Source of the DNA: Halobiforma nitratireducens JCM 10879
Lineage (GTDB): Archaea > Halobacteriota > Halobacteria > Halobacteriales > Natrialbaceae
Direction of reading: 5' to 3'
Assembly (NCBI RefSeq): GCF_000337895.1
Contig: NZ_AOMA01000063.1
Location: 98,275 to 162,274, forward strand
DNA: 64,000 bases
Shown: piece by piece, positions 1 through 64,000 of the stretch
How the letters are laid out: each line of letters begins with the position of its first letter
How positions within the stretch are numbered: the stretch's first letter is position 1
Notes under the pieces: model-generated
What the model was told of the DNA's origin: nothing
What the model saw: only the letters and a program-made list of their open reading frames with translations
Databases searched by the model: none
Made by a program: the position numbers and the translations under genes

Positions 1-189
1 GTCCCTGATCTCTCGGCGCTGAAAGACTACATCTCACGAGGAGTGAACACGATCAACGAACCAAACATTTGGCCGTCTCTTACCGGTAAAGATTCGACCT
101 AAACACTATCAGAGGAACCAGTAAGGGCTACAGAGGTAACTGAAGATGCTATTGAAGAGAATCTGAGAGCGTTAGGATATGTTGATTGA
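1..189 (+). pseudogene. 3' end of a sulfatase-like gene with an in-frame stop
   Basis: The frame is open from base 1 to a TAA at 100-102, then continues in the same frame to TGA at 187-189. The part after the TAA still reads like protein and ends in LRALGYVD, which resembles the usual C-terminal tail of archaeal and bacterial sulfatases (ALGYLE/ALGYVD). A nonsense mutation near the C-terminus is the simplest explanation; a shortened but working protein is possible. The stretch is much more AT-rich than the rest of the window, as in an acquired segment. The family call rests on the tail alone and is tentative; the 5' part lies outside the window. Confidence 0.4.
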
Positions 190-491
190 CTACAATTCAA
201 TTCAAATAATATATCAGTGAATATTCCATAGTATATCATGGAAGAGGAGAATCAGCAGGGATGGTCGTTGGCTCTACACTTTGTTTCTAAGGCGGATATA
301 TTTCTCTCCTCGTCCATGCTTCCCGCTTGTAAGAAATCGTCGGTACAACCGTCGTTCCGTGGAACCTTTGTACGACCGTACAACAGTGATGTTCTCAGAC
401 AAGGGACCTGATGGTATCCAGACCGTCAATACTAGTTCGCGGATAAACACTTTCGCACTGTCCGTGAACTCTCGCGAACGAAGTGAGCGAG
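190..491. other. AT-rich non-coding edge beside tRNA-Val
   Basis: No convincing gene is seen on either strand. The first 100 bases are strongly AT-rich, then composition shifts to the GC-rich background. A short palindromic stretch (TCGCGAACGAAGTGAGCGAG, about 472-491) directly abuts the 3' end of the tRNA gene; similar gcgaac-gaag-tgagc palindromes are, from memory, common between haloarchaeal genes. This is where an element integrated at the tRNA 3' end would meet the core chromosome. Confidence 0.4.
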
Positions 492-566
492 TGGGTTGGG
501 GCAGATTTGAACTGCCGACTTCCTCCGTGTGAAGGAGGTATCATAACCGGACTAGATCACCAACCC
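492..566 (-). tRNA. tRNA-Val (anticodon CAC)
   Basis: The reverse complement folds as a complete tRNA: 7-bp acceptor GGGTTGG/CCAACCC, discriminator A at 492, D stem ATC/GAT, anticodon stem CCTCC/GGAGG with loop TTCACAC, and T arm GGCAG-TTCAAAT-CTGCC. Anticodon CAC reads GUG valine codons. CCA is not encoded. A TATA-like CTTAAG at 593-598 lies 27 bases upstream of the 5' end. Its 3' end faces the AT-rich left edge, the usual polarity for integration of archaeal mobile elements into tRNA genes. Confidence 0.93.
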
Positions 567-933
567 GCAGACGATCGTACCCGCGCGTTCGACTTAAGAC
601 TTCCTTTCGCTGGTCGGGCGGAATCTATCGCTCCAGCAGTGACACCCGTCCACGACCGAGATCGAGTCGTTCCGTGCTTCCGACACGCGGCTCTACCAGT
701 ATCGAAACGACCCGCCACCGGCCGGAACGACACCACGCTCGCCCCCGTCGGACGAGAGCGTCCCCCCGCAGATCGCCTCTAGAGACCGCATCTCGAGCGG
801 TCAGCAACCCCATTGGCCGACAGATTCCTGCTGCGATGACCGTGGAACCTCATTGTTGTGAGGAACTGACGCTCTTTCGAGACGATCATAACCCCACAGT
901 CGCGGGATAAAGAAAGGGGGTAATGGATTAGGT
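567..933. other. intergenic region, no gene recognised
   Basis: Short open frames here lack haloarchaeal amino-acid composition (arginine- and proline-rich, few acidic residues) and look like chance frames in GC-rich DNA. The region holds the TATA-like element of the tRNA (593-598) and, at its right end, a purine-rich AAAGGGGGT (915-923) that could serve as a ribosome binding site for the next gene. Confidence 0.5.
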
Positions 934-1584
934 ATGCTAGTTGCCAGGTACGTCGTTTCCGCTACGGTACTCCACAGTACCCTGGCCGAGTTTCCCGACA
1001 TCTTGCTCCAACACGAGGCACAATACCTCACCAGTGATGGGACGGTTCGACTGCTGTGTTGGGTCTCCGGTGTCGACTGCGATCGGTTCGAGGACGCTCT
1101 CGAGGGGGACACAACCGTCGCGGCGTTCGATAAAATGGCAACGGGGGAAAATCGGGACTTCTACCGGATCGATTTCACCGAAGCGGGGCGTCGAAAGTCG
1201 ACGTTTCCGCGGTGGAACGAGGATGGCGTCGTCTTGCTCGAGGCCCGTGGCACGAACGACGGGTGGCGCGTTCGAATGCAGTTTCCCGATCGCTCGACGC
1301 TCGTCACGTATCGACGACAGTACGTCGATAACGGGTGTTCGTTCACGCTGCTGTCGTTGCAGGAGGGTCGGAGCGAAGAGACGGGCGTGGAAGCGATGCT
1401 TTCTCCGAGTCAGCGGGAAGCGCTGTCGCTGGCGTACGAGGCCGGCTATTTCGAGGTTCCGCGGGGAATCACCCAAACCGAACTCGGGAATCGACTGGGG
1501 ATCACCTCACAATCGGTGTCCGAACGACTGCGCCGTGCGGTATCGACGTTGCTCGAGGTGGTGTTTCCGGACGGTCGCACTTGA
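934..1584 (+). CDS. bacterio-opsin activator-type HTH regulator
   Basis: A 216-residue DNA-binding protein of the haloarchaeal HTH_10 (Bat-like) family. The N-terminal two thirds (about 1-150) is the alpha/beta sensor-like part seen in this family. The C-terminus starts LSPSQREALSLAYEAGYFEVPR (about 153) and continues through ITQTELGNRLGITSQSVSERLRR, the conserved helix-turn-helix. No PAS or GAF domain is present, so the input signal is unknown. The ATG at 934 is preceded by a GGGGGT stretch. The gene stands alone; the nearby DUF7344 gene is a second putative regulator in the same orientation. Confidence 0.88.
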   Translation: MLVARYVVSATVLHSTLAEFPDILLQHEAQYLTSDGTVRLLCWVSGVDCDRFEDALEGDTTVAAFDKMATGENRDFYRIDFTEAGRRKSTFPRWNEDGVVLLEARGTNDGWRVRMQFPDRSTLVTYRRQYVDNGCSFTLLSLQEGRSEETGVEAMLSPSQREALSLAYEAGYFEVPRGITQTELGNRLGITSQSVSERLRRAVSTLLEVVFPDGRT

Positions 1585-1640
1585 AAGCCTGATCTGCAAG
1601 GGCCCGCCCTTACGGAAATCACTGTCGGAAATTCGTACGG

Positions 1641-1973
1641 ATGTCACGTCCTGAAACTATCGATACGCTGTTCGAAGCGTTGGCGGACTATCGACGTCGA
1701 AAAGTCTGTGAGTATCTCGCACGGGAACAAACATGTATCACGACCGGAGACCTCGTGATACAACTCTCCGAGGAACTGTCTATGTCTGCCCCACAGCCGG
1801 CGTCGAAACAGCGGCTCGAGATCAGTCTCATCCACGTTCATCTCCCGCTGCTAGACGACGCCAACGTCATCGAGTACGACCAGCAGACGGATCGTATCGA
1901 ACCGAGCCACAATCTTGAGGTAGTCGAGTCGGTTCTCGAGGCAACCCCGGAAGGTTCGGTCGAAGCTGTCTGA
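1641..1973 (+). CDS. DUF7344-type winged-helix protein
   Basis: A 110-residue soluble protein. It opens with DTLFEALADYRRRKVCEYL, the signature of the haloarchaeal DUF7344 family, followed by a winged-helix fold ending in ISLIHVHLPLLDDANVIEYD, where a wing helix pairs with the short basic-to-acidic tail. Such proteins are taken to be small transcription factors; the target is unknown. The start ATG at 1641 fits the family length. A perfect hairpin followed by T residues starts five bases after the stop codon. Confidence 0.85.
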   Translation: MSRPETIDTLFEALADYRRRKVCEYLAREQTCITTGDLVIQLSEELSMSAPQPASKQRLEISLIHVHLPLLDDANVIEYDQQTDRIEPSHNLEVVESVLEATPEGSVEAV

Positions 1974-1977
1974 GCTA

Positions 1978-2001
1978 CCCACGGCTGAAGCCGTGGGTTT
2001 T
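1978..2001 (+). terminator. hairpin plus T tract, IS200/IS605-like palindrome
   Basis: CCCACGGC and GCCGTGGG pair perfectly over 8 bp (1978-1985 with 1990-1997) around a TGAA loop, followed by TTTTCG. It sits just after the DUF7344 stop and could end that transcript. The same ACGGCTGAAGCCGTGGGTTTT-type hairpin is familiar from the right ends of haloarchaeal IS200/IS605-group elements; no tnpB remnant is visible around it, so it may be a relic or simply a terminator. Confidence 0.5.
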
Positions 2002-2076
2002 CGCCCCGCACGTCGTATAACTCCGACCCCCGTTCGACTCTTCTTTTTCGCCTCATACTGGCGGACAAAAGTGCAC

Positions 2077-2164
2077 ATACCGATCGTACTCGAGACGCCG
2101 TCGCCTTCCGGGACGGGCGTCGAAACGCGATCGGGTGTGTCCTGACTGTTGGCCAGTAGTATCA
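2077..2164 (-). repeat. dispersed repeat A, copy 1
   Basis: Read on the minus strand, an 88-base block begins exactly at the stop codon of the adenosyltransferase gene. It contains CAACAGTCAGGACACACCCG, then CGACGCCCGTC and GGAAGGCGACGGCGTCTC. Nearly the same block follows the prenyl synthase stop codon (58436-58523, plus strand), and a shorter form follows the copper ATPase stop (10068-10122). Function unknown; a 3' UTR, processing element or non-autonomous mobile element are all possible. Confidence 0.75.
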
Positions 2165-2701
2165 GTACTGGGGCTGTTCTTCCGTCTCGCCGTCGCGCTG
2201 GTTGACCAACCGTGCGAAGGTAAAGAGCCCGTCCGAGAGGCGGTTCAGGTACTGGACGGCGAGTTCGTTGATCTCCTCGTTCTCCGCGAGGTCGACGGCT
2301 CGTCGTTCCGCCCGCCGACAGACCGCTCGAGCGTGGTGTAATCGCGCACCACGTTCACTCCCCGTCGGGAGGATAAACGAGGTCAGCGGCTCGAGTTCTT
2401 CGTCGCAGTCGTCGATCCAGGCCTCGACGGTTTCGACGTGCTCGGTCTCGATCGTCGGGGCGTCCTCGTCGGCATCGGAATCGGGGTTGGCGAACTCCGC
2501 CTGGACGACGTGGAGGTGGTTCTGGATCGTTCGCAACCGCTCGTCGACATCGTCGTACCCCGTCGGTCGAACGGTCCCGATCAGGGCGTTGAGTTCGTCG
2601 ACCGTGCCGTAGGCCTCGATACGAGGGTCGGTCTTCGAAACGCGACTCATGTCCCGCAGGTCCGTGTCACCGTCGTCGCCGCGGCCGGTGTAGATCGACA
2701 T
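2162..2701 (-). CDS. pduO: PduO-type cob(I)alamin adenosyltransferase
   Basis: Transfers the adenosyl group of ATP to corrinoid cobalt, forming adenosylcobalamin, in the cytoplasm. The 179-residue protein has the PduO N-terminal signature (IYTGRGDDGDTDL, residues 3-15), the SRVSKTDPRIEAYGTVDELNA segment (about 19-39) that lines the ATP site, and the C-terminal CRRAERR helix with INELAVQYLNRLSDGLF. The ATG at 2701 starts right at the motif; upstream in-frame codons are rejected. A TATA-like ATTAAG (minus strand, 2732-2737) lies 30 bases upstream, so the mRNA is probably leaderless. The downstream repeat A begins at its stop codon. Confidence 0.95.
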   Translation of the reverse strand: MSIYTGRGDDGDTDLRDMSRVSKTDPRIEAYGTVDELNALIGTVRPTGYDDVDERLRTIQNHLHVVQAEFANPDSDADEDAPTIETEHVETVEAWIDDCDEELEPLTSFILPTGSERGARLHHARAVCRRAERRAVDLAENEEINELAVQYLNRLSDGLFTFARLVNQRDGETEEQPQY

Positions 2702-2876
2702 GTCAGTGTCAGGGTCGACGGGGGGAATACACTTAATCCCTATCGGGAAGCCAGCCCCGACTGACAGACACGCTCGAGGCTCGAGTGTCGCGACGGTCGA
2801 TCGTCGATTCCGGCCGCGGACTGCGGTCGATGACGAAAACGTAAAACCGCTCGGTCCGAAATCCTCGCGTAGAGCC

Positions 2877-3053
2877 ATGGAACTCGATCATCACTGCCCC
2901 GATTGCGGGGAAGAGCGGACGTTCTACCGCGCGGCGAGTACGACTCTGCACCTCGGGGAGAAGATCAAGTGGCACTGCCCGGAGTGTGACTACGGATTCG
3001 TTCGCATCAGCGACAACGACACTGCAGTCGACACGAGCGCCGCGGAAGCCTGA
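2877..3053 (+). CDS. small zinc-ribbon protein (58 aa)
   Basis: A 58-residue protein with two CxxC knuckles, CPDCG (about 7-11) and CPECDYGF (about 34-41), which together could bind one zinc ion as a beta-ribbon. The tail is acidic and disordered. Haloarchaea carry many such one-domain zinc proteins of unknown role, and this one matches the widely conserved kind (DUF7838-like). It is transcribed divergently from pduO. The ATG at 2877 gives the only sensible N-terminus (MELDHHCPDCG). Confidence 0.8.
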   Translation: MELDHHCPDCGEERTFYRAASTTLHLGEKIKWHCPECDYGFVRISDNDTAVDTSAAEA

Positions 3054-3340
3054 GACCCACTGAGCACCGTCGTCTCTGAACGATTGCGGTCGCGGTCGCA
3101 TCTTCGGTTTCACGGGCTCTCGCTCGCCCGAGCCCCGCGTCGACGGCCGACCGTCCGTGTGGGCGTGATTCGACGGCTACCTTCGATTCTCCTCCCTTTC
3201 CCGTTCTTCTCCGGTTTGTCGGCGGCTTCGTCCGGACTGCTCGCTTGGCCGACCGTGACCGTGATCGTGACTCTGACCGTAACCCACTACCGAACACCAA
3301 CACCCTTTGTGCCGGCGTTCCTACCGGGACTCGAGAACCG

Positions 3341-5239
3341 ATGCAAGGACGGAGACTCGCGACGACGGACGCGATCGTCGCGATCGTCAGCCCGGGTGAG
3401 GACAGCGCGGCCGCCCTCGCTCAACTCGAGGCCTGGACCACCGACCGCGGGATCGACCTCGCGACGGTCGACGTGGGTGAGGACATCGCCGACGTCTACG
3501 ACGAGAACCGGGCCACACTGGGCGTGACGATCGGCGGCGACGGGACCTTCCTCGAGGGGATCAAGACGTTCGCGCCGCGGAACGTCCCGCAACTGGGTAT
3601 CAACACCGGCACGCTCGCCTTTCTCTCTCGCGTCGAGCCCGAAGATCTCGAGGCAGCCCTGGACGAGGTGATCCGCGGCCGGGCCGAGGTCGACAGTCGC
3701 CAGCAGGTGGCCGTCGATGCGCCCGGTATCGAGGCGACCGGGATCAACGATGTCATGCTCGAGCACGTCCCGCCGGAGGACCCGATCGATCGAAAGATTA
3801 CCACGCTCGACGTGTACGCCGACGACGAGTACGTCGGCGAGTTCGAGGGGACCGGCATCGCGGTCGCGACGCCGACCGGATCGACGGGGATATCGCTGTC
3901 GGCCAACGGGCCGATCCACTACCCGGTGAACAATCACACGCTCCAGTTGGTGCCGCTGCACACCCACAAACTCGGCGTTCGGCCCGTCATCGTCTCGCCG
4001 TCGACGGAACTGCGGCTCGTCACTCGCGGCGAGGCGAGCCTGCTGGTCGACGGCGGCCGTTCGCACACGACCCTCGAGAGTGGCAGTGAGGTGCGCGTAA
4101 CGGGGGCCGACCAGCTCGCACACGTCGTCCGGACGAGCTACGACGATCACTTCTTTTCGGCGATCTCCGAAAAGCTCGGCTGGGACATCCGTGATCCCGA
4201 CCCCGACCCTGGGCCACCCGTAAGCGCGGAATCGGACTTCGATCGTCGCCTCGAAGTCGCAGCTGGCTCCGGTCCCGCACCGAACGAGGGGCCGTTTTCG
4301 GCCTCCGTGAGCGGAGACGACGAGGCCGGAGACGACGAGGACGTTCGGAAGCGTGCGCTCACGATCGCCACGGAAGCCGCAGAGGCCGCGGGCGAGCCGC
4401 TCCGAGAACTCCACGGGCAGGTCGAGACGATCACTGTCAAAACCGACAAGTCCGATCTCGTCACTGAGGCCGACCACCAGGCCGATCGGATCATCACGAC
4501 GGTCATCAGAAACGAGTTTCCCGACCACCGAATTCTCTCGGAAGAGGGACCACCCTGGGATCACTCGACCGACTCCGCCCCCGAATCGCCGGCCGACGAC
4601 GACCGTCCACCGGTCGCCGCGGACGGCTACACCTGGGTCGTCGATCCTCTCGATGGGACCGGCAACTTCGCGCACGGCAACCCCAACTACTCCGTGTCTA
4701 TCGCACTTCTCGAGGAGGGCGAGCCCGTGGTCGGTGTCGTCTACGTCCCCGAAACCGACGAGGTGTTCAGTGCGATCGCGGGTCGGGAAGCTCGGCGCAA
4801 CGGCGATCCGATCGAAACGACCGACCGGGATCGACTCAGAGAGAGCATGCTCATCTCGGGGTACGACCCGGATGGCTCGTTCCTCTCGCAGTTCTACCAG
4901 AAGTCCCGCGGCGTCCGCCGGCTGGGATCGGCGGCGCTCAACCTCTGTTATCTCGCGAGCGGCAGCGCCGACGCCACCTGGGAACACGACACCCACCCGT
5001 GGGACGTCGCGGCCGGGCTGGTGATCGCTCGTGCCGCCGGCGCGACGATCACCGACGAACGTGGGGAGCCGTTCGAACTCACCCTCGCGGACGACGGCCG
5101 CGCGGCGCTGCTGGGCTCGAACGGACCGCTTCATCCGGCGCTGCTCGAGCATCTCGAAGCGGGTCGCAGGGCAAACGACGATTCGGACTCGAGTCCGCCG
5201 AGTTCGGATCAGGGGGCCGATATCGACGCCGACGACTGA
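3341..5239 (+). CDS. nadK: NAD kinase fused to inositol-monophosphatase-type phosphatase
   Basis: A 632-residue fusion. Residues 1 to about 290 are an ATP-NAD kinase: GGDG at 65-68, GINDVMLEH, and the ATPTGSTGISLSANGPI loop. After a poorly conserved acidic linker (about 290-345) comes an IMPase-fold phosphatase with DLVTEADHQAD, EEG, the metal site DPLDGTGNF and the WDVAAGLVIARAAG motif. In Methanocaldococcus MJ0917 the same two activities (NAD kinase and NADP phosphatase) are fused with the phosphatase first, so here the order is reversed. It probably sets the NADP/NAD balance. ATG 3341 is chosen because the upstream frame is arginine-rich noise. Its stop codon lies in the left arm of repeat B. 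Confidence 0.93.
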   Translation: MQGRRLATTDAIVAIVSPGEDSAAALAQLEAWTTDRGIDLATVDVGEDIADVYDENRATLGVTIGGDGTFLEGIKTFAPRNVPQLGINTGTLAFLSRVEPEDLEAALDEVIRGRAEVDSRQQVAVDAPGIEATGINDVMLEHVPPEDPIDRKITTLDVYADDEYVGEFEGTGIAVATPTGSTGISLSANGPIHYPVNNHTLQLVPLHTHKLGVRPVIVSPSTELRLVTRGEASLLVDGGRSHTTLESGSEVRVTGADQLAHVVRTSYDDHFFSAISEKLGWDIRDPDPDPGPPVSAESDFDRRLEVAAGSGPAPNEGPFSASVSGDDEAGDDEDVRKRALTIATEAAEAAGEPLRELHGQVETITVKTDKSDLVTEADHQADRIITTVIRNEFPDHRILSEEGPPWDHSTDSAPESPADDDRPPVAADGYTWVVDPLDGTGNFAHGNPNYSVSIALLEEGEPVVGVVYVPETDEVFSAIAGREARRNGDPIETTDRDRLRESMLISGYDPDGSFLSQFYQKSRGVRRLGSAALNLCYLASGSADATWEHDTHPWDVAAGLVIARAAGATITDERGEPFELTLADDGRAALLGSNGPLHPALLEHLEAGRRANDDSDSSPPSSDQGADIDADD

Positions 5240-5323
5240 GACGGATTGCTGCGATATTCCGGTGTAAACCGCTTGGACCGCGATCGTGGTTGCACCGGAA
5301 CTGACCTACAGCGAACCGTCTGT
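5237..5323. repeat. palindromic repeat B, copy 1
   Basis: Ends are inverted copies of a TGAGACGGATTGCTG-type arm (left 5237-5251, right TACAGCGAACCGTCTG from 5307). An inner stem pairs TTCCGGTG(T)AA with GGTTGCACCGGAA. The TGA of the preceding gene is inside the left arm. Related copies are at 58793-58877 and 59662-59745. It could act as a transcript end or be a miniature transposable element. Confidence 0.75.
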
Positions 5324-5430
5324 GTCGCGATTCGTTTGCGAACTCGTCTGATGTCCGACCGTTTCGCGGTCGACTCGAGCGCGAGCATCCTGACCTCGAG
5401 CGACAGCTCGAGCCGTCGCTCGAAGAGTCG

Positions 5431-6918
5431 TTACGACTCGTCCTCGCCGAGCGCCTGCCAGGACAGTCGCGGGCTCCGGGCCGCGCTGGTCTGGTCGATC
5501 CGGCGGGCAGTCGTCCGTTCCGGGGCGGCCTCGAGGGTCTCGTCGTCGTCCTCGGCGACGGCGTTGAACGCCGCGGCGAGCCGGTCGAGGGTGTCCTTGC
5601 TCTCGACTTCGGTCGGCTCGGTCATCAGCGCCTCGGGGACGATCTCGGGCCACTTTGTCGTGGGCGGATGGACGCCGTAGTCGAGCATCCGCTTTGCGAC
5701 GTCGGCGGCGTCTTGCTCGCCCGCGCTGGCGACGAACTCGTGGTGGAACGGCTCGTAGGGCACCTCGTAGTCGATCCGATTCGCGAGGTAGTTCGCGTTG
5801 AGTACCGCCTTGGCGCTGGCATCGAGCAGTCCCTCGTCGCCGAGGCGAGCGATATAGGCGAAGGTCTTGACCAACACGAGCCAGTTGCCCTGGTAGCCGT
5901 GAACCTTGCCGATCGTGTGGTCGGGATCGAACAGCTCGTAGCCCGCGTCGCCGTCGCCTGCACGAACCCGCGGCGCGGGCAGGAACGGCGCGAGTTCGTC
6001 GACGACGCCGACCGGCCCGGCACCGGGACCGCCGCCACCGTGTGGCGTCGCGAACGTCTTGTGGACGTTGTAGTGCATCACGTCGAAGCCCATGTCGCCG
6101 GGCCGGGCACGTCCGAGCAGGGCGTTCAGGTTCGCGCCGTCGTAGTACAGTAGCCCGCCCACGTCGTGGACCATCTCGGCGATCTCCTCGATATCGCGCT
6201 CGAAGAGGCCGAGCGTGTTCGGGTTCGTCAGCATCAGCGCCGCCGTATCCTCGGAGAGTGCGGCCTCGAGTGCCTCGAGATCGACTCGCCCCTCGTCGTT
6301 ACTTGGCAACGAGACGACGTCGTAGCCCCCGAGGGCGGCGGTCGCGAAGTTGGTCCCGTGTGCGCTTTCGGGGACGATAACTTCGTCGCGGTGGCCCTCG
6401 CCGTTGTGCTCGTGGTAGGCCGCTGCGATGCGGATGCCGACGAACTCGCCGGCTGCGCCTGCCGGCGGCTGGAGCGTGACGGCGTCCATGCCACCGATCC
6501 GGCCCAGGTAGTCCTGCAGCCGGTACATAAGCTCGAGAGTGCCCTGAACGGACGACTCGGAGCGGTCGGGGTGGACCGCGCCAGACGACAGCGCCGCCAC
6601 GTCCTCGGTGAACTTGGGATTGTACTTCATCGTACACGACCCCAGCGGGTACGGACCGCTATCGATCCCGTAGATCATCTGGGAGAGTCGCGTGTAGTGG
6701 CGGACGAGTTCGGGCTCGGAGAGCTCCGGGAGTTCGACGGAGTCTCGGGTGAGATCGTCGGGTAACGGCGAATCGTCGTCTTCGTCGTCGATCTCGACTC
6801 GGGTCAGGTCCTTCTCCGAGAGCAGCGGCTCGTACTGGTCGCCCTCGACGTAGCGGGCCTGGTCGTAGCGTGCTCGGTCGTTCGCATCGCCGTCGGCTCC
6901 GGTACTGGGTCCGCTCAT
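5431..6918 (-). CDS. gcvPB: glycine dehydrogenase (decarboxylating) subunit 2
   Basis: PLP-carrying half of the glycine cleavage P-protein, which decarboxylates glycine and passes the aminomethyl group to lipoyl GcvH. The 495-residue protein contains [22 protein letters not shown], the [10 protein letters not shown] segment and [19 protein letters not shown], where the lysine binds PLP. An acidic N-terminal extension of about 45 residues is haloarchaeal. The ATG at 6918 overlaps the gcvPA stop by four bases (ATGA), showing translational coupling. The partners gcvT and gcvH are not in this window. Confidence 0.97.
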
Positions 6919-8264
6919 CGTCCCACCTCCGAGAACGCCTCGACGAACCCGTCGATCTCCTCGTCGCTCACACCCGCGACGCAAATCTGGAGTTCGTGGT
7001 CGCCGAGGGCGTGGACTGCGTACCCACGCTCCTCGAGATCGGCGACGATCGCCTGTGCCGACCCGTCGACGCGGGCGACGAACTCCCGGACGTGTCGCCG
7101 GTCGTGGATCGGCGCTTCGACGCCCGGTAGCTCGTCGATACGCTCGGCGAGAGTCTCGGCGCGACGTACCCCGCGTTTCGCGAGTTCGACCATGCCGCTG
7201 GGGCCGAGCGAGGCGGCGTGCATCGCCGTTCGCAAGGCGACCCAGGCCTGGTTCGTACAGATGTTACTCGTCGCCCGCTCGCGACGAATGTGCTGTTCGC
7301 GGGTCTGGAGCGTCAGCGTGTACGCCCGGCGATCGGTCGCGTCCTCGCTTGCACCGACCAGGCGACCGGGAACTTGCCGGAGGTAGTCCTCTCGACAAGC
7401 GAAAAGCCCCAGCCCCATCCCGTAGCTCGTCGGCAGACCCAGCACGCTCGCGTCGCCGACGACGACGTCCGCGCCGACATCGACGGGACGTTGGAGCAGC
7501 GACAGCGCGACCGGGTCCGAGCCCAGCACGAACAGTGCGTCGGTTTCCGTCGCGAGATCGCCGATCTCACCGAGTCGCTCCTCGATCGTCCCCCGAACCG
7601 TGGGGTTCTCGGCGTAGATCATCACGGTCTCCTCCCCGGCGGCCTCCTCGAGTGCTTCGTAGTCGACTCCACCGTCTTCGGTCGGGTACTCCTCGACGAC
7701 GAGGTCGGTGCCTGCGACGTAGTTCTCGAGTGTGCTACGTCGCCCCTCTCGGAGGAGATCGGGCACGAGCACGCGCGATCCGCTGACCGACCGGACACGG
7801 TCGGCGAGCGTCGCAGCCTCCCCAAGGGCCGTCGCGGCGTCGTACATCGAACAGTTGGCAATCTCGAGACCGGTGAGTTCGACCAACAGCGACTGGTACT
7901 CGAACAGGACCTGGAGGAACCCCTGAGAGACCTCGGGCTGGTACTGCGTGTACGAGGTCAAAAACTCCGATCGGTCCGCGAGGTGGTCGACCAGCGACGG
8001 GACGTAGTAGCCGTAGTGGCCCCGGCCGAGCAGTTCCGTGAGGTCGTCGTTGCGCTCGAGAATCGATCGTACCAGGGCTCTGGTCTCGCGTTCGCTTCGG
8101 GCGTCGATCCCGAACTCGCCGTCGAACTGGACCGGTTCCGGAATGTCGAACAGTTGCTCGACGCTCTCGGCACCGATCGCCTCGAGCATCGCGGTGCGTT
8201 CCTCGTCCGTGTGGGGAGCGTATGGACTCCCCGCCGCCTGTGAGTGTAGGTCTGATCCGGTCAT
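6915..8264 (-). CDS. gcvPA: glycine dehydrogenase (decarboxylating) subunit 1
   Basis: N-terminal half of the two-subunit P-protein; pairs with GcvPB to form the active heterotetramer. The 449 residues start with [19 protein letters not shown] and contain [14 protein letters not shown], the [20 protein letters not shown] block and [10 protein letters not shown], all typical of archaeal GcvPA. It ends in an ATGA overlap with gcvPB. The ATG at 8264 likewise overlaps the end of a doubtful 73-codon frame upstream. A TATA-like TTAATTA (minus strand, about 8508-8516) lies about 245 bases upstream, leaving a long leader if that small frame is not translated. Confidence 0.97.
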
Positions 8265-8482
8265 TGGTCGTAATCAGCGTTCGCGTTCTCGTTCGCGTCC
8301 GTGTCTGGGTTTCGCTCCGCCTCGCCGCCCGAGTGCCCGCCGACGGGTGTGCCCGTCCCGTCGCGCGCGCCGCCCCCTCGAGCGGGTTCGATCCTCCCGT
8401 CGCCGGTGTCAGCCGCCGGCTCGTCGCTGACCGCGGTCGTTCCTCCCCGCCCGCACCGAACGCGGGTATCGATTCGAGACAC
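8261..8482 (-). CDS. possible 73-residue leader protein before gcvPA
   Basis: A GTG-started frame (8482) that ends in an ATGA overlap with the gcvPA start and begins about 27 bases after the TTAATTA promoter element at 8508-8516. Position and spacing fit a leaderless first gene of the gcvPA-gcvPB operon. The product is low-complexity, rich in Gly, Arg, Asp and Thr, with an acidic tail; no family or domain is recognised. The composition is also compatible with a chance frame in GC-rich DNA, so this is a weak call. Confidence 0.25.
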
Positions 8483-8573
8483 GATATGCGAAGGTAACGG
8501 CCAGGGGGTAATTAACGCACCCGTTCCGGCGGAGCGTTCGGGCAGTTTCCGCGGCCGTCAGGTTGCGGGTTCG
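8265..8573. other. region between gcvPA and the PerM gene
   Basis: Apart from the doubtful 73-codon frame, this holds the gcv operon promoter: TAATTAAC at 8510-8517, read on the minus strand as GTTAATTA. The rest is GC-rich with runs of GTTCGCGTTCTCGTTCGCGT-like near-repeats around 8278-8300. No RNA gene is recognised. Confidence 0.45.
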
Positions 8574-9917
8574 TTATCGGTCGTCCGGTCGAGCGTCCGA
8601 ACGGTCGGTTTCTGCGGCGTCGACCGAATCGTCTCCGTCGGAATCGCCGCCCTCGTCGCCGGCGACCGGCACGTCGACCGTCGTTCTCGACGGGGTATCG
8701 TCTTCACCACTGCCTCCGCCCTCCGGTTCGCCTCCAGCAGGATCGGAACCGCCGCCGGGGTCAGTGTCGGGGTCGGGGTCGGGGTTGGGGTCGCGATCCA
8801 CGCGGCTGCCGGACCGTCGGCCGGTCTCGGCCGCGCTAATCCCGACGAGTGGCATCGGTCGCCGTCCGTCCTCCCCCGCAGTCGCTCCGAGTGCCGCGTC
8901 CCGCTCCCTGGCGTAGACGTCGATCGCGATCTTCGCGCCCCCGAGGACGACGGGCCCGACGAACAGTCCGACCGCCCCGAAGGCGACGATCCCACCGAAG
9001 ATACCGACGACTACGATCGCCGAGTTGAACGCGCTGGTGCGGCCGATAAGCGCCGGCCGAAGGTACGTATCGGACGCGCTGACGATCGAGCCGTAGACGA
9101 CGAGCGCCGCCGCCGGGAAGAACTGCCCGGTGACGATCAGATACACCGAGATCGGAACCCACACCCCGAACGCGCCGATCAGCGGGAGCAACGCGAAGAC
9201 GAAGGTCACGACCGACAGGAAAACGACCGCCGGCAGGTCGAGCACGGCGAGCCCGATCCCGAGCGCGATCGCCTGGATCGCCGCTACGGCGACGTTGCCG
9301 ACGACCGACGCCCACATCAGCTGATCGAGTTCCGACAACAGCTCCCGTTGGATCTCGTCCTCGACCGGGACGACGTTCCGAATCCACCCGATCAGTCGTC
9401 CGCCGTCCCGCAAGAGCGCGAACAACACGAACAGCGTCACCGTCAGTCCGATGAGGATGCCCGGCAGCCCGCCGACGATCTCGAGTCCGCTCGTCGCCAG
9501 CCCCTGTACCCCCGTCGCGATCGGTTCCTGGTACGTCTCGTACATCTCGACGAGGTCGACGGTATAGCCCGTCGCCTCGAGTCGAGACTCGATCTCCGCC
9601 ACGTCGAGGCTACCCTCCTGGACCGCCGAGACCACCTCGAGGGCTTCCCGGAAGGCGATCGCCAGGACGTACGCGATCGGCAGCAAGATCGCGAGAACCG
9701 CGACGCCGACGAGAACGGCGGCGGCGAACATCGGCCGGAGCAACTCCTCGAGTCGGTGCTGGGCCGGCTGCAGAACGTACGCGAGGACGACACCCAGCAA
9801 GACGTACTGGATGTAAGGCAACACGACGAGCGCCGCGAGAACGACGCTCACGAGCGCGAGTGCGCCGAGGACCGGTCGCTCGAGGTCCCAGGACGAGGGG
9901 CTGGGACGATCACTCAT
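8574..9917 (-). CDS. AI-2E/PerM family membrane transporter
   Basis: A 447-residue integral membrane protein with eight predicted helices: two near 15-65, one near 70-95, a soluble coiled segment (about 95-150), then a block of helices from about 150 to 335 including SVVGNVAVAAIQAIALGIGLAVL and the GLFVGPVVLGG loop typical of the family. PerM relatives have been tied to autoinducer-2 or sodium-proton transport; the substrate here is unknown. After about residue 350 the chain becomes a hydrophilic tail with Asp-Pro repeats (DPNPDPDPDTDPGGG), encoded by GGTCGG-like tandem DNA at about 8757-8800. ATG 9917 is preferred; earlier in-frame codons lack support. Confidence 0.9.
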   Translation of the reverse strand: MSDRPSPSSWDLERPVLGALALVSVVLAALVVLPYIQYVLLGVVLAYVLQPAQHRLEELLRPMFAAAVLVGVAVLAILLPIAYVLAIAFREALEVVSAVQEGSLDVAEIESRLEATGYTVDLVEMYETYQEPIATGVQGLATSGLEIVGGLPGILIGLTVTLFVLFALLRDGGRLIGWIRNVVPVEDEIQRELLSELDQLMWASVVGNVAVAAIQAIALGIGLAVLDLPAVVFLSVVTFVFALLPLIGAFGVWVPISVYLIVTGQFFPAAALVVYGSIVSASDTYLRPALIGRTSAFNSAIVVVGIFGGIVAFGAVGLFVGPVVLGGAKIAIDVYARERDAALGATAGEDGRRPMPLVGISAAETGRRSGSRVDRDPNPDPDPDTDPGGGSDPAGGEPEGGGSGEDDTPSRTTVDVPVAGDEGGDSDGDDSVDAAETDRSDARPDDR

Positions 9918-10067
9918 GGAACGGGATACGAGACCCACCCCAATGACTCCGTTGCCGGTTTTCACTCGCGGTGACGTGAATCGGTCACGACAGGCGGGAT
10001 CGATAGAGCCAGCACAGAGACGACGGTCATGTCCCTGTCCGTCTCGTGGTGCCGGACAACGGACTCA

Positions 10068-10122
10068 CACACCGATCGGACTCGAGACGCGATCGGGTGT
10101 GTCCTGACGGCCAGTAGTATCA
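10068..10122 (-). repeat. dispersed repeat A, short copy 2
   Basis: Read on the minus strand from the stop codon of the copper ATPase gene, the block runs TGATACTACTGGCCGTCAGG then ACACACCCGATCGCGTCTCGAG. Compared with copy 1 it lacks about 30 bases in the middle (the CGACGCCCGTC...GACGG part) but keeps both flanks (GTCTCGAGT..GATCGGT). Confidence 0.65.
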
Positions 10123-12627
10123 GTCCTCGAGCAGCGCTCGCGAGGAGTTCGTGACGACCAGGAGACTGCTCGCGCCCATGGCGAGTGCCGCGAACAGCGG
10201 GTTGAGTAGCCCGGTCACGGCCAGCGGAATCGCCACCGCGTTGTAGAAGAACGCCCAGCCGATGTTGCCCTTTACGCGGCGGTCGGTGGCCCGGGCGAGT
10301 TCGAACACCGTCTCGACGGACGTGAGGTCATCGTCGACCAGCGCGACGTCGGCCGCGTCGGCGGCCATCGCAGTACCGCCGCCCAGCGAGACCCCCAGGT
10401 CGGCGGCTGCAAGCGCCGGGGCGTCGTTGGTGCCGTCGCCGACCATGACGGTTCGGCCACGCTGCTTGAGTCGGTCGACGGTTTCGGCTTTCCCTTCGGG
10501 CGGGACACCCGCGAAGACTCGATCGATAGCGTCGTCGTCGCGGAATCGGTCGGCTGCACGCGGGTCGTCGCCGGTGAGGACGACGACCTCGAGGTCGGCG
10601 TCGGAGACCGCTGCCAGCGTCTCGTCCCACTCCTCGCGGAGCTCATCGCCGACGACGATCGTGCCCTCGGCGCGCCCGTTCCGTCCGACCGCGACGGGGA
10701 CCTGTCCCGTCTCGCGGGCGTCGTCGATTCGGTCTGCGACGGCGTCGGGCACGTCCCAGCCCCAATCCCGGAACAGGTCGGGGTGGCCGACGAGGAGTTC
10801 TTCGCCATCGACGACTCCCGAGACGCCGTTACGGTGGCTCTCGAAGGTGTCGATTCGGTCGGTTTCCATATCGGCGTCACCGTCACTGTCACCGTCGCCA
10901 TCACCGTCACCGGCCCCACTCGAGTCCCCACTCGACGCCGTCCCTGTCTCGACCGTCCCGCCGTCGGCGACCGGCTGCACCGCAGCGATAGCCTGCCCGA
11001 CCGGGTGAGCCGACCGACGCTCGAGCAGCGCCGCGCGCTCGAGCAAGTCGTCGTCGCAGTCGGCGTCGACGAGAGTCATCTCGCCGGTGGTCAGCGTCCC
11101 GGTCTTGTCGAAGACCACGGTGTCGGCGTTGCGGATTCGCTCGAAGACGGTATCGTCGAAGACGACGATCGAGTTTTGCAGCGCGTCCCGGATTCCCGCC
11201 GCGACGGCAAGCGGCGTGGCAAGTCCCAGTGCGCACGGACAGGAGACGATCAGTACCGTGAGGCCGACAAGCAGCGCCGTCGCGATGCCGGACCCCGTGA
11301 CGAGATAAAGCGCCGTGACGACGACCGCGAGGACGAGCACCACCGGGACGAAGATCGTCGCGAGTTTGTCCGCGAGCTTCTGAATTCCGCTGGTCCCGCT
11401 CTGGAGGTCCCAGACGAGTTCGGTAATCCGATCGAGCGTGCTCGTCGCGTCCTCGCCGACCCGAACCGTCACTACCCCATCCGAGACCAACGAGCCGCCG
11501 ACGACCTCGTCGCCGCTTTCCTTCGTGACTGGCAGCGACTCGCCGGTGACGACCGCCTCGTCGATCGCGGCCGCGCCGTCGACGATCTCGCCGTCGATCG
11601 GCACCCGCTCGCCGGTCCGAACGAGCACCCGGTCGCCCGGCTCGAGGTCCGCGAGTGCTACCTCCTCGTGGTCGTCGTCCTCGCGTACGCGACGGGCGTC
11701 GTCGACCTGGACCGTCGTCAGATCGGAGAGTCGCTCGGTCGCCTCGCGTTTGAGTTCGGACTCGTAGTAGTTCCCGACCGAGACGACCACGACGATGGCG
11801 ACGGTCACGTCGTAGTACAGCTCCGGCTCGCCGACGACGATCGAGAGCGTACTGTAGACGTACGCGCTGAGCGCCGCGATCGTGACAAGCAGGTCCATGT
11901 TCGGCGTCCGTGTCGTGATGGCGACGTACGCTCCCTGCAGGATCGGTTTGCCCGTCACCACCAGGATGACCGTCGTGAGCGCCGCGATCATCAGATAGAA
12001 CGGCGTCGCGAGGTCGCTCGCGAGCGTTTCCTGGAAGAACTCGTAGGTATGTTCGTCGTAGAAGAGCCCGCCAAAGTAGGTCGGGTAGATGATGACCAGA
12101 TACTGGAGCATCACCATCATCCCCATCAGGACGCCGACGGCGATTCGGGCCATCTCCCAGTTGGCCGCCTGGCGTCGGCTAAACGTATCCTCACGGTCGT
12201 AGGCGCTGTACCCCAGCCCGCTGATGACATCCCGGAGGTCGTCGACCGAGACCATCTCGGGATCGTGGTCGATCCGCACCGTGTCCGTGACGTAACTCGA
12301 GTTGGCCGCGCTGACGCCGTCGGTCTCCGTAGCGACCGATTCGATAAACGCCTCGCAGGTCGCACAGTACATCCCGTCGACCTCGAGGTAGGTCGCCTCG
12401 TGGTGGTCTGGAACGTCGGCGGTGTGCTGGTCGGTGTCCTCGTTGTCGGCGTCCGTCCGACGACGAACGTCCGTTGGGTCGACGTCGTCGACATCGCCGA
12501 GCGCGTCGAAGACCTCTCGGCAGCCGACACAACAGAAGGCGTTCCCGTCGGCAGTGACACCGCTTCCCTCTACCGGGAGGTCACAGAGCGTACAGCCGTC
12601 GGTCCGTGTCGTCGTCTCGTCCGTCAT
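10120..12627 (-). CDS. CcoI/FixI-like copper-transporting P-type ATPase
   Basis: An 835-residue P1B-type ATPase that moves Cu(I) across the membrane. An N-terminal cysteine cluster (CTLCDLPVEG and CCVGC, residues 14-38) precedes an HMA domain with MYCATC (about 81-86). Then come paired helices, TGES, the ion-binding CPC in SCPCALGLATPL, the phosphorylation site DKTGT, a Ser-Ala-His-Pro (HP) motif and GDGTNDAPAL. The cysteine cluster plus HMA layout and the SafE-like partner just upstream match the CcoI group that supplies copper to haem-copper oxidases rather than detoxifying pumps. The start overlaps the upstream stop by one base (TAATG). Confidence 0.92.
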   Translation of the reverse strand: MTDETTTRTDGCTLCDLPVEGSGVTADGNAFCCVGCREVFDALGDVDDVDPTDVRRRTDADNEDTDQHTADVPDHHEATYLEVDGMYCATCEAFIESVATETDGVSAANSSYVTDTVRIDHDPEMVSVDDLRDVISGLGYSAYDREDTFSRRQAANWEMARIAVGVLMGMMVMLQYLVIIYPTYFGGLFYDEHTYEFFQETLASDLATPFYLMIAALTTVILVVTGKPILQGAYVAITTRTPNMDLLVTIAALSAYVYSTLSIVVGEPELYYDVTVAIVVVVSVGNYYESELKREATERLSDLTTVQVDDARRVREDDDHEEVALADLEPGDRVLVRTGERVPIDGEIVDGAAAIDEAVVTGESLPVTKESGDEVVGGSLVSDGVVTVRVGEDATSTLDRITELVWDLQSGTSGIQKLADKLATIFVPVVLVLAVVVTALYLVTGSGIATALLVGLTVLIVSCPCALGLATPLAVAAGIRDALQNSIVVFDDTVFERIRNADTVVFDKTGTLTTGEMTLVDADCDDDLLERAALLERRSAHPVGQAIAAVQPVADGGTVETGTASSGDSSGAGDGDGDGDSDGDADMETDRIDTFESHRNGVSGVVDGEELLVGHPDLFRDWGWDVPDAVADRIDDARETGQVPVAVGRNGRAEGTIVVGDELREEWDETLAAVSDADLEVVVLTGDDPRAADRFRDDDAIDRVFAGVPPEGKAETVDRLKQRGRTVMVGDGTNDAPALAAADLGVSLGGGTAMAADAADVALVDDDLTSVETVFELARATDRRVKGNIGWAFFYNAVAIPLAVTGLLNPLFAALAMGASSLLVVTNSSRALLED

Positions 12628-13487
12628 TAGTGGTGGTCGTGACCGTGTCCGCCCTCACCCTCGAGACCGGGCACCTCGATCCCGTCGTAGAACGGCAACT
12701 CGGGGTGGGGGACAGGGACGCCAAGTGCCATCAGGCCGTGAGCGAACAGGACGTAGCCGAGCACGACGAATGCGAGCCCGAGTAGCCGATGAATCCGTCG
12801 CCGGTGGGCGACGTCGACGGCTTCGATGACCGTCCCGTAGGCGAACACGGCCGGCACTGTTCCAAGTCCCAGCGCCGCGAGCGCGAGCGCCCCGCTCGCG
12901 GGCGACCCAGTCGCGAACGCATAGAGGAAGGCGGGGTAGAGGACGGGACAGGGGAGTAACCCGTGCATCGCACCCAGTCCAACGATCCCCGGCCCGTTCG
13001 CGAGCCGATCGACGCGGGACGTGAGCCAGCCGGTGATCCGAGCGAGCCCCGGCAGCTGGATGCCGCCGGTCGTCCGCCCAAGCAGGTAGTAGACGCCGGT
13101 GGCGATCACGAACGCGCCGACGATCAGTCCAACGGCACCCCTCGCGACGTCGACGAGCGGAGTCAGCTCCGACGCCGTCAGGAACAACAGCCCGCCGAGT
13201 GCGCCGAAGAAGGCACCCAGAAGAGTGTAGCTGGCCGTGCGGCCGAGGTTGAAGAGAGCGTGTTGGCGGACCTCGTAGGTCGTGAGATGCCCCGTTCGCC
13301 CCGAGCCGGTCGTCCCGACGCCGTCCGTGGCTCCGGACCCGTCCGCTCGTGTCCCGCCCTCGCCGTCCATCCGGCTCGCATACACCGTCACGAGCGGCCC
13401 GCACATCCCGATACAGTGAGCACCGGCCAACAGGCCGATGACGAAGAACAACAGAACGTCGATTCCGAGGAGCGTGAGCGGATCCAT
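12627..13487 (-). CDS. SafE/UreH-like membrane protein, copper ATPase partner
   Basis: A 286-residue protein with about six membrane helices. The first helix is followed by GAHCIGMCGPL (about 22-33), the cysteine motif of the UreH/cytochrome-c-biogenesis-like transporters grouped with sulfite exporter TauE/SafE. A second short motif, GLLPCPVLYPAFLYA, marks the repeat half. The end is metal-binding, GHGHDHH. In bacteria such proteins (CcoS/CcoI neighbourhood) serve oxidase copper loading. The one-base overlap with the ATPase gene shows the two are co-translated. Sulfite export is a default database label that fits the context poorly. Confidence 0.85.
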   Translation of the reverse strand: MDPLTLLGIDVLLFFVIGLLAGAHCIGMCGPLVTVYASRMDGEGGTRADGSGATDGVGTTGSGRTGHLTTYEVRQHALFNLGRTASYTLLGAFFGALGGLLFLTASELTPLVDVARGAVGLIVGAFVIATGVYYLLGRTTGGIQLPGLARITGWLTSRVDRLANGPGIVGLGAMHGLLPCPVLYPAFLYAFATGSPASGALALAALGLGTVPAVFAYGTVIEAVDVAHRRRIHRLLGLAFVVLGYVLFAHGLMALGVPVPHPELPFYDGIEVPGLEGEGGHGHDHH

Positions 13488-13675
13488 GTGTGACTCGACC
13501 TCGAGGCGTTCGAAACGCTGTCAACCGATCTATCCGCCCGACGGGGTAATGGGTTTCGCATCGCTCGAGCCGTCGCTGGCAGTGTGGACGAGGGGCAGCG
13601 ACGACCGGCGAGCGAAAGGTGACAGTCGGTCGAGTCGGCAGAAACGAGAGAGGGTTCGGTGGCCGGGACCGGACG

Positions 13676-15013
13676 TTACTCGACGTAGCGGTACTTCCGC
13701 TCGCCCATCCGTCCCCACCCGTCGAAGACGAACTCCGCCTCGGGCGTGGTGAGTTCCTCGACGTCGACGTCCATCTCGTGGTTGTGCGCGTCGTGAATCT
13801 CCTCGTAATCCTCCCAGTCGAGGTCGTAGCGCTCCTCGAGCTGTTCGTCGACGTTCAGGGCCTCGATCTCCTCTTTCCAGCCGTCCTGGACAGTCTCGGC
13901 GTGAATCTCGGCCTGTGCACCGCTACCGTAGGAGCCGACCAGCAACCGTTTGCCCGCGACGTCGTGGCCCTCCTCGAGGGCGTGTTTCAGCGCGCTGACG
14001 CGGGCGACGTGGACGGAGCCGGTGTACCAGTTGCCGACGTTACGCGAAACGGTGAGCGTCGGATCGATCGTGGCGTCGTACCACTCCTGATATCGGTCGG
14101 TCTCTTTGAGCGCGTCCATGTACTCCCGAACCGCGTCGCGGTACGCCTCCTCGTCGTCGAACGCTTCGGAACGGGGCTGGCGTCCGATCTCGTCTGCGAG
14201 TTCGTCTTCGATGCTCGTGTCCCGGACCATGTTCCGGTAGCCGAGCAGCGCGGCCTTCCGGACCATCCCGGGGAACGGGGTGTGGAACGGAACGTACGCG
14301 AAGTCGTCCGGGTGCAGCGGCTCCGTGACCGACTTGAAGTCCTCGAGGGCCTCGCGCATGCGGGCGAGGTAGACCTGCACCGAGCGTTTGCCGTCGACGG
14401 AGGGGAACTGCTGGTTGGGCTTGAGAAAGTCCGTCTCGTCGGCCGAGCCGTACCCCTGCTCGCCGGAGAGTTCGACCAGATCGGGGTCCTCGGAGATGTA
14501 CATCGCGACGGCACCGGCACCCTGGGTGGCCTCGCCGGCGTCGCCACGGGCGTACAGGGCCGTGTCGGTCGCGATCACGAGCGCGCCGCGACCACGATTA
14601 CGGCCCGCCTTGATCCAGTTGTACGCGTCATCCAGGCTCTGTGTCCCCGCGATACAGGCGAACTTCCGCTCGCCTTTGTTCGCGTGATGGAAGTCGCCGT
14701 CGAAGACCTGCTCGAGACAGCCAGCGACGTACGTCGAAACCGGCTTCGAGTTGTCGAAGGCGCTCTCGGTGGCGACGTCGATCCGGCCGATATCGTCGGG
14801 CTCGAGGCCCTTGCGTTCCATCAGCCGGTGGGCGGCGTTTGCGCCCATCGTGACGATGTCCTCGTAGCTGTCGGGGAAGGAACTGCTGTGGAGGCCGAGG
14901 CCTTTCGTGTATTTTTCGGGGTCTTCGCCCTTCTGCGGGGCGAACGTGCCGGGAAGGTCGAGTTTGAGATTCCCGGTCCATATCTCGACGGCGTCGATAC
15001 CGACTGCAGTCAT
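13676..15013 (-). CDS. hmgB: hydroxymethylglutaryl-CoA synthase
   Basis: Condenses acetyl-CoA with acetoacetyl-CoA to HMG-CoA, the committed carbon assembly of the mevalonate route to archaeal lipids. The 445-residue protein shows the haloarchaeal form: DVATESAFDNSKP with the general acid-base Glu83, FACIAGTQSL with catalytic Cys120, and VPFHTPFPGM with the active-site His. The ATG at 15013 gives the family N-terminus MTAVGIDAVEIW. A TATA element (CATATATC on the minus strand, 15033-15041) lies about 25 bases upstream, so the transcript is nearly leaderless. Mevalonate kinase, isopentenyl phosphate kinase and a prenyl synthase lie further right in the window. Confidence 0.96.
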   Translation of the reverse strand: MTAVGIDAVEIWTGNLKLDLPGTFAPQKGEDPEKYTKGLGLHSSSFPDSYEDIVTMGANAAHRLMERKGLEPDDIGRIDVATESAFDNSKPVSTYVAGCLEQVFDGDFHHANKGERKFACIAGTQSLDDAYNWIKAGRNRGRGALVIATDTALYARGDAGEATQGAGAVAMYISEDPDLVELSGEQGYGSADETDFLKPNQQFPSVDGKRSVQVYLARMREALEDFKSVTEPLHPDDFAYVPFHTPFPGMVRKAALLGYRNMVRDTSIEDELADEIGRQPRSEAFDDEEAYRDAVREYMDALKETDRYQEWYDATIDPTLTVSRNVGNWYTGSVHVARVSALKHALEEGHDVAGKRLLVGSYGSGAQAEIHAETVQDGWKEEIEALNVDEQLEERYDLDWEDYEEIHDAHNHEMDVDVEELTTPEAEFVFDGWGRMGERKYRYVE

Positions 15014-15182
15014 ATGTGAATACTGTTGGAGGAGATATATGATATTGTCGTTCGAGGTTTCGACGCATGTCGAACAAATTTACACTCCGAAACACCGTAG
15101 CTCACCCTGGGACCGAGCTACTAGTGTCCGGTCCAGCCCACTCAGTAACGGGGAAGAAAAGTCAATATCTTGGTTGTTCAGG

Positions 15183-17288
15183 TCAACTTTCTTCGACGAC
15201 GACGGTCGTTGTATCGGTATCGTCTCCGCTCTGAACGTCCGCATCGTACGTTCCAGCGTCGCCTGGGAAGAACCAGAAGCCGGGGACCGTGTCCCACTCG
15301 AGTATCACAGTCGTCGATTCACCTGGTTCCAACTCGACACCGACAGCATCACGAACCTCGTCGTCCGTCTCGAGTTCGACGGTCCGATCCCCGGTCTCGT
15401 CACCAGTATTCTCGATCGTTGCGTCCACCTCGAGCGTCTGCCCTTCTACGACCGGTGAGTTCGTCTCTTCGATCGAAACGTCGAAGAAGGCAGGGTCAGG
15501 TTCCGCTTCGACGGTTACCTGGACGGTATCACTATCATCCTCACTCGAAACAGTCGCGTCGATGTCGGTATCGGCGTCTCCGTCATCGGTCTCCCAGGCT
15601 ACCGTAATCGGTTCCGACTCACCTGATTCGAGAGAGAGTTCCGTACTGTCAACGATACCGTGATCCTCGATCTCGAGTTCGACTGTCTGTGTGTCATCTT
15701 TGTCACCGGTGTTTTCTACAATCGTTTCGACTTCGACCGTTTCACCCTCGACGACCGGTTCGTTCGTATCGTCGATAGCAGTCGAGAACTCCGAATCGGC
15801 GGTGTCGCTCGTACAATCGATACCGCCGTCTTCGATCGAGATTTCGTCCGTGTTATCGGTTATTGTTCCGGTACAGACAACGTCCACGTTGTCATCCGTC
15901 AGAACAACCTCGATCGTCACCGGCGGATCGGTATCCGAACTACTGAAGCCGTCCAGTTCGAGGATATTCTCCGAATCCACATCGGGATTCGAATCGGTGC
16001 CGGAATCGAGTTCGGTTCCCGAGACATCCTCCCCGTCGTATACCGCGAAGTCAATTGAGGGATCAGTGAGACCACCGGTCGGAGTGTACGCGAACTCGAT
16101 AGCATTGATATTGCCACCGGCAGTGGCTTCCAACGCGGAAAAACCGGGTTCTTGCCCGGATTCCTCGATCTCTAAACTGAGTCCCGTCGAGGAATCACCG
16201 CTCGAGCCGTAGATCGTCGTCGATCCGCTTGACACTGCGTCGACGACGGCAGTTGCTTCCCCGACTTCGTCCGTACGCTCGTCGGACCTCGGGCGGTCGA
16301 TGTGTATTTTGCCGTTATTCTGCTTGGAAAAGTCGACGGATGCGTTCTCGATCTGCTCGTCGGTTTCGTTATCAGTAACTGTTGTTATCAGTTCGACACC
16401 CTCGTCACCTTCAGTTATGGGGGGAGGATCGTCGAACTCGACAGCGAACGTTTGGGTCGGGTCCGGTTGGGATTTGGATTCCCCGAAGTCACCGAGTTGG
16501 TCCTCTCCGTATTCACCGCCAACGCCGACTCGAGCGATCGAAACTTCGTCGAAAACGTCACCATCGAGCGTAATAGTAACGTGGCCAGTATCCGGATTCG
16601 GTGAAACGGTCGCACCCGCCGGTAGATCAGTCCCACTAGTCCACATCTCCGTATCAGTTGTCGGGAGTTCGATAACGACATCTTGGTCTATCGTCTCCGT
16701 CTGCGGTCCCTCGAGCGACTCAACGTCCACAGCGGTGGTGCCTGACCCAGACTCAGACAGGTCACCGTCAACGAGAGGAATAAACACGCTGTTGTCGCCA
16801 ATCATCATCTGATCTGCCACTGAGAGATTTGTCCCCTCGAAATCGTTGTACAAGAGCGTATGCTCGAGGACTGTCGTTGGAGCACCAGTGTACTCGTTGT
16901 AATGTGGCTCGTATACGAGATAGTGAGTCTCGAGGTCGTCGAGATCGGTAATGTCGTTCCCACTGATCGAAACCGCCCCGTCTGCAGGAACCGACTCGAT
17001 CGTTCCCCTCGGATGTGGAGGATTCACCGTGAACGTCCTGGTTTCGTACTGTGACCCAAGCGCTATCGAGACAGGACGTGGCGTGTTCGTCTCCCCACTC
17101 GTTGCGATCGCGGACCGGAGATCGATCAGGTCTCCGGTGACCCGTTCGTTGTGATTGTACTCGATCTGCTGGTTCTCCGCCGGGACGACGTTTAGCTGGT
17201 ACATTACCAGCGCCGTCATGAGGATCGCGAGTAATAATACCGCTCCCACCTGGACGGTAACTCCCCGCTCGTCCCCCCAACGCATCAT
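15183..17288 (-). CDS. pilin-anchored surface protein with Ig-like and CARDB domains
   Basis: A 701-residue, very acidic exported protein. The N-terminus (RGVTVQVGAVLLLAILMTALVMYQLNVVPAE) is the type IV pilin-like signal of haloarchaeal DUF7289-type proteins, with Gly before the hydrophobic stretch as likely PibD site. Then follow a beta-rich region, an invasin/Big-1-like Ig domain (ELITTVTDNETDEQIENASV, about 300-365), and two CARDB adhesion domains, each beginning with a EPVVEGETVEV-like strand (about 505-595 and 600-690). Its DNA is clearly more AT-rich than its neighbours. It probably sits on the cell surface or in a pseudopilus; no pilus genes are adjacent. Start is one of two adjacent ATGs (17288, 17285). 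Confidence 0.75.
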   Translation of the reverse strand: MMRWGDERGVTVQVGAVLLLAILMTALVMYQLNVVPAENQQIEYNHNERVTGDLIDLRSAIATSGETNTPRPVSIALGSQYETRTFTVNPPHPRGTIESVPADGAVSISGNDITDLDDLETHYLVYEPHYNEYTGAPTTVLEHTLLYNDFEGTNLSVADQMMIGDNSVFIPLVDGDLSESGSGTTAVDVESLEGPQTETIDQDVVIELPTTDTEMWTSGTDLPAGATVSPNPDTGHVTITLDGDVFDEVSIARVGVGGEYGEDQLGDFGESKSQPDPTQTFAVEFDDPPPITEGDEGVELITTVTDNETDEQIENASVDFSKQNNGKIHIDRPRSDERTDEVGEATAVVDAVSSGSTTIYGSSGDSSTGLSLEIEESGQEPGFSALEATAGGNINAIEFAYTPTGGLTDPSIDFAVYDGEDVSGTELDSGTDSNPDVDSENILELDGFSSSDTDPPVTIEVVLTDDNVDVVCTGTITDNTDEISIEDGGIDCTSDTADSEFSTAIDDTNEPVVEGETVEVETIVENTGDKDDTQTVELEIEDHGIVDSTELSLESGESEPITVAWETDDGDADTDIDATVSSEDDSDTVQVTVEAEPDPAFFDVSIEETNSPVVEGQTLEVDATIENTGDETGDRTVELETDDEVRDAVGVELEPGESTTVILEWDTVPGFWFFPGDAGTYDADVQSGDDTDTTTVVVEES

Positions 17289-17388
17289 ATAAGAAGGTAG
17301 TCGTAACTACGTAAACGCTTGTTGGCTCGAGTTCGACGGAACGGAGAATCGACCTCGACCGAAACCGCCGAATCCGCTGGAAAATCCG

Positions 17389-17970
17389 TTATTCGTCCTC
17401 TTCTTCGACGACTTCCGGATCGCTCATCGCACTCTGGAGCGAGTCCAGTCCGTTGATCCACTCAGTGACGAGCCCGTACTCGAGGTCTTCGGCGACTTCC
17501 ATATCGAGGGCCTCGCCGTCGACGATCAGCGTCCCGGCCTGGGCCGCGAAGCCGAGCGCAGCGTCGAGGTCTTCTTCGGCCTCCGCATCCGCGGCGGCGC
17601 TCAGGTACTCGCCGACCGTGCCCTCCTCGGCGGGACCGTTCGCGACGTACTCTTCGGCCGCGAAGAACACGCAAACGAGACTCGTCTGGACGCCGTCGAC
17701 GAGGATCAGCTTCTCTTCGTCTTCGACGTCGACTTCGTCGAGGACGATCTCGCGAACGTCGTCGATCTCCTCGAGCGCGTCCTCCTGGTCGAGTTCCCCG
17801 TCGTCGTAGGCGGCGACGATCTTCGCGATCGCGATCGCCGTGTCGTCCTGCAGGTTCAACAGCAGGCGGGCCGAGTCCTCGTCTTCGGGATCGATGTCTT
17901 CGTCTTTGATGCGGTCGATCCAGTTCTGCCAGCGTTCCTCCGAGTAGAACTCGGTCGGGGGATTGCTCAT
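17389..17970 (-). CDS. DUF2150 family protein
   Basis: A 193-residue, strongly acidic soluble protein that matches the archaeal DUF2150 family throughout, from FYSEERWQNWIDRIKDEDIDPEDEDSAR to YGLVTEWINGLDSLQSAMSDPE. The chain is mostly helical with no catalytic motif or metal site visible. The family's function is unknown; it is single-copy and widely conserved in haloarchaea. It stands alone between the surface protein and the TatD gene, all on the minus strand. Confidence 0.9.
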   Translation of the reverse strand: MSNPPTEFYSEERWQNWIDRIKDEDIDPEDEDSARLLLNLQDDTAIAIAKIVAAYDDGELDQEDALEEIDDVREIVLDEVDVEDEEKLILVDGVQTSLVCVFFAAEEYVANGPAEEGTVGEYLSAAADAEAEEDLDAALGFAAQAGTLIVDGEALDMEVAEDLEYGLVTEWINGLDSLQSAMSDPEVVEEEDE

Positions 17971-18096
17971 ACAGACACCTACACCGGCCGCTTGAAATGC
18001 CTTTCTCTACAGGGGGGACGATCGCTCACGCCGCCATACATCTGTCTCCCAGTGCCGTTGTCCGGGATTTTCGCCGATCGATCGGCAGCAACACAA

Positions 18097-18939
18097 CTAC
18101 TCGAGCGTCGCTTCTGTGTCGATGCCGTAGACGTACTCGGGCGTCTCGACGTGAGCGTTCCGAACCGCCGCGTCGTACCCCTCCTCGAGCAGCCAGCGGA
18201 CTCGGCGAGGGACCGTCTTCGGACCAAGTACCGCGCCCGGACGGTCGGGGTCGTCCACGTAGTCGGTCTCCATCAGGAACGGCTCGCCGCGTTCGGCCGC
18301 ACGCTCGAGTCGCTCTTTGTCGCTCATCACGCTCGGCGTCGGGCCCTCGAGTCGGCCAGCGGCGTAGTGTTTGACTACCTGGTGGCGCTCCATCCCGGCC
18401 GTGTCGGCCCACTCGGCTACCTCGGTGAGGTCTTCGCTTGCCTCCGTGTGGAGCTGTACCGCACAGTCCAGGTCGGCACCCCGTTCGAACGCGTGGCGCA
18501 TGACGGCGTTCGAAGCGTCCCAGACCGCGTCGTCGACGTCGTAGTGCGGGCGACCGGATTTCAGCGCCAACGCCTCGCCGTCGGCGACGTACTCCGCCGC
18601 GACGTCGATCCCGCCCTGCATGATCTCGCGGGCCTGCTCGGGACTGTAGCCGCGGTCGTCGACCAGCCGCGAGATCAGTCCCGGATGGACGCCCAGGACG
18701 GGCCAGGCACGCCCCTCGAGGACCTCGGAGGCGTCCTCGACGACCTCGATGGTACGTTCGAAGACCGGCCGGAAATCCTCGCCCTCCTCGGCCTCGACGC
18801 CCAGGTGCCAGGAAGGTTTGTTGACCACGAGCAGGTGTGTCCCGCCGACTCGAGCGAAGTCCTCGACGGCGTCGATCCCGCGGTGGTTGTCCGGGTCGAG
18901 GTGGAGATGGTCGTCCAACACCGGCGTCTCGTCGATCAT
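18097..18939 (-). CDS. TatD-related metal-dependent hydrolase
   Basis: A 280-residue amidohydrolase-fold protein. HLHLDPDN near the N-terminus supplies the first metal ligands (HxH), VLGVHPGL and QLHTEAS add further histidines, VKHYAAG another, and METDYVDDP gives the final aspartate of the barrel. Bacterial TatD acts as a 3'-5' DNA exonuclease, but this archaeal branch is uncharacterised, so the substrate is open. Start ATG 18939 places the metal motif at residues 11-13, as usual. A second TatD-like start is not seen upstream. Confidence 0.88.
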   Translation of the reverse strand: MIDETPVLDDHLHLDPDNHRGIDAVEDFARVGGTHLLVVNKPSWHLGVEAEEGEDFRPVFERTIEVVEDASEVLEGRAWPVLGVHPGLISRLVDDRGYSPEQAREIMQGGIDVAAEYVADGEALALKSGRPHYDVDDAVWDASNAVMRHAFERGADLDCAVQLHTEASEDLTEVAEWADTAGMERHQVVKHYAAGRLEGPTPSVMSDKERLERAAERGEPFLMETDYVDDPDRPGAVLGPKTVPRRVRWLLEEGYDAAVRNAHVETPEYVYGIDTEATLE

Positions 18940-19070
18940 ACCCGTCAGTGGGTGATCGTGGCGTGAAAAGTCTCCGTTTCGCTGCCGTCGTTTCTCGAAC
19001 CCGTGTGTGAACTACGAACAGCGGACTATTTCGATACCCCTTCGCCTTCTTTCGTTTCGTCGGAGAAAGA

Positions 19071-19077
19071 TTTATAT
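19071..19077 (+). promoter_or_regulatory. TATA box of the DUF7127-cdc48 operon
   Basis: TTTATAT preceded by the purine-rich AGAAAGA that matches a TFB recognition element. It is one of the clearest promoters in the window and lies about 35 bases before the ATG at 19110, giving a leader of about 10 bases. Confidence 0.75.
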
Positions 19078-19109
19078 ACTAGAGGTGCTTACGTAGAGTT
19101 AGTACCAAC

Positions 19110-19358
19110 ATGACTCTCGAGCAATTCACCGATAGCCAGGAACGGCCGGCCCGTCGGTACGAATACGACGACGGTGCGATCCTGGCCGTCGACTTCGGCC
19201 ACGAGGTCGGAGACGCCGCGGTCGACCTCGTCGATGGAACCGTCATCGTCGTGATCGGAGACGAGCAGTACGAGCTCGAGCTCCCCGACGGTGCAGACGA
19301 CGCGCATACGTTTATCAAAAACGGCGTTCTCACTGTCGAACTGGAGGGCGATCTATGA
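19110..19358 (+). CDS. DUF7127 small protein, partner of Cdc48
   Basis: An 82-residue acidic protein with a compact beta-sandwich pattern ([37 protein letters not shown]) reminiscent of Hsp20/CS-like folds, as in DUF7127 of haloarchaea. It is the first gene after a strong TATA box and overlaps the start of cdc48 by four bases (ATGA at 19355-19358), so the two proteins are made together. A role as adaptor or co-factor of the Cdc48 unfoldase is a reasonable guess from this coupling, not something the sequence proves. Confidence 0.82.
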
Positions 19359-21622
19359 AACTTACCGTCAAACCGCTCAAACAGAAGGACGCGGGCCGTG
19401 GACTGGCCGCGATCGACCGCGTTTCCATGCGCGAGCTCGATCTCGAGAACGGCGACTACGTCGTCATCGACGGCGGCGGAGAGGGCCAAGCCGTGGCCCG
19501 CGTCTGGCCCGGATATCCCGAAGACGAGGGACGGGGGATCGTCCGCATCGACGGCCGCCTGCGACAGGAGGCCGGCGTCGGCATCGACGACAGCGTGACG
19601 ATCGAGCCGGCAGACGTCAAGCCCGCCAAGTCGGTGACGGTCGCGCTTCCACAGAACCTCCGCATTCGCGGTGACATCGGCCCGCTCGTCCGCGACAAGC
19701 TTTCCGGACAGGCGGTCACGGAAGGGCAGACGGTACCGTTCTCGCTGTCGTTTGGCCCGATGGCCAGCTCCGGCCAGTCGGTGCCGCTGAAGATCGCGAG
19801 CACGTCGCCGTCCGGGACGGTCGTCATCACGGACTCGACGAGTATCGAAATCTCCGAGACGCCCGCCGAACAGGTGAGTTCGGGCGGCGCTGGTGCCTCC
19901 CCTGAAGGCGTTCCCGAGGTCACCTACGAGGACATCGGTGGCCTGGACGACGAGCTCGATCAGGTCCGTGAGATGATCGAACTACCGATGCGGCATCCCG
20001 AACTGTTTCAACAGTTGGGGATCGAGCCGCCGAAGGGCGTTCTGCTGCACGGCCCCCCGGGAACCGGCAAGACGCTGATGGCCAAGGCCGTCGCAAACGA
20101 GATCGACGCCCACTTCGAGACGATCTCCGGCCCGGAGATCATGTCGAAGTACTACGGCGAGAGCGAGGAGCAACTCCGCGAGGTCTTCGAGGAAGCCGAG
20201 GAGAACGCCCCCGCGATCATCTTCATCGACGAACTCGACTCCATCGCGGCCAAGCGCGAAGAGGCCGGCGGCGACGTCGAGCGTCGCGTGGTCGCACAGC
20301 TGCTCTCGCTGATGGACGGCCTCGAGGAGCGCGGTCGGGTCACCGTCATCGCGGCGACCAACCGCCTCGACGACATCGACCCGGCGCTCCGTCGTGGCGG
20401 TCGGTTCGACCGCGAGATCGAGATCGGCGTCCCGGACAAGGAGGGTCGCAAGGAAATCCTGCAGGTTCACACCCGAGGGATGCCCCTCGAAGAGGCCGTC
20501 GACCTCGAGCACTACGCCGCCAACACCCACGGGTTCGTCGGTGCTGACCTCGAGAGTCTCGCCCGCGAGGGTGCGATGAACGCACTTCGCCGGATTCGGC
20601 CGGACCTCGACCTCGAAACCGAGGAGATCGACGCCGACGTGCTCGAGTCGCTGCAGGTCACCGAGGATGATTTCAAGGACGCGCTTAAGGGTATCCAACC
20701 CTCCGCGATGCGGGAGGTCTTCGTCGAAGTGCCCGACACGACCTGGGAGGACGTCGGCGGCCTCGGGGACACTAAAGAGCGGCTGCGCGAGACGATCCAG
20801 TGGCCGCTGGACTACCCCGAAGTCTTCGAGCAGATGGACATGGAGGCCGCGAAGGGTGTGCTCATGTACGGTCCACCGGGGACCGGGAAGACGCTGCTCG
20901 CGAAGGCCGTCGCCAACGAGGCCGAGTCGAACTTCATCTCGATCAAGGGCCCCGAGCTCCTGAACAAGTACGTCGGCGAGTCCGAGAAAGGCGTTCGCGA
21001 GGTCTTCGAGAAGGCCCGCTCGAACGCCCCGACCGTGATCTTCTTCGACGAGATCGACTCGATCGCGGGCGAACGCGGCCAGCGCCAGGCCGACTCCGGC
21101 GTCGGCGAGCGAGTCGTTTCCCAACTGCTGACCGAACTCGACGGCCTCGAGGAGCTCGAGGACGTGGTCGTCATCGCTACGACCAACCGTCCCGACCTGA
21201 TCGACAACGCTCTCCTCCGGCCTGGACGGCTGGATCGCCACGTCCACGTCCCCGTCCCCGACGAGGACGCACGCAAGAAGATATTCGAGGTTCACACCCG
21301 TGACAAGCCGCTGGCCGACGCAGTCGATCTCGACTGGCTGGCCGCGGAGACGGAAGGGTACGTCGGTGCCGACATCGAGGCGGTCTGTCGCGAAGCGTCG
21401 ATGGCTGCCAGCCGCGAGTTCATCAATTCGGTCGATCCCGAGGAGATGGGCGACACCATCGAGAACGTCCGTATCAGCAAGGACCACTTCGAGCACGCAC
21501 TCGAGGAGGTCAACCCGAGCGTCACGCCCGAGACGCGCGAGCGCTACGAGGAGATCGAAGAGGAGTTCGACTCGGCCGAACCGGCCGGGGAAGAGGACCA
21601 GCTCGGGCGGACGTTCCAGTAG
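19355..21622 (+). CDS. cdc48: Cdc48/VAT-type AAA+ ATPase
   Basis: A 755-residue unfoldase of the p97/VAT family that feeds proteins to the proteasome. Residues 1 to about 185 form the N domain (double-psi barrel, [20 protein letters not shown] at the start). D1 has Walker A GPPGTGKT near 232 and Walker [10 protein letters not shown] near 287; D2 has Walker A near 505 and Walker [10 protein letters not shown] near 561. Both second-region-of-homology arginine fingers ([18 protein letters not shown]) are present. The tail is acidic and lacks the HbYX proteasome-docking motif at the very end (GRTFQ). It is coupled to the preceding small gene. Confidence 0.97.
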
Positions 21623-21641
21623 CGAGACGACGGGTCCGGGC

Positions 21642-22121
21642 TCAGTCGGCGCTTGCAACGTCGGCCGACTCGAGGGCTGCGAGCACGTCCGCCGCGTGGC
21701 CGTCAGGCGAGACGTTTTCGTAGACCGCCTCGATTCGACCGTCCGGCCCGACGACGTACGTGTTCCGGAAGACGCCGTCGAACGTGTTCCCGAACAGCTG
21801 CTTCTCGCCGTAGGACTCGTACAGCGTCGCGACCTCGCCGTGCTCGTCCGAGAGGAGGTCGAACGTCAGCCCGTGGTCGGTGGCGAACGTCTCGAGGTCC
21901 GAAACCGGGTCGTCGCTGATCCCGACCACGGCAGTGTCTCGTTGTGCGAACGTCGACAGCGCGTCTTCGAACCCCTTCGCTTCGGTCGTACAGCCGTCGG
22001 TGTTCGCGCGGGGGAAAAAGTAGACGACGAGCCGTTGCCCGTCGAAATCCGACCGTCGTACCGTCTCGCCGTGCTGATTGTGCAGTTCGAACTCGGGGGC
22101 CGGGTCGCCGATGTCGATCAT
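21642..22121 (-). CDS. bcp: Bcp-type thiol peroxidase (peroxiredoxin)
   Basis: Reduces hydrogen and organic peroxides. The 159-residue protein has the AhpC/TSA fold: IGDPAPEFELHNQHGETV, VYFFPRANTDGCTTEAKGF with the peroxidatic Cys at about 45, and the FDLLSDEHGEVATLY segment. It has only that one cysteine, so the resolving thiol must come from another protein or small molecule. The ATG at 22121 gives the standard N-terminus; earlier in-frame codons add unconserved sequence. A TATA-like AATACATA (minus strand, about 22146-22154) lies 25-33 bases upstream. Confidence 0.93.
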   Translation of the reverse strand: MIDIGDPAPEFELHNQHGETVRRSDFDGQRLVVYFFPRANTDGCTTEAKGFEDALSTFAQRDTAVVGISDDPVSDLETFATDHGLTFDLLSDEHGEVATLYESYGEKQLFGNTFDGVFRNTYVVGPDGRIEAVYENVSPDGHAADVLAALESADVASAD

Positions 22122-22261
22122 AGGAACGGGTTCGCGACGCCCGTTGTATGTATTGTGTTCTGGGATTGCGCAGCGACTGAACGGAATGGGAGCGCGGAAA
22201 ACGGGACGGAGCGATACCGATAGCGAGAGACCGGAAACGTACACTGGGCGACGACGAACGA

Positions 22262-23395
22262 CTACTCGAGTGGTTCTGCGGCTTCCCGATCGACCAGCGG
22301 CGTCGCGTTCTGCTCCGGGAGGGTGACCACGTCGTCGCTCGAGAGCGTGTACTCGCGGTCGTCGACGCCGAGGATGGAGCCGACATCTCGCGTGATCCGG
22401 ACCGTCACTCGCTCGAGGTCGTCGGTGTCGTCGGAACCGGAGTCGGGTGTGGTGTGTGTCCTGTCTGTGGTTGACGCCGCGTCCGTCGCGTCCCCGCTGG
22501 CTCGATCGGACCGTTCCGCAGCCGTGGCAGATGGCACGGCCGACGGGTCTTCATCGCCGCCGTTGGCCCGGGAGGCCGGCTCGGAGTCGGCGTCGGGACC
22601 GAACTCGGAACCGTGTTCCTGGCCGTCGCCGATCGGGGGGCCGTCACCCATGACGTCCGCGGCCGGGACGCCGCTCGAGACGTCGCTCGAGTCGCCGTCG
22701 GGACTGGCAGACGTGTCCGATGGCGGCTCGTGTGGCGGGGCCGGCGGTGCGTCGTCGGCGTCTCGAGTCGACGAGTCCTGATCTGGGTTCGGCCCAGCCT
22801 CGGTACCCGGGCCGGACTCGAGACCCGGCTCGGGAGCCGAATCGGGTGGCACCTCGCTCGAGGGAGTTGGTTCTCGGCCCGAATCTGTGGCCAGTTCCGG
22901 GTCAGCGTCCGGCTCTCTGTCCGGGGTCCCCGGGGCCGCCACGCTCGAGGGCGCGTCCGTCCCCGTTCCTGTCTCCGGGCCCGCGTTCGTCTCGGGTGGT
23001 TCTTCGCCTTCACCCTCGAGTACGTCGAGGACGCGCCCCTTGTTCGACTCGATACGGTCGACGAGGTCCGCAAAGAGGTCGGCTTCCTCGGCAGTGAGGC
23101 CTTCGTCGTCGGCTGCCATCCCTGCGGCGGCGAGGCTAGCCTGCTTGACGAGTTTCCCCATGCGGCGCTCGTAGATCGCCTCGACGACATCTTTGGCGGT
23201 CTCGATCTCGTCGGTGAGGCGGCTGACCTCCGGCGAGGAGAACGGATCGTCGGCACGCTCGGCCGCGCGGTCCCGCTCGTCCTCTAGCTCGGAGATGTAC
23301 TCGCCGACCTCCTGGTAGAACGAGGGGCGCAGGTTCTGGAGGCTATCTTTCTGGCGCTCCTTGCTCTGGACCGAGCGTAGTTCGTCGAGATTCAT
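22262..23395 (-). CDS. gins: GINS complex subunit (Gins51 type) with long linker
   Basis: A 377-residue replication factor that links MCM helicase with other fork proteins. Residues 1 to about 145 form the helical A domain (MNLDELRSVQSKERQKDSLQNL, FYQEVGEYISELE). The C-terminal 55 residues are the beta-type B domain (VRITRDVGSILGVDDREYTL, DVVTLPEQNATPLVDREAAEPL). Between them lies an unusually long, disordered Glu/Asp/Pro/Ser/Thr-rich linker of about 175 residues, a haloarchaeal trait. The start overlaps the priS stop by four bases (ATGA), so it is translated with the primase small subunit. Confidence 0.92.
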   Translation of the reverse strand: MNLDELRSVQSKERQKDSLQNLRPSFYQEVGEYISELEDERDRAAERADDPFSSPEVSRLTDEIETAKDVVEAIYERRMGKLVKQASLAAAGMAADDEGLTAEEADLFADLVDRIESNKGRVLDVLEGEGEEPPETNAGPETGTGTDAPSSVAAPGTPDREPDADPELATDSGREPTPSSEVPPDSAPEPGLESGPGTEAGPNPDQDSSTRDADDAPPAPPHEPPSDTSASPDGDSSDVSSGVPAADVMGDGPPIGDGQEHGSEFGPDADSEPASRANGGDEDPSAVPSATAAERSDRASGDATDAASTTDRTHTTPDSGSDDTDDLERVTVRITRDVGSILGVDDREYTLSSDDVVTLPEQNATPLVDREAAEPLE

Positions 23396-24567
23396 TCTTT
23401 TTCCTTCTCTGCTCTGCCGCGGCACATCAGAAAGACCGCAACGTACTCCGGAAGTGACTGGTCACCCTCCGAGACCGTAAAGCTATCTCCTCCGAGTTCG
23501 ACCTCGCCGCCATCGGTGACATCGACCGCGATTTCCTGTCCCTCGAACGTCTCCGGGACAGCATCGACGAGCGGATCGAACTCCTCGAGTTCGTCACGCT
23601 CCAGGCGAACCGTCTCGAGGCCGCTGCCGCCGTGGAGCGTGCCGGGGAGTCGGATGAGCCGGTTCGTGTCGGTGGTGACGGGTTCGTCGATCGGCGCGTT
23701 ATCCCGCTCGACGGCTTTCGATGCGAACCGTTCGGCGAGCTGTGCGACCGCGGTGTGGACGGTGACGTTGCCCGACTCGAGACCCTCGCGGTTGTTCCGG
23801 GCGGCGTTGAGGGTGGCCTGTGCCTTCCCCTCGCCGATGCCGTCGAACTCCTGGAGGCGCTCGAGGGCGGCGTCTTCCTCCATCTCGAGGAGGTCGTCTA
23901 CGAACGCCATGAAGTGGCTGTGAACCCGCCGGCCCCAGCCTCCTTCGATCCGGAGCGTGCGGCGTTCGGTCGGCGTCTTCCGGCCGAGTCCCGCGACGGT
24001 CTCGGTCTCGATCAGTTCCTCGAAGTCCAGTCCGATGCCACGGACGTAATCGACGATCTCGCGTCGGTGTTCCCGCTCGAGGTGGCGGACGTTGTCGTCG
24101 CGGACGTGGACGTGATAGCCACGACCGCCCGAGAAGACGATCTCCAACTCCTCGAAGGCAAAGTCGTCTTCCAGAAAGTCAAGGAGGCGAAAGAGGGCAT
24201 CCTTACACGTCGCGAGCATCTCGGCGTAGGAGTCCTCGCCCAGCGTCACGTTCGGCAGGTGGTCGGCGTCGAGGTCGAAGACCAGGTCGGCCGACTGCCA
24301 GTCTTTCTCGTTCATCGACCCCGCGCCGGGGTCACGAAAGCGGCCGGCCGAGAAGTAGACGTGGCGCGGCCGCTTGCGGACGAGAAACTCGGAGAGGTTC
24401 CCTAACTCGAGCAGCGAACGATGGCGGACCATGGTCGTATCGGGTCCCTCGGTCCAGGGGATGTAGCCCCACTCGCGTTCGTTGGCCGCGGGCGGCGGAG
24501 ATATCTCCGTCCGTCGGTAGTGGTCCCGAAATCGCCCGCGAAGATAGGCCCTCGTTCGCTCCTCCAT
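23392..24567 (-). CDS. priS: DNA primase small (catalytic) subunit
   Basis: Makes RNA primers for replication together with PriL (not in this window). The 391-residue protein has the archaeo-eukaryotic primase core: REWGYIPW, the metal-binding LVFDLDADHL (DxD), SGGRGYHVHV (SxH motif) and the late RLIRLPGTLHGGSGL nucleotide-binding segment. The C-terminus ends EKEKE. Start ATG 24567 gives the usual MEERTRAYLRGRF; a TATA element (ATTATAC, minus strand, about 24594-24602) is 27-35 bases upstream. The divergent ATP-grasp gene begins 163 bases away. GINS is encoded in an ATGA overlap at its end. Confidence 0.96.
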   Translation of the reverse strand: MEERTRAYLRGRFRDHYRRTEISPPPAANEREWGYIPWTEGPDTTMVRHRSLLELGNLSEFLVRKRPRHVYFSAGRFRDPGAGSMNEKDWQSADLVFDLDADHLPNVTLGEDSYAEMLATCKDALFRLLDFLEDDFAFEELEIVFSGGRGYHVHVRDDNVRHLEREHRREIVDYVRGIGLDFEELIETETVAGLGRKTPTERRTLRIEGGWGRRVHSHFMAFVDDLLEMEEDAALERLQEFDGIGEGKAQATLNAARNNREGLESGNVTVHTAVAQLAERFASKAVERDNAPIDEPVTTDTNRLIRLPGTLHGGSGLETVRLERDELEEFDPLVDAVPETFEGQEIAVDVTDGGEVELGGDSFTVSEGDQSLPEYVAVFLMCRGRAEKEKE

Positions 24568-24730
24568 GCGCCTCGGGTAGTCGTGGGTGGGAGAGTATAA
24601 TCCTGCCGAAAGTGACGGTCGTCGTGGGTGGGTAGCGTGCGAACGGGTCGCGGACGTCGTCACCGTCAGTGACGGCGGCCAGGGCCGCCGGAACCGCAGG
24701 CTTTAGTCGGCAAGATGCGCTGGATCGACC

Positions 24731-25966
24731 ATGAGCCACCCACAGTTCACGTCGCTCGCGGACCTCCGCGAGACCCTCGCGGAGCAGTCGTTCGATCGGC
24801 CGCCAGCGATCGTCGCCAACGCCCACATCACGGGGGTGAGTGTCGCCCGCGCGCTCGCCGCTCACGACGTGCCGGTCGTCGCTCTGGATCGGGTCGGCGA
24901 CGGGGCAGCACCGCCTTCCGAGGCCGTCGTCGCCGCCGGCGAAGTGACCTTCCCGCTCGACGATCCCGACGGGTTCCGCAAGGACGTGGCGTCGGTCGCC
25001 GACGTGCTGGATCACGAGCCTGTCGCGTTCCCCTGTATGGACGAGTGGGTCCACGCGTTCGCCGAGACCGAACCCGACGGCGTCCGGCTTCCCTTCGCGA
25101 AACAGGACGTGATTGCCGACGTCCTCGACAAGGAGTCGCTGTACGCGACCGCCGAGGAACTCGAGGTGCCCTACCCAGAGACCTACCGCCTCTCCGAGGT
25201 CGACCTCGAGGTGGCGGCCGAACGACTCGGGTTCCCGCTGGTCGTCAAACCCGCACGCAAGCGGGAGTTCGAGGAACTGCTCGGGACGAACGTCGTGGAG
25301 GTCGCCGACCGCGAGGAGTTCCACGAGGTCGTCGCCGAGGCCCGGGACGCCGGCGTCCGGGTGATGGCCCAGGAGAAGGTCCCGGTCGCGACGGGCGAGG
25401 ACCGATCGCTCGCCTCCTACCGCTCGCCCGACGGCGACGTCCTGAGCGTCGTCGGCAACGCCCGCGTTCGCTACCCGCAAGGGTACGGCACCTCCTGCGT
25501 CGTCGACACGGTCGAGGACCCCGAACTCGAGGCCCGTGCCCGATCCGTACTCGAGGACAGCGGCTACTACGGCATCAGCGAGGCCGAGTTCGTCTACGAT
25601 AGCGACCGCGAGGAGTACGTCCTCCTCGATGTCAACACACGACCCTGGAAGTGGATATCGATGCCCGTCGAGGCAGGCGCAAACCTGCCGTACGCGGCCT
25701 ACGCCGACGCCGTCGGACTCGAGTACGAGCCCTCGGAACCGCGGGACGCCCGCTGGCTCTCTCTCCCCGACTATCTCTCCCTGCTCGCGAGTTCGCCGTC
25801 GTTCCCGGACGTGCTCTCGACCGACGAGTGGACTGCCCTGCTGTCCGGCGAGTTCGAGTCGTCCCGCGGGCTGACGACGGGTGTCTATCGTCCGTCCGAT
25901 CCCGGACCGGCGCTGCAGATACTCGAGACGGAGTTCGGCGGCCCGGACTACTACTGTTCTTGCTGA
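24731..25966 (+). CDS. ATP-grasp carboxylate-amine ligase-like protein
   Basis: A 411-residue enzyme of the ATP-grasp superfamily. The N-terminal part (IVANAHITGVSVARALAAHDVPVVALDR) is the pre-ATP-grasp fold, LPFAKQDVIADVLDKESLYATAEEL and PLVVKPARKREFEE carry nucleotide-binding residues, and YVLLDVNTRPWKWI holds the catalytic metal-binding Glu/Asn pair in modified form (LDVNTRPW). Such enzymes couple an acid to an amine with ATP, but the substrates here are unknown. The protein ends in YYCSC, an uncommon cysteine tail. A TATA-like CTTTAG at 24701-24706 lies 25-30 bases upstream, suggesting a leaderless mRNA. Confidence 0.85.
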   Translation: MSHPQFTSLADLRETLAEQSFDRPPAIVANAHITGVSVARALAAHDVPVVALDRVGDGAAPPSEAVVAAGEVTFPLDDPDGFRKDVASVADVLDHEPVAFPCMDEWVHAFAETEPDGVRLPFAKQDVIADVLDKESLYATAEELEVPYPETYRLSEVDLEVAAERLGFPLVVKPARKREFEELLGTNVVEVADREEFHEVVAEARDAGVRVMAQEKVPVATGEDRSLASYRSPDGDVLSVVGNARVRYPQGYGTSCVVDTVEDPELEARARSVLEDSGYYGISEAEFVYDSDREEYVLLDVNTRPWKWISMPVEAGANLPYAAYADAVGLEYEPSEPRDARWLSLPDYLSLLASSPSFPDVLSTDEWTALLSGEFESSRGLTTGVYRPSDPGPALQILETEFGGPDYYCSC

Positions 25967-26025
25967 TCGATCAGGGCCTCGGGTCGCGTACTCGAGTGTG
26001 ACTCCGGGTCCAGTCCCGGTTTTGA

Positions 26026-26103
26026 TCTCGGTCTCGGTCTCGGTCCCGGTCTCGGTCCCGGTCCCGGTCTCGGTCTCGGTCCCGGTCTCGGTCTCGGTCC
26101 CGG
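26026..26103. repeat. tandem hexamer array, 13 copies of TCTCGG/TCCCGG
   Basis: Thirteen head-to-tail hexamers, eight TCTCGG and five TCCCGG, fill 78 bases between the ATP-grasp gene and the flavin monooxygenase gene. On the other strand this reads GACCGA/GGGACC. The copies differ only at one position. It is non-coding (its Asp-Arg or Gly-Pro frames are artefacts) and of a kind likely to change length by slippage. Confidence 0.9.
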
Positions 26104-26202
26104 CTCCTCACCCCTGCGTACTCGAGGGACCCGACGCGTCGTCGATCCCACCCGAATTTCTCCGGAGCCGGTTTCCTTTTTCCCGGACAGGAGAACCTGC
26201 AG

Positions 26203-27558
26203 ATGATGAGCGACCGCCTACACTTCAACCTCTTCACGATGAACTCGGTGGAACACGTCTCGCCGGGGACCTGGACGATTCCCGGGGACCAATCCCACCG
26301 ATACACCGACCGCGAGTACTGGACGGACGTCGCACGAACCGCCGAGAGCGCCGGTTTCGACGCTATCTTCTTCGCCGACGTACGTGGAATCTACGATGTC
26401 TACGACGACGACCGCGATCCCGCGATCCAGCGTGGGATTCAGACCCCGTCGAACGCCCCACAGGCACTGGTCCCCGCGATGGCCGAGGTAACCGACGATA
26501 TCGGGTTCGCGATTACGCGTTCGACGAGCTACGTCCATCCCTACCAGCTCGCTCGCGAACTCTCGACGCTCGATCACGTCTCCGACGGTCGTATCGCGTT
26601 CAACGTCGTCACCTCCTACCTCGAGAGCGCCGCCGAGAACCTCGGACTGGGCGATCGGATGGAACACGACGAACGGTACGACCGCGCCGACGAGTTCATG
26701 GATGTCTGCTACCGCCTCTGGGAGGACTCCTGGGACGACGATGCCGTCGTTCGCGACGCGGAAGCCGGCACCTACACCGATCCCGACAAGGTCCGTGCGA
26801 TCGATTACGAGGGCGAGTACTTCTCGATTCCCGGTCCCCACGGCTGTGAACCCTCGCCCCAGCGAACGCCGGTCATCTACCAGGCCGGCTCCTCGGATCG
26901 CGGCCGCGAGTTCGCGGCGAAAAACGCCGAAGGCGTGTTCGTCTCCCAGCCGACGAAGGAGGCGACTCACGACTACATCGAGGACATGCGCGACCGCGTC
27001 AGCGAACACGGCCGTGACCCCGATTCGCTGAAGTTCTTCCCCGGCATCGTCGTCGTCACAGCCGAGACCGACGAGATTGCCCAGGAGAAGTACGAGACCT
27101 ACACGGACCACATCAGCGTCGAAGGCACCCTCTCGCTACTGTCGGGCTTCATCGATATGGACCTCTCCGAACTCGAGCCCGACCAAGCGGTCGAACACAT
27201 CGAAACCGACGCCATCCGCGGGACGATCAACGCCTTCACGAAGAACGACCCCGACCGCGAGTGGACCGTCGAGGAAGTCGCACAGTTCGCCGGCCTCGGC
27301 ACTACCTCGCCCGTGATCGTCGGCGGTCCCGAGACGGTCGTCGACGAACTCGAGGCCTGGCGTGACGAGGTCGGCGTCGACGGCTTCAACCTCAAAGAAG
27401 TCACGCGCCCCGGGACGCTGCGTGACTTCGCTGAGTACGTCGTTCCGGTGCTTCGCGAGCGCGGGCTGATCCGGGAGGGGTACGAGGGCGACACCCTCCG
27501 GGAGAACATGTTCGGACGCACCGGGCTCCCGGCGGGACATCCCGGCGTGGACTCCTGA
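26203..27558 (+). CDS. LLM-class flavin-dependent monooxygenase (NtaA/SnaA/DszA type)
   Basis: A 451-residue luciferase-like monooxygenase that uses reduced flavin from a partner reductase. Typical blocks are LHFNLFTMNSVEHVSPGTW, YWTDVARTAESAGFDAIFFAD, the ARELSTLDHVSDGRIAFNVVTSY barrel strand and PQRTPVIYQAGSSDRGREFAAKNAE. Relatives oxidise nitrilotriacetate, EDTA, dibenzothiophene sulfone or long alkanes; the substrate here cannot be read from sequence. No reductase gene is adjacent. Two ATGs (26203, 26206) are equally good starts. No TATA box is clear, and the upstream space is filled by the hexamer array. Confidence 0.9.
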   Translation: MMSDRLHFNLFTMNSVEHVSPGTWTIPGDQSHRYTDREYWTDVARTAESAGFDAIFFADVRGIYDVYDDDRDPAIQRGIQTPSNAPQALVPAMAEVTDDIGFAITRSTSYVHPYQLARELSTLDHVSDGRIAFNVVTSYLESAAENLGLGDRMEHDERYDRADEFMDVCYRLWEDSWDDDAVVRDAEAGTYTDPDKVRAIDYEGEYFSIPGPHGCEPSPQRTPVIYQAGSSDRGREFAAKNAEGVFVSQPTKEATHDYIEDMRDRVSEHGRDPDSLKFFPGIVVVTAETDEIAQEKYETYTDHISVEGTLSLLSGFIDMDLSELEPDQAVEHIETDAIRGTINAFTKNDPDREWTVEEVAQFAGLGTTSPVIVGGPETVVDELEAWRDEVGVDGFNLKEVTRPGTLRDFAEYVVPVLRERGLIREGYEGDTLRENMFGRTGLPAGHPGVDS

Positions 27559-27796
27559 CGGGATCGACGGTTCCGGCCGTTTCTCGACGACCGACGACAC
27601 GATCGCAGCCGGACGAAAACTCAGCGTCGTGGTCGTTCCACGAGCACTCGCGCGTCTTCGGTCCAGTCACAACGAACGGTCGCCGTCCTACTACGGCTCT
27701 TTTTCCGTCCACCATCGCCTCGAAATCGCACGACGGAAGCAGGCACGCCGAAACTTTCTCCAGGGATCACGCCGTACGTCCGAACGGTGGTCGCCG

Positions 27797-28168
27797 ATGA
27801 CCCGAGCACGAACGGGAGCCGAAACGGGAACCGATGCGGCCCCGGTCGAAGACGCTGTTCTGGCGATGAAACAGACCAACCCGGAGCTGTCTCCGGCGGA
27901 GCTGGCGTCGCGCGTCGACTGTTCGATCGACCGCGTCGAGACGATTCTCGAACAGCGGGGCCGTCTCGAGGTTGACCCCGACGACTCCCTCGAGGCGGCC
28001 GATCGAGAGTGGGACGACCCCCGTCGGTGTCCGTTCTGCGGTGACCCGATCGCCGACGGCGGTCCCGGGTTCGTCGACCACGTCGACGAGACCGACGAGT
28101 GCGCCGTCGCGTTCTCGCGGTGGCGCGAAGGGATCGCCGGCGACGTCGCCGAGGAGTGGGTCGCCTGA
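27797..28168 (+). CDS. small HTH plus zinc-knuckle protein, unknown function
   Basis: A 123-residue acidic protein. The middle (AVLAMKQTNPELSPAELASRVDCSIDRVETILEQRG, about 20-55) is a helix-turn-helix; the second half has CPFCGDPI followed by HVDETDEC, a C2HC-type zinc knuckle. It could be a DNA-binding regulator. Start ATG 27797 is preferred to an earlier frame that is basic and unlike a haloarchaeal protein. The next gene, also a zinc protein, starts 28 bases downstream, so they probably share a transcript. Confidence 0.75.
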   Translation: MTRARTGAETGTDAAPVEDAVLAMKQTNPELSPAELASRVDCSIDRVETILEQRGRLEVDPDDSLEAADREWDDPRRCPFCGDPIADGGPGFVDHVDETDECAVAFSRWREGIAGDVAEEWVA

Positions 28169-28196
28169 GAGGGATGCGGCGTCCATCGTCCACCCT

Positions 28197-28379
28197 ATGA
28201 GAGAGCCCTGGATCGACCTCGAGTGTCCGTCCTGTCACGAGCAGTGGGAGAGCGACCCGGCCGACCTGCCGGAGCCGGGCAAGGAGTTCGGCTGCGAGCA
28301 CTGTGACGATCGGCGTCCGGTCTCGGAGTTCGTCAAGACGTCGGAAGGACTCGAGATTCACGAGAGCTTCCACGTCTAG
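28197..28379 (+). CDS. small zinc-binding protein (60 aa)
   Basis: A 60-residue protein, WIDLECPSCHEQWESDP then FGCEHCDDRRPVSEFVKT, with two CxxC pairs that make a zinc beta-ribbon, matching the haloarchaeal DUF7836-like small zinc proteins. It probably forms a two-gene unit with the HTH/zinc protein before it. The stop codon is followed within ten bases by TTTCTTTTTC, a plausible terminator. Function unknown. Confidence 0.8.
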   Translation: MREPWIDLECPSCHEQWESDPADLPEPGKEFGCEHCDDRRPVSEFVKTSEGLEIHESFHV

Positions 28380-28598
28380 CTCCGTCGGTTTCTTTTTCGG
28401 CCACCGCTCCGGAGCCTTCGAACCGGACTGCAGGGTGTCGCTTGCACCCGTCAGTTTCGACCCTCGTCTTCCGGTGCTCCGTCTCCACTACACGATCTGG
28501 CGGATCGGGACTCCGCTCTGTCCTCCCCGACTACCCGTTCTTCTCGGTTTCGAGGAACCACCGTTATCGCATATCGGATAGTCCACCCAAACAGTACC

Positions 28599-29045
28599 AT
28601 GACCCCATTGTCCCGATCGATCCGGCCGGCCCTTCAGATCGGCGTCGCGGGCATCGGCGCGTTCGTGATACTTGGGAGTCTGGTCGGGTTCGGAGCAGTG
28701 TTCGTCGAGATGGCTGGGAGCGAGAGCGGGTTCGTCCACGGGCTGTCGATCGTCGTCTTCGGGCTGTACGTGATGGCGGGATTCGTGGTCCTGGCAGTCG
28801 GCTTGTTTCCCTCAGCGCGACGACCACGGGATTCAGTTTTCCCGGGGACAGCGAACCATGCTCGCGTACGGGGCGGTAGCGCCGGTCGTCGGCGTACTCT
28901 GTGTTCCGGTCGGGACACTGCTGGCTCCGCCGCTCCCTGGCCCGATCGTCTCGGCCCTCGTCGTCGGGTTGGTCGTGTTCTCCTGACCGGTCCTTTCGCG
29001 ACCGTGCTCGCGATGGGACTGAACTTCCGAGAGCGGCTGTCGTAG
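28599..29045 (+). pseudogene. membrane protein gene with a frame-shifted middle
   Basis: The frame is open for 148 codons. Residues 1-72 are a good membrane protein (helices GVAGIGAFVILGSLVGFGAVF and GLSIVVFGLYVMAGFVVLAV). Residues 73 to about 128 become arginine-rich and unlike anything haloarchaeal, while the +1 frame over 28820-28983 encodes two new helices (YGAVAPVVGVLCVPVGTLL, IVSALVVGLVVF) with GC-rich third positions. The original frame again makes sense at the end (TGPFATVLAMGLNFRERL). Two opposite indels, near 28815-28850 and near 28980, would scramble only the middle. A TATA-like element near 28567 precedes it. Confidence 0.5.
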
Positions 29046-29094
29046 TCGATCGTCCGTGCTCCAGTTCGTGCTGACGTGATCGTTGCTCGTGGCG

Positions 29095-31041
29095 TTAGTA
29101 CCGCAGCAGCCGCATGCCGTTGAGGATGACCAGCAACACGCTACCGATGTGGACGAGCATACCGCTTGCCATGTGGACGTAGCCCGCGAAGACGCCCGCG
29201 AGCAGCAGGACGACCGTCGCCACGGCGATGGTAACGTTCTCGGCGATGTTCCAGCGGGTCGCCTTGCTAAGTCCGACAGCGTAGGGAATCCGTCTCAAGT
29301 CGTCGGCCATCAGCGCCATATCCGCAGTCTCGATAGCAGTGTCGGTCCCGGCAGCGCCCATCGCGATTCCGACGTCGGCGGTCGCAAGCGAGGGAGCGTC
29401 GTTGATCCCGTCGCCGACCATCGCGACGACGTGGCCCGACTCCCGGAACGCCTCGATCGCATCCTGTTTCTCCTCGGGCAACAGGGCAGCCCGGTAGTCG
29501 TCGATTCCGACGGCTTCCGCGACCGCACGCGCGGTGCGTTCGTTGTCGCCGGTCAGCATCACCGTGCGGACACCAGCGTCCTGTAGCGCGGCGACGACGG
29601 CTGCCGCGTCGTCACGAAGGCCGTCCCGCATCGAGACGACACCGACTATTTCGTCCTCGAGAGCGACGTAGACGGCTGTTTCACCCTCTTTCTCTCGGTC
29701 GTGGGCGTATGCTGTGGCCGTCTCGGCAGGTTCGATTTCGCGGTCCGCGAGCAGTGTTCGGTTACCGACGACGAGACGATGTCCGTCGTAGTGTGCCACC
29801 ACGCCTTTCCCAGGGACGACCTCGAACGTGTCCGGGTTCGGAATCCCCGAGGCCACGTGGTCGTCGCCGTTCGACGGTGACTCGAGTCCCGAAGCGACAC
29901 CGCCGTCGGTCACGTACGCTCGACTCGACCCGCCGCCGCGGTCTCGAGCGGCCTCGACGATCGCGTCCGCGAGGTGGTGTTCGCTCCGTTTCTCGGCGAT
30001 CGCAGCGTACCGAATCACGTCGTCTTCGGTGACGCCGAACCCCTCGACGTCCGCGACGGTCGTCTCGCCTTTCGTCAGCGTCCCGGTCTTGTCGAACGCG
30101 ACGAGGTCGATCTTGCCCGCGGTTTCGAGGTGCTCGCCACCTTTCATCAGGACGCCCGAGCGAGCGGCGTTCCCGATGGCGCTCACGATACTAACCGGGG
30201 GCCCGATGACCAGCGCACCGGGACAACCGATGACCAACAGCGTCAGCGCGAGGATCGCGTTTCCGGTGACGGCGTATGCAAGGACCGCCAACACGACGAT
30301 CGCGGGCGTGTAGTACGTCGCGAACCGCTCGATGATCGTCTCCGTCGGTGCCTGGGCCTCCTGGGCCTCTTCGACGCGACGGATGATCCGCTCGAGGGTC
30401 GTATCCCGACCCGTGTCGGTGGCGACGACCTCGAGTGCACCCTCCTGGTTGATCGTGCCGGCGTAGACCGCGTCGCCTGTCGCCTTGTGGACGGGTGCGC
30501 TTTCACCGGTGACGGGTGACTGATCGATCGCGCTCTCGCCGTCGTCGACCTCGCCGTCGACGGGCACCTTCGCGCCGGGCTCGACGACGACCGTCTCGCC
30601 TTCCTCCACCTCACGTGCAGGGATTTTCGTCTCTTCCCCACCGCGGCGAACGATCGCCGTGTCGGGGCTCATCTCGAGCAACTCCTCGAGCGCCGATCGA
30701 GTTTTCCCCATCGTCCTGGCTTCGAGGTAGTTGCCGAGCGCGAACAGGAAGACGACGGCCGCGGCCTCCCAGTATTCGCCGATGACGATCGCGCCGATGG
30801 CGGCCAGGGTGACGAGCGTATTGATCCCGACTGTCCGGACCCGCAACGTATAGTAGGCCTTCTTCACGACGTCGTAGCCGCCGACGACGGCCGCAAGGAC
30901 CAGCAGGGTCGCGCTGGCTCGCTCGAGGCCGAGCCCGTAGCCGAGCCCCCAGCCGACAACGAACAGCAGGCCGCTGGCGACGACGATCGCTGGCTTCCGG
31001 CGGGCCCGGACCCAGCCCCCGAGGGCACTGATGCGACTCAC
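29095..31041 (-). CDS. P1B-type heavy-metal ATPase with a CPG motif
   Basis: A 648-residue metal-exporting P-type ATPase without its own HMA domain. It has SPVTGES, the ion-site helix with GCPGALVIGPP, DKTGT in LVAFDKTGTLTKGE, EHHLADAI as the HP-type loop, and MVGDGINDAPSLA. The transmembrane metal motif is CPG where copper and zinc pumps carry CPC, SPC or similar, so metal choice is uncertain (Zn, Cd or Co are candidates). It starts with GTG at 31041, seven bases after the HMA protein gene ends; a divergent regulator with a Cys pair follows. The trio looks like a metal-responsive efflux module. Confidence 0.92.
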   Translation of the reverse strand: MSRISALGGWVRARRKPAIVVASGLLFVVGWGLGYGLGLERASATLLVLAAVVGGYDVVKKAYYTLRVRTVGINTLVTLAAIGAIVIGEYWEAAAVVFLFALGNYLEARTMGKTRSALEELLEMSPDTAIVRRGGEETKIPAREVEEGETVVVEPGAKVPVDGEVDDGESAIDQSPVTGESAPVHKATGDAVYAGTINQEGALEVVATDTGRDTTLERIIRRVEEAQEAQAPTETIIERFATYYTPAIVVLAVLAYAVTGNAILALTLLVIGCPGALVIGPPVSIVSAIGNAARSGVLMKGGEHLETAGKIDLVAFDKTGTLTKGETTVADVEGFGVTEDDVIRYAAIAEKRSEHHLADAIVEAARDRGGGSSRAYVTDGGVASGLESPSNGDDHVASGIPNPDTFEVVPGKGVVAHYDGHRLVVGNRTLLADREIEPAETATAYAHDREKEGETAVYVALEDEIVGVVSMRDGLRDDAAAVVAALQDAGVRTVMLTGDNERTARAVAEAVGIDDYRAALLPEEKQDAIEAFRESGHVVAMVGDGINDAPSLATADVGIAMGAAGTDTAIETADMALMADDLRRIPYAVGLSKATRWNIAENVTIAVATVVLLLAGVFAGYVHMASGMLVHIGSVLLVILNGMRLLRY

Positions 31042-31047
31042 GATCGG

Positions 31048-31263
31048 TCACCGGGGCCGAGGCGTGTATCCCTGGTTCGAAATCGTTCGCTCGAACGACT
31101 CGCGGTCGGCGGTCCCGGCGTCGTACTCGAGTTCGACTCGGCCGGTAGTGTAGTGAACGTCGGCCCGTTCGACGCCGTCGGTCCGTTCTAATGCCCGCTC
31201 GAGGTTGTTCGCACAGGTCGGACACTCGAAGTCAGTGACGCGGTATTCGACGAGTTGGGTCAT
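31048..31263 (-). CDS. HMA-domain metal chaperone
   Basis: A 71-residue CopZ-like protein consisting of one heavy-metal-associated domain. The ferredoxin-like fold pattern is complete, with the metal-binding loop FECPTCANNLERAL (Cys14 and Cys17). It lies directly before the ATPase gene on the same strand and probably takes the place of the N-terminal domain the pump lacks, delivering metal to it. The TATA element GATATATTT (minus strand, 31293-31301) is about 30 bases upstream. Confidence 0.93.
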   Translation of the reverse strand: MTQLVEYRVTDFECPTCANNLERALERTDGVERADVHYTTGRVELEYDAGTADRESFERTISNQGYTPRPR

Positions 31264-31292
31264 ACTCGAGTCGTGCTACGGCGCGCTCGCCC

Positions 31293-31301
31293 AAATATAT
31301 C
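31293..31301 (-). promoter_or_regulatory. TATA box of the HMA-ATPase operon
   Basis: AAATATATC on the plus strand reads GATATATTT toward the HMA gene and lies 30-38 bases before its ATG. The next bases upstream (TCAAATTATCTGTTTTGGC, 31304-31323) are AT-rich and asymmetric; as the space between two divergent genes they may hold the operator for the ArsR-like regulator. Confidence 0.6.
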
Positions 31302-31418
31302 ACTCAAATTATCTGTTTTGGCGTAGGGACGACGACGCCAGCCGGTGAAACGAGTCGTCTAGCCGGTCGGCCGGACGACTACGACTTATACGGCCCGACG
31401 GACAACCTTCGGCAACGA

Positions 31419-31976
31419 ATGACCGAATTCACGTCGGACGTGACACTCGAGGACGTGGTCGTCCGCGATACGAACGTCTCGAACGCCGTCGACGAACCCG
31501 TGCGAGCGATGCTCCTCGATATGCTCGCCGACCGCGAGCGTACTGTCTCGGAGCTCGACAGCGCCCTCGAACGGCGGGGATACGATCGCACCGAGAACAC
31601 GATCCGCCACCACGTCAACCAGTTGCGCGACGCCGGCCTCGTCGAAGTCGCCCGTCTCGAGGAGCGGGGTGGCGCGACGATCAAGTACTACCGGGCGAAC
31701 ACGATCGTGCTCTCGTACGGGGTTCCGGACGACCGGCGCGAGGACGTGGCGGCGATGGCCGCCGATATCGCGCCCGAGATCACAGGGATCGTCGCGGATC
31801 TCGAGGACGAGTACGGCGACCACATCGAGCGGATCGCCGACGAGATGGCACCGTGCGAACACTGTCGGGGCCAGAAGTACGAGACGTATCTGCTGTTGAC
31901 GATCCTCCGACGTGGATTCGTCGAGGGAGTCGTCCGGGAGCAGAACGGAGCAGCCGACGCTGGAGAGAAAAAATAA
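31419..31976 (+). CDS. ArsR-like winged-helix metal regulator
   Basis: A 185-residue DNA-binding protein. Residues about 25-95 are a winged helix (AMLLDMLADRERTVSELDSALERRGYDRTENTIRHHVNQLRDAGLVEV). The C-terminal part carries a lone Cys pair, MAPCEHCRGQKYE (about 147-150), a good metal sensor site. It is divergent from the HMA-ATPase operon and therefore the likely controller of it. A TATA-like ACTTATA at 31384-31390 lies 29-35 bases before the ATG. Confidence 0.87.
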   Translation: MTEFTSDVTLEDVVVRDTNVSNAVDEPVRAMLLDMLADRERTVSELDSALERRGYDRTENTIRHHVNQLRDAGLVEVARLEERGGATIKYYRANTIVLSYGVPDDRREDVAAMAADIAPEITGIVADLEDEYGDHIERIADEMAPCEHCRGQKYETYLLLTILRRGFVEGVVREQNGAADAGEKK

Positions 31977-32036
31977 CAGCGACCCGGAGCCGGAGCGTTT
32001 CGGTTGGGCGAGCGACGACGCGTGAGCGATGCGGGC

Positions 32037-32513
32037 TCAGCGCCGCATCAACTCGGATATTTTGTCGGTGATTCCGACATCGCTACCGAGTTTCAGGTAG
32101 TAGGCGTCGCCACCGTCCTCGTAGTAGTCGTCGATTCGCCGTTTGATCTCGAACCCGAGGTGTTCGTAGAACTGGAGGGCGTTTTCGTTGCTCGTCCGAG
32201 CGTGGCAGGTGATCGAATCGTGGTCGTCGGCGACGCGGGCGACCAGTCGTTTGCCGATCCCTTCGCCTCGACACTTGGGTGCGACCGCGAGAAAGAGAAT
32301 GTAGCCGTCGCGACGGACGGCCGCGAACCCGATGAGTTCGTCGTTCCGAACGTAGCAGTGGACCTTCGAGCGGCGATAAGCGTCGGTGAAGAAATCGTGG
32401 CGCTGCTTGAGCACGCCCTCCCGGCGGCTGATCTCCTCTTTGAGCTGCCAGGCTTCGTCGACGTAGTCGTCGCTCCCCGGGGCGACGACCCGACTGTCGA
32501 TGTTGACGCTCAC
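32037..32513 (-). CDS. GNAT family N-acetyltransferase
   Basis: A 158-residue acetyl-CoA-dependent acetyltransferase. The CoA-binding motif A is LFLAVAPKCRGEGIGKRLV (Q/RxxGxG/A as RGEGIG), followed by CHARTSNENALQFYEHLGFE, the RimI-like beta5-alpha4 segment. That pattern is typical of archaeal protein N-terminal or small-molecule acetyltransferases; substrate unknown. Two GTG codons (32519, 32513) are possible starts; 32513 gives MSVNID and is preferred. Confidence 0.87.
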   Translation of the reverse strand: MSVNIDSRVVAPGSDDYVDEAWQLKEEISRREGVLKQRHDFFTDAYRRSKVHCYVRNDELIGFAAVRRDGYILFLAVAPKCRGEGIGKRLVARVADDHDSITCHARTSNENALQFYEHLGFEIKRRIDDYYEDGGDAYYLKLGSDVGITDKISELMRR

Positions 32514-32750
32514 TACCACACCCTAACATCGTGGCCAATATAATTCCTCCGGCACCAGTCCCACGCCACGTCGGTCCAGTACCGACGCATTCGACCGATC
32601 TCTGCCGGTCTCTGACGCCCGGTCCGACCCTCGGTTTCCCCCATCTCGAGCCCAGCGGCGAGTCGATCTCGAGCCGAAAAACGGAGACGGCACGTGGTCC
32701 CCTTCTGGAAAACGACGGGCATACCACCCGGGCCGTCGTACCACCGATGA

Positions 32751-33182
32751 ATGTCGTTCGAACTGCGCGATCACACGGCAGACATCGCCGTCGCCGCCAC
32801 CGGCGAGACCCTCGAGGGAGTTTTCGCTGCCGTCGCCGACGGACTCGCGGCCGCGTCGGTCGACGACGCGCCCGACGACGGAGCGCGGTTCTCGGTCTCC
32901 GTCTCGGCCGAGAGCCGCGAGGCGTTGCTGTTCGACTACCTCGACGAGTTGATCTATCTCCGGGACGTGCGCGCCGAACTCCCGGTCGACCACGAGGTAG
33001 CTGCGATCGAAGGGCCCGGTCGATCCGACGACAAGGGAGATACCTGGTCGCTCGAGGCCAGCGCCCGCGGCGTCCCTCTGGCCGAGATCGACGCCAGGGA
33101 GGTCAAGGCCGTGACCTACTCGGAGATGCGTCTCGAGCGGATCGACGACGGCTGGGAGGCGTACGTCGTCTTCGACGTGTGA
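32751..33182 (+). CDS. archease, tRNA-ligase activating protein
   Basis: A 143-residue archease, a chaperone that activates the RtcB ligase by helping its guanylation. Conserved points are FELRDHTADIAVAATGETLEGVFAAVADGL, LFDYLDELIYLRD and the C-terminal VKAVTYSEMRLER, with the calcium-binding aspartates at D8/D12-type positions. RtcB is encoded 680 bases downstream on the same strand, with a broken lipoprotein gene in between on the other strand. The two therefore need separate promoters here, unlike the operon seen in several archaea. Confidence 0.95.
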   Translation: MSFELRDHTADIAVAATGETLEGVFAAVADGLAAASVDDAPDDGARFSVSVSAESREALLFDYLDELIYLRDVRAELPVDHEVAAIEGPGRSDDKGDTWSLEASARGVPLAEIDAREVKAVTYSEMRLERIDDGWEAYVVFDV

Positions 33183-33224
33183 GCGGCCCGGAGAGTACGG
33201 ATCGCTGTAATGGGGCCGATTGAG

Positions 33225-33705
33225 CTACCCCAGCCCGTCTACCGTCGTCGCGTACGTCTCGCCGAAGACGTGGTGTTCGGTCACTGCGACGCGACGGAAC
33301 CCGCCGCTAACGGTCGCTTCGAGGCGATACCCCGACCCGACGAGATCGTCAGAACAGGCCATCCGGAGCCCCGAATCGTCGGCCGCGACGACGAGCAGGT
33401 CCAGCCGCTCCTGGGACAGTTCGTACTCGGCGTGAGCCAACTCGACGGTCCCACACTCGCTCGAGCCGAACTTCGCTCGAGCCGAACTCGACCGTGCCGC
33501 GGACGGTGACGGTCGTGCCGTCCTCGTCGACGGTCACGTCCGGTGGATCGTGGACGGCGAGGTCCGTCGCCGTGCGCTCGAAGTCGGTACTGACCCTCGA
33601 GCCGACGATGGGCAGTCCCGACAGACAGCCAACGGTCGCGACGGTTCCGAGAGTGGCGGTCCCAGCGAGGAGGTGTCTGCGGCTCACACGCTCTCCAGCG
33701 GTCAT
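33225..33705 (-). pseudogene. Tat lipoprotein gene broken by a 16-bp duplication
   Basis: The first part encodes a Tat lipoprotein signal (VSRRHLLAGTATLGTVATVGCLSG, lipobox before Cys27), then TDLAVHDPPDVTVDEDGTTVTVRGTVEFGSSE. After that the frame turns into arginine-rich noise, while the next frame continues sensibly: LAHAEYELSQERLDLLVVAADDSG to HHVFGETYATTVDGLG. The break coincides with a perfect tandem duplication of a 16-base unit (33458-33473 and 33474-33489). Removing one unit restores a single 155-residue frame (…VEFGSSECGTVELAHAEYE…). Function of the intact protein unknown. Confidence 0.85.
33458..33489. repeat. 16-bp tandem duplication causing a frameshift
   Basis: TCGCTCGAGCCGAACT occurs twice head to tail with no mismatch. 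The extra copy shifts the lipoprotein frame by one base and looks recent because both copies are identical. A sequencing or assembly artefact is less likely given the clean unit. Confidence 0.9.
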
Positions 33706-33865
33706 ACTCGAGGAGACACGAGCCCCACCCTACCCTCTCCCGGTAGCTCAAACGGCGATTTCACCTCTCCGTCGACTGCTCGGTCGACCAATCGTTCGCC
33801 CGGACTGTCCGTGCTCACGACCGAAGAGACGAACATCTTTCATCGTTGCGAACGGAGTGTCGCGT

Positions 33866-35377
33866 ATGAGCAACCCCACGTTCGACGCCGACGGCATCAC
33901 GCTCGAGCAGGTGCGTGAGTACGTCTGGGAGGTCCCACAAGAAGGAGACATGCGTACCCCCGCGCGGGTACTGGCAAGCGAAGCCTTACTCGAGGAGATC
34001 GCCGACGACAAGACCTTAGAGCAGATCACGAACACGACCCATCTGCCGGGGATCACCAACTACGCGATCTGTATGCCCGACGGCCACCAGGGGTATGGCT
34101 TCCCCGTCGGGGGAGTCGGCGCACTCGACGCCGAAAACGGCTGTATTTCGCCCGGTGCGGTCGGCTACGACATCAACTGCGGTGTCCGGATGATGCGGAC
34201 GAACCTGACCTACGACGACCTGCGGGGCCGCGAGGAGGAACTCGTCGACTCCCTGTTCGCGAACGTCCCGTCGGGGCTGGGTGGGGGCGGCATCGTCGAA
34301 GCCGGCGTCGACACCGTCGACGAGATCCTCGAGCGTGGCGTCGAGTGGGCCGTCGAGAACGGCCACGGCGTCGAGGAAGACCTGCTGCACTGCGAGGATG
34401 AAGGCATCCGGACGGAGGCCGACGCCTCGAAGATCAGCCAGAAAGCGAAAGACCGCGGCAAGAACCAGATCGGGTCGCTGGGCTCGGGCAACCACTTCCT
34501 CGAGGTCCAGCGTGTCACCGACGTCTTCGACGACGAGGTCGGCGACGCCTACGGACTCGAGGAAGACCAGATCGTCGTCCTCATTCACTGTGGCTCCCGC
34601 GGGCTGGGTCACCAGACCTGCAACGACTACCTGCGCAAGATCGAACAGCAACATCAGGGCCTGCTGGACCAGTTGCCGGACAAGGAACTCGCGGCCGCGC
34701 CGGCGGGCTCACAGCTCGCGGAAGACTACTACAAGGCGATGAACGCGGCGATCAACTTCGCGTGGGTCAACCGCCAGCTGATCATGCACCGCACGCGACA
34801 GGTCTTCGAGCGGGTGTTCGATCGCACCTGGGAGGAGATGGAGATGGAATTGCTGTACGACGTGGCCCACAATATCGCGAAGAAGGAGACCCACGAAGTC
34901 GGGGTCGGGCCGGAGGGTCGACCGGTGCGAGACGGCGAAGCCGTCGAGCGAGAAGAGCGGGAACTGTTCGTTCACCGGAAGGGTGCAACTCGAGCCTTCC
35001 CCGCCGGCCACCCCGAGGTGCCCGACGCCTACCGCGACGTCGGGCAGCCGGTCATCATCCCAGGCAGCATGGGTGCCGGCAACTACGTCCTTCGGGGCGG
35101 CGAGAACTCGATGGACCTCACGTTCGGCTCGACGGCCCACGGCGCGGGCCGGCTGATGAGTCGCACCCAGGCGAAAAACGAGTACTGGGGCGGTGACGTC
35201 CAGCAGGAACTCGAAGAGCAAGACCAGATATACGTCAAGGCACAGTCCGGCGCGACGGTCGCCGAGGAGGCACCCGGCGTCTACAAGGACGTCGACGAGG
35301 TCGTCCGTGTTTCGGACGCGCTGGGCATCGGCGACAAGGTCGCACGGACGTTCCCGGTCTGTAACATCAAGGGCTGA
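33866..35377 (+). CDS. rtcB: RtcB-type RNA ligase
   Basis: Joins tRNA exons after intron removal, using GTP and Mn2+, with archease help. The 503-residue protein shows all family marks: MPDGHQGYGFPVGGVGAL, GYDINCGVRMMRT with the metal-binding Cys, GSLGSGNHFLEVQ, LIHCGSRGLGHQ, VIIPGSMGAGNYVLRG and STAHGAGRLMSR, where the His takes the GMP. No intein interrupts it. ATG 33866 is chosen because the homologous chain begins near MSNPTFDADGITLEQVREYVWEVP; the preceding frame is non-coding. The gene is single and on the same strand as archease. Confidence 0.97.
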   Translation: MSNPTFDADGITLEQVREYVWEVPQEGDMRTPARVLASEALLEEIADDKTLEQITNTTHLPGITNYAICMPDGHQGYGFPVGGVGALDAENGCISPGAVGYDINCGVRMMRTNLTYDDLRGREEELVDSLFANVPSGLGGGGIVEAGVDTVDEILERGVEWAVENGHGVEEDLLHCEDEGIRTEADASKISQKAKDRGKNQIGSLGSGNHFLEVQRVTDVFDDEVGDAYGLEEDQIVVLIHCGSRGLGHQTCNDYLRKIEQQHQGLLDQLPDKELAAAPAGSQLAEDYYKAMNAAINFAWVNRQLIMHRTRQVFERVFDRTWEEMEMELLYDVAHNIAKKETHEVGVGPEGRPVRDGEAVEREERELFVHRKGATRAFPAGHPEVPDAYRDVGQPVIIPGSMGAGNYVLRGGENSMDLTFGSTAHGAGRLMSRTQAKNEYWGGDVQQELEEQDQIYVKAQSGATVAEEAPGVYKDVDEVVRVSDALGIGDKVARTFPVCNIKG

Positions 35378-35431
35378 CGAACGCTCGAGGCAGTCTCGGC
35401 TTGGCCGACGGGAGCATCACGGGACACGGGC

Positions 35432-36781
35432 TCACGAGTCGCGAAGCGACTGCCGTGCGATCGTCCGGGCTGTCGAGACGTCGAGTTCGTCGAAGGTGTC
35501 GTCCTCCTCGAGCGTCTCGAGGACCGCTTCGACCGGTTCGGTGAACGTGAACGTGAGGTGGACGCCGCTTTTGAAGCCGCCGCTTGTCCGTTCGCTCTCG
35601 AGGACGCCGTAGGTACCGGCCTTGTTGATGTGGCTGTTGACGGTCTCCTGGGTGTAGACGTCTCGATCGGTTCGCTGGCATATCTCGCGGTACAGTGCGT
35701 AGACCGCCGGACTCGGTGCCGCGCCGTCGTTGACGTCCGCGACGACTGCGGCGGCGTACAGCGAGAGTTTCTTCTGGAGGGTCATTCCACCGACCATCTC
35801 GAGTACGCGGTTCTTGACGACCGAATCGTTGGCCGCGTGGACGTGTTGTTCCGTGACGACTGTCTCCCCGTTTCGGTTCGCGATCTCGCCGGCGTCTCGC
35901 AGCAGGTCGATCGCTCGCCGCGCGTCGCCTTCGTTTTTCGCGCCGTAGGCGGCAACCAGTTCGATGACGCCGGCCTCGAGTGCGCCCTCCTTGAACGCGT
36001 CGCGCCGACGGTTGAGAATCTCGATGAGTTCGTTGGCGTCGTAATCCGAGAAGTGGATGCCGGTCGGGTTGTACGAGCTGTCGGTGCGACTATCGAGGTT
36101 CTCGCGGAACTTGGGGTGGTTGGTGATTACGACCGTCGAGACGAGGGTGTCGACGTGCTGTTCGGCCATCACTCGGCTCAGGCTGTAGAGCAGCCTGGAG
36201 TAGGCGGGCTCGTCCTCGCCGACGCGGCCGGTCAGCGCGTCGATCTCGTCGAGGATGAACACGAGCGCGTCGAAGTGTCGATCGACGATCTCGTAGAGCC
36301 GAACGTACTTCGCGTCGGTTGAGACGCCTTTCCGCGGGATGTCCCACGCGACGCCGGCTTTCTTCGCCGTCTGGTGGCCGAGCTTCCAGACGGCACGATC
36401 CAGCGAGTGAGACTCCATCGTCTTGAAGTTGACCGCGACGAAGTCGAAGTCGATGTCGTTCTGTGTGGCCCGTTCCGCGACCTTCTCGGCGACTGCCTTT
36501 ACGGTGAGACTCTTTCCGGTGCCGCTTGGACCATAGAGGAGGAGGTCCGGCGGCCGTTCGCCGTCGAGGGTGTCACGAAACGCCCGCGCTTCGGCGGCCA
36601 GTTGTTCGTCCCGACCGTAGATCCGGTTGTGATCGACGATCGTGTTGGAATCGACGAGTTGCTTGTTCTCGAAGACCGTCTTCCGTTCGCCATCGAGGAT
36701 GCTGTCGACGATCGATCCGTCGGGGGAGTCCGCCGTCCCGTCGTCGTCCCCTCCTCGAGCGTTAGAGGACTCCCGTTTCAT
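35432..36781 (-). CDS. orc1: Orc1/Cdc6 replication initiator
   Basis: A 449-residue origin recognition ATPase. After a disordered N-terminus come the Walker A GPSGTGKS (84-91), Walker B VFILDEIDAL (about 173-182), sensor 1 (VVITNHPKF), ARRAIDLLRDAGEIA as sensor 2, and a C-terminal winged helix with GTYGVLESERTSGGFKSG. The start ATG at 36781 faces a region with many copies of an ACCGTTGTCGAAATGAAA motif. A weak TATA (GGTATTGTGG, minus strand, about 36803-36812) lies between the ATG and the first copy, so the protein probably controls itself. Confidence 0.95.
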   Translation of the reverse strand: MKRESSNARGGDDDGTADSPDGSIVDSILDGERKTVFENKQLVDSNTIVDHNRIYGRDEQLAAEARAFRDTLDGERPPDLLLYGPSGTGKSLTVKAVAEKVAERATQNDIDFDFVAVNFKTMESHSLDRAVWKLGHQTAKKAGVAWDIPRKGVSTDAKYVRLYEIVDRHFDALVFILDEIDALTGRVGEDEPAYSRLLYSLSRVMAEQHVDTLVSTVVITNHPKFRENLDSRTDSSYNPTGIHFSDYDANELIEILNRRRDAFKEGALEAGVIELVAAYGAKNEGDARRAIDLLRDAGEIANRNGETVVTEQHVHAANDSVVKNRVLEMVGGMTLQKKLSLYAAAVVADVNDGAAPSPAVYALYREICQRTDRDVYTQETVNSHINKAGTYGVLESERTSGGFKSGVHLTFTFTEPVEAVLETLEEDDTFDELDVSTARTIARQSLRDS

Positions 36782-37444
36782 TGTCGGCACTGGCCGCCGG
36801 GCCACAATACCTCTTTCGAAATGAAGGAACCGCGGTCGAAATGAAGGCTCCGTGCTCGAAATGAACCGAGACGGCCGCCGACCCGCCGACGACGAATCGA
36901 GAGACCGTTGTCGAAATGAAACCCGGATGGACCGCCGTCGGGGGAAGCGGGTTCCCGTCTCGGACGCGACGCTCGAGATCGAGCGGGACCGCCGTCGAAA
37001 TGAGGGCACCGTTAGCGAAATGAAATCGCCGGTGTCGAAACAGCGGGTGCGGTGGAGCCGACGAGTGTCTGGTAGCAACGAGAACAGGAGTCCCACACCG
37101 TTGTCGAAATGAAACGGGAAAATGGAGGCCCGGCAACCATGGAGGGGACCGTTATCGAAATGAAACTCGCTCTTGTCGAGTCAGATCGATATTATTCGGG
37201 CCTTACCGCTCATATACCTGCCTATGCCGGAAACAGCGCACAGATTTCATTTCGACAACGGTGTGAGAGGGTACTCACTCTAGTTCGTCTTTCGAGGGAT
37301 TTCATTTCGAATGCAGTGTGAGCGACCTCGGTAGAAGACCTAGAAAAGCAACCCGAGATCGTACAGCCACGTCCCGTCTCGGCTGGGCTCGACTGGACTC
37401 GGCCAACTCGACTGATCGGGCCCAAACCGTCGCACGATATCCAC
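36782..37444. other. candidate replication origin beside orc1
   Basis: This 663-base non-coding region starts at the orc1 ATG. It holds nine plus-strand and two minus-strand copies of a motif with consensus ACCGTTGTCGAAATGAAA. Core TCGAAATGAA-like positions: 36816, 36836, 36856, 36911, 36995, 37015, 37035 (degenerate), 37104, 37155 (plus) and 37246, 37301 (minus). The opposing arrays flank an AT-rich patch (about 37182-37230, with GATATTATT and CATATACC), a fitting unwinding element. The layout matches haloarchaeal origins; the motif lacks the G-string and the TTCCA...TGGAAAC core of the common haloarchaeal ORB. Confidence 0.75.
36808..37310. repeat. Orc1-binding-like motif array (11 copies)
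   Basis: Copies come in two phased triplets with cores exactly 20 bases apart (36816/36836/36856 and 36995/37015/37035), plus scattered copies at 36911, 37104 and 37155 and inverted ones at 37246-37255 and 37301-37310. The best copies (36903-36922, 37095-37115, 37147-37166 and 37244-37267 on the other strand) share ACCGTTGTCGAAATGAAA. Several lie inside the orc1 promoter zone. Confidence 0.85.
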
Positions 37445-37669
37445 TCACTTCAGTCGAAACGGGTTCTCGTCGTCTCCCTCTCCGTTACTCTCGTCTCCCT
37501 CGTCAGTCTCGTACGGCTTCCGGGCCGTTATCGTCACCGTCGCCTCCGGATCGTCCTCGTCGGCCCACGGGCTATCGTAGGCCGATATCTCGAGGTCGGT
37601 AACATCCCAGCCTTCGTCTTCGATGAGTTCGACCAACTGCCGCTGGTCCGCGAGCATTTCCTCGTCCAT
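37445..37669 (-). CDS. conserved-looking small acidic protein, unknown function
   Basis: A 74-residue acidic protein (MDEEMLADQRQLVELIEDEGWDVTDLEIS, then DPEATVTITARKPYE and a Glu/Asp tail ending NPFRLK). The alternating strands suggest a small alpha-beta fold; no known family is recognised. A longer version starting at a GTG at 37711 is possible and would sit 32 bases from a TTAAC TATA-like element at 37744-37749. It converges with the origin region and is divergent from moaA. Confidence 0.65.
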   Translation of the reverse strand: MDEEMLADQRQLVELIEDEGWDVTDLEISAYDSPWADEDDPEATVTITARKPYETDEGDESNGEGDDENPFRLK

Positions 37670-37772
37670 ATCCGGCGTTGGCCGTCCGGCGGGGTAGCTG
37701 TTGTGCCTCACTCACGGCTCGCGAGAACTAGAAACCAAAAGCGGTTAACGCTCGCCGGAAATTGCCGGCGAA

Positions 37773-37778
37773 TTTAAG
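37773..37778 (+). promoter_or_regulatory. TATA box of moaA
   Basis: TTTAAG inside GGCGAATTTAAGCGG, 25-30 bases before the moaA ATG; implies a leaderless mRNA. The divergent small gene has its own TTAAC-like element 30 bases to the left. Confidence 0.65.
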
Positions 37779-37802
37779 CGGATCCACCTGCAAGCAGATC
37801 GT

Positions 37803-38792
37803 ATGCTCACCGACGAGTTCGGGCGCGAGGTTACAGGGGTCCGCGTCTCTCTTACGGACCGGTGTAACTTCGACTGTATCTACTGTCACAACGAGGGGCT
37901 CGGGGACACGCGGGGGCCGATGGACCCACAGGACGACGAGATGGGGACCGACGGCGTCGTCCGCTTTCTCGAGGTCGCAGCCGAGTTCGGCGTCGACGCC
38001 GTCAAGTTCACCGGCGGAGAACCGATGCTGCGCCAGGACCTAGAGGAGATCATCAGGCGTACGCCGGACGACCTCGAGACCTCGCTGACGACCAACGGAA
38101 CCTTTCTCCCTGGCCGCGCCGACGCCCTGGTCGACGCCGGCCTCGAGCGGGTCAACGTCTCGCAGGATGCGCTCGATCCCGACGACTTCGCGGCGGTCAC
38201 GAAAAGCGGTGCCTACGAGAAGGTCCTCGAGGGTGTCGACGCTGCACTCGCGGCCGGCCTGGACCCGGTCAAACTCAATATGGTCGTCTTCGAGCACACC
38301 GCGGGGTACGTCCCCGAGATGGTCGATCACGTCGCAGAAAACGAGGGACTTCAGCTCCAGTTGATCCAGTACATGCCCGAGCTCACCGGCCGCCCGGAGT
38401 GGAATATCGACATCCAGCGCGTCCACGACTGGCTCGCCGACCAGGCCGCGGAGATCGAACACCGCGAGATGCACGACCGGAAGCGCTACTGGGTCGAGAG
38501 CGACGACGGCGAAGGTCGGGGGATGGTGGAGATCGTCGACCCGGTCGAGAACCCTACCTTCTGTGCGAACTGCCACCGCGTGCGCGTCACGCACGAGGGG
38601 CATCTGAAAGGCTGTCTCAACCGCAACGACGATCTCCGATCGATGGGCGAGATGACCAAACCCGAAATCCGCGAGGCGTTCCGCGAGACCGTCGAGAACC
38701 GGGTTCCGTACTACGGCGAGTACATGATCGAAAACGGCGACGGCGAGTGGGAACTCAACGAGAAATACATCGAGGATTCGATCCGCGCGTGA
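37803..38792 (+). CDS. moaA: GTP 3',8-cyclase (molybdenum cofactor step 1)
   Basis: Radical-SAM enzyme that turns GTP into 3',8-cyclo-GTP, the first step of molybdopterin synthesis. The 329-residue protein has the cluster site CNFDCIYC (CxxxCxxC, about 21-28), the GGEP glycine-rich SAM motif (about 71-74) and, near the C-terminus, CANCHR with a later CLNRN that bind the second 4Fe-4S cluster. Start ATG 37803 fits family length and the leaderless promoter. The sequence ends shortly after the TGA; a membrane-protein gene runs convergently with only three bases in between. Confidence 0.96.
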
Positions 38793-38795
38793 GCC

Positions 38796-39548
38796 TCAGC
38801 GCCGACGCGAACCCCACCGTCCCCCCGACTGCTTCTCCCTTCCGAGCCCGACTGTAATCAGAAACGCCGCGAGCAACAGCAAGACCAGCGCCGACACCGG
38901 CTGTCCGCCCCCGGCCACGACGTAGATCGTGTAGCCCACGGTCGCCGCGATCAGTCCCACCACCAGACTCGAGGCGAGGCCGACGGCCTCGAGTCGCAGC
39001 GTCTCGGACTCCCGGCCGAGCTGTTCGCCGATATCGATCGCGGCGTGGGCCCGGTCCCAGGCGAGGACAGTCGTGACCGTGGCGATCAGTGTCGGCTCGA
39101 CTGCGGCGATCCCACCCTCGAAGCCGGCCAGGAGGACGCCGCCGAAGACGAGCACGGCACCCGCATCGGCTGCGCTGCGGTGTCCGACGGCGAGAGCGAC
39201 CGACAGGAGCACGACACCGGCGGCACCGACCGTGACGGCGGTCGCGGTGAAGAGTCCGGAGAGGACGACGGCAACGACTGCGGCGGCGACGGCGACCAGA
39301 CTCGAGGCGATGGCGGGCTTGCGCGTGAGCTCGACGCCTGCCCCTGCCTCGAGGTCGGTACCGTCGCGCTCGACGGCAGCGTCGGTGTCGGATGCAGGGT
39401 CGGTTCCGGTTTGCGAGTCCGACCCGGGCTCCGAGTTCGAGGCGGGCGTATCGGAATCGGGTTCCAGGTCCGCGGGCTCACGGCCGCCGGTCTCGTCGGC
39501 CGCCGGCTCGGTCGCGTCGGCGGACCGCGTCTCGACGCGTTCGCTCAT
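38796..39548 (-). CDS. DUF7519 membrane protein
   Basis: A 250-residue protein with a long acidic, disordered N-terminus (about 1-75, rich in Asp/Glu/Ser/Thr) and then six hydrophobic helices in about 80-240 (PAIASSLVAVAAAVVAVVLSGLF, GAVLVFGGVLLAGFEGG, LASSLVVGLIAATVGYTIYVVAG). This matches the haloarchaeal DUF7519 protein found after DUF58 genes. It is the last gene of a three-gene minus-strand unit and overlaps the DUF58 gene by four bases. Likely part of a membrane complex; its role is unknown. Confidence 0.82.
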   Translation of the reverse strand: MSERVETRSADATEPAADETGGREPADLEPDSDTPASNSEPGSDSQTGTDPASDTDAAVERDGTDLEAGAGVELTRKPAIASSLVAVAAAVVAVVLSGLFTATAVTVGAAGVVLLSVALAVGHRSAADAGAVLVFGGVLLAGFEGGIAAVEPTLIATVTTVLAWDRAHAAIDIGEQLGRESETLRLEAVGLASSLVVGLIAATVGYTIYVVAGGGQPVSALVLLLLAAFLITVGLGREKQSGGRWGSRRR

Positions 39549-41578
39549 CGGGAGCCACCTCCGCTCGCGTCGACGGCGGTTCCCGTTCCGGCTCCGGCCT
39601 GCCGAGCGAACACCTCGTCGATCGACGTCCCATCCGGCCAGTCGATCACTCGTATCCCGGCCCGTTCGAGGTCGAACCGGCGGACTCGGCGTGCGACCTG
39701 TGCCAGCCGTCCGCCCGCGGTCGCGTCGACCGTCGGATCGGGACTGACGACCGTCACTGGGTGGCCCCGCGCTTCGAGGCGACGGGCGATATCGGCCGAT
39801 CCGGCGTCACAGAGCGGCGTCAACAGAACGATCTGGGTCTCGGCGGAGAGACGCCGGCGGAGGGTCCGAAGCTGGGTCAACCACGGCGTCTCCTGCTCGG
39901 GAGCGACGGCGTCGAACTGCGGGTGAGTCGCGAGCAACTCCCGGAACTCGAGTTCGTGGTGCCGACCGGAAGCGGGCGCGAGCCAGCAGGGGTCGGTCCC
40001 ACGCTGCGGATCGCCGTCGCGTCCGACGGGCCCGATGCCGGCGAGCCCGACCGAGTGGCCGGCCTCGAGGAGGCTTGCACCGATCCGACCGGCCGCGGCG
40101 ATCGAGCGGTCGACCGCGTGGGTCGCGTCCGGGGCGGGAGCGAGGTACGCCCCTTTTCGCGCGTCGACGAGGACGACCGCGCGGGCCGAGCGCTCCGCGT
40201 GGAACTCGAGGGTCGCGAGTTCGCCAGTCTTGGCCCGGCGGTTCCAGTCGATCCGCGAGAGGGGATCGTTCGGCCGATACTCCCGGACCGAGTGGAACGT
40301 CGTCCCAGCGCCGCCCTCGGTCGTGGTCAGCCGGCCGGCAAAGGACGTCGCCGTCGTCCGAAGCGGGACCGGCGCGGCGACCGGGCGCATCTCGGGTTCG
40401 CAGACGACGGCCGTCTCACTCTCGATGCGGAACTCTCGCTCGGTCGACCGCGAGAGATCACGGGTGATCGCGAGCGCGGGGTCGAACTCGTGGCTGCCGC
40501 GTTTGACCGCCGCGGTATACTCGAGCGAGACGGATTCGCCGGGTCGAAGCGCGGTGCCCAGCCGACTCGAACCCTCGGTGACGACGAGGCCGGGCGGGAC
40601 GCCGTCGACGAACCGCAAGTCAGGGACGAAACCGCCGCTCTCGTTCGTGATCGCGACGGTGACGTCGATCTCGTCGCCCGGCTCGGGTGTCTCGTCGCTG
40701 ACGGTTCGGTCGATCGAGAGCTCGAGGACTGGCGGCTCGAACGCTCGGGCGAAGCCGGCGTAGCCGATGCCGACGACGCCGGCGAGAAGGACCGCCGGGG
40801 ACTCGACGGCGGCCCCGATGCCGACGGCAAACAGTGCGACGACGCCGATGCCGGACCAGTACTCCGTCGCGGCGCTGCGGACCGTTTCGATGCCGTCTAC
40901 CGACTCCGTCGTCGTCCGTCGTCCGTCGATCTCTCGCTGTGGAGTCCGGTCGTAGTCGTACGCGGGAAGCACCCGTTCGGTCTCGTCGGAATCGTCACTG
41001 TCGGCCTCCGGACCGCGTTCGTACCCGATCGAAGCGATCGCAGCGACGACGTGGCGGACGCCACGTTGAAACTCCGTCTCGTATCCTCGGTCGAAGACGC
41101 GGCCGACCCGCGAGCGAAGCGACCGTTCGGGCGGTTCGAGCTGCTCGGAGAGGAAAGCAGCGGCGACCGGGTCGTCCGTCCAGTCTCCGTCCTCGAGTCG
41201 CTTCGTTGCGGTTTCGGGGTCGTCGCCCTCGAATCGGGTGAGAACCGCGACGACAGCGTCCTGGAGCCCGTCGCCGAGTCGTCTGCCTCGCGTTCTGTAC
41301 CCGCTGTCGACCCGGCGAAACGACGAAACCGTCTCCGAGAGGCTCTCGCCAGGGACCGGGACCTCGATCGTTCGTTCGGTCTCCGGCGTGTCGAACTGTG
41401 AGCGAACGCCCCGCCGTCGAGAGAGGGTCCGGACGCCGACGATGGAAACGAGAAACGCGAGGAGAACGACGGTGGCGTCGGTCAGGCTGAGCGTCAACGC
41501 CCCCGCGCTGACCGCGAGCGCGGCGACGAACGCGGTGATGCCTGCAGCCAGGGCGGCGGTACGGCGGTCCGGAGTCAT
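39545..41578 (-). CDS. DUF58 domain protein (MoxR-associated type)
   Basis: A 677-residue protein with two N-terminal membrane helices, further helices in the middle (VVALFAVGIGAAVESPAVLLAGV), a beta-rich extracellular-like part (ELSIDRTVSDETPEPGDEIDVTVAITNES), and a DUF58 region NDPLSRIDWNRRAKTGELATLEFHAERSA followed by a vWA-like domain with VVLVDARKG. DUF58 proteins usually work with a MoxR ATPase and vWA partners in protein or metal-site maturation. Here no MoxR gene is in the window. The ATGA at 41575-41578 couples it to the DUF4129 gene. Confidence 0.85.
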   Translation of the reverse strand: MTPDRRTAALAAGITAFVAALAVSAGALTLSLTDATVVLLAFLVSIVGVRTLSRRRGVRSQFDTPETERTIEVPVPGESLSETVSSFRRVDSGYRTRGRRLGDGLQDAVVAVLTRFEGDDPETATKRLEDGDWTDDPVAAAFLSEQLEPPERSLRSRVGRVFDRGYETEFQRGVRHVVAAIASIGYERGPEADSDDSDETERVLPAYDYDRTPQREIDGRRTTTESVDGIETVRSAATEYWSGIGVVALFAVGIGAAVESPAVLLAGVVGIGYAGFARAFEPPVLELSIDRTVSDETPEPGDEIDVTVAITNESGGFVPDLRFVDGVPPGLVVTEGSSRLGTALRPGESVSLEYTAAVKRGSHEFDPALAITRDLSRSTEREFRIESETAVVCEPEMRPVAAPVPLRTTATSFAGRLTTTEGGAGTTFHSVREYRPNDPLSRIDWNRRAKTGELATLEFHAERSARAVVLVDARKGAYLAPAPDATHAVDRSIAAAGRIGASLLEAGHSVGLAGIGPVGRDGDPQRGTDPCWLAPASGRHHELEFRELLATHPQFDAVAPEQETPWLTQLRTLRRRLSAETQIVLLTPLCDAGSADIARRLEARGHPVTVVSPDPTVDATAGGRLAQVARRVRRFDLERAGIRVIDWPDGTSIDEVFARQAGAGTGTAVDASGGGSR

Positions 41579-42564
41579 CGTCCTAGCCTCCACCAGCCCC
41601 CACCGGCTTCCTCGTCGGCGTCGGCTTCCGCTTCAGTGGGGTCCGCGCTCGCGTTCGCGTCCCGCTCACGTTCGGCGTAGGCGTCCTCGATACGACGGAG
41701 CACGGTCGTCGCCCGCTTTTCACGTTCCGGCGTCGCGTCGGCGTCGCCGTACCGGACGTCCTCGAACAGCCCGGTAAGCTCCTCGACGTGATCGCGGTCG
41801 ATTCCGGCGTCGACCGCGGCCCGGGCGAACTCCCGCGGCGTACTCGAGTCCGGTCGATTCACCTCGAGTGGACGGGTCATCTCCCGCCAGGCGCGATAGA
41901 TTTCGTTGTCCACGTCGGTCGCCGACTCGAGACGATCGGCCGCTCGCCCTGCCGCGTTGCCGACGGCGGCCGCGTGCCCGCTAGGGCTGTCGCGGTCGTC
42001 GGGGAGTTCCTCGGAGTCCGCGGCCGAACTGCGATCGTCGTCTCCGCCGCGAGCGAGGAGTAACCCGCCCACGACGATGGCGAGAAGCAAAGCGAGCAGT
42101 CCCAACAGCGGTTCGACTGTGGGGCCGCCGGAGTCTCCCTCGCCGAAACCGTCGCTGCCGCCCTCGCGCATCCCTTCGGTGGCCTCCTCCCCCGGGAGAG
42201 CCACCGGATCGGTGAACTGGATGATGACGTAAACGACGAGCAAGAAGCCAAGGAAGAGCGCGAGTGCAAACAGCGCGTCCCGTCGGTGTGTCAGGAGGTA
42301 CCAGACGATGATGACGGCGGCCACGAGCAACAGTGCATAGAGGAGGTACTCGAGAAACGGCGGAAACCCGACGGGTTCGACCGGCTGTTGCTCGGGAGGG
42401 CTCGTGATGATCCCGCTGGGCTCGCCTTCCCCTTCGCCAGTGCTGACACCGTCGCCACCCATCTCGACTGGGGAGTCGACGGTAGCAGCCGCGAGGGCGA
42501 TAGCGACGATTCCGGCGAAGGCAGCAACCAATCGAATCAGGAGGGGGCGGCGATTTCGTGTCAC
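41575..42564 (-). CDS. DUF4129 domain membrane protein
   Basis: A 329-residue protein: an N-terminal signal-like helix, three more membrane helices (FLEYLLYALLLVAAVIIVWYLL, LFALALFLGFLLVVYVIIQF, PLLGLLALLLAIVVGGLLLARG) and a cytoplasmic C-terminal DUF4129 segment (NEIYRAWREMTRPLEVNRPDSSTPREFARAAVDAG...ELTGLFEDVRYG). DUF4129 is often fused to transglutaminases; here it is alone. It is first of the unit DUF4129-DUF58-DUF7519, joined by ATGA overlaps, so these three form one membrane module. Confidence 0.85.
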   Translation of the reverse strand: MTRNRRPLLIRLVAAFAGIVAIALAAATVDSPVEMGGDGVSTGEGEGEPSGIITSPPEQQPVEPVGFPPFLEYLLYALLLVAAVIIVWYLLTHRRDALFALALFLGFLLVVYVIIQFTDPVALPGEEATEGMREGGSDGFGEGDSGGPTVEPLLGLLALLLAIVVGGLLLARGGDDDRSSAADSEELPDDRDSPSGHAAAVGNAAGRAADRLESATDVDNEIYRAWREMTRPLEVNRPDSSTPREFARAAVDAGIDRDHVEELTGLFEDVRYGDADATPEREKRATTVLRRIEDAYAERERDANASADPTEAEADADEEAGGGWWRLGR

Positions 42565-42771
42565 CAGTTGGTCGCTCGTAGCAGCCCCTTCGTAATAAAG
42601 TCAACCGGAGTGTGACCACACCTCGAGTGTGTCGGGGTGACACGTGACTGGCAGTCGATCGTCCGAGACATTCGTTGCGCTTAAGTACCAGACGGGGGTA
42701 CGTTCTGGTGCGATACGTGTAGGGGAGCGATCCCCGAGTCCGCGAGGGCGACGATACCAGAAAGACTCGGT

Positions 42772-42854
42772 GTCGTGGTAGCCAAGCGGCCCAAGGCGCA
42801 TGGTTGCTAACCATGTGGCGTCAAGCCTCCGGGGTTCGAATCCCCGCCACGACG
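42772..42854 (+). tRNA. tRNA-Ser (anticodon GCT)
   Basis: Class II tRNA with a long variable arm: acceptor GTCGTGG/CCACGAC, discriminator G, anticodon stem CATGG/CCATG with loop TTGCTAA (GCT reads AGC/AGU), and T arm CGGGG-TTCGAAT-CCCCG. The variable arm TGGCGTCAAGCCT fits serine. It lies 72 bases before the S13 gene and may be cut from the same transcript; no CCA is encoded. Confidence 0.96.
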
Positions 42855-42926
42855 TCGGATTTACCGGACTGGCCTTCTGCCAGTCACATTTGCAACGCTC
42901 GCAGACCAGACACACATACACGATAC

Positions 42927-43442
42927 ATGAGCGCGGAAGAACCCCAAGAACAAGAGGAGGACGAAGACCTTCAGTACTTCGTCCGTATCGGTCAAACCGA
43001 CCTCGACGGGACGAAGTCTGTCGAGCGCTCGCTCTCGGAGATGAACGGGATCGGTCGACGAACCGCCCGGATCATCGCCGAGGAAGCGGGCGTCGACCGA
43101 ACAGCGACGTTCGGTCGACTCGACGACGACGTCATCGACGAGGTCGTCGAACTCGTAGAGAACTACGCGGCGGAAGTCCCTGACTGGCTCAACAACCGTC
43201 AGTCAGACTTCTACACCGGCGAAACGACCCACGAGATCGGCAACGATCTCGAGCTGACCCGCCAGCACGACATCAACCGGATGAAGATGATCGACTCCTA
43301 CAAGGGAGTCCGTCACAAGCGCGGGCAGAAGGTTCGCGGCCAGCGAACCAAGTCCACCGGTCGTACGGAGGGCACCATCGGGGTCAACGTCGAAGAGATC
43401 CGCGAAGAAGAAGCCGAAGGCGGCGACGAGGAGGGTGAATAA
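42927..43442 (+). CDS. rps13: 30S ribosomal protein S13
   Basis: Sits in the head of the small subunit and contacts the P-site tRNA. The 171 residues include the family core SLSEMNGIGRRTARIIAEEAGVDRTATFGRL and HKRGQKVRGQRTKSTGRTEG near the C-terminus, with a short acidic extension at each end (a haloarchaeal feature). The ATG at 42927 gives the expected MSAEEPQEQEEDEDLQYFVRIGQTDLDG. First protein gene of a string running S13-S4-S11-RpoD, spaced 2-3 bases apart. Confidence 0.97.
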   Translation: MSAEEPQEQEEDEDLQYFVRIGQTDLDGTKSVERSLSEMNGIGRRTARIIAEEAGVDRTATFGRLDDDVIDEVVELVENYAAEVPDWLNNRQSDFYTGETTHEIGNDLELTRQHDINRMKMIDSYKGVRHKRGQKVRGQRTKSTGRTEGTIGVNVEEIREEEAEGGDEEGE

Positions 43443-43444
43443 CG

Positions 43445-43966
43445 ATGCCACTCGGAACCGACACCAAACAGTACGAGACGCCGAATCACCCCTACCAGGG
43501 TGAACGCATCGCTACCGAACACTCCCTCATCGACCGCTACGGCCTCAAGAACAAGGAAGAACTCTGGCGAGCCCAGTCCCAGCTTCGCTCCTACCGGCGC
43601 GAGGCCCGCGACCTGCTCGGCCAGGCCCAGGGCGACGAAGCCGTTCTCGAGCGCTCCGATGAGTTCGTCGGCCGCCTCAAGCGCGTCGGCATCCTCGACG
43701 AGGGCGACGAACTCGGTGACGTCCTCGGTCTCGAGATCGAGGACGTCCTCGAGCGTCGTCTCCAGACGGTCGTTTACCGGAAGGGACTCGCCAACACGAC
43801 GGAGCAGGCCCGACAGTTCATTACGCACGGGCACGTGACGGTCGACGGTCAGCGTCATCGCGTTCCGTCGTACGTCGTCGACATCGACGAGGAGAACCTC
43901 GTCGAGTTCGACGAGAACAGTCCGCTCGCGGACGAACTCCACCCCGAACGCGCGGAGGGTCAGTAA
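43445..43966 (+). CDS. rps4: 30S ribosomal protein S4
   Basis: Primary 16S rRNA binding protein. 173 residues; the S4 RNA-binding domain is the segment RRLQTVVYRKGLANTTEQARQFITHGHVTVDGQRH. It follows rps13 after only two bases and precedes rps11, the standard archaeal order. The N-terminal part (GTDTKQYETPNHPYQGERIATEHSLIDRYGLKNKEELWRAQSQL) is the archaeal S9e-like form rather than the bacterial zinc-binding one. Confidence 0.97.
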   Translation: MPLGTDTKQYETPNHPYQGERIATEHSLIDRYGLKNKEELWRAQSQLRSYRREARDLLGQAQGDEAVLERSDEFVGRLKRVGILDEGDELGDVLGLEIEDVLERRLQTVVYRKGLANTTEQARQFITHGHVTVDGQRHRVPSYVVDIDEENLVEFDENSPLADELHPERAEGQ

Positions 43967-43969
43967 ACC

Positions 43970-44359
43970 ATGAGTCAGGACGACGAAAAGTGGGGCATCG
44001 CCCACGTGCACGCATCGTTCAACAACACCATCATGACCGTGACCGACCTCACGGGCGCGGAGACGATCGCCAAGTCCAGCGGTGGGACGGCGGTCAAGCA
44101 GAACCGCGACGAGGCGTCGCCGTACGCGGCCATGCAGATGGCCGAATCGGTCGCCGAGGAGGTCAAGGCTGCCGGCATCACCGGACTGCACGTCCGCGTC
44201 CGTGGCCCAGGCGGGAACCTCCAGAAGTCCCCCGGGCCGGGCGCGCAGGCGACGATCCGAGCGCTCGCCCGATCGGGCATCGAGATCGGTCGCATCGAAG
44301 ACGTCACGCCGATCCCACACGACGGATCGCGCGCACCCAAAGGCAAGGGCGGCTACTAG
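43970..44359 (+). CDS. rps11: 30S ribosomal protein S11
   Basis: Small-subunit platform protein. 129 residues; the family signature is [45 protein letters not shown] with an archaeal-type tail RAPKGKGGY. It sits three bases after rps4 and three bases before rpoD, all in one operon. Confidence 0.98.
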
Positions 44360-44362
44360 ACC

Positions 44363-45112
44363 ATGAGTGAAGAGTACGACGTCGAGTTCGTCGAACGCGA
44401 GGAACGCGAAGCTCGCATCCTCGTCCGCGGGATCTCGCCCGGCTTCGCCAACGGCATTCGTCGCGCGATGATCGCCGACGTGCCGACGATGGCGATCGAC
44501 ACCGTTCGGTTCATCGAGAACTCGTCGGTCATGTTCGACGAACAGCTCGCCCTGCGGCTGGGGCTCGTCCCGCTGACGACCCCGCCCGAGGACGAGTTCG
44601 TCGAGGACGACACCGTCACGCTCTCGATCGACGTCGAAGGGCCGGCCACCGCATACTCGGGCGATCTCGTCTCCGAGGAGGACCTCGTCCAGCCGGCGGA
44701 CGAGAACGTCCCCATCATCGAACTCAAAGACGACCAGCGCCTCGAGGCCGAGGCCGACGCCGTACTCGACTACGGCAAGGACCACGCCAAACATCAGGGC
44801 GGGGTCGCGGTCGGCTACCGACACCTCCAGCGCGTGGAGGTCGTCGACGACCTGCCCGAGTTCGAGGACGAGGAGAGCCAGATCATCCGCGGCGTCATCG
44901 AAGACGACGGCGAACTCGTTCCGACAAGCGAGTTCGACCACGACCTCTCGAACCGGTACCCGGGGAAACAGGTCGAGGTCGAGGACGTACCGAACGCCTT
45001 CGTCTTCCACGTGGAGACGGACGGCTCGCTCTCCGTCGAAGAGTTGGTCACGCGGGCCGCGGACTCGATCGAGGCACGCGCGACCGAACTCGAAGAAGCC
45101 GTACAGCTGTGA
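44363..45112 (+). CDS. rpoD: DNA-directed RNA polymerase subunit D
   Basis: Archaeal counterpart of bacterial alpha and eukaryotic Rpb3; it starts assembly of the enzyme with subunits L, N and P. 249 residues. The alpha-like dimerisation part is [50 protein letters not shown], then an insert domain and [27 protein letters not shown]. The cysteines that hold iron-sulfur clusters in some archaeal RpoD proteins are absent, as usual in haloarchaea. Final gene before tRNA-Leu in the operon. Confidence 0.97.
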
Positions 45113-45315
45113 CGGACCGAACCGCCAAACGAACGACTCCGACTACCCGATAAATATGATCCGACGCCCCACACCCGAACTGGACGACGCCCGCGAAGCC
45201 GCGATCAGCGGTGCCAGCGCCGCGAGCTACGAGACTGGCATCCCCGCGGCTTCGACCGCGTCGTCCGCTGGAATCGAAAGGGGTTTGAAGGGGCGACGGC
45301 TACACGGAAGTGCGA

Positions 45316-45400
45316 GCAGGGATAGCCAAGTCAGGCCAACGGCGCAGCGTTCAGGGCGCTGTCTCGTAGGAGTCCGCAGGTTCAAATCCTGCTCCCTGCA
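45316..45400 (+). tRNA. tRNA-Leu (anticodon CAG)
   Basis: Class II tRNA: acceptor GCAGGGA/TCCCTGC, discriminator A, anticodon stem CAGCG/CGCTG with loop TTCAGGG (CAG reads CUG), variable arm TCTCGTAGGAGTCC, T arm GCAGG-TTCAAAT-CCTGC. It interrupts the ribosomal protein string between rpoD and rpl18e and lacks an encoded CCA. Confidence 0.96.
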
Positions 45401-45603
45401 TCACTTCTCTCGACTCGATACTCGGTCGCCGAATATCGAGTCTCGAGTATCGGTATCGGTATCGATTCCACAGTCGATCCGGTCGTCGCGACCGGCTCGA
45501 CCGCGACTACGACCGCGATTTCGATCGACGGCCGGGCCTGTTTCCGGCCGTCGCTCGCAACTGCAGAACTGCAGCAATTGCAGATCCGATTTGGAGGTAA
45601 CCA

Positions 45604-45957
45604 ATGAGTAGCAAGACCAATCCGAGGCTTACCGATCTCATCGCCGAGCTGAAGTCGACGTCCCGCGAAGCGGACGCCGATGTCTGGCGAGACGTTGCGG
45701 ATCGTCTCGAAAAGCCCCGGCGCACCCACGCTGAGGTGAACCTGGGGCAGATCGAGCGTTACGCACGCGAAGAAGAGACCGTCGTCGTTCCCGGCAAGGT
45801 GCTGGGTTCGGGCGCACTACAGAAGTCGGTCACCGTCGCCGCAGTCGATTTCTCCTCGTCTGCGGAGACGAAGATCGACCAGGTCGGCGAACCAGTACCG
45901 CTCGAGCAGGCGCTCGAAGAGAACCCAGAAGGATCCAACGTGCGGGTGATTCGATGA
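45604..45957 (+). CDS. rpl18e: 50S ribosomal protein L18e
   Basis: Large-subunit protein of archaea and eukaryotes, related to L15. 117 residues, beginning [39 protein letters not shown], with [23 protein letters not shown] in the core. A strong Shine-Dalgarno-like GGAGGT (45595-45600) precedes the ATG by a few bases, unusual in this leaderless-rich region and a sign that this is an internal cistron after the tRNA. It overlaps rpl13 by four bases. Confidence 0.97.
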
Positions 45958-46403
45958 GTGTAAACACCGCAGAGTTCGACGCGGATGTCGTCGTCGACGC
46001 CCGGGACTGCATTCTCGGCCGCGTCGCGAGCCAGGTCGCCCAGCGAGCGCTCGACGGTGAGCGCGTCGCCGTCGTCAACGCCGAAGACGCCGTCATCACG
46101 GGCGACAAGGAAGACGTCTTCCAGACGTACCGGAAGCGTCTCCAGCTTGGCTCCGACAGCGGACCGTACTACCCGAAGCGACCGGACACGATCTTCAAGC
46201 GCTCGATCCGCGGCATGCTTCCGTACAAGAAGCCCCGCGGTCGCGAGGCGTTCGAGAACGTCCGTGTCTACGTCGGCAACCCCTACGAGGGCGAGCAGGA
46301 CGCGGCGGTCCTCGAGGATACGTCGCTGGATCGACTTTCGAACATCCGCTTCGTCCAGTTGGGCGAAGTGTCCGACCAACTCGGTGCTAACGTCACATGG
46401 TAA
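45954..46403 (+). CDS. rpl13: 50S ribosomal protein L13
   Basis: 149 residues. The archaeal L13 pattern is [51 protein letters not shown] and [27 protein letters not shown]. It begins with an ATGA overlap with rpl18e and its end overlaps rps9 by seven bases, so the three are translated together. Confidence 0.97.
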
Positions 46404-46795
46404 CGAACACGAGCGGAAAGAAAAAGACGGCCGTCGCTCGCGCCACCGTACGCGACGGCGAGGGTCGCGTGCGAATCAACTCCCAGCCCGTCGAACTGGT
46501 CGAGCCCGAGATGTCCCGGCTCAAGATGCTCGAGCCGTTCCGCATTGCGGGCGAGGAACTGCGCAGCGACATCGACATCGACGTCGACGTCGAAGGTGGC
46601 GGGATCAGCGGACAGGCAGACGCCGTCCGTACCGCCATCGCTCGCGGCATCGTCCAGCACACGAACGACGCCGAACTCCGCGACGCGTTCATGGAGTTCG
46701 ACCGCTCGCTGCTGGTCAACGACGTTCGCCAGTCCGAACCGAAGAAGTGGGGCGGCCCGGGCGCTCGGGCTCGCTACCAGAAGTCCTACCGCTAA
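46397..46795 (+). CDS. rps9: 30S ribosomal protein S9
   Basis: 132 residues whose C-terminal arm reaches the decoding centre. Core motifs are [39 protein letters not shown], and the C-terminal [17 protein letters not shown], which ends as the family requires. Overlaps rpl13 and is followed 12 bases later by rpoN. Confidence 0.98.
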
Positions 46796-46807
46796 GGTGA
46801 TCGACTC

Positions 46808-47002
46808 ATGATGGTACCGGTTCGGTGTTTCACCTGTGGCAGCGTCGTCGGCGAGCACTGGGAGGAGTTCGACGAGCGAGCGAACGAAGGCGACGAAGAC
46901 CCCAAAGAAGTGCTCGACGACCTCGGCGTCGACCGTTACTGCTGTCGACGCATGCTCGTGAGTCACACCGACCTCGTCGATGTCGTCTCTCCGTACCAGT
47001 AA
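46808..47002 (+). CDS. rpoN: DNA-directed RNA polymerase subunit N
   Basis: 64-residue Rpb10 counterpart. It binds one zinc with CFTCG near the N-terminus and the paired cysteines in [15 protein letters not shown]. Starts with ATGATG; either may be used. The next gene, rpoK, begins one base after the stop, so both polymerase subunits come from the ribosomal protein transcript. Confidence 0.97.
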
Positions 47003-47003
47003 C

Positions 47004-47180
47004 ATGCAACAACAACACAATCGCTACGAGAAGGCGCGCATCCTCGGTGCTCGAGCGCTGCAGGTGTCCTACGGGGCACCTGTGCTGATCGAGACGGACC
47101 AGGCCGAGCCGATCCTGATCGCTGCCGAGGAGTACGACGCCGGCGTGTTACCCTTTACAGTCAAGCGAGGAGAGGAGTAA
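47004..47180 (+). CDS. rpoK: DNA-directed RNA polymerase subunit K
   Basis: 58-residue Rpb6/omega counterpart, unusually short because it lacks most of the N-terminal tail. The family core [24 protein letters not shown] and [18 protein letters not shown] is complete. It supports polymerase assembly. Enolase follows three bases later. Confidence 0.96.
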
Positions 47181-47183
47181 CCT

Positions 47184-48389
47184 ATGACGCTTATTACCGA
47201 CGTTCGACTCCGCCGAACGCTCGATTCCCGTGGCAACCCGACCGTCGAAGCCGACGTCCTCACCGAAAGCGGCGGCTTCGGCCGTGCAGCAGCGCCAAGC
47301 GGTGCAAGCACCGGCGAGTACGAGGCCGTCGAACGACCGCCGAGCGAGGCGATCGCTGCGGCCCGTGAACACGCCGTTCCCCGACTCGTCGGGGAGGCTT
47401 ACGCCGGCAACCAGCGGGAGGTCGACGCCGTCTTGCGTGGAGCCGACGGCACCGACGACTTCTCGGAAATCGGCGCGAACAGTGCGGTCGCGATATCGAT
47501 GGCCGCTGCAAAGGCCGGTGCCGACGTGCTCGGTGCGCCGCTGTTCCAGCATCTCGGCGGTACCTTCCGCGGAGAGAACTTCCCCATTCCACTGGGGAAC
47601 GTCGTCGGCGGTGGCGAACACGCTGCCGACGCGACGGACATTCAGGAGTTCCTTGCCGCGCCAGTTGGTGCGCCAAGCGTCGAAGACGCTGTCTTCGCCA
47701 ACGCCGCCGTCCACGAGACTGTCGCCGACCTGCTCGAGGAACGCGACATTCCCTGTGGGAAAGGCGACGAAGGTGCGTGGGCCCCGTCGATCGACGACGC
47801 GGAGGCGTTCGAGATCGTCGACGAGGCGGTCTCGCTGGTCGCCGAGGAGGTCGGCTTCGACATCGAGTTCGGCCTCGACGTCGCTGCGGCGGAGATGTAC
47901 GACGCCGAGTCGGGTACCTACGAGTACAGCGATGGCTCGCGTGACACCGACGAACAGATCGAGTACATCGCGGACCTCGTCGACGAGTACGATCTGGTCT
48001 ACGTCGAGGACCCGCTCGACGAAAACGACTACGACGCGTTCGCCGAGCTGACCAACCGGGTCGGCGACGAGACGCTGGTCTGTGGTGACGACCTGTTCGT
48101 CACCAACACCGATCGGCTTCGCGAGGGAATCGATCGGGGCGCGGCAAACAGTATCCTGATCAAACCGAACCAGATCGGGACGCTGACCGACGCCTTCGAC
48201 GCGATCGAACTCGCGATCGAGAACGGCTACGACCCGGTCGTCTCCCACCGCTCGGGCGAAACCGAGGATACGACGATCGCACACCTCGCCGTCGCGACCG
48301 ACGCACCCTTCATCAAGACGGGTGCCGTCGGCGGCGAGCGAACTGCCAAGCTCAACGAGCTCATCAGAATCGCAGACGACGCGACATGA
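47184..48389 (+). CDS. eno: enolase (phosphopyruvate hydratase)
   Basis: Converts 2-phosphoglycerate to phosphoenolpyruvate. 401 residues, N-terminal [24 protein letters not shown] and the barrel with the catalytic Glu/Lys set: [11 protein letters not shown] and [18 protein letters not shown]. Metal ligands are in [18 protein letters not shown] and VCGDDLF. Its place between rpoK and rps2 is the usual haloarchaeal order, and it overlaps rps2 by four bases. Confidence 0.97.
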
Positions 48390-49252
48390 CAGACGACAAC
48401 GACGCATCCCAGGAAGGGCTCGACGTCGCCGAAGAAGAGATCGACGAGGAGCCGGCCGAAGGGACCGGCCCCGCCGCCGATCAAGACGACGTCGAGCCAG
48501 CGGAACAGACCGCCGACGCCGAGGCCGCCCAGGCCGACGCCGAGGCCGAAGCAGCCGACGCCGACTCGGAGATTGACGCCGAGGACGCAGATGCCGATGC
48601 CGACGCTGAAGCTGAAGCTGAAGCAGAAGACGCAGGCCCGGCCCTCGACGACGACGTAATGTCCGACGAAGAGGCCGACCTCCTGATCCCCGTCGAGGAC
48701 TACCTCGGCGCTGGCGTCCACATTGGCACCCAGCAAAAGACCAAGGACATGGAGCGGTTCATCCACCGCGTCCGGACCGACGGTCTCTACGTGCTGGACG
48801 TCTCGAAGACCGACGGCCGCATCCGTACGGCCGCGGACTTCCTCGCCAACTACGACCCCGAACAAATCCTCGTCACCTCGAGTCGCCAGTACGGTCGCTT
48901 CCCAGCCGAGAAGTTCGCGGAAGCGGTCGGTGCTCGAGCGCGAACGGGTCGATTCATCCCGGGAACGCTGACGAACCCGAAGTACGACGGCTACATCGAA
49001 CCCGACGTAGTCGTCGTCACGGACCCGATCGGCGACGCCCAGGCCGTCAAGGAGGCCATCACGGTCGGCATCCCGGTCATCGCGATGTGTGACTCGAACA
49101 ACCAGGTCAGCAACGTCGACCTGGTCGTCCCGACCAACAACAAGGGTCGCAAGGCCCTCTCGGTCGTCTACTGGCTGCTCGCAAACGAGGTCCTCGACCG
49201 TCGCGGCGCAGAGCCGACCTACTCGCTCGAGGACTTCGAGAGCGGCGTCTGA
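48386..49252 (+). CDS. rps2: 30S ribosomal protein S2
   Basis: 288 residues. The S2 core starts at [33 protein letters not shown] and includes [24 protein letters not shown] and [12 protein letters not shown]. It is preceded by an acidic extension of about 95 residues made largely of Glu, Asp and Ala (EAEAEAED-like runs), coded by GCCGAnGCC-rich repeats at about 48515-48630. Such an extension is a halophile trait and is probably surface-exposed. It is the last gene of the ribosomal/transcription block. Confidence 0.96.
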
Positions 49253-49491
49253 TCCGCCGGTTCGACGCGTCTCCCGCGTATCGGATTTGGTATTCACGTT
49301 CTCACGTTCTCACGTTCTCCGTCTTCGCCACGTCGCCCAGTTCCGTTCGTCTCGGTCTCGATACCGGTGTCAGCGGCCGCTACGGCCCGCTCGAGTCCCA
49401 CTCGATCACAGGTGACAGCCGGTGAGTCCGTCGAACGGGAGAATCGGGCGAACGACGAAGGAGTTACCTACCGTCCGGCGCAAGGTCGCGT

Positions 49492-49617
49492 ATGATCGAC
49501 AAAGTGTTCGAATTCGAGGAAGAAAAGATCCCGCCGGCCGTCCTGCTCGCGACGGCGGCACTGATCGCTATCTTCGCGATCGGGATTCCGTTCCGCGTAC
49601 TCGTGGGCCTCGTCTGA
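49492..49617 (+). CDS. 41-residue single-helix membrane protein
   Basis: A short open frame, ATG at 49492, with Met-Ile-Asp-Lys-Val-Phe-Glu-Phe and an acidic stretch followed by one good membrane helix (AVLLATAALIAIFAIGIPFRVLVGLV). Clear codon pattern (GC-rich third positions) and the sharp layout of a cytosolic acidic head plus helix favour a real gene. It lies alone between rps2 and thiR; haloarchaea often keep small membrane proteins at this spot, so it may be conserved. Function unknown. Confidence 0.55.
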   Translation: MIDKVFEFEEEKIPPAVLLATAALIAIFAIGIPFRVLVGLV

Positions 49618-49687
49618 CCGGGCTGGTCGACTTTCACAGCCGGGGTGGTGCGATTTCTCGGCCACCGCTTCCCGGGCTTCTCGGTCG

Positions 49688-50623
49688 CTATACAGTGTCC
49701 ACCCTCGTCTCGTCGTCGAGCAGCGACTCGATCAACTCCGCTGCTTCGATCGCAGTGCCGCCGAAGACGTAGGTTGCGGGTTCGATCCCGAACGCGCCGC
49801 GGTGGTAGGCGACGAGTGGTACGTCCCCGCGATCATCGAACCGTTCTCGGAGGTGCTTGCCACGGTCCTCGTAGTCGGCGTCGAACTCGAGTGGATCGAT
49901 CCCCGCGGCTTCGGCTCGCTCGAGGAGGACGTCGTCGGTGGCGACGTTGATCGCGCCCCGAACCGCTGGCTCGACGGCGTTGGCGGCGAGGACGGCGGTC
50001 GCGACGTGTTTCGACGCGCCGAACTCGGGATTCGCGGGAATTTCGATCCGGCCACCCATCGCGTAAATACGGCCGGGAACGGCGGCGACGTCGGTCTCGT
50101 CACGGGCGTCGGGCAGTGCCATGCCGACGTTCGTACCGACGTTCGGGATGTACGCGGCCAGTCCCGGAATCGAAGCGAGAGTCCGGGCAGCAGTGCGGAC
50201 GTTCGCGAGTACGTCGCGTTCAGCCCGCACATCGGGATCGAGCCCACGAACACAGAGATCACAGCCCAGTCCCCGAAGCTCCGGCATCTCCTCCTCGTGA
50301 ATCTCACAGATCGGGCCGCGATCCTCGAGCGTTCGCACGAGCGCGAGTAGTTCCGCCAGTGCGTCGTAGCCGTCCATCTCGCCACCCGCGATCCCGTCGG
50401 CGATTCGCTCGACCGTCGCGACGGTTTCGGGGTGGTCGCGAAAGCGGTCGTCGCCGCCGCTCTCGCCGCTGACGTACTTGCTGACGGCAGCCTGGGTGAC
50501 GCCCAGTTCCGCGGCGATCTCCTGTTGGGTCAGTCCGCGGTCGGCGAGGCGGGTCGCCAGCATCGCACGTACTGTCGGCAGGAACCGATCGACGACGAGC
50601 TCGCTCGGCAGAACAAGCGACAT
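49688..50623 (-). CDS. thiR: ThiR-type HTH-ThiN transcription regulator
   Basis: A 311-residue protein with an N-terminal helix-turn-helix (GLTQQEIAAELGVTQAAVSKYVSGE, about 30-55) and a C-terminal ThiN-like domain (RTLASIPGLAAYIPNVGTNVGMALPDARDETDVAAVPGRIYAMGGRIEIPANPEFGASKHVA). A cysteine segment with CEIHEEEMPELRGLGCDLC lies between. Archaeal ThiR proteins of this build repress thiamine genes and sense thiamine phosphate through the ThiN part. No thiamine gene is in the window. The ATG at 50623 is 28 bases from a TTAAG TATA element (50651-50657, minus strand). Confidence 0.9.
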   Translation of the reverse strand: MSLVLPSELVVDRFLPTVRAMLATRLADRGLTQQEIAAELGVTQAAVSKYVSGESGGDDRFRDHPETVATVERIADGIAGGEMDGYDALAELLALVRTLEDRGPICEIHEEEMPELRGLGCDLCVRGLDPDVRAERDVLANVRTAARTLASIPGLAAYIPNVGTNVGMALPDARDETDVAAVPGRIYAMGGRIEIPANPEFGASKHVATAVLAANAVEPAVRGAINVATDDVLLERAEAAGIDPLEFDADYEDRGKHLRERFDDRGDVPLVAYHRGAFGIEPATYVFGGTAIEAAELIESLLDDETRVDTV

Positions 50624-50737
50624 TGGTTGGCGGCGAGTTCGGACGGCTGGCGCTTAAGTCCAGCTACCGCGACACGTCGGGGCGGCTTCGACTGTCGGCC
50701 GTTGTCTCGTCGTCAAACGCTCGCCTCGAGAAGATAG

Positions 50738-50745
50738 CTATTAAC
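50738..50745 (+). promoter_or_regulatory. TATA box of the mvk-ipk operon
   Basis: CTATTAAC 24-31 bases before the mvk ATG, in the 145-base gap shared with divergent thiR; both genes look leaderless. The gap is short enough that ThiR binding could reach both promoters. Confidence 0.6.
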
Positions 50746-50768
50746 CCTCCTCGTGCGAACGCCCGTCT

Positions 50769-51755
50769 ATGGCAGTCTCGAGCGCCCCCGGCAAGGTCTA
50801 TCTCTTCGGGGAGCATGCAGTCGTCTACGGCGAGCCGGCCGTCCCGTGTGCCATCGAGTTACGGGCACGGGTCGGCGTCGAACAGCGATCCGATGCCAAG
50901 CTCCGGGTCCACGCAGAGGACCTGAGCCTCGACGGGTTCACCGTCGAGTACGGCGGCACGACGGACGAACGCCCCGACGTCGACGTCTCCGAGTCGCTGG
51001 TTTCGGCGGCGATGGGGTACGTCGACGGCGCGATCGAACAGGTCCGGGACGTGACCGGCGAGCACGAGGTCGGGTTCGACGTGACGATCGAGAGTGACAT
51101 CCCGCTGGGAGCCGGCCTGGGATCGTCCGCCGCGGTCGTCGTCGCCGCGATCGACGCCGCCGCCCGCGAACTCGGCACCACCCTCGAGACCGACGAACTC
51201 GCGGAGCGAGCCTACCGGACGGAACACGAAGTCCAGGACGGGCAGGCCTCGCGGGCGGACACGTTCTGTTCGGCAACCGGCGGTGCGGTCAGAGTCGAAG
51301 GCGACGACTGCCGATCGATCGAGGCCCCGGAGCTGCCGATCGTCGTCGGGTTCGACGGTGGGGCAGGCGATACCGGCCAACTCGTCGCGGGTGTCCGGAA
51401 CCTGCGCGAGGAGTACGGGTTCGCAGCGGATACCGTCGCGTCGATCGGAGACGTCGTGCGCCGGGGCGAGCAGGCGCTGGCCGATGGCGATCTCGAGGAA
51501 CTCGGCCGGCTGATGGACTTCAACCACGGGCTGCTCTCGGCGCTTGGCGTCTCCTCGCGGACGCTCGACTCGATGGTCTGGGCCGCTCGAGACGCCGATG
51601 CGTACGGCGCGAAGCTGACGGGCGCTGGCGGCGGTGGCTGTGTCGTCGCGCTCGACCCGACCGACGAGACCGAGACCGCACTGTCGTTTACGCCCGGCTG
51701 CGAGCAAGCGTTTCGGGCGGAACTCGCCGACGAGGGGGTGACGCGACTCGAATGA
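50769..51755 (+). CDS. mvk: mevalonate kinase
   Basis: GHMP kinase making mevalonate 5-phosphate. 328 residues; motif 1 is SAPGKVYLFGEHAVVYGEPA, the phosphate loop PLGAGLGSSAAVVVA, and motif 3 AKLTGAGGGGCVVAL. It begins with a leaderless promoter and ends in an ATGA overlap with isopentenyl phosphate kinase, joining two mevalonate-pathway steps in one operon. HMG-CoA synthase lies elsewhere in the window. Confidence 0.96.
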   Translation: MAVSSAPGKVYLFGEHAVVYGEPAVPCAIELRARVGVEQRSDAKLRVHAEDLSLDGFTVEYGGTTDERPDVDVSESLVSAAMGYVDGAIEQVRDVTGEHEVGFDVTIESDIPLGAGLGSSAAVVVAAIDAAARELGTTLETDELAERAYRTEHEVQDGQASRADTFCSATGGAVRVEGDDCRSIEAPELPIVVGFDGGAGDTGQLVAGVRNLREEYGFAADTVASIGDVVRRGEQALADGDLEELGRLMDFNHGLLSALGVSSRTLDSMVWAARDADAYGAKLTGAGGGGCVVALDPTDETETALSFTPGCEQAFRAELADEGVTRLE

Positions 51756-52513
51756 TCGTCCTGAAACTCGGCGGGAGCGTCGTCACCGAGAAGGACCGAC
51801 CGGAGACGCTCGACGGCGACGCGCTCGAGCGGGCCGCGGACGCGATCGCTGCGGCACTCGAGACGGGAGAGGGAAGCGGTGGCGACACTGCGTCGGACCT
51901 CGTGATCGTCCACGGCGGCGGCAGCTTCGGCCACCACAACGCCAGCGAGCACGGCGTGTCGACGACCGACGGCACGCACGACGCCAGTGCAGTCGCCGAC
52001 ATTCACGGTGCGATGAAGACCCTGAACCAGTTCGTGCTCGGCCGCCTCCACGCCCGGGACGTGAACGCGGTACCGGTCCATCCCTTTTCGACTGCGTCTC
52101 GCGACGAAGCCGGACAGCTCGAGTTTCCGACGACTCAGCTCGAGGCAATGCTCGAGGAAGGGTTCGTCCCCGTCCTCCACGGCGACCTAATCGCCCACAC
52201 CGGAACGGGGGCGACCGTCGTCAGCGGTGACGAACTCGTCGCGACACTCGCCGACGAACTCGAGGCCGATCGGATCGGCCTCTGTTCGACGGTGCCGGGC
52301 GTCCTCGACGAGACCGACACGGTCATCGACGAGATCGCGGCGTTCGAAGACGTGGCTGATGTCCTCGGCGAGAGCGACACGACCGACGTCACGGGTGGGA
52401 TGGCAGCGAAGGTACGGGCCTTGCTCGAACTCGAGCCCGAGGCATCCATCTTCGGTCTGGACGACCTCGAGCGGTTTCTCGCGGGCGAGCGGACGGGAAC
52501 GACGATTACGTAG
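51752..52513 (+). CDS. ipk: isopentenyl phosphate kinase
   Basis: Phosphorylates isopentenyl phosphate to isopentenyl diphosphate, the closing step of the alternative archaeal mevalonate route. 253 residues of the amino-acid-kinase fold: VLKLGGSVVTEK, HGGGSFGHHNA with the catalytic His, and DVTGGMAAKVRALLEL. It overlaps mvk by four bases. Its presence implies decarboxylation at the monophosphate stage, as known for haloarchaea. Confidence 0.95.
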   Translation: MIVLKLGGSVVTEKDRPETLDGDALERAADAIAAALETGEGSGGDTASDLVIVHGGGSFGHHNASEHGVSTTDGTHDASAVADIHGAMKTLNQFVLGRLHARDVNAVPVHPFSTASRDEAGQLEFPTTQLEAMLEEGFVPVLHGDLIAHTGTGATVVSGDELVATLADELEADRIGLCSTVPGVLDETDTVIDEIAAFEDVADVLGESDTTDVTGGMAAKVRALLELEPEASIFGLDDLERFLAGERTGTTIT

Positions 52514-52532
52514 TCGTGTAGCGCGTCGTCGT

Positions 52533-53213
52533 CTACTCGAGTCGCGTTTTTCGATACTCGGCGAAGACCGCACGCGTGGTCTCGTAGGTCCGTTCGTCCA
52601 GTTTGTAGGTGACGTCGACGGACTCCGGCGTCACCGCCGCGAGTTCGTCGATATCGATCGGCTCGCCGTCGATGATATTCCCGTCCCCGTCGACCACGGT
52701 CTCGACGCGAACAACCGTCCGCCGATTCGCGGGCTCCCTGCCGACGGCGATCGGACGACTGACGCTATCGACATCCAACGCTTCGGTCACGACCTCGACC
52801 GCGGCTTTCCCCGCGACATCGTTCGCCCTGATGTGTTTCCAGCGATCCCAGGGCGTCGTCGTGAACTCCAGATCGCGGTCCGGCGGCTCCTGGTCGTACT
52901 CGTCGGGGTCGACGTCGCTCGAGGGCCCTTTCGAGGCGACGTACCGGACTGCGTCGTCGTCCGGTTGGTACTCGACCCATCTGTCCCACTCCGATTTCGT
53001 CGCGCTGATCGTCTCGGCCCGTCCGCGTTCTCGTTCATCCTCGAGGGTCCGGTAGGAGGGTTCCGAGACGTCGTTCGGTGAGTCGTCGGCGTCGTCGGTG
53101 TCGTCCGTCGATTCGGACCCCGTGCCCGCCTCCGGTTCGTCGTCGCGCAAACAGCCCGCAAGCGCGACGGTACAACAGCCGGCAACGACCGTCCGTCTGG
53201 TAGGGGAGGGCAT
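52533..53213 (-). CDS. Tat-exported lipoprotein, unknown function
   Basis: A 226-residue protein starting with TRRTVVAGCCTVALAGCLRDDE: twin arginines, a short hydrophobic core and a lipobox (LAGC), so it is likely moved folded by Tat and lipid-anchored. After an acidic Ser/Thr/Asp linker comes a soluble domain with two beta-rich halves (ATKSEWDRWVEYQPDDDAVRYVASKGP and VESVDVTYKLDERTYETTRAVFAEYRKTRLE). No family is recognised. It stands between ipk and the permease gene, alone on its strand. Confidence 0.8.
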   Translation of the reverse strand: MPSPTRRTVVAGCCTVALAGCLRDDEPEAGTGSESTDDTDDADDSPNDVSEPSYRTLEDERERGRAETISATKSEWDRWVEYQPDDDAVRYVASKGPSSDVDPDEYDQEPPDRDLEFTTTPWDRWKHIRANDVAGKAAVEVVTEALDVDSVSRPIAVGREPANRRTVVRVETVVDGDGNIIDGEPIDIDELAAVTPESVDVTYKLDERTYETTRAVFAEYRKTRLE

Positions 53214-53324
53214 ACTACCGACGACTTCGGCCGAAAGTAAATGCTTTCTGAACGGTAGCCTCGACAGAAATCCTCGAGAAGCGGGACGGCGACCGGATCG
53301 CGTTGGAAACCTCCGGCGAAACCG

Positions 53325-55625
53325 TCAGTCGAACAGCACCCGCTCGAGGATCGGCCGCAGGAACGATCCGCGACGGGTCTCCTTCGAATGGACCAGCATC
53401 GTGGGCTGTTCGATGGCCGCGGCGATCCGATCGGAGCGCTGTTCGATCAGCAGGTCCGGCAGTCGGCGGTGGGTCACCGTGCTCAGCATGACGACATCGG
53501 ACGACTCCAGTGCCTCCGAGAGGCCGGCGACCGCATCGTTCGACCGGACGATCGTCGACTCGACGGGAACCGTACAGAGCTCGTCGAGCTCCGTGTGGTA
53601 GTCCTCGATGGTCTCGACTAGCTCGTCGGGGGCGTCTTCCCCGACCGCGAAGAGGAACCGGACGCGGGCCCCGAGCACGTCGGCCATCGCATCCGCGAGC
53701 TCGACCTTGAGCGGGTCGTTGAACGGGCTCCGGTCGGTAACGACCGCGATCTCGTCGATGCCGACACGCGCTTCGTGCTGGACGAAGGCCACGTCACAGG
53801 GGGCGTGTTCCATGATCCAGTCGGTGTCGCGGCCGAACAGGGTCCCGAGCCTGCTGGTCGCCTGGCGACGGGCGAGAACGAGGTCGGCCCCGCTGCGCTC
53901 GGCGAAGTTGACGACTGCGTGGCGGGTATCGTGGCTGACGATCTCGCCGACCTCGACGGGTACCTCGAGGTAGCGTACGAGGTCGTCGGTTCGTTCCTCG
54001 AACTCGAGGTCCTCCTCCGAGAGCTCCTCTGCAGGGATGTCGAGGGGAACCTGATCGGGGACTTCGTCGAAGCGAACGACTCGAATGCGTCCACCACGAC
54101 GGCGAACGATCGGCGCGGCCATCTGGAGTAGTGCGTCCTCCTGTTCGCGGCTGACGTCCTGGCGAAGCGGGATGAGGATCTCGTAGGTGTCGTCTCGCTG
54201 GAGCTGGTGTTCGGTGTCTTCGACGAACTGCTTGCCCGCCTGGCGGCGTGCGAGTCCCTTGGCGACGCCCTCGCGGTCGATCCTGTCCTCGGCGTACCAC
54301 TTGTACCAGACGAAGCCAAAGACCACGATCAGGACCGAACCGACGATCTCCGCGGTATCCATTTGAGTGATGATGAAGATTCCCGAAAGGATTCCGAACA
54401 GTTGGACCCAGGGATAGCCCGGCGTCTTGAAATCCGGATCGTACCACTCGAGATCGCGCTCGCGAAAGGCGATCAGCGCGCCACAGACCAGGATGTAGAC
54501 GAGAATCTGGAACGCGCCGGCCATTTTGGCGATCTCGTCGACGTCCTGGGTCGCGACGATGAAGACGATGATCGCGCCGGTGGTCAGGATAGCGACGGTC
54601 GGCGTGTTGAACCGCGGGTGGATGTACTCGAACTTCTTCAGGAAGAGGTCATCACGGCTGAGCGCGAGCGGATAGCGCGAGGCAGTCAGGATGCCGGCGT
54701 TTGCGGTACTGACGAGCGCGAGAACGGCCGCGAGAATGATGCCGGCAACCGCGAGTGTGCCGACGGGAACGCCGGCGACGACCGAATCGGCAAACAGCAG
54801 TTCGGTCGCACGCGCCATCGGCTCGTTGTGGTCCGCCAGCTCGTCGCCGTCCATCACGCCGACGAGGACGAACACGAGCAGTGCATAGAGGAACGCGGTA
54901 ACTCCAAGCGAGATAGCAAGTCCGAGTGGCAAGTTGCGACCGGGATTCTCGATCTCCTCGGCGACGGCGGCGACCTTCGTCACACCGGCATAGGAGACGA
55001 GGACGAGCGCGGTCGCCCCGAGAATTCCGTCGATCCCCTCGTCGAAGAAGCCGTCGTAGTTCGCCCCGTCGACCTGAATGATCGTCGCAGCGACGAAGAT
55101 ACCGAGGATCACCAGCATAATGACGACCATTATCGACTGGATTCCACCGGTCTGTTTGACGCCGATCAGGTTGACCGCGATGAAGATAATTGCGAACGTG
55201 ATCCCGAGCGCGCGGACGCCGGGGATCGCAAGCGTCGACTCGAGGAAGGGGATGCCCAGTTCCCAGGTCGGTAAGGTGTAGATGAAGTTGATGTAGAACA
55301 TCCCGCCATACAGCGCGAGCGAGCCTTTCAGCATCAGCATTAGCCAGGTCCCGAGTCCGGCGATGGTTCCGAACGATGGTCCCAGCCCTCGTTCGATGAA
55401 AATGTAGTCACCGCCGGCTTCGGGCATCGCTGTCCCGAGTTCGGCGATCGAGAACGCCGCCGGGACGACGAGGATCGCGGCGATGACGAACGCCAAAATC
55501 ACGGCCGGTCCGGCCTCCGCCATCGCGACGCCCGGTAAGATGAAGATGCCGCTCCCGATCATCGCTCCCATGCTGATCGCGATCACGGCGAACAACCCAA
55601 GGTCGCGCTCGAGATCCTTCGTCAT
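53325..55625 (-). CDS. APC-type amino-acid permease fused to Usp domains
   Basis: A 766-residue membrane protein. Residues 1 to about 430 are an APC superfamily permease with about 12 helices: GSGIFILPGVAMAEAGPA (helix 1 unwound GSG), GGDYIFIERGLGPSFG and SYAGVTKVAAVAEEIENPGRNLP. The C-terminal third holds two universal-stress-protein-like domains (about 470-620 and 620-760; DEIAVVTDRSPFNDPLKVELADAMADVLGARV, MLSTVTHRRLPDLLIEQRSD), which often bind ATP and regulate the transporter. Substrate unknown, possibly a cationic or neutral amino acid. A TATA-like TCTAAAC element (minus strand) is about 25 bases upstream. Confidence 0.92.
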   Translation of the reverse strand: MTKDLERDLGLFAVIAISMGAMIGSGIFILPGVAMAEAGPAVILAFVIAAILVVPAAFSIAELGTAMPEAGGDYIFIERGLGPSFGTIAGLGTWLMLMLKGSLALYGGMFYINFIYTLPTWELGIPFLESTLAIPGVRALGITFAIIFIAVNLIGVKQTGGIQSIMVVIMLVILGIFVAATIIQVDGANYDGFFDEGIDGILGATALVLVSYAGVTKVAAVAEEIENPGRNLPLGLAISLGVTAFLYALLVFVLVGVMDGDELADHNEPMARATELLFADSVVAGVPVGTLAVAGIILAAVLALVSTANAGILTASRYPLALSRDDLFLKKFEYIHPRFNTPTVAILTTGAIIVFIVATQDVDEIAKMAGAFQILVYILVCGALIAFRERDLEWYDPDFKTPGYPWVQLFGILSGIFIITQMDTAEIVGSVLIVVFGFVWYKWYAEDRIDREGVAKGLARRQAGKQFVEDTEHQLQRDDTYEILIPLRQDVSREQEDALLQMAAPIVRRRGGRIRVVRFDEVPDQVPLDIPAEELSEEDLEFEERTDDLVRYLEVPVEVGEIVSHDTRHAVVNFAERSGADLVLARRQATSRLGTLFGRDTDWIMEHAPCDVAFVQHEARVGIDEIAVVTDRSPFNDPLKVELADAMADVLGARVRFLFAVGEDAPDELVETIEDYHTELDELCTVPVESTIVRSNDAVAGLSEALESSDVVMLSTVTHRRLPDLLIEQRSDRIAAAIEQPTMLVHSKETRRGSFLRPILERVLFD

Positions 55626-56031
55626 CGGTGGGGACTTCCGGACAGAAGTTTAGATAGTTTTGGATTTCGAATCCGAGTGTGATTATAGACTACACCAAAT
55701 AGAAAATAGAACGGGAACGGGAAGTCATACACAACACTTGTACAATTCTGCATCTGGTGGGAGGAGAGACAGCGGGACGAGACGATATACTGACGGTACA
55801 GGAACGATGGACGGTCCCGTGGCGTCCGTTCTGGACGGGACGGCCAACCCACTGCGTTTTTAACACCCGGGCGTGTAGGGACGGATACCGAAACCCGCGG
55901 GCAAGTGCGTTCGGCGCGGCCGAGCGCATAGCGGGAGGCCGACGCGCTGTAAGACGCCGGGGCCGTAAATCAGCAGTCCGCGGACCGTTTCGAGACACTG
56001 GAGTCGCTCGCGGCTTTCAGTACAACGAACC
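55626..56031. other. intergenic region with the RNase J promoter and long leader
   Basis: The left part is AT-rich with no gene. A good TATA, TTTTTAAC at 55857-55864, points right; with initiation about 25 bases later the transcript would have a leader of about 145 bases before the rnj ATG. That leader (about 55885-56031) is GC-rich and rich in possible stems, for example CGCGG/CCGCG groups and GGCCGAGCGC. No known riboswitch or RNA is recognised. Confidence 0.5.
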
Positions 56032-57381
56032 ATGGAAATCGAAATCGCAACCATTGGCGGCTACGAAGAAGTCGGACGGCAGATGACTGCCGTCCGCGCC
56101 GGCGACGACGTCGTCATCTTCGACATGGGTCTGAACCTCTCGCAGGTGCTGATCCACGACAACGTCGAAACCGAGCGGATGCACAGTCTCGATCTGATCG
56201 ACATGGGCGCAATCCCCGACGATCGGATCATGAGCGACCTCGAGGGCGACGTGCAGGCGATCGTGCCCACGCACGGCCACCTCGACCACATCGGCGCGAT
56301 CAGCAAGCTCGCCCACCGATACAACGCACCCATCGTCGCGACGCCGTTTACGATCGAACTCGTCAAACAGCAGATCGAGGGCGAACAGAAGTTCGGCGTC
56401 GAAAACGACCTCATCAAGATGGACGCCGGCGAGACGATGACGATCGGCGACGAGGGCGTCGAACTCGAGTTCGTCAACGTCACCCACTCGATTATCGACG
56501 CGATCAACCCAGTCTTGCACACGCCCGAGGGTGCGATCGTCTACGGGCTGGACAAGCGCATGGACCACACGCCGGTTATCGGCGACCCGATCGACATGGA
56601 TCGGTTCCGCCAGATCGGCCGCGAAGACGAGGGCGTTCTCTGTTACATCGAGGACTGTACCAACGCGGGCAAGAAGGGACGGACCCCGAGCGAGAAAGTC
56701 GCTCGCGAGCACCTCCGTGACGTCCTCTACAGCATCGAGGACTACGATGGCGGCATCGTCGCGACGACGTTCTCGAGTCACATCGCTCGCGTCAAGAGCC
56801 TCGTCGAGTTCGCCGACGACATCGGCCGTCAGCCAGTCCTGCTGGGTCGTTCGATGGAGAAGTACTCCGGAACGGCCGAGCGGCTCGACTTCGTCGACTT
56901 CCCGACCGATCTCGGGATGTTCGGCCACCGCAAGTCCGTCGACCGTACGTTCAAGCGGATCATGAACGAGGGCAAAGAGAACTTCCTGCCTATCGTCACG
57001 GGCCACCAGGGCGAACCCCGTGCGATGCTTACGCGGATGGCCCGCGGCGAGACGCCGTATGAACTCGAGAACGGCGACAAGGTAGTCTTCTCGGCACGTG
57101 TCATTCCGGAGCCGACCAACGAGGGCCAGCGCTACCAGGCCGAGAAGCTGCTTGGCATGCAAGGTGCCCGTATCTACGACGACATCCACGTCTCGGGCCA
57201 CCTCAACCAGGAGGGCCACTACGAGATGCTCGATGCCCTCCAGCCCCAGAACATCATCCCGGCCCACCAGAGCCTCAAGGGGCTGTCGGACTACGTCAAC
57301 CTCTGTGAGGACGAAGGCTACCAGGTCGGACGAGACCTCCACGTCTCGCGCAACGGGAACCTCATCCAGCTTGTCGAGTGA
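56032..57381 (+). CDS. rnj: RNase J (beta-CASP ribonuclease)
   Basis: A 449-residue metallo-beta-lactamase fold 5'-3' exoribonuclease. Metal site THGHLDHIG (HxHxDH, about 80-88), later histidine in NVTHS, the aspartate in YGLD, and the beta-CASP insert (about 190-400) with [10 protein letters not shown] and [12 protein letters not shown]. The terminal RHHQ block is [25 protein letters not shown]. It lies directly before the prenyl synthase gene, the ATG of which begins two bases after this stop; the long leader above could serve self-regulation. Confidence 0.96.
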
Positions 57382-57382
57382 T

Positions 57383-58438
57383 ATGACGAGTTCCGAGGCA
57401 CGAGAGGAGGCAGTACTCGAGGCCGTCCGCGAGCGACGCGAACTGGTCAACGATGCGATTCCGGAGGAGTTGCCCGTTCAGCGTCCGGAGCGACTCTACG
57501 AAGCGTCGCGATACCTGCTGGACGCCGGCGGGAAGCGGCTTCGACCGACCGTCCTGTTGACGACCGCCGAGGCGCTCGCCGACGTCGAGCCGCTGTCGGC
57601 CGACTACCACGAGTTCCCGACGCTTCACGAGACGACCGACGCGGTCGACGTGATGGACGCCGCGGTCAGCGTCGAGGTTATCCAGTCGTTCACGCTGATC
57701 CACGACGACATCATGGACGACGACGACCTCCGTCGCGGTGTCCCTGCCGTCCACCGGGAGTACGATCTGGAGACGGCGATTCTGGCCGGCGACACGCTGT
57801 ACTCGAAGGCGTTCGAGATTATGCTCGAGACGGGGGCAAACCCCGATCGTACCGTCGAGGCCCTCGACGTACTCGCGACGACGTGTACGAAAATCTGCGA
57901 GGGACAGTCGCTCGATGTCACCTTCGAAAATCGTGACGACGTGATGCCCGAGGAGTACCTCGAGATGGTCGAGCAAAAGACCGCGGTGCTGTACGCCGCA
58001 TCGGCGTGTCTGCCCGCCATTTTGCTCGGAGCCGACGACGAGACCGTCGACGCCCTCTACGGCTACGGCCTCGACATCGGCCGGGCGTTCCAGATTCACG
58101 ACGACGTGCTCGACCTGACTGTTCCAAGCGAGAAACTCGGCAAGCAACGCGGCAGCGACCTCGTGGAGAACAAGCAGACGCTGATCAACGTCCACGCCCG
58201 CGAGCAAGGTATCGACGTGGCGGATCTCGTCGACACCGACGATGTCGATGCCGTCACCGAGGCCGAGATCGACGACGCCGTCGCCGAACTCGAGGAGGCG
58301 GGCTCGATCGAGTACGCCAACGAGATGGCTCGCGATCTGGTCGACCAGGGGAAAGCGCGACTCGAGGTGCTGCCCGAGAACGAGCCGCGTCGGCTGCTCG
58401 AGGATCTGGCGGATTACCTGATCGAGCGCGGCTACTGA
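57383..58438 (+). CDS. idsA: geranylgeranyl (polyprenyl) diphosphate synthase
   Basis: A 351-residue trans-isoprenyl diphosphate synthase that lengthens allylic chains for archaeal ether lipids. First aspartate-rich motif LIHDDIMDDDDLRRG (about 110-125) and second FQIHDDVLD; the GGKRLRP motif is at about 46-52. The residue before the first motif (TLIHDD) and the chain length fit a C20 enzyme, though C15 or C25 is possible. It probably shares a transcript with rnj. Its stop codon is the first base of repeat A copy 3. Confidence 0.95.
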   Translation: MTSSEAREEAVLEAVRERRELVNDAIPEELPVQRPERLYEASRYLLDAGGKRLRPTVLLTTAEALADVEPLSADYHEFPTLHETTDAVDVMDAAVSVEVIQSFTLIHDDIMDDDDLRRGVPAVHREYDLETAILAGDTLYSKAFEIMLETGANPDRTVEALDVLATTCTKICEGQSLDVTFENRDDVMPEEYLEMVEQKTAVLYAASACLPAILLGADDETVDALYGYGLDIGRAFQIHDDVLDLTVPSEKLGKQRGSDLVENKQTLINVHAREQGIDVADLVDTDDVDAVTEAEIDDAVAELEEAGSIEYANEMARDLVDQGKARLEVLPENEPRRLLEDLADYLIERGY

Positions 58439-58523
58439 GACGACTGGGCAACAGTCGGTACACACCCGATCGCGTCTCGACGCCCGTCGTGGAAGGCGAC
58501 GGCGTCTCCAGTGTGAGCGGTGT
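58436..58523 (+). repeat. dispersed repeat A, copy 3
   Basis: Starts at the idsA stop codon and runs 88 bases: CAACAGTCGGTACACACCCG, then CGACGCCCGTCGTGGAAGGCG and GACGGCGTCTC. It matches copy 1 (2077-2164) at most positions, including spacing, in the same orientation relative to its gene. The sequence offers several GC-rich stems. Confidence 0.75.
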
Positions 58524-58792
58524 GTGCAGTGTGTCCTCCGACAGTACGAGCCGACTCGGTAGGTTCATTTTACACGTCCTTGGACATCGTCGGTACCGAC
58601 GGGCCTCGTGACTGGGCCCACTCCCGAGACACGCGAGCTGTTTCACCTGCCGGTCGGGTAGTTCACACGGCAACGACGGACTCCAGAATAGCCGACAGTC
58701 TGGAGCGACAGCTCGAGTCGGGTACGTAACAGCAGTTGCGGTCATCGGCGCTTCGGTGGTCGTCCGAAACACCGTCAGGTTCGTCTCCTACC

Positions 58793-58877
58793 TGATACGG
58801 ATTGCTGTAATTATTTCCCGCCGATCGCCGACCCCGGTCTGGCGATCGGCGGTAACTGACTACAGTAAACCGTATGA
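58793..58877. repeat. palindromic repeat B, copy 2
   Basis: Left arm TGATACGGATTGCTGTA (58793-58809) and right arm TACAGTAAACCGTATGA (58861-58877) are imperfect inverted copies. Between them CCGCCGATCGCC and GGCGATCGGCGG (58819-58830 and 58841-58852) pair perfectly, so the whole 85-base element folds into one long hairpin. Confidence 0.85.
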
Positions 58878-58914
58878 GTCCGTGGTTCGCCGACAGCCGG
58901 TGGGGAACTCAATT

Positions 58915-59055
58915 TGAAACAGCGAGAGAATCCCGCCGTTCACGGCGTTCGCAAGACCACAGGTCTTGCGCGTAGACCGGCACTCGTCGAGTTCCGGGGA
59001 CGTTGACGAGAGCGAAGCTCTCGTTCGCACACCAGAACGCGAAGCGTTCTGGGGA
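58915..59055. repeat. IS-like remnant and three-hairpin cluster
   Basis: GAGAATCCCGCCGTTCACGG (58925-58944) resembles the conserved 3' end region of haloarchaeal tnpB elements and their guide RNA. Three hairpins follow: CGCAAGACC/GGTCTTGCG (58950-58958 with 58962-58970), ACGAGAGC/GCTCTCGT (59006-59013 with 59017-59024, loop GAA) and CCAGAACGC/GCGTTCTGG (59032-59040 with 59044-59052, loop GAA). A decayed mobile element end is the likely source; no transposase remains. Confidence 0.5.
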
Positions 59056-59078
59056 CGGGCGTCAATCCCGTCACTCGA

Positions 59079-59606
59079 CTACATCCCACCCATAAACCCG
59101 ATCGACCAATCGCCATCGTCGCGGTAGTACTCCCACTCGGCGAGCGTCTCACCCCAGGCAACCGGCGGGATTTCGTCGTCGCCGTCGTCGAGTTCCTCGA
59201 GTCGGTCCCGAAGGGCTGCCGGGCCGAAGTCCGGTTCGCGTGTCAGCCGTTCTGCCTGACGCGGGCGGACGGCGACGCGGCGCTGTTCGCCCTCCCAGTC
59301 CCACAGCGATGTCTCGCCGTAGGCGAAGACGACGTCGTAGTGTCGGACGTGTTCGTCGCGAAAGACGGGGTGGACAGTACGGACGATTTCAGCGACGATT
59401 CGGTAGACGGTATCCAGATCGGGATCGTCGGTCGTCTCGTGATCGATTTCGACCAGCGGCACGTAGATGGGGTTCCCGTCCCGGCTGGTGTTGACCTGGT
59501 AGACTCCCTCGAGTGCCGGTGGGGCTGCCAGTACGTCCTCGTCGCGACCGAACGAACACCGCTCGAGTGCGTCGTCGACTTCGGCGGGCAGGGTGGACTG
59601 GCTCAT
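59079..59606 (-). CDS. conserved-looking hypothetical protein (175 aa)
   Basis: A 175-residue acidic soluble protein (MSQSTLPAEVDDALERCSFGRDEDVLAAPPALEG, then YQVNTSRDGNPIYVPLVEIDHETTDDPDLDT, DVVFAYGETSLWDWEGEQRRVAVRPRQAE and IGFMGGM). It has regular alpha-beta spacing and good codon use but no known family. A TATA-like TTTTTTGTAC (minus strand, about 59626-59634) lies about 25 bases upstream of the ATG at 59606. Its neighbours are repeats on both sides. Confidence 0.75.
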   Translation of the reverse strand: MSQSTLPAEVDDALERCSFGRDEDVLAAPPALEGVYQVNTSRDGNPIYVPLVEIDHETTDDPDLDTVYRIVAEIVRTVHPVFRDEHVRHYDVVFAYGETSLWDWEGEQRRVAVRPRQAERLTREPDFGPAALRDRLEELDDGDDEIPPVAWGETLAEWEYYRDDGDWSIGFMGGM

Positions 59607-59661
59607 ACGGTAATTGACAGAACGCGAGTACAAAAAACTGGGTCGGGTTTCGGCGACGGAG

Positions 59662-59745
59662 TGAGACGGTTTGCTGTACGTCGGTTCCGGTATACCCGCG
59701 ACTGTGCACGGTTGCACTGGGACATCGGTGCAGCAATCCGTATGA
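59662..59745. repeat. palindromic repeat B, copy 3
   Basis: Left arm TGAGACGGTTTGCTGTA (59662-59678), right arm TGCAGCAATCCGTATGA (59729-59745). The inner part shares GGTTGCAC(T/C)GG with copy 1. It lies between a hypothetical gene and gltX, which run divergently. Confidence 0.8.
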
Positions 59746-59829
59746 GGGGGGTGGTTGGTGAGGTACCTGGACCGAGACGGTGACCCGACACCGCGGGGGT
59801 TTTGGTCGGGGCACGAATAGCGCTCGATA

Positions 59830-61545
59830 ATGGACGACGAACTACGCGAACGCGTCGAGCGCGAGGCCGAAAAACACGCGCTGTTGAACGCCGTCAAACA
59901 CGAAAGCGACGCCGACGTCGGTGCGATCATGGGGCCGCTGATGGGTGACAACCCCGACTTTCGCCCACACGGCGACGAGATACCCGGCGTCATCGGCGGC
60001 GTCGTAAGTCGGGTCAACGGCCTCTCCTACGAGGAGAAACGCGAGCGCCTCGAGGAACTCGCACCCGAGGAACTCGCGGAGATCGAGGCCGAAGAGGAAG
60101 AAGACGAACACCCTCTACCGGACCTTCCCAATGCCGAGGAGTACGACGAGGTCCGGATGCGGTGTGCACCCAACCCCAACGGCCCGTGGCACGTCGGCCA
60201 CGCCCGGATGCCCGCCGTTATCGGCACCTACCGCGACCGCTACGACGGCTGGTTCTGCGTCCGCTTCGACGACACCGACCCCGAGACCAAACGTCCCGAC
60301 CTCGAGGCCTACGACTCGATTCTGGACGATCTCGAGTATCTGGGCTTCGAGCCTGATGCCGTTTACAAGGCCAGCAACCGACTCGAGACATACTACGACC
60401 ACGCTCGGGAACTGATCGACCTCGGCGGAGCCTACACCTGCTCGTGTTCAGGCGAGGAGTTCTCCGAGCTGAAGAACTCGGGCGAGGCCTGTCCGCACCG
60501 CGACAAGGACAAAGCGACGGTCCTCGAGGAGTTCGAGGCGATGGTCGACGGCGAGTACGACAGCGGCGAGATGGTCCTGCGGGTGAAGACGGACATCGAG
60601 CACAAAAACCCCGCCTTGCGGGACTGGGTCGGGTTCCGGATGATCGACACTCCACACCCACGCGAGGAGGCCAGCGAGTATCGTTGCTGGCCGATGCTGG
60701 ATTTCCAGTCGGGGATCGACGACCAGCTGACCGGCGTCACGCACATCATCCGCGGGATCGACCTCCAGGACTCCGCGAAACGCCAGCAGTTCGTCTACGA
60801 CTACTTCGACTGGGAGTATCCCGAGGTCGTCCACTGGGGCCACGTCCAGCTGGATGCCTACGACGTGAAGATGAGCACCTCTACCATCTCGGAACTGATC
60901 GAGGAAGACGACCTCGACGACTGGGACGACCCACGCGCGCCGACGCTCAAGAGCCTCCGTCGCCGGGGCATCCGGGGGGACGCTATCGTCGACGCCATGG
61001 TCGAACTCGGCACCTCGACCAGCGACGTCGATCTGGCGATGAGTTCGATCTACGCCAACAACCGCGAGTTGATCGACGACGAGACCGACCGCCGGTTCCT
61101 CGTCCGCGACGGGACCGAGCTTCCCCTCGGCGGCAGTCCGCCGGAGGAGGCCAACCCGCCGCTGCATCCGGACCACGCCGAGCGCGGCGTCCGCGAGATT
61201 CCGGTCGGCGACGCCGTCCTCCTCGAGGCCGAAGACCTCCCCAACCGCGAGGAACGTCTCTGGCTCAAGGGGCTGGGCTGTTTCCAGTACACCCGCGATA
61301 CGCTCCAGTACACCGGCGAAGACATCGAGGTCGTCCGCGAGGGCGATGTCGACGTGGTCCACTGGGCTCCTGCGGAGGAGAGTGTCCCCGTCCGAATGCG
61401 GACGATGGACGGCGACGTGTCCGGCCGTGCCGAACCCGGCGTCGGCGACCTCGAGAGCGACGAACTGGTCCAGTTCGAGCGCGTCGGGTTCGCCCGGATC
61501 GACCGCCACGACGACGAGACCGTCGTCTACTACACGCATCCCTGA
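59830..61545 (+). CDS. gltX: glutamyl-tRNA synthetase
   Basis: Class I synthetase; in archaea it charges tRNA-Glu and also tRNA-Gln, which is then amidated. 571 residues. The HIGH-like motif is NPNGPWHVGHAR (about 115-126), KMSKS appears as KMSTST (about 350), and AYTCSCSGEEF with CPHRD provides a cysteine pair. The first 85 residues are an archaeal N-terminal region (DNPDFRPHGDEIPGVIGGVVSRVNGL) and the C-terminus is a beta-barrel anticodon part typical of the GlnRS-like group. Confidence 0.97.
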   Translation: MDDELRERVEREAEKHALLNAVKHESDADVGAIMGPLMGDNPDFRPHGDEIPGVIGGVVSRVNGLSYEEKRERLEELAPEELAEIEAEEEEDEHPLPDLPNAEEYDEVRMRCAPNPNGPWHVGHARMPAVIGTYRDRYDGWFCVRFDDTDPETKRPDLEAYDSILDDLEYLGFEPDAVYKASNRLETYYDHARELIDLGGAYTCSCSGEEFSELKNSGEACPHRDKDKATVLEEFEAMVDGEYDSGEMVLRVKTDIEHKNPALRDWVGFRMIDTPHPREEASEYRCWPMLDFQSGIDDQLTGVTHIIRGIDLQDSAKRQQFVYDYFDWEYPEVVHWGHVQLDAYDVKMSTSTISELIEEDDLDDWDDPRAPTLKSLRRRGIRGDAIVDAMVELGTSTSDVDLAMSSIYANNRELIDDETDRRFLVRDGTELPLGGSPPEEANPPLHPDHAERGVREIPVGDAVLLEAEDLPNREERLWLKGLGCFQYTRDTLQYTGEDIEVVREGDVDVVHWAPAEESVPVRMRTMDGDVSGRAEPGVGDLESDELVQFERVGFARIDRHDDETVVYYTHP

Positions 61546-61588
61546 TCCGTTCGACGAACGCGCCGAGTAGCTGCGCACCCGATCGCAC

Positions 61589-61973
61589 TCACCCGTTCTC
61601 CGTCGACCGAGCTTCGATTTCGCCCCGCATCTGTCCCTCGTGTGGCCGGCAGCGATACTCCGCCATCTCGTCGGTCAGCTCGTCGACCTCGAGGGTCTGT
61701 GTCTCACCCGCTTCGCCCATCCGCTCGGTTTCGTAGCTGTCGACCACGTCGTCGCTCCCGTCGACGACCTCGACGTTGTGTCCGGCCCCGTCGAGGTTCT
61801 CTCAGATCAGGTCGTACGGCTCGCCCTCGAAGAGGACGAGCGTGGGTTGGCCTCGTCGGCGATCGGGTCGGGTTCGACGCCGCTCCAGGCGTCCATCTCT
61901 CCCGGAGTCTGATGGTCTCGGCGTCGGTCCACTCGTCGTCTTCGGGTTCGGTTTCGTCGCCGGTTCGCGTCAC
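61589..61973 (-). pseudogene. blue-copper (halocyanin-like) protein remnant
   Basis: Read across three frames the minus strand gives an almost complete type-1 copper domain: MDAWSGVEPDPIADEANP, LVLFEGEPYDLI, a stop, then ENLDGAGHNVEVVDGSDDVV and AEYRCRPHEGQMRGEIE. The ligand set His (GHN), Cys (YRC), His (PHEG) and Met (GQM) is intact. The frame is broken near 61896-61902 and near 61843-61846, and the Trp codon is a TGA at 61802-61804. Three independent lesions make this a genuine pseudogene. Such proteins carry electrons at the haloarchaeal membrane. It faces the DUF456 gene, overlapping its end. Confidence 0.82.
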
Positions 61974-62455
61974 AGAACGAACACCGCCAGGAGAAAGCCA
62001 AACAGGATCGACGCGGTCAACAAGACCTGGACTGCCGTCGACGCGAGCACGCCGAGGGTCGCGTAGACCGCCGACCGAGCGCTTCCGTCGAGATCACCGC
62101 CGCGGACGTACTCGAGGGCGAAAACGGTGCCGAAAAGCCCTCCCAGCAGGCCGATCGGTCCGGACACGACCATCAGTGCGAGCCCGACGACTGCGGCGGC
62201 ACCGGTCGTCTCCCAGGACGCGCCGCCGGCGCGTGCGGCGATCGAGCCGCCGAAGAACTCGATCGACAGGGTGACCACTGCGAGTGACGCGAGAGCAACG
62301 AACGTGCCGGTTCCGGGCTCAGTAAACCCGGAGTGCCACCAGTAGAGGACGAGCCCGGACAGCGAGAAGAGACCGCCGGGAACGAGCGGTACGACCGTCC
62401 CGACGACGCCGGCGACGAGAAGCGCGACTGCAACGACCGCAGTCACTTCGACCAT
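61970..62455 (-). CDS. DUF456 membrane protein
   Basis: A 161-residue protein of four to five membrane helices (VTAVVAVALLVAGVVGTVVPLVPGGLFSL; TFVALASLAVVTLSIEFFGGS; AAVVGLALMVVSGPIGLLGGLFG). The Gly-rich VPLVPGG and GPIGLLGGLFGTVFALEY loops match DUF456. Function unknown. Start ATG 62455 is chosen over longer in-frame versions with basic, unlikely N-termini. It overlaps the blue-copper remnant by four bases at its end. Confidence 0.88.
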   Translation of the reverse strand: MVEVTAVVAVALLVAGVVGTVVPLVPGGLFSLSGLVLYWWHSGFTEPGTGTFVALASLAVVTLSIEFFGGSIAARAGGASWETTGAAAVVGLALMVVSGPIGLLGGLFGTVFALEYVRGGDLDGSARSAVYATLGVLASTAVQVLLTASILFGFLLAVFVL

Positions 62456-62535
62456 ACTCGACCGAACGACGGATCGAGCCAAAGCCCTGTCGCTCCTCCC
62501 GGTCCGAGGCGCTGGACGAGCCGGTCCGGTCTCGA

Positions 62536-63207
62536 TCAATCCGCTTGCCGCCGTCGGCGAAGCCAACATCCACCGACTGTGAGAGCGGCGATGGCGACGA
62601 CCAGTGCTCCGGCGGAGAACAGCACCACCCCTCCGGACAGTGGGTTCGATCCGTGTTTCGGCGGCCCGAGCGTCACTGCGTAGTACGTCCCGTCGTCCAC
62701 GACGATCGGTGTCAATCCGTCACTGCCGGGGTACTCGACGGGGTCGCCGGTCTCGATCGCCTCTCGTGTGGGTTCGGCAGCGTTCTCGAGGCTGACCGCG
62801 AGTTCGTCCGCGAGGGATTCTGGTGTCCGTTCCTCGGCTTCGATGACGACCGACTCCCCGTCGACGTCGGCCTCGAACTCGTAGAACGCCCCGTCGACGA
62901 GCACGAACTCGTAGCGGTCGTCCCTGATGAACGAGTAGGTCCCTGACGCGTTGTCGATCGTGCCCTCGTAGTATCCGTCGGTGGCCGCGACCTCGAACGC
63001 GTCCCGGATTTCGTCCGCGGGTGGACTACCGTTGTCCGCATCGTGAACGCTCGGAGCGGTCGCGAGTTCCCCGTGATCGGTCCCGGGGTCGAACTCCGTC
63101 GCGGACAGCGACGGCGTGCCGGCGATGCCGACGACGGTGAACGTGAGCAACGCCAGTACCAGGACGACGAGACCGAGGGTGGCTCGGTGGCTGGAGGGCA
63201 GGGACAT
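62536..63207 (-). CDS. membrane-anchored surface protein, unknown function
   Basis: A 223-residue protein with a signal peptide (LGLVVLVLALLTFTVVGIAGT), an acidic outer domain (about 30-175, with SFIRDDRYEFVLVDGAFYEFEADVDGESVVIEAEERTPESLADELAVSLENAAEP), then one C-terminal helix (GVVLFSAGALVVAIAALTVGGCWL) and a basic stop-transfer RRRRQAD. It matches no family I know. A strong TATA (AAATATTTATG, minus strand, about 63233-63242) lies about 27 bases before the ATG. Next to it is a divergent dehydrogenase gene. Confidence 0.78.
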   Translation of the reverse strand: MSLPSSHRATLGLVVLVLALLTFTVVGIAGTPSLSATEFDPGTDHGELATAPSVHDADNGSPPADEIRDAFEVAATDGYYEGTIDNASGTYSFIRDDRYEFVLVDGAFYEFEADVDGESVVIEAEERTPESLADELAVSLENAAEPTREAIETGDPVEYPGSDGLTPIVVDDGTYYAVTLGPPKHGSNPLSGGVVLFSAGALVVAIAALTVGGCWLRRRRQAD

Positions 63208-63232
63208 GTCAGAACGCTCTCGAGGAGGCCAC

Positions 63233-63242
63233 ATAAATATTT
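63233..63242 (-). promoter_or_regulatory. TATA box of the membrane-anchored protein gene
   Basis: CATAAATATTT on the plus strand, read on the minus strand as AAATATTTATG, 26-35 bases before the ATG at 63207. The flanking CTAACAA-rich bases make it stand out in GC-rich DNA. Confidence 0.65.
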
Positions 63243-63335
63243 GTTAGAGAACCTGTTCGGCAGCGAGACGGAAGCCGACCCACCACGTCCGTCGCCGACC
63301 AGCACTGTTATGTTCTCGTCGAAAAAGGTGAATCT

Positions 63336-64000
63336 ATGGCAAAGGGAGCGATCGTCGTCGGTGGGTCGTCGGGCATCGGCGAGGCCCTGGCTCGAGAACT
63401 CGCAGAGGACGGCTACGCGGTTGGGTTGGCGGCCCGACGAACTGACCGGATGAGACGGATCGGCTCGGAACTCCCGACCAGCGCCTACGTCGCGACGATG
63501 GATCTCTCCGACCCCGAAGACGCCCGCGAAGGCTTTTTCCAACTCGCGGAGGCGATGCCCTCGGTCGACGTGGTCGTTCTCAGTGCCGGCGTCGCCGATC
63601 TCAACTACGACCTCGAGTGGGCCTCGGAGCGGCAAACGATCGACGTCAACGTTCGCGGGTTCGCGGCGATCGCGACCGCGGCGCTCTCGTATTTCGAGAC
63701 GCGACCCGATCACGCGAGTGCCAGCGACGGCCATCTCGTCGGGATCGGCTCGGTCGCGGGCCGGTTCGGCAACGGCGGGACCCAGGCGTACAACGCCTCG
63801 AAGGCGTTCGTCTCGACCTATCTCGAGGGGCTGCGGACTCGGCAGGCAGGCAGCGACGCCGACGTGACGATCACGACGATCGAACCTGGGTTCGTCGACA
63901 CCGAGATGTCCTACGGCTCGTTCTGGCAGTGTTCGCCGGAGACCGCGGCCGCACAGATCGCGCGAGCGATCCGCAAGAAAAAGACCCACGCGTACGTCAC
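63336..64000 (+). CDS. short-chain dehydrogenase/reductase (cut at right edge)
   Basis: The first 221 residues of an SDR enzyme with NAD(P)-binding GGSSGIGEALAREL (residues 8-21), the NAG-like SAGVADLNYD, DVNVRGF, and the catalytic Ser (GIGSVAGR) plus Tyr and Lys (AYNASK, YxxxK). An Arg in AARRTDR after the first strand favours NADP. A Shine-Dalgarno-like AAAGGTGA (63325-63332) precedes the ATG. The stop codon lies beyond the window end. Substrate unknown. Confidence 0.9.
   Translation, partial: MAKGAIVVGGSSGIGEALARELAEDGYAVGLAARRTDRMRRIGSELPTSAYVATMDLSDPEDAREGFFQLAEAMPSVDVVVLSAGVADLNYDLEWASERQTIDVNVRGFAAIATAALSYFETRPDHASASDGHLVGIGSVAGRFGNGGTQAYNASKAFVSTYLEGLRTRQAGSDADVTITTIEPGFVDTEMSYGSFWQCSPETAAAQIARAIRKKKTHAYV

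Follow-up and report, generated by a model that had tools for sequence, protein, structure and literature searches.

A putative orc1-linked origin cassette with ORB-like boxes of short G-string in Halobiforma nitratireducens

Introduction

The closest described systems are the haloarchaeal origins adjacent to orc/cdc6 genes (Wu et al. 2012, PMC3528665). Such origins combine an orc gene with inverted intergenic ORBs and a gap of lower GC content, the ORB tracks the Orc family, and the distribution of the origins is patchy and apparently mobile. As far as the accessible text of PMC3528665 and PMC4595724 goes, published prediction of haloarchaeal origins required a G-string of the repeats. The G-string is essential at oriC1 of Haloarcula hispanica (PMC3936714), and from the same paper we infer that the G end of haloarchaeal oriC1 boxes is directed outward. 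A single origin-associated Cdc6 was counted by Wu et al. on plasmid pHmuk01 of Halomicrobium mukohataei (PMC3528665).

Two other systems bear on the function of boxes near an orc gene. The oriC2-cdc6E origin of Haloarcula hispanica carries ORBs in excess of those needed for melting, and the surplus is proposed to bind the initiator and thereby restrain initiation (PMC3936714). Orc1-2 of Saccharolobus islandicus has the Orc1 fold and acts at promoters, including its own, but is a non-initiator with sites in several promoters and no origin-like inverted array (PMC9738581). Archaeal Orc1 proteins contact DNA through two modules, the initiator-specific motif and the recognition helix, and in crenarchaeal initiators winged-helix arginines contact the ORB; Orc1-2 has no such arginines at the initiator positions (PMC9738581).

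Here we analyse an orc1 gene and the repeats next to it in a 64,000-nucleotide stretch of the Halobiforma nitratireducens JCM 10879 genome (hereafter the window). The locus resembles the origins of PMC3528665 in all the properties listed above except that the G-string of its boxes is shortened to about GG and that its orc-side array is dense, often advances in 20-bp steps and enters the promoter. We consider it probable that the locus is a cognate origin cassette bound by its own Orc.

Results

Repeats upstream of the orc1 gene

The intergenic space at 36782-37444 extends exactly from the orc1 ATG (36781) to the stop of an ORF for an 88-aa protein (37445). An earlier note on this DNA had placed a likely origin directly before orc1, and the region indeed ends exactly at the orc1 start codon. 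The features discussed are the following, the numbered ORB copies being candidate boxes.

33860-35377, plus strand: rtcB RNA ligase gene (Pfam RtcB, 542 bits), left boundary of the proposed cassette
35432-36781, minus strand: orc1/cdc6 initiator gene, 449 aa (TIGR02928, Pfam Cdc6_lid and Cdc6_C)
36782-37444, no strand: candidate origin with ORB-like boxes, central gap and inverted distal boxes; array conserved in all orthologs
36804-36809, minus strand: TATTGT, a TATA-like element some 25 nt before the orc ATG and adjoining the G end of the first ORB
36807-36826, minus strand: ORB copy 1, promoter-proximal, canonical orientation TTCATTTCGAAAGAGGTATT
36827-36846, minus strand: ORB copy 2, exactly 20 bp from copy 1
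36847-36866, minus strand: ORB copy 3, exactly 20 bp from copy 2
36902-36921, minus strand: ORB copy 4
36986-37005, minus strand: ORB copy 5, one mismatch
37006-37025, minus strand: ORB copy 6, one mismatch, 20 bp from copy 5
37029-37046, minus strand: degenerate copy CCGGTGTCGAAACAGCGG, not matched at one mismatch, presumably the eleventh copy of the earlier note
37092-37114, minus strand: ORB copy 7, TTTCATTTCGACAACGGTGTGGGA, 96% complementary to copy 9 over 24 nt
37146-37165, minus strand: ORB copy 8, inner box of the orc-side group
37166-37244, no strand: central gap, mildly AT-rich (51% GC versus 64%), candidate duplex-unwinding element
37245-37268, plus strand: ORB copy 9, inner inverted box, TTTCATTTCGACAACGGTGTGAGA
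37300-37321, plus strand: ORB copy 10, outer inverted box, TTTCATTTCGAATGCAGTGTGAG
37445-37711, minus strand: gene for a conserved 88-aa protein, right boundary of the proposed cassette, found beside moaA also in cassette-free genomes
37803-38792, plus strand: moaA, GTP 3',8-cyclase (TIGR02668, 372 bits)

Allowing up to one mismatch, ten copies of TCGAAATGAA were found at 36816-37310, eight forward (36816, 36836, 36856, 36911, 36995, 37015, 37104 and 37155) and two reverse (37246 and 37301), and the sequence matched only once more in the 64 kb outside the array. Shuffling gave an expectation of 2.8 matches (sd 1.7), and none of the 100 shuffles reached 11. The assembly (3.69 Mb in 205 contigs, 85% complete) was scanned with CCGNNNTCGAAATGAA: six of the seven exact matches, and 10 of the 19 with at most one mismatch, fell within the half kilobase of the array. 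The remaining near matches were scattered single sites, and this genome-wide scan revealed no second strong array. The eleven copies in two opposing groups that had been reported are thus repeats beyond chance, ten of them clear and the eleventh (37029-37046) degenerate, and the groups are real but unbalanced (eight versus two). A literature search for the letters of TCGAAATGAA listed no match that has archaeal origins as its subject.

The box as an altered ORB

The box had previously been read as ACCGTTGTCGAAATGAAA, with neither the G-string nor the usual ORB core. We prefer the opposite strand, TTTCATTTCGANNACGGTGTGAG, as the canonical orientation, because its G end is then directed away from the gap, as is that of the oriC1 boxes of the same genome, and because it aligns without gaps with boxes of related Orcs, namely AGAACAAATCGATAGGGGTGTG of the sister clade and TTTCATYTCGCACACGGGGTGTGGGGG of pHmuk01. 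The same holds for TTACACTTCGATGACGGGGGGTG (locus L024) and CTTACAACTCGAAAACGGGGGGTGTGGG (locus L030). In the register of the G-string, the longest G run was 1-3 in all ten window copies, corresponding to about two Gs. Runs of at least four Gs were found in none of these ten copies, in 28% of 264 ortholog copies, in 63% of 139 sister-clade copies and in five of the seven pHmuk01 copies. As judged from these alignments, the box is an altered form of known origin boxes, with an apparently eroded G-string in the same register. The former description therefore holds insofar as GGGG is missing from all ten copies, but it was based on the reverse strand of a box that aligns ungapped with GGGG boxes. 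With a G-string of about GG, the G-string filters given in the accessible text of PMC3528665 and PMC4595724 would tend to miss this clade.

Nor is the core unfamiliar, as had been claimed, in the sense that an ORB of the strain's own oriC1, CTCCACTCGAAATGAGGGGG, contains the nine letters TCGAAATGA that are common to the window motif. Alignment to this ORB in the orientation of the earlier note, based on the same nine letters, was considered and not preferred. The box CTCCACTCGAAATGAGGGGG is a third ORB-like box upstream of the oriC1 orc (L011, 1304-1325) and is adjoined by a full G-string. An intein had been suspected in the Orc of this oriC1 on the basis of a split match; the translation shows an acidic low-complexity insert.

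Central gap and spacing of the boxes

The 81-bp gap (37165-37245) contains 50.6% GC versus 64.4% for the window, which places it at about the lowest 2% of 80-mers, and the lowest-GC 40-mer of the region (37.5%) is found at 37157. The AT-rich patch noticed before is therefore present but modest. Across orthologs the GC content of the gap ranges from 36 to 62% (36-41% in Halorubrum, about 60% in Natronococcus). Most orthologs have 89-92 bp between the inner boxes on either side of the gap; in Haloferax and Haloarcula this distance is shorter by about one helical turn (80-82 bp). On the orc side, neighbouring boxes are spaced by exactly 20 bp in 83, and by 40 bp in 18, of the 187 distances measured across orthologs. 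All orthologs for which enough upstream sequence is available keep one to three far-side boxes, inverted with respect to the orc-side boxes. Inverted repeats flanking a gap beside an orc gene, an arrangement expected of archaeal orc-adjacent origins, are thus found here.

The Orc1 protein and its promoter

The orc1 product contains an AAA+ ATPase domain with Walker A (GPSGTGKS) and Walker B (VFILDEID) motifs, a Cdc6 lid and a C-terminal winged helix. Its domains and its TIGR02928 score (344 bits versus a cut-off of 181) assign it to the Orc1/Cdc6 family, and PF22703 and PF09079 likewise score above cut-off. Structural relatives are 2qby_A and 2v1u_A. Aligned to 2qby_A, the recognition helix reads TQETVNSHINKAG versus TQRRVSDIINELD, and the arginine pair with which the winged helix of crenarchaeal initiators contacts the ORB is absent. 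Related haloarchaeal Orcs with G-string ORBs lack this pair as well, and hence it cannot tell initiators from regulators in the haloarchaeal group.

In nearly all aligned orthologs a TATT(A/G)CAG-like element adjoins the first box. Promoter-proximal boxes that are often 20 bp apart and abut a TATA-like box suggest autoregulation, as Orc bound at the first box should compete with transcription initiation. The main rival of the origin cassette takes this further: the array would be mainly an operator, and the Orc a non-initiator transcription regulator like Saccharolobus Orc1-2, repressing its own gene and perhaps others. We regard this as unlikely. It would account for the three 20-bp-spaced boxes that abut the orc TATA-like box here and in most orthologs, for the missing winged-helix arginines, which this Orc has in common with Orc1-2 (PMC9738581), and, in other genomes, for two- or three-copy arrays that lack inverted partners and stand alone close to integrase or resolvase genes. 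An operator needs neither inverted distal boxes 450-650 bp upstream nor a gap of fixed length, however, and both are kept in the orthologs with enough sequence. Furthermore, the dispersed promoter sites of an Orc1-2-type regulator are not apparent from the genome-wide scan, which gave no second strong array, and the only Orc match on pHmuk01 is among the relatives whose residues at the arginine positions are similarly non-arginine.

Linkage of orc and array across haloarchaea

A search of the genome collection for relatives of the Orc yielded 51 loci, 26 orthologs and 25 others. The array was present upstream of orc in each of the 26 named orthologs, which are 75-96% identical, represent at least ten genera and come from Haloterrigena, Natronorubrum, Natrinema, Natronococcus, Haloferax, Natrialba, Halorubrum, Haloarcula, Haloquadratum and Halorientalis among others, and in none of the 25 other relatives (24 at 43-45% identity and one fragment truncated by a contig end, which leaves no upstream sequence to inspect). 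Of 392 genomes sampled evenly across the order, 29, belonging to 14 of the 95 genera and to three families, contained orc (E<=1e-150), in every case with the array upstream. A strict 20-bp pair, sought independently of orc, was present in 24 of these 29 genomes versus 8 of the 363 orc-negative ones (Fisher p about 1e-26). Because many of the sampled genomes are related, these counts overstate the number of independent events, and it is safer to say that orc and array are present in three families, beside different neighbouring genes.

The search of other genomes that the earlier note had proposed thus shows that the motif recurs with orthologous orc genes, and this linkage, together with inverted boxes on both sides of a gap whose length is fixed, lends comparative support to its view that the region is a likely origin. 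Chance or low-complexity repeats unconnected to the orc gene have a negligible probability: they could invoke only how common TCGA generally is in high-GC DNA, and are contradicted by the shuffles, the concentration of matches within the genome and the orc-array linkage, the last of which refutes them.

A more distant Orc (60% identity; L128, genome G383) has a variant array of the same layout. On the reverse strand of this locus (600-1520), four boxes in 49-bp tandem units lie beyond a very AT-rich gap, each followed by a GGGGTAGGG-like run.

Specificity of initiator and box

Throughout the clade the region of the initiator-specific motif, whose extent was placed from the alignment, reads VNFKTMESHTLDRAVWKLG and the recognition helix YTQETVNSHINKAGTYG, both nearly invariant; the sister clade differs in both modules (MNCQNVGTLGAAVYELA and YHQETYVNKMKELTTYS). 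This fits the proposal that Orc1 and its array form a private specificity pair, as do the motif common to all orthologs, the other motifs carried by relatives with other DNA-contact residues, and the apparent gain and loss of Orc and array together. The pair may be less exclusive than had been suggested, since pHmuk01-type boxes contain the same TTTCATYTCG half and could allow cross-recognition.

The Orc of pHmuk01 is 46.6% identical to that of the window and is the only Orc match on this plasmid. Its origin resembles the window locus in the ungapped match of TTTCATYTCGCACACGGGGTGTGGGGG, in having several orc-side boxes and one inverted far box, and in a promoter-proximal box near -57; it differs in its full G-string of 4-5 Gs, in its spacing and in the recognition helix of its Orc (SRDSYLRYM versus TQETVNSHI). 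A one-to-one code between the recognition helix and the TTTCAT half was dropped, since pHmuk01 has the same half-site and a different helix.

Borders, apparent mobility and decay of the proposed cassette

The order rtcB, orc with array, 88-aa gene and moaA is found in the window and in at least six other genomes. Cassette-free relatives keep rtcB, the 88-aa gene and moaA together, and in one of them (G012, L135) rtcB is separated from the 88-aa gene by about 100-150 bp that contain nothing else. In genome G164 orc is located 48 kb away, and in Halorubrum sp. PV6 orc and array reside on the 300-kb plasmid pHrrPV6, alongside two further Orcs; no plasmid with a member of this clade as its only Orc was found. 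The best reading is that 35378-37444 constitutes a portable replicator-initiator cassette of about 2 kb, whose gain or loss between rtcB and the 88-aa gene would involve the whole unit. A DNA-level search of plasmids, with the array or an orphan array as query, returned nothing, and no relative of the Orc was found in phage records. A scan of IMG/VR for the paired motif gave one contig only, which encodes bacterial-phage-like proteins and was judged a chance match. On plasmid pCBA1229 (L218, about 1000-2950) a TnpB-family gene lies between the array and an unannotated Orc frame, and this copy may be disrupted.

Eight genomes carry similar arrays without an intact cognate orc. In G332 (L197, 5919-6415) the array directly precedes all that is left of the cognate Orc, its last 41 residues (78% identical); this would be an origin that has lost its initiator gene by deletion. 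The orc ortholog of G352 (C7:652-5229) is broken into three, and about 3.2 kb of inserted or rearranged DNA separates the first piece from the second. G158 contains a complete two-sided array (L191, 7841-8177) with no orc in the surrounding stretch of 16 kb, and G149 a one-sided array of six boxes. Stand-alone arrays of two or three boxes, with neither inverted partner nor orc, are present in G384, G352, G085, G207 and G358.

The neighbours of the G158 array are PIN-domain and TrmB-type genes. The stand-alone arrays (L192, 6372-6421; L193, 6531-6580; L198, 6696-6745; L196, 7111-7170; L194, 5548-5577) advance mostly in 20-bp steps, and several are near integrase or resolvase genes or in stretches resembling those that are. 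The DNA surrounding the array is 71-82% identical, over 110-287 bp, among L192, L193 and L198, and one flank is common to L196 and L198.

A sub-case of the cassette, which concerns its activity and whose probability overlaps with that of the cassette itself, is a competent but dormant origin or one that is being lost, that is, a selfish or backup cassette that is rarely fired. We give this somewhat less than an even chance. Its patchy distribution (14 of 95 genera), with presence and absence at the same site within a family, is consistent with it, as are the decayed copies of G332, with only the last 41 residues of orc, and of G352, with a broken orc. Dormant cdc6-adjacent origins are documented in Haloferax mediterranei (PMC4595724). 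There is also no skew signal: cumulative GC, AT, RY and MK skews over 400 kb around the locus of a relative (G001) showed no clear switch, nor did GC and RY skews of pHrrPV6 at the orthologous locus. On the other hand, the window gene is intact, two other species of the genus have orthologs with which it shares 96% identity, and both DNA-contact modules are strictly conserved across the clade, which makes recent selection for binding likely.

Discussion

In the favoured origin cassette, Orc1 would bind the boxes as an ORB in the canonical orientation TTTCATTTCGANNACGGTGTGAG, G end away from the unwinding gap. The inverted boxes flanking the gap (37146-37165 and 37245-37268, plus 37092-37114 and 37300-37321) would set up melting and MCM loading, and through the 20-bp-spaced boxes that enter the orc promoter (36807-36866) Orc1 would switch itself off or be titrated. 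The parts of this scheme that we infer are binding, melting, autoregulation and use of the origin in this strain. Against it stand the only mildly AT-rich gap, the short G-string, the missing crenarchaeal arginine pair, the lack of a clear skew switch in G001 and pHrrPV6, the failure to find a plasmid with this clade as sole Orc, and the eight genomes whose arrays lack an intact cognate orc. A bolder and rather improbable extension is that the clade recognises its origins largely without G-string contact, specificity having shifted to the TTTCATTTCG half, that the cassette moves between chromosome and plasmid as a unit, and that the stand-alone arrays beside recombinase genes are pieces through which integrative elements borrow or titrate such initiators in trans.

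Since surveys kept only G-string repeats, they could have tallied an entire clade with orc-linked origins as origin-less orc genes. The family offers a natural series of initiators and boxes in which the G-string is present, partly eroded or absent, a series suited to testing whether an Orc can trade G-string contact for base-specific contacts in high salt. If functional, the small cassette could also serve as an orthogonal replicon for haloarchaeal vectors.

The surplus of boxes is reminiscent of Haloarcula hispanica oriC2-cdc6E (PMC3936714), where the extra cluster lies downstream of cdc6E, whereas the surplus boxes of the window lie between the gap and the orc promoter. Plasmid unnamed3 of Haloarcula marina has eight sister-type boxes in exact 47-bp steps downstream of its Orc gene (L217, about 2925-3270), a cluster that resembles the proposed titrating cluster of oriC2. 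Finally, on a 4.4-kb contig (L012, G000:C156) the words TTTCAATCCC and TTCTCCTGCT are repeated ten-fold upstream of an Orc-like gene; these repeats are possibly a CRISPR array.

Follow-up and report, generated by a model that had tools for sequence, protein, structure and literature searches.

A candidate mobile two-hairpin repeat, M, nested in a putative IS200/IS605-type transposon left end of Halobiforma nitratireducens

INTRODUCTION

The closest described counterparts of the repeat reported here are small mobile palindromes. The available part of PMC3119063 describes the SMR-A elements of Haloquadratum walsbyi (HqIRS42, HqIRS43 and HqIRS55) as free of a transposase, as making no target duplication and as mobilised in a way that it calls enigmatic. 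They are about 110 bp long with prominent inverted terminal repeats, commonly exceed 95% identity within a type, and strongly prefer the near-terminal palindromes of IS605-type transposons and of palindrome-associated transposable elements (PATEs), which have near-terminal palindromes at both ends and no genes. Single-strand transposition of IS605-type elements is stated in the same part of that paper (PMC3119063).

The REPs tagged with CGTC, among them Rickettsia RPE-4 and RPE-6, consist of one stem of 8–9 bp with a loop of 4–5 bases; the part of PMC3733652 available to us gives no dedicated transposase as known for them and equates some with Rickettsia palindromic elements. Finally, the hairpin-rich RNAs of haloarchaea known as sotRNA or omega-RNA lie at tnpB 3′ ends, according to the portion at hand of PMC12558985.

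Here we describe a gap between genes of Halobiforma nitratireducens JCM 10879 in which repeats and a hairpin-rich stretch follow one another, and the short two-hairpin unit, M, that recurs within that stretch. Positions refer to the window, that is, the whole stretch of 64,000 nucleotides that was analysed.

THE LOCUS AND ITS REPEATS

The gap (58439–59078, 640 bases) separates a polyprenyl synthase gene (PF00348, ending at 58438) from a small gene on the minus strand (59079–59606, 175 aa), which belongs to no Pfam family that could be found and has only distant relatives in the genus, at 35–38% identity; gltX (PF00749) starts at 59830. Searching the gap against its own genome gave 55 matches in three separate blocks, comprising the gap itself, 19 matches to a repeat A (17 places), 33 to a repeat B (22 places including the window copy, the palindromic B being often matched on both strands) and two to the hairpin stretch.

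Repeat A (58439–58546, plus strand) and repeat B (58796–58874, plus strand) were delimited from own-genome matches and from alignments of 20 copies each, taken from genus genomes. A has imperfect terminal inverted repeats and is flanked by TGA (58436–58438), with which the prenyl synthase gene stops, and by CGA (58547–58549); B has the inverted repeat ends TACGG...CCGTA around a GC-rich palindromic core, with TGA on either side (58793–58795 and 58875–58877). There are 37 own-genome matches to A, many of them partial, and 49 to B, where the palindrome causes many places to be counted on both strands; A is found in four of the five genus genomes and B in all five. Among the aligned copies the bodies are conserved, the ends are inverted repeats and the flanks vary. 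An identical 3-mer stands on both sides in 12 of the 16 scorable A copies (20 aligned) against 5.2 expected from random pairing of flanks, and in 15 of 20 B copies against 8.2; the window copy of A is one of the four scorable copies with unequal flanks. As the flanking 3-mers are mostly TGA or TCA, both repeats appear to be MITE-like elements with a 3-bp TNA duplication, a feature that we take to be reminiscent of IS5-type transposases. Elsewhere, at L013:1961-2070, a tnpA–tnpB element with a broken tnpB frame abuts an inverted copy of A, which makes that place a second one where A and an IS605-type element have landed together.

The original prediction had read the gap as a landing zone for small elements, with A, B and a hairpin stretch in succession and a second B some 600 bases further on. 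All three were recovered where it had placed them, each in multiple copies, and the second B lies, inverted, at 59665–59742 (minus strand; TGA flanks at 59662–59664 and 59743–59745), 587 bases after 59078. The landing zone is likewise supported: from the stop codon of the synthase gene to gltX the congener G001 has 242 bp and none of these repeats, whereas the interval in JCM 10879 measures 1391 bp and contains the MITE-like A and B, a transposon end bearing a pair of M units, the small gene and the second B. Different sequence follows the synthase gene in the congeners G002, G003 and G004. Neither A, B, the hairpin stretch and the second B nor the spacer between A and B was found at the four congener loci (up to 1.5 kb past the orthologous prenyl synthase gene, E ≤ 0.01), so the insertions appear limited, among the five genus genomes, to the lineage of this strain.

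A PUTATIVE SOLO LEFT END

The hairpin stretch (58914–59082) does hold three perfect hairpins, as had been reported, with stems of 9, 8 and 9 bp and loops ACA, GAA and GAA; it also holds a fourth with one mismatch, and the hairpin of a transposon end. It folds far more stably than shuffled sequence (z −4.9 as DNA and −4.7 as RNA; of 200 shuffles, none matched it in either form).

Judged by their relatives, the two outer parts of the stretch, both on the plus strand, appear to be the solo left end of an IS200/IS605-type transposon and not a tnpB 3′ end. The 5′ part (58914–58946, through the arm CGCC-GTTCAC-GGC(G)) matches sequence found just ahead of tnpA/tnpB or tnpB genes in the same orientation; the 3′ part (59057–59082, GGGCGTCAATCCCGTCACTCGACTAC) was placed by alignment with L038 and by a 27-nt match to L022. 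Of 27 compared loci, 12 have such a left end ahead of tnpA/tnpB or tnpB and on the strand of these genes (L013, L022, L027, L031, L034, L036, L039, L040, L043, L044, L048 and L050); L026 and L020 show L022 and L048 a second time, and the assignment of L048 relies on an N-terminal piece of 74 residues. In the remaining 15 the end is solo or truncated, or the TnpA/TnpB queries have no match; at L051 a gene annotated as 'transposase', its type not stated, lies 215 bp downstream of the end. The order at L013 is left end, tnpA, frame-broken tnpB and right end. Downstream of the window copy no right end was recognised and a transposase gene of its own is absent, and the remnant is probably inert. 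Its sole visible effect here concerns the small gene, whose stop codon (59079–59081) sits within it. At many of the 27 loci, though not at the window copy, the pentamer CTATC stands directly before the end and is possibly a target or TAM of these elements.

The stretch had been taken for a tnpB-like 3′ end that would recur beside tnpB elsewhere, its hairpins perhaps forming part of an omega-RNA-like guide left without its protein. Hairpins of type M do occur at tnpB 3′ ends (L012, L023, L059, L061 and L080), and it is because of them that the stretch was likened to such an end; its own match is to the left end that precedes tnpA/tnpB. The guide RNA is unsupported at this locus, since the stretch reads as a left end and sot0042 (Rfam RF02656) has no match at 58300–59900 at E values up to 5; as a control, the same model gave 96.5 bits at the tnpB end of L031 (gathering score 88). 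Weak Rfam matches to ar7, AaHKsRNA22 and hya at the window are far below their gathering scores and were taken as chance. Another place in the same genome, L002:1501-2030, holds a remnant of about 530 bp with a left end containing two M, a degenerate sot0042 (44.9 bits, below the gathering score of 88) and a right end, and no protein gene; it is, from its sequence, a better candidate for a protein-less omega-RNA.

THE NESTED UNIT M

In its plain form the transposon end carries the hairpin CCCGCC-GTTCAC-GGCGGG, which in some relatives is CCCACC-GTTTAC-GGTGGG with the pairs kept. In the window copy two units of 55 bp lie between GGC and GGGCG of this palindrome, and with both taken out the sequence aligns to the M-free end of L038 with zero leftover bases. 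Unit 1 (58947–59001, plus strand; 68 bits with covariance model R1) has the hairpins CGCAAGACC-ACA-GGTCTTGCG and CCGGCACTC-GTC-GAGTTCCGG; unit 2 (59002–59056, plus strand; 81.5 bits) follows head-to-tail and has two hairpins with GAA loops. An R1 scan of the 64-kb window listed unit 2 and not unit 1, which reaches its 68 bits in the genome scan, so the window count is a lower bound. Otherwise similar left ends hold no M unit (L013, L022, L038, L039), one (L048, L049, L050, L052) or two (the window, L002, L047, L051). At the left ends of L027 and L043 the same site holds an inverted relative of M with the linker GCCCATC and two hairpins.

The layout of M is GTTnACGAGA-hairpin-TCGTTCGCACACCAGAA-hairpin-TTCTGGGGAC. 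The ends read CGTT and, on the other strand, CGTC, although the C and the G at the very ends may be target bases. The CGTC tag is unpaired and stands beside a hairpin, the 3′ end GGACG being CGTCC on the other strand. An alignment of 20 units from loci of differing context (63 columns) was folded by RNAalifold into two hairpins with 18 pairs. Paired cells in this structure amount to 96.1% where shuffles give 85.4%; double-sided changes affect nine pairs (4.9 in shuffles) and 32 cells (8.7), and none of 500 shuffles reaches any of the three values. Another measure, the number of additional pair types, is about equal in both (14 and 13.7). When the pairing partners are slid the signal is lost, a control that leans towards the structure because the structure was derived from the same alignment.

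R1 finds M in 58 of 61 genomes of the family, with at least 15 copies in the present one; counts per genome are lower bounds, 91 candidates having been scored in each. A degenerate pattern of M matched at least 117 stretches in 84,980 species, and the 80 among the matches listed are all haloarchaeal by title. On the Haloquadratum plasmid PL47 no M was found, the best score being 9.7 bits. From 276 R1 matches of at least 50 bases we retained 192 with exact ends (GTT...GAC) and distinct surroundings: 113 are 57 bp long, 34 are 56, 34 are 55, and 11 have other lengths across 53–59. The subtype with the GCCCATC linker accounts for 32 of them. Neither a published description of M nor its core string was found in the literature searched.

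TARGET SITE

The 192 copies reduce to 60 distinct flank pairs, which have C at −1 in 58 and G at +1 in 59; further upstream, G or A stands at −2 in 58, G at −3 in 48 and C at −4 in 42. From these flanks M appears to insert between C and G of CGRC|G, in either orientation and without target duplication. Its own tail, GGAC|G, fits this target, so that tandem and tail-to-tail copies can arise. Five of the 192 copies stand directly after the end of another, and a right flank resembling an inverted partner was seen in 14 rows at eight loci, some pairs being counted from both sides.

M is located at palindrome-rich places, and not inside a hairpin as a rule. Empty sites, when joined, fold more stably, at −8.06 kcal/mol against −5.56 in 1200 control sites from the same loci (p about 1e-7). 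The stricter idea that M always lies inside a hairpin was rejected: the junction is enclosed by a stem in 35 of 60 sites and in 764 of the 1200 controls. Apparent solo ends of another transposon class (L037:1380-1500, L033 and L056) hold M together with further hairpins that differ in sequence and have GAA or TTC loops, as though a single palindrome had collected more than one hairpin family.

M AND TRANSPOSASE GENES

With nine TnpA and TnpB queries and a radius of 1.5 kb, similarity to these genes was found near 95 of the 192 copies and not near the other 97, several of which lie in IS6-like genes or in solo transposon ends. Twenty-four copies (nine sense, 15 antisense) lie inside tnp genes, and all are 57 nt long, a length shared by 89 of the 168 copies elsewhere; the 24 represent six distinct sites by flank, so there are fewer events than rows. 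Within the TnpB of L263 the M peptide VHKSDSSCAAHQKSEISED is an exact insertion of 19 residues relative to the M-free TnpB of L024, the two proteins being 66% identical overall. Copies inside tnp genes thus seem to be kept in frame. When every open frame across M was counted instead, the two groups did not clearly differ (length divisible by three in 50 of 78 spanned copies and 66 of 114 others). This second test is of no help here: chance frames are long in GC-rich DNA, and only the test based on homology is informative.

Copies of 55 and 56 bp adjoin gene pieces with matches to the Pfam families rve_3 and DDE_Tnp_IS240, one of them above cut-off. For rve_3, L082 scores 27.5 bits, above the cut-off, and L067 25.3, just below it; for DDE_Tnp_IS240, L234 scores 24.1 bits, below the cut-off of 27. 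We read these three pieces as probable IS6-like transposases, in keeping with a similar place on a plasmid (H11) that is annotated 'IS6 family transposase'. Pfam was run on six pieces flanking M; among them L101 and L264 had no match and L250 only a weak winged-helix match below cut-off.

Two observations concern other hairpins and older insertions. An open tnpA of the same genome (L012:2945-3015, minus strand) has three extra in-frame hairpins near its 5′ end, AGAACC..GGTTCT, GGAAC..GTTCC and CAGTACCGC..GCGGTACTG, which look like one more insertion of hairpins, different from M in sequence. The TnpB C-termini of L024 and L263 (TSSES..DSDGLRKS..DFRTPVE) resemble, by eye, an old antisense M peptide, TSPEIEDFWCANESLRDSLTPVE, and such tails may derive from decayed M.

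HOW M MAY HAVE ARRIVED

The account that we favour, and hold to be probable though by no means secure, is that the window stretch is a left-end remnant of an IS200/IS605-type transposon entered twice by M, and that M itself is a miniature element mobilised in trans. M would have entered the left-end palindrome to leave two units in tandem, and it would move as a folded single strand under the action of a Y1 (HUH) transposase of IS200/IS605 type supplied in trans. Movement of M itself is suggested by its exact ends, fixed target, lack of duplication, presence in both orientations and unrelated host genes, and by the differing numbers of M at the same place in near-identical hosts. IS605-type elements transpose as single strands. 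The nesting of M in such elements, together with its paired hairpins and its outward CGTT and CGTC tags, points to a single-stranded path and to Y1 acting in trans.

Y1 as the enzyme is a guess, and a doubtful one. No dedicated enzyme for M was found. Y1_Tnp is matched in 46 of 58 genomes, and 11 of the 12 without it carry M, one with at least 15 copies. Over the 58 genomes the rank correlation of M counts, themselves lower bounds, is 0.36 with the number of Y1 genes and 0.41 with the number of TnpB genes. An attempt to name the enzyme by co-occurrence was given up as weak on the Y1 correlation and the Y1-less genomes with M.

More tentatively, M could be an archaeal REPIN-like unit of two hairpins that carries outward CGTY tags and travels as single-stranded DNA. 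Its niche would be the palindromes of other transposons, and it would re-create its own target at its tail, hence the dimers; it might tame IS605-type and IS6-like elements through their ends and genes, and give haloarchaeal TnpB new in-frame tails and loops. No host function is indicated for M at the window locus.

Among the rival explanations, the one that survives best, unlikely as we judge it, is that M is not transposed and spreads among palindromes by recombination, gene conversion or replication template switching, with hairpin-rich tracts stalling forks. This would suit the missing tie to an enzyme and the copies in genomes without Y1, as well as the many copies in similar palindromes of related transposons and the tandem and tail-to-tail arrangements; spread by homology, however, would hardly yield exact ends (GTT...GAC) and a CG-centred target at 60 flank pairs, genes outside IS605 included.

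We regard it as improbable that IS200/IS605 and IS1341 elements include M as a functional part, such as a transposase-binding or regulatory structure, that is duplicated or lost with the transposon. Its conserved structure with compensatory changes, the proximity of 95 of 192 copies to tnpA or tnpB similarity within 1.5 kb and the weak climb of copy number with TnpB count (rho 0.41) are what such a part would show, but M-free left ends stand before long open tnpB genes (L031, 448 aa; L036, 436 aa) and before an open tnpA (L039), and copies of 55 or 56 nt, which break the frame, lie beside IS6-like transposase pieces.

That the window hairpins are the scaffold of an omega-RNA-like guide from a tnpB 3′ end is very improbable: M-type hairpins at five such ends and the L002 remnant, where a degenerate sot0042 RNA and a right end lie about 170 bp on from a left end with two M, speak for it, and against it stand the left-end position of the stretch, the failure to recognise a right end or to match sot0042 there at E values up to 5, the close relatives of the same transposon ends that lack M, and the occurrence of M in both orientations and also beside pieces of IS6-like transposases, which are not known to have guide RNAs.

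Taking M to be, as we favour, an inserted unit, three look-alikes at haloarchaeal transposon ends can be told apart, namely the end palindrome, the omega-RNA and a nested hairpin repeat, the last of which can mislead attempts to annotate the guide RNAs of haloarchaeal TnpB. Should M prove mobile, transposons that encode RNA-guided nucleases would have in it a widespread parasite whose target, CGRC|G, can be read, and how SMR-A-like and CGTC-tagged repeats move would become testable in a tractable archaeon.

COMPARISON WITH KNOWN SYSTEMS

The comparison that follows is with these systems as described in the available parts of the sources. The window remnant resembles a PATE in being an IS605-type end without genes and differs in having a left end only; L002, unlike the window, has a left end, an omega-RNA remnant and a right end. 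M can insert at tnpB 3′ ends, where omega-RNA lies, and is also found away from them.

Like SMR-A, M enters near-terminal palindromes of IS605-type elements and duplicates no target bases as it does so. A single M, at 53–59 bp and mostly 55–57, has ends that are alike only as CGTT and CGTC, its sequence varies with the pairs kept, and it also occurs in frame in tnpB and beside IS6-like pieces; in these points it is unlike SMR-A. A tail-to-tail dimer of M, about 113 bp with alike ends, could share the SMR-A design, SMR-A having been compared by description only.

With the CGTC-tagged REPs and the REPINs (PMC3733652, PMC3116915) M shares short palindromes, an outward tag, dimers and positions inside genes, and with the Rickettsia palindromic elements it shares in-frame insertion within genes (24 of 24 copies in tnp genes are 57 nt long). 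Unlike the CGTC-tagged REPs it has two hairpins per unit, is archaeal and often lies within transposons. REPINs have an associated Y1 transposase gene of RAYT type; for M the corresponding figures are those given above, with Y1_Tnp in 46 of 58 genomes and M in 11 of the other 12. We class M with the small mobile palindromes as a novel variant, and assign it to neither SMR-A nor REPIN.
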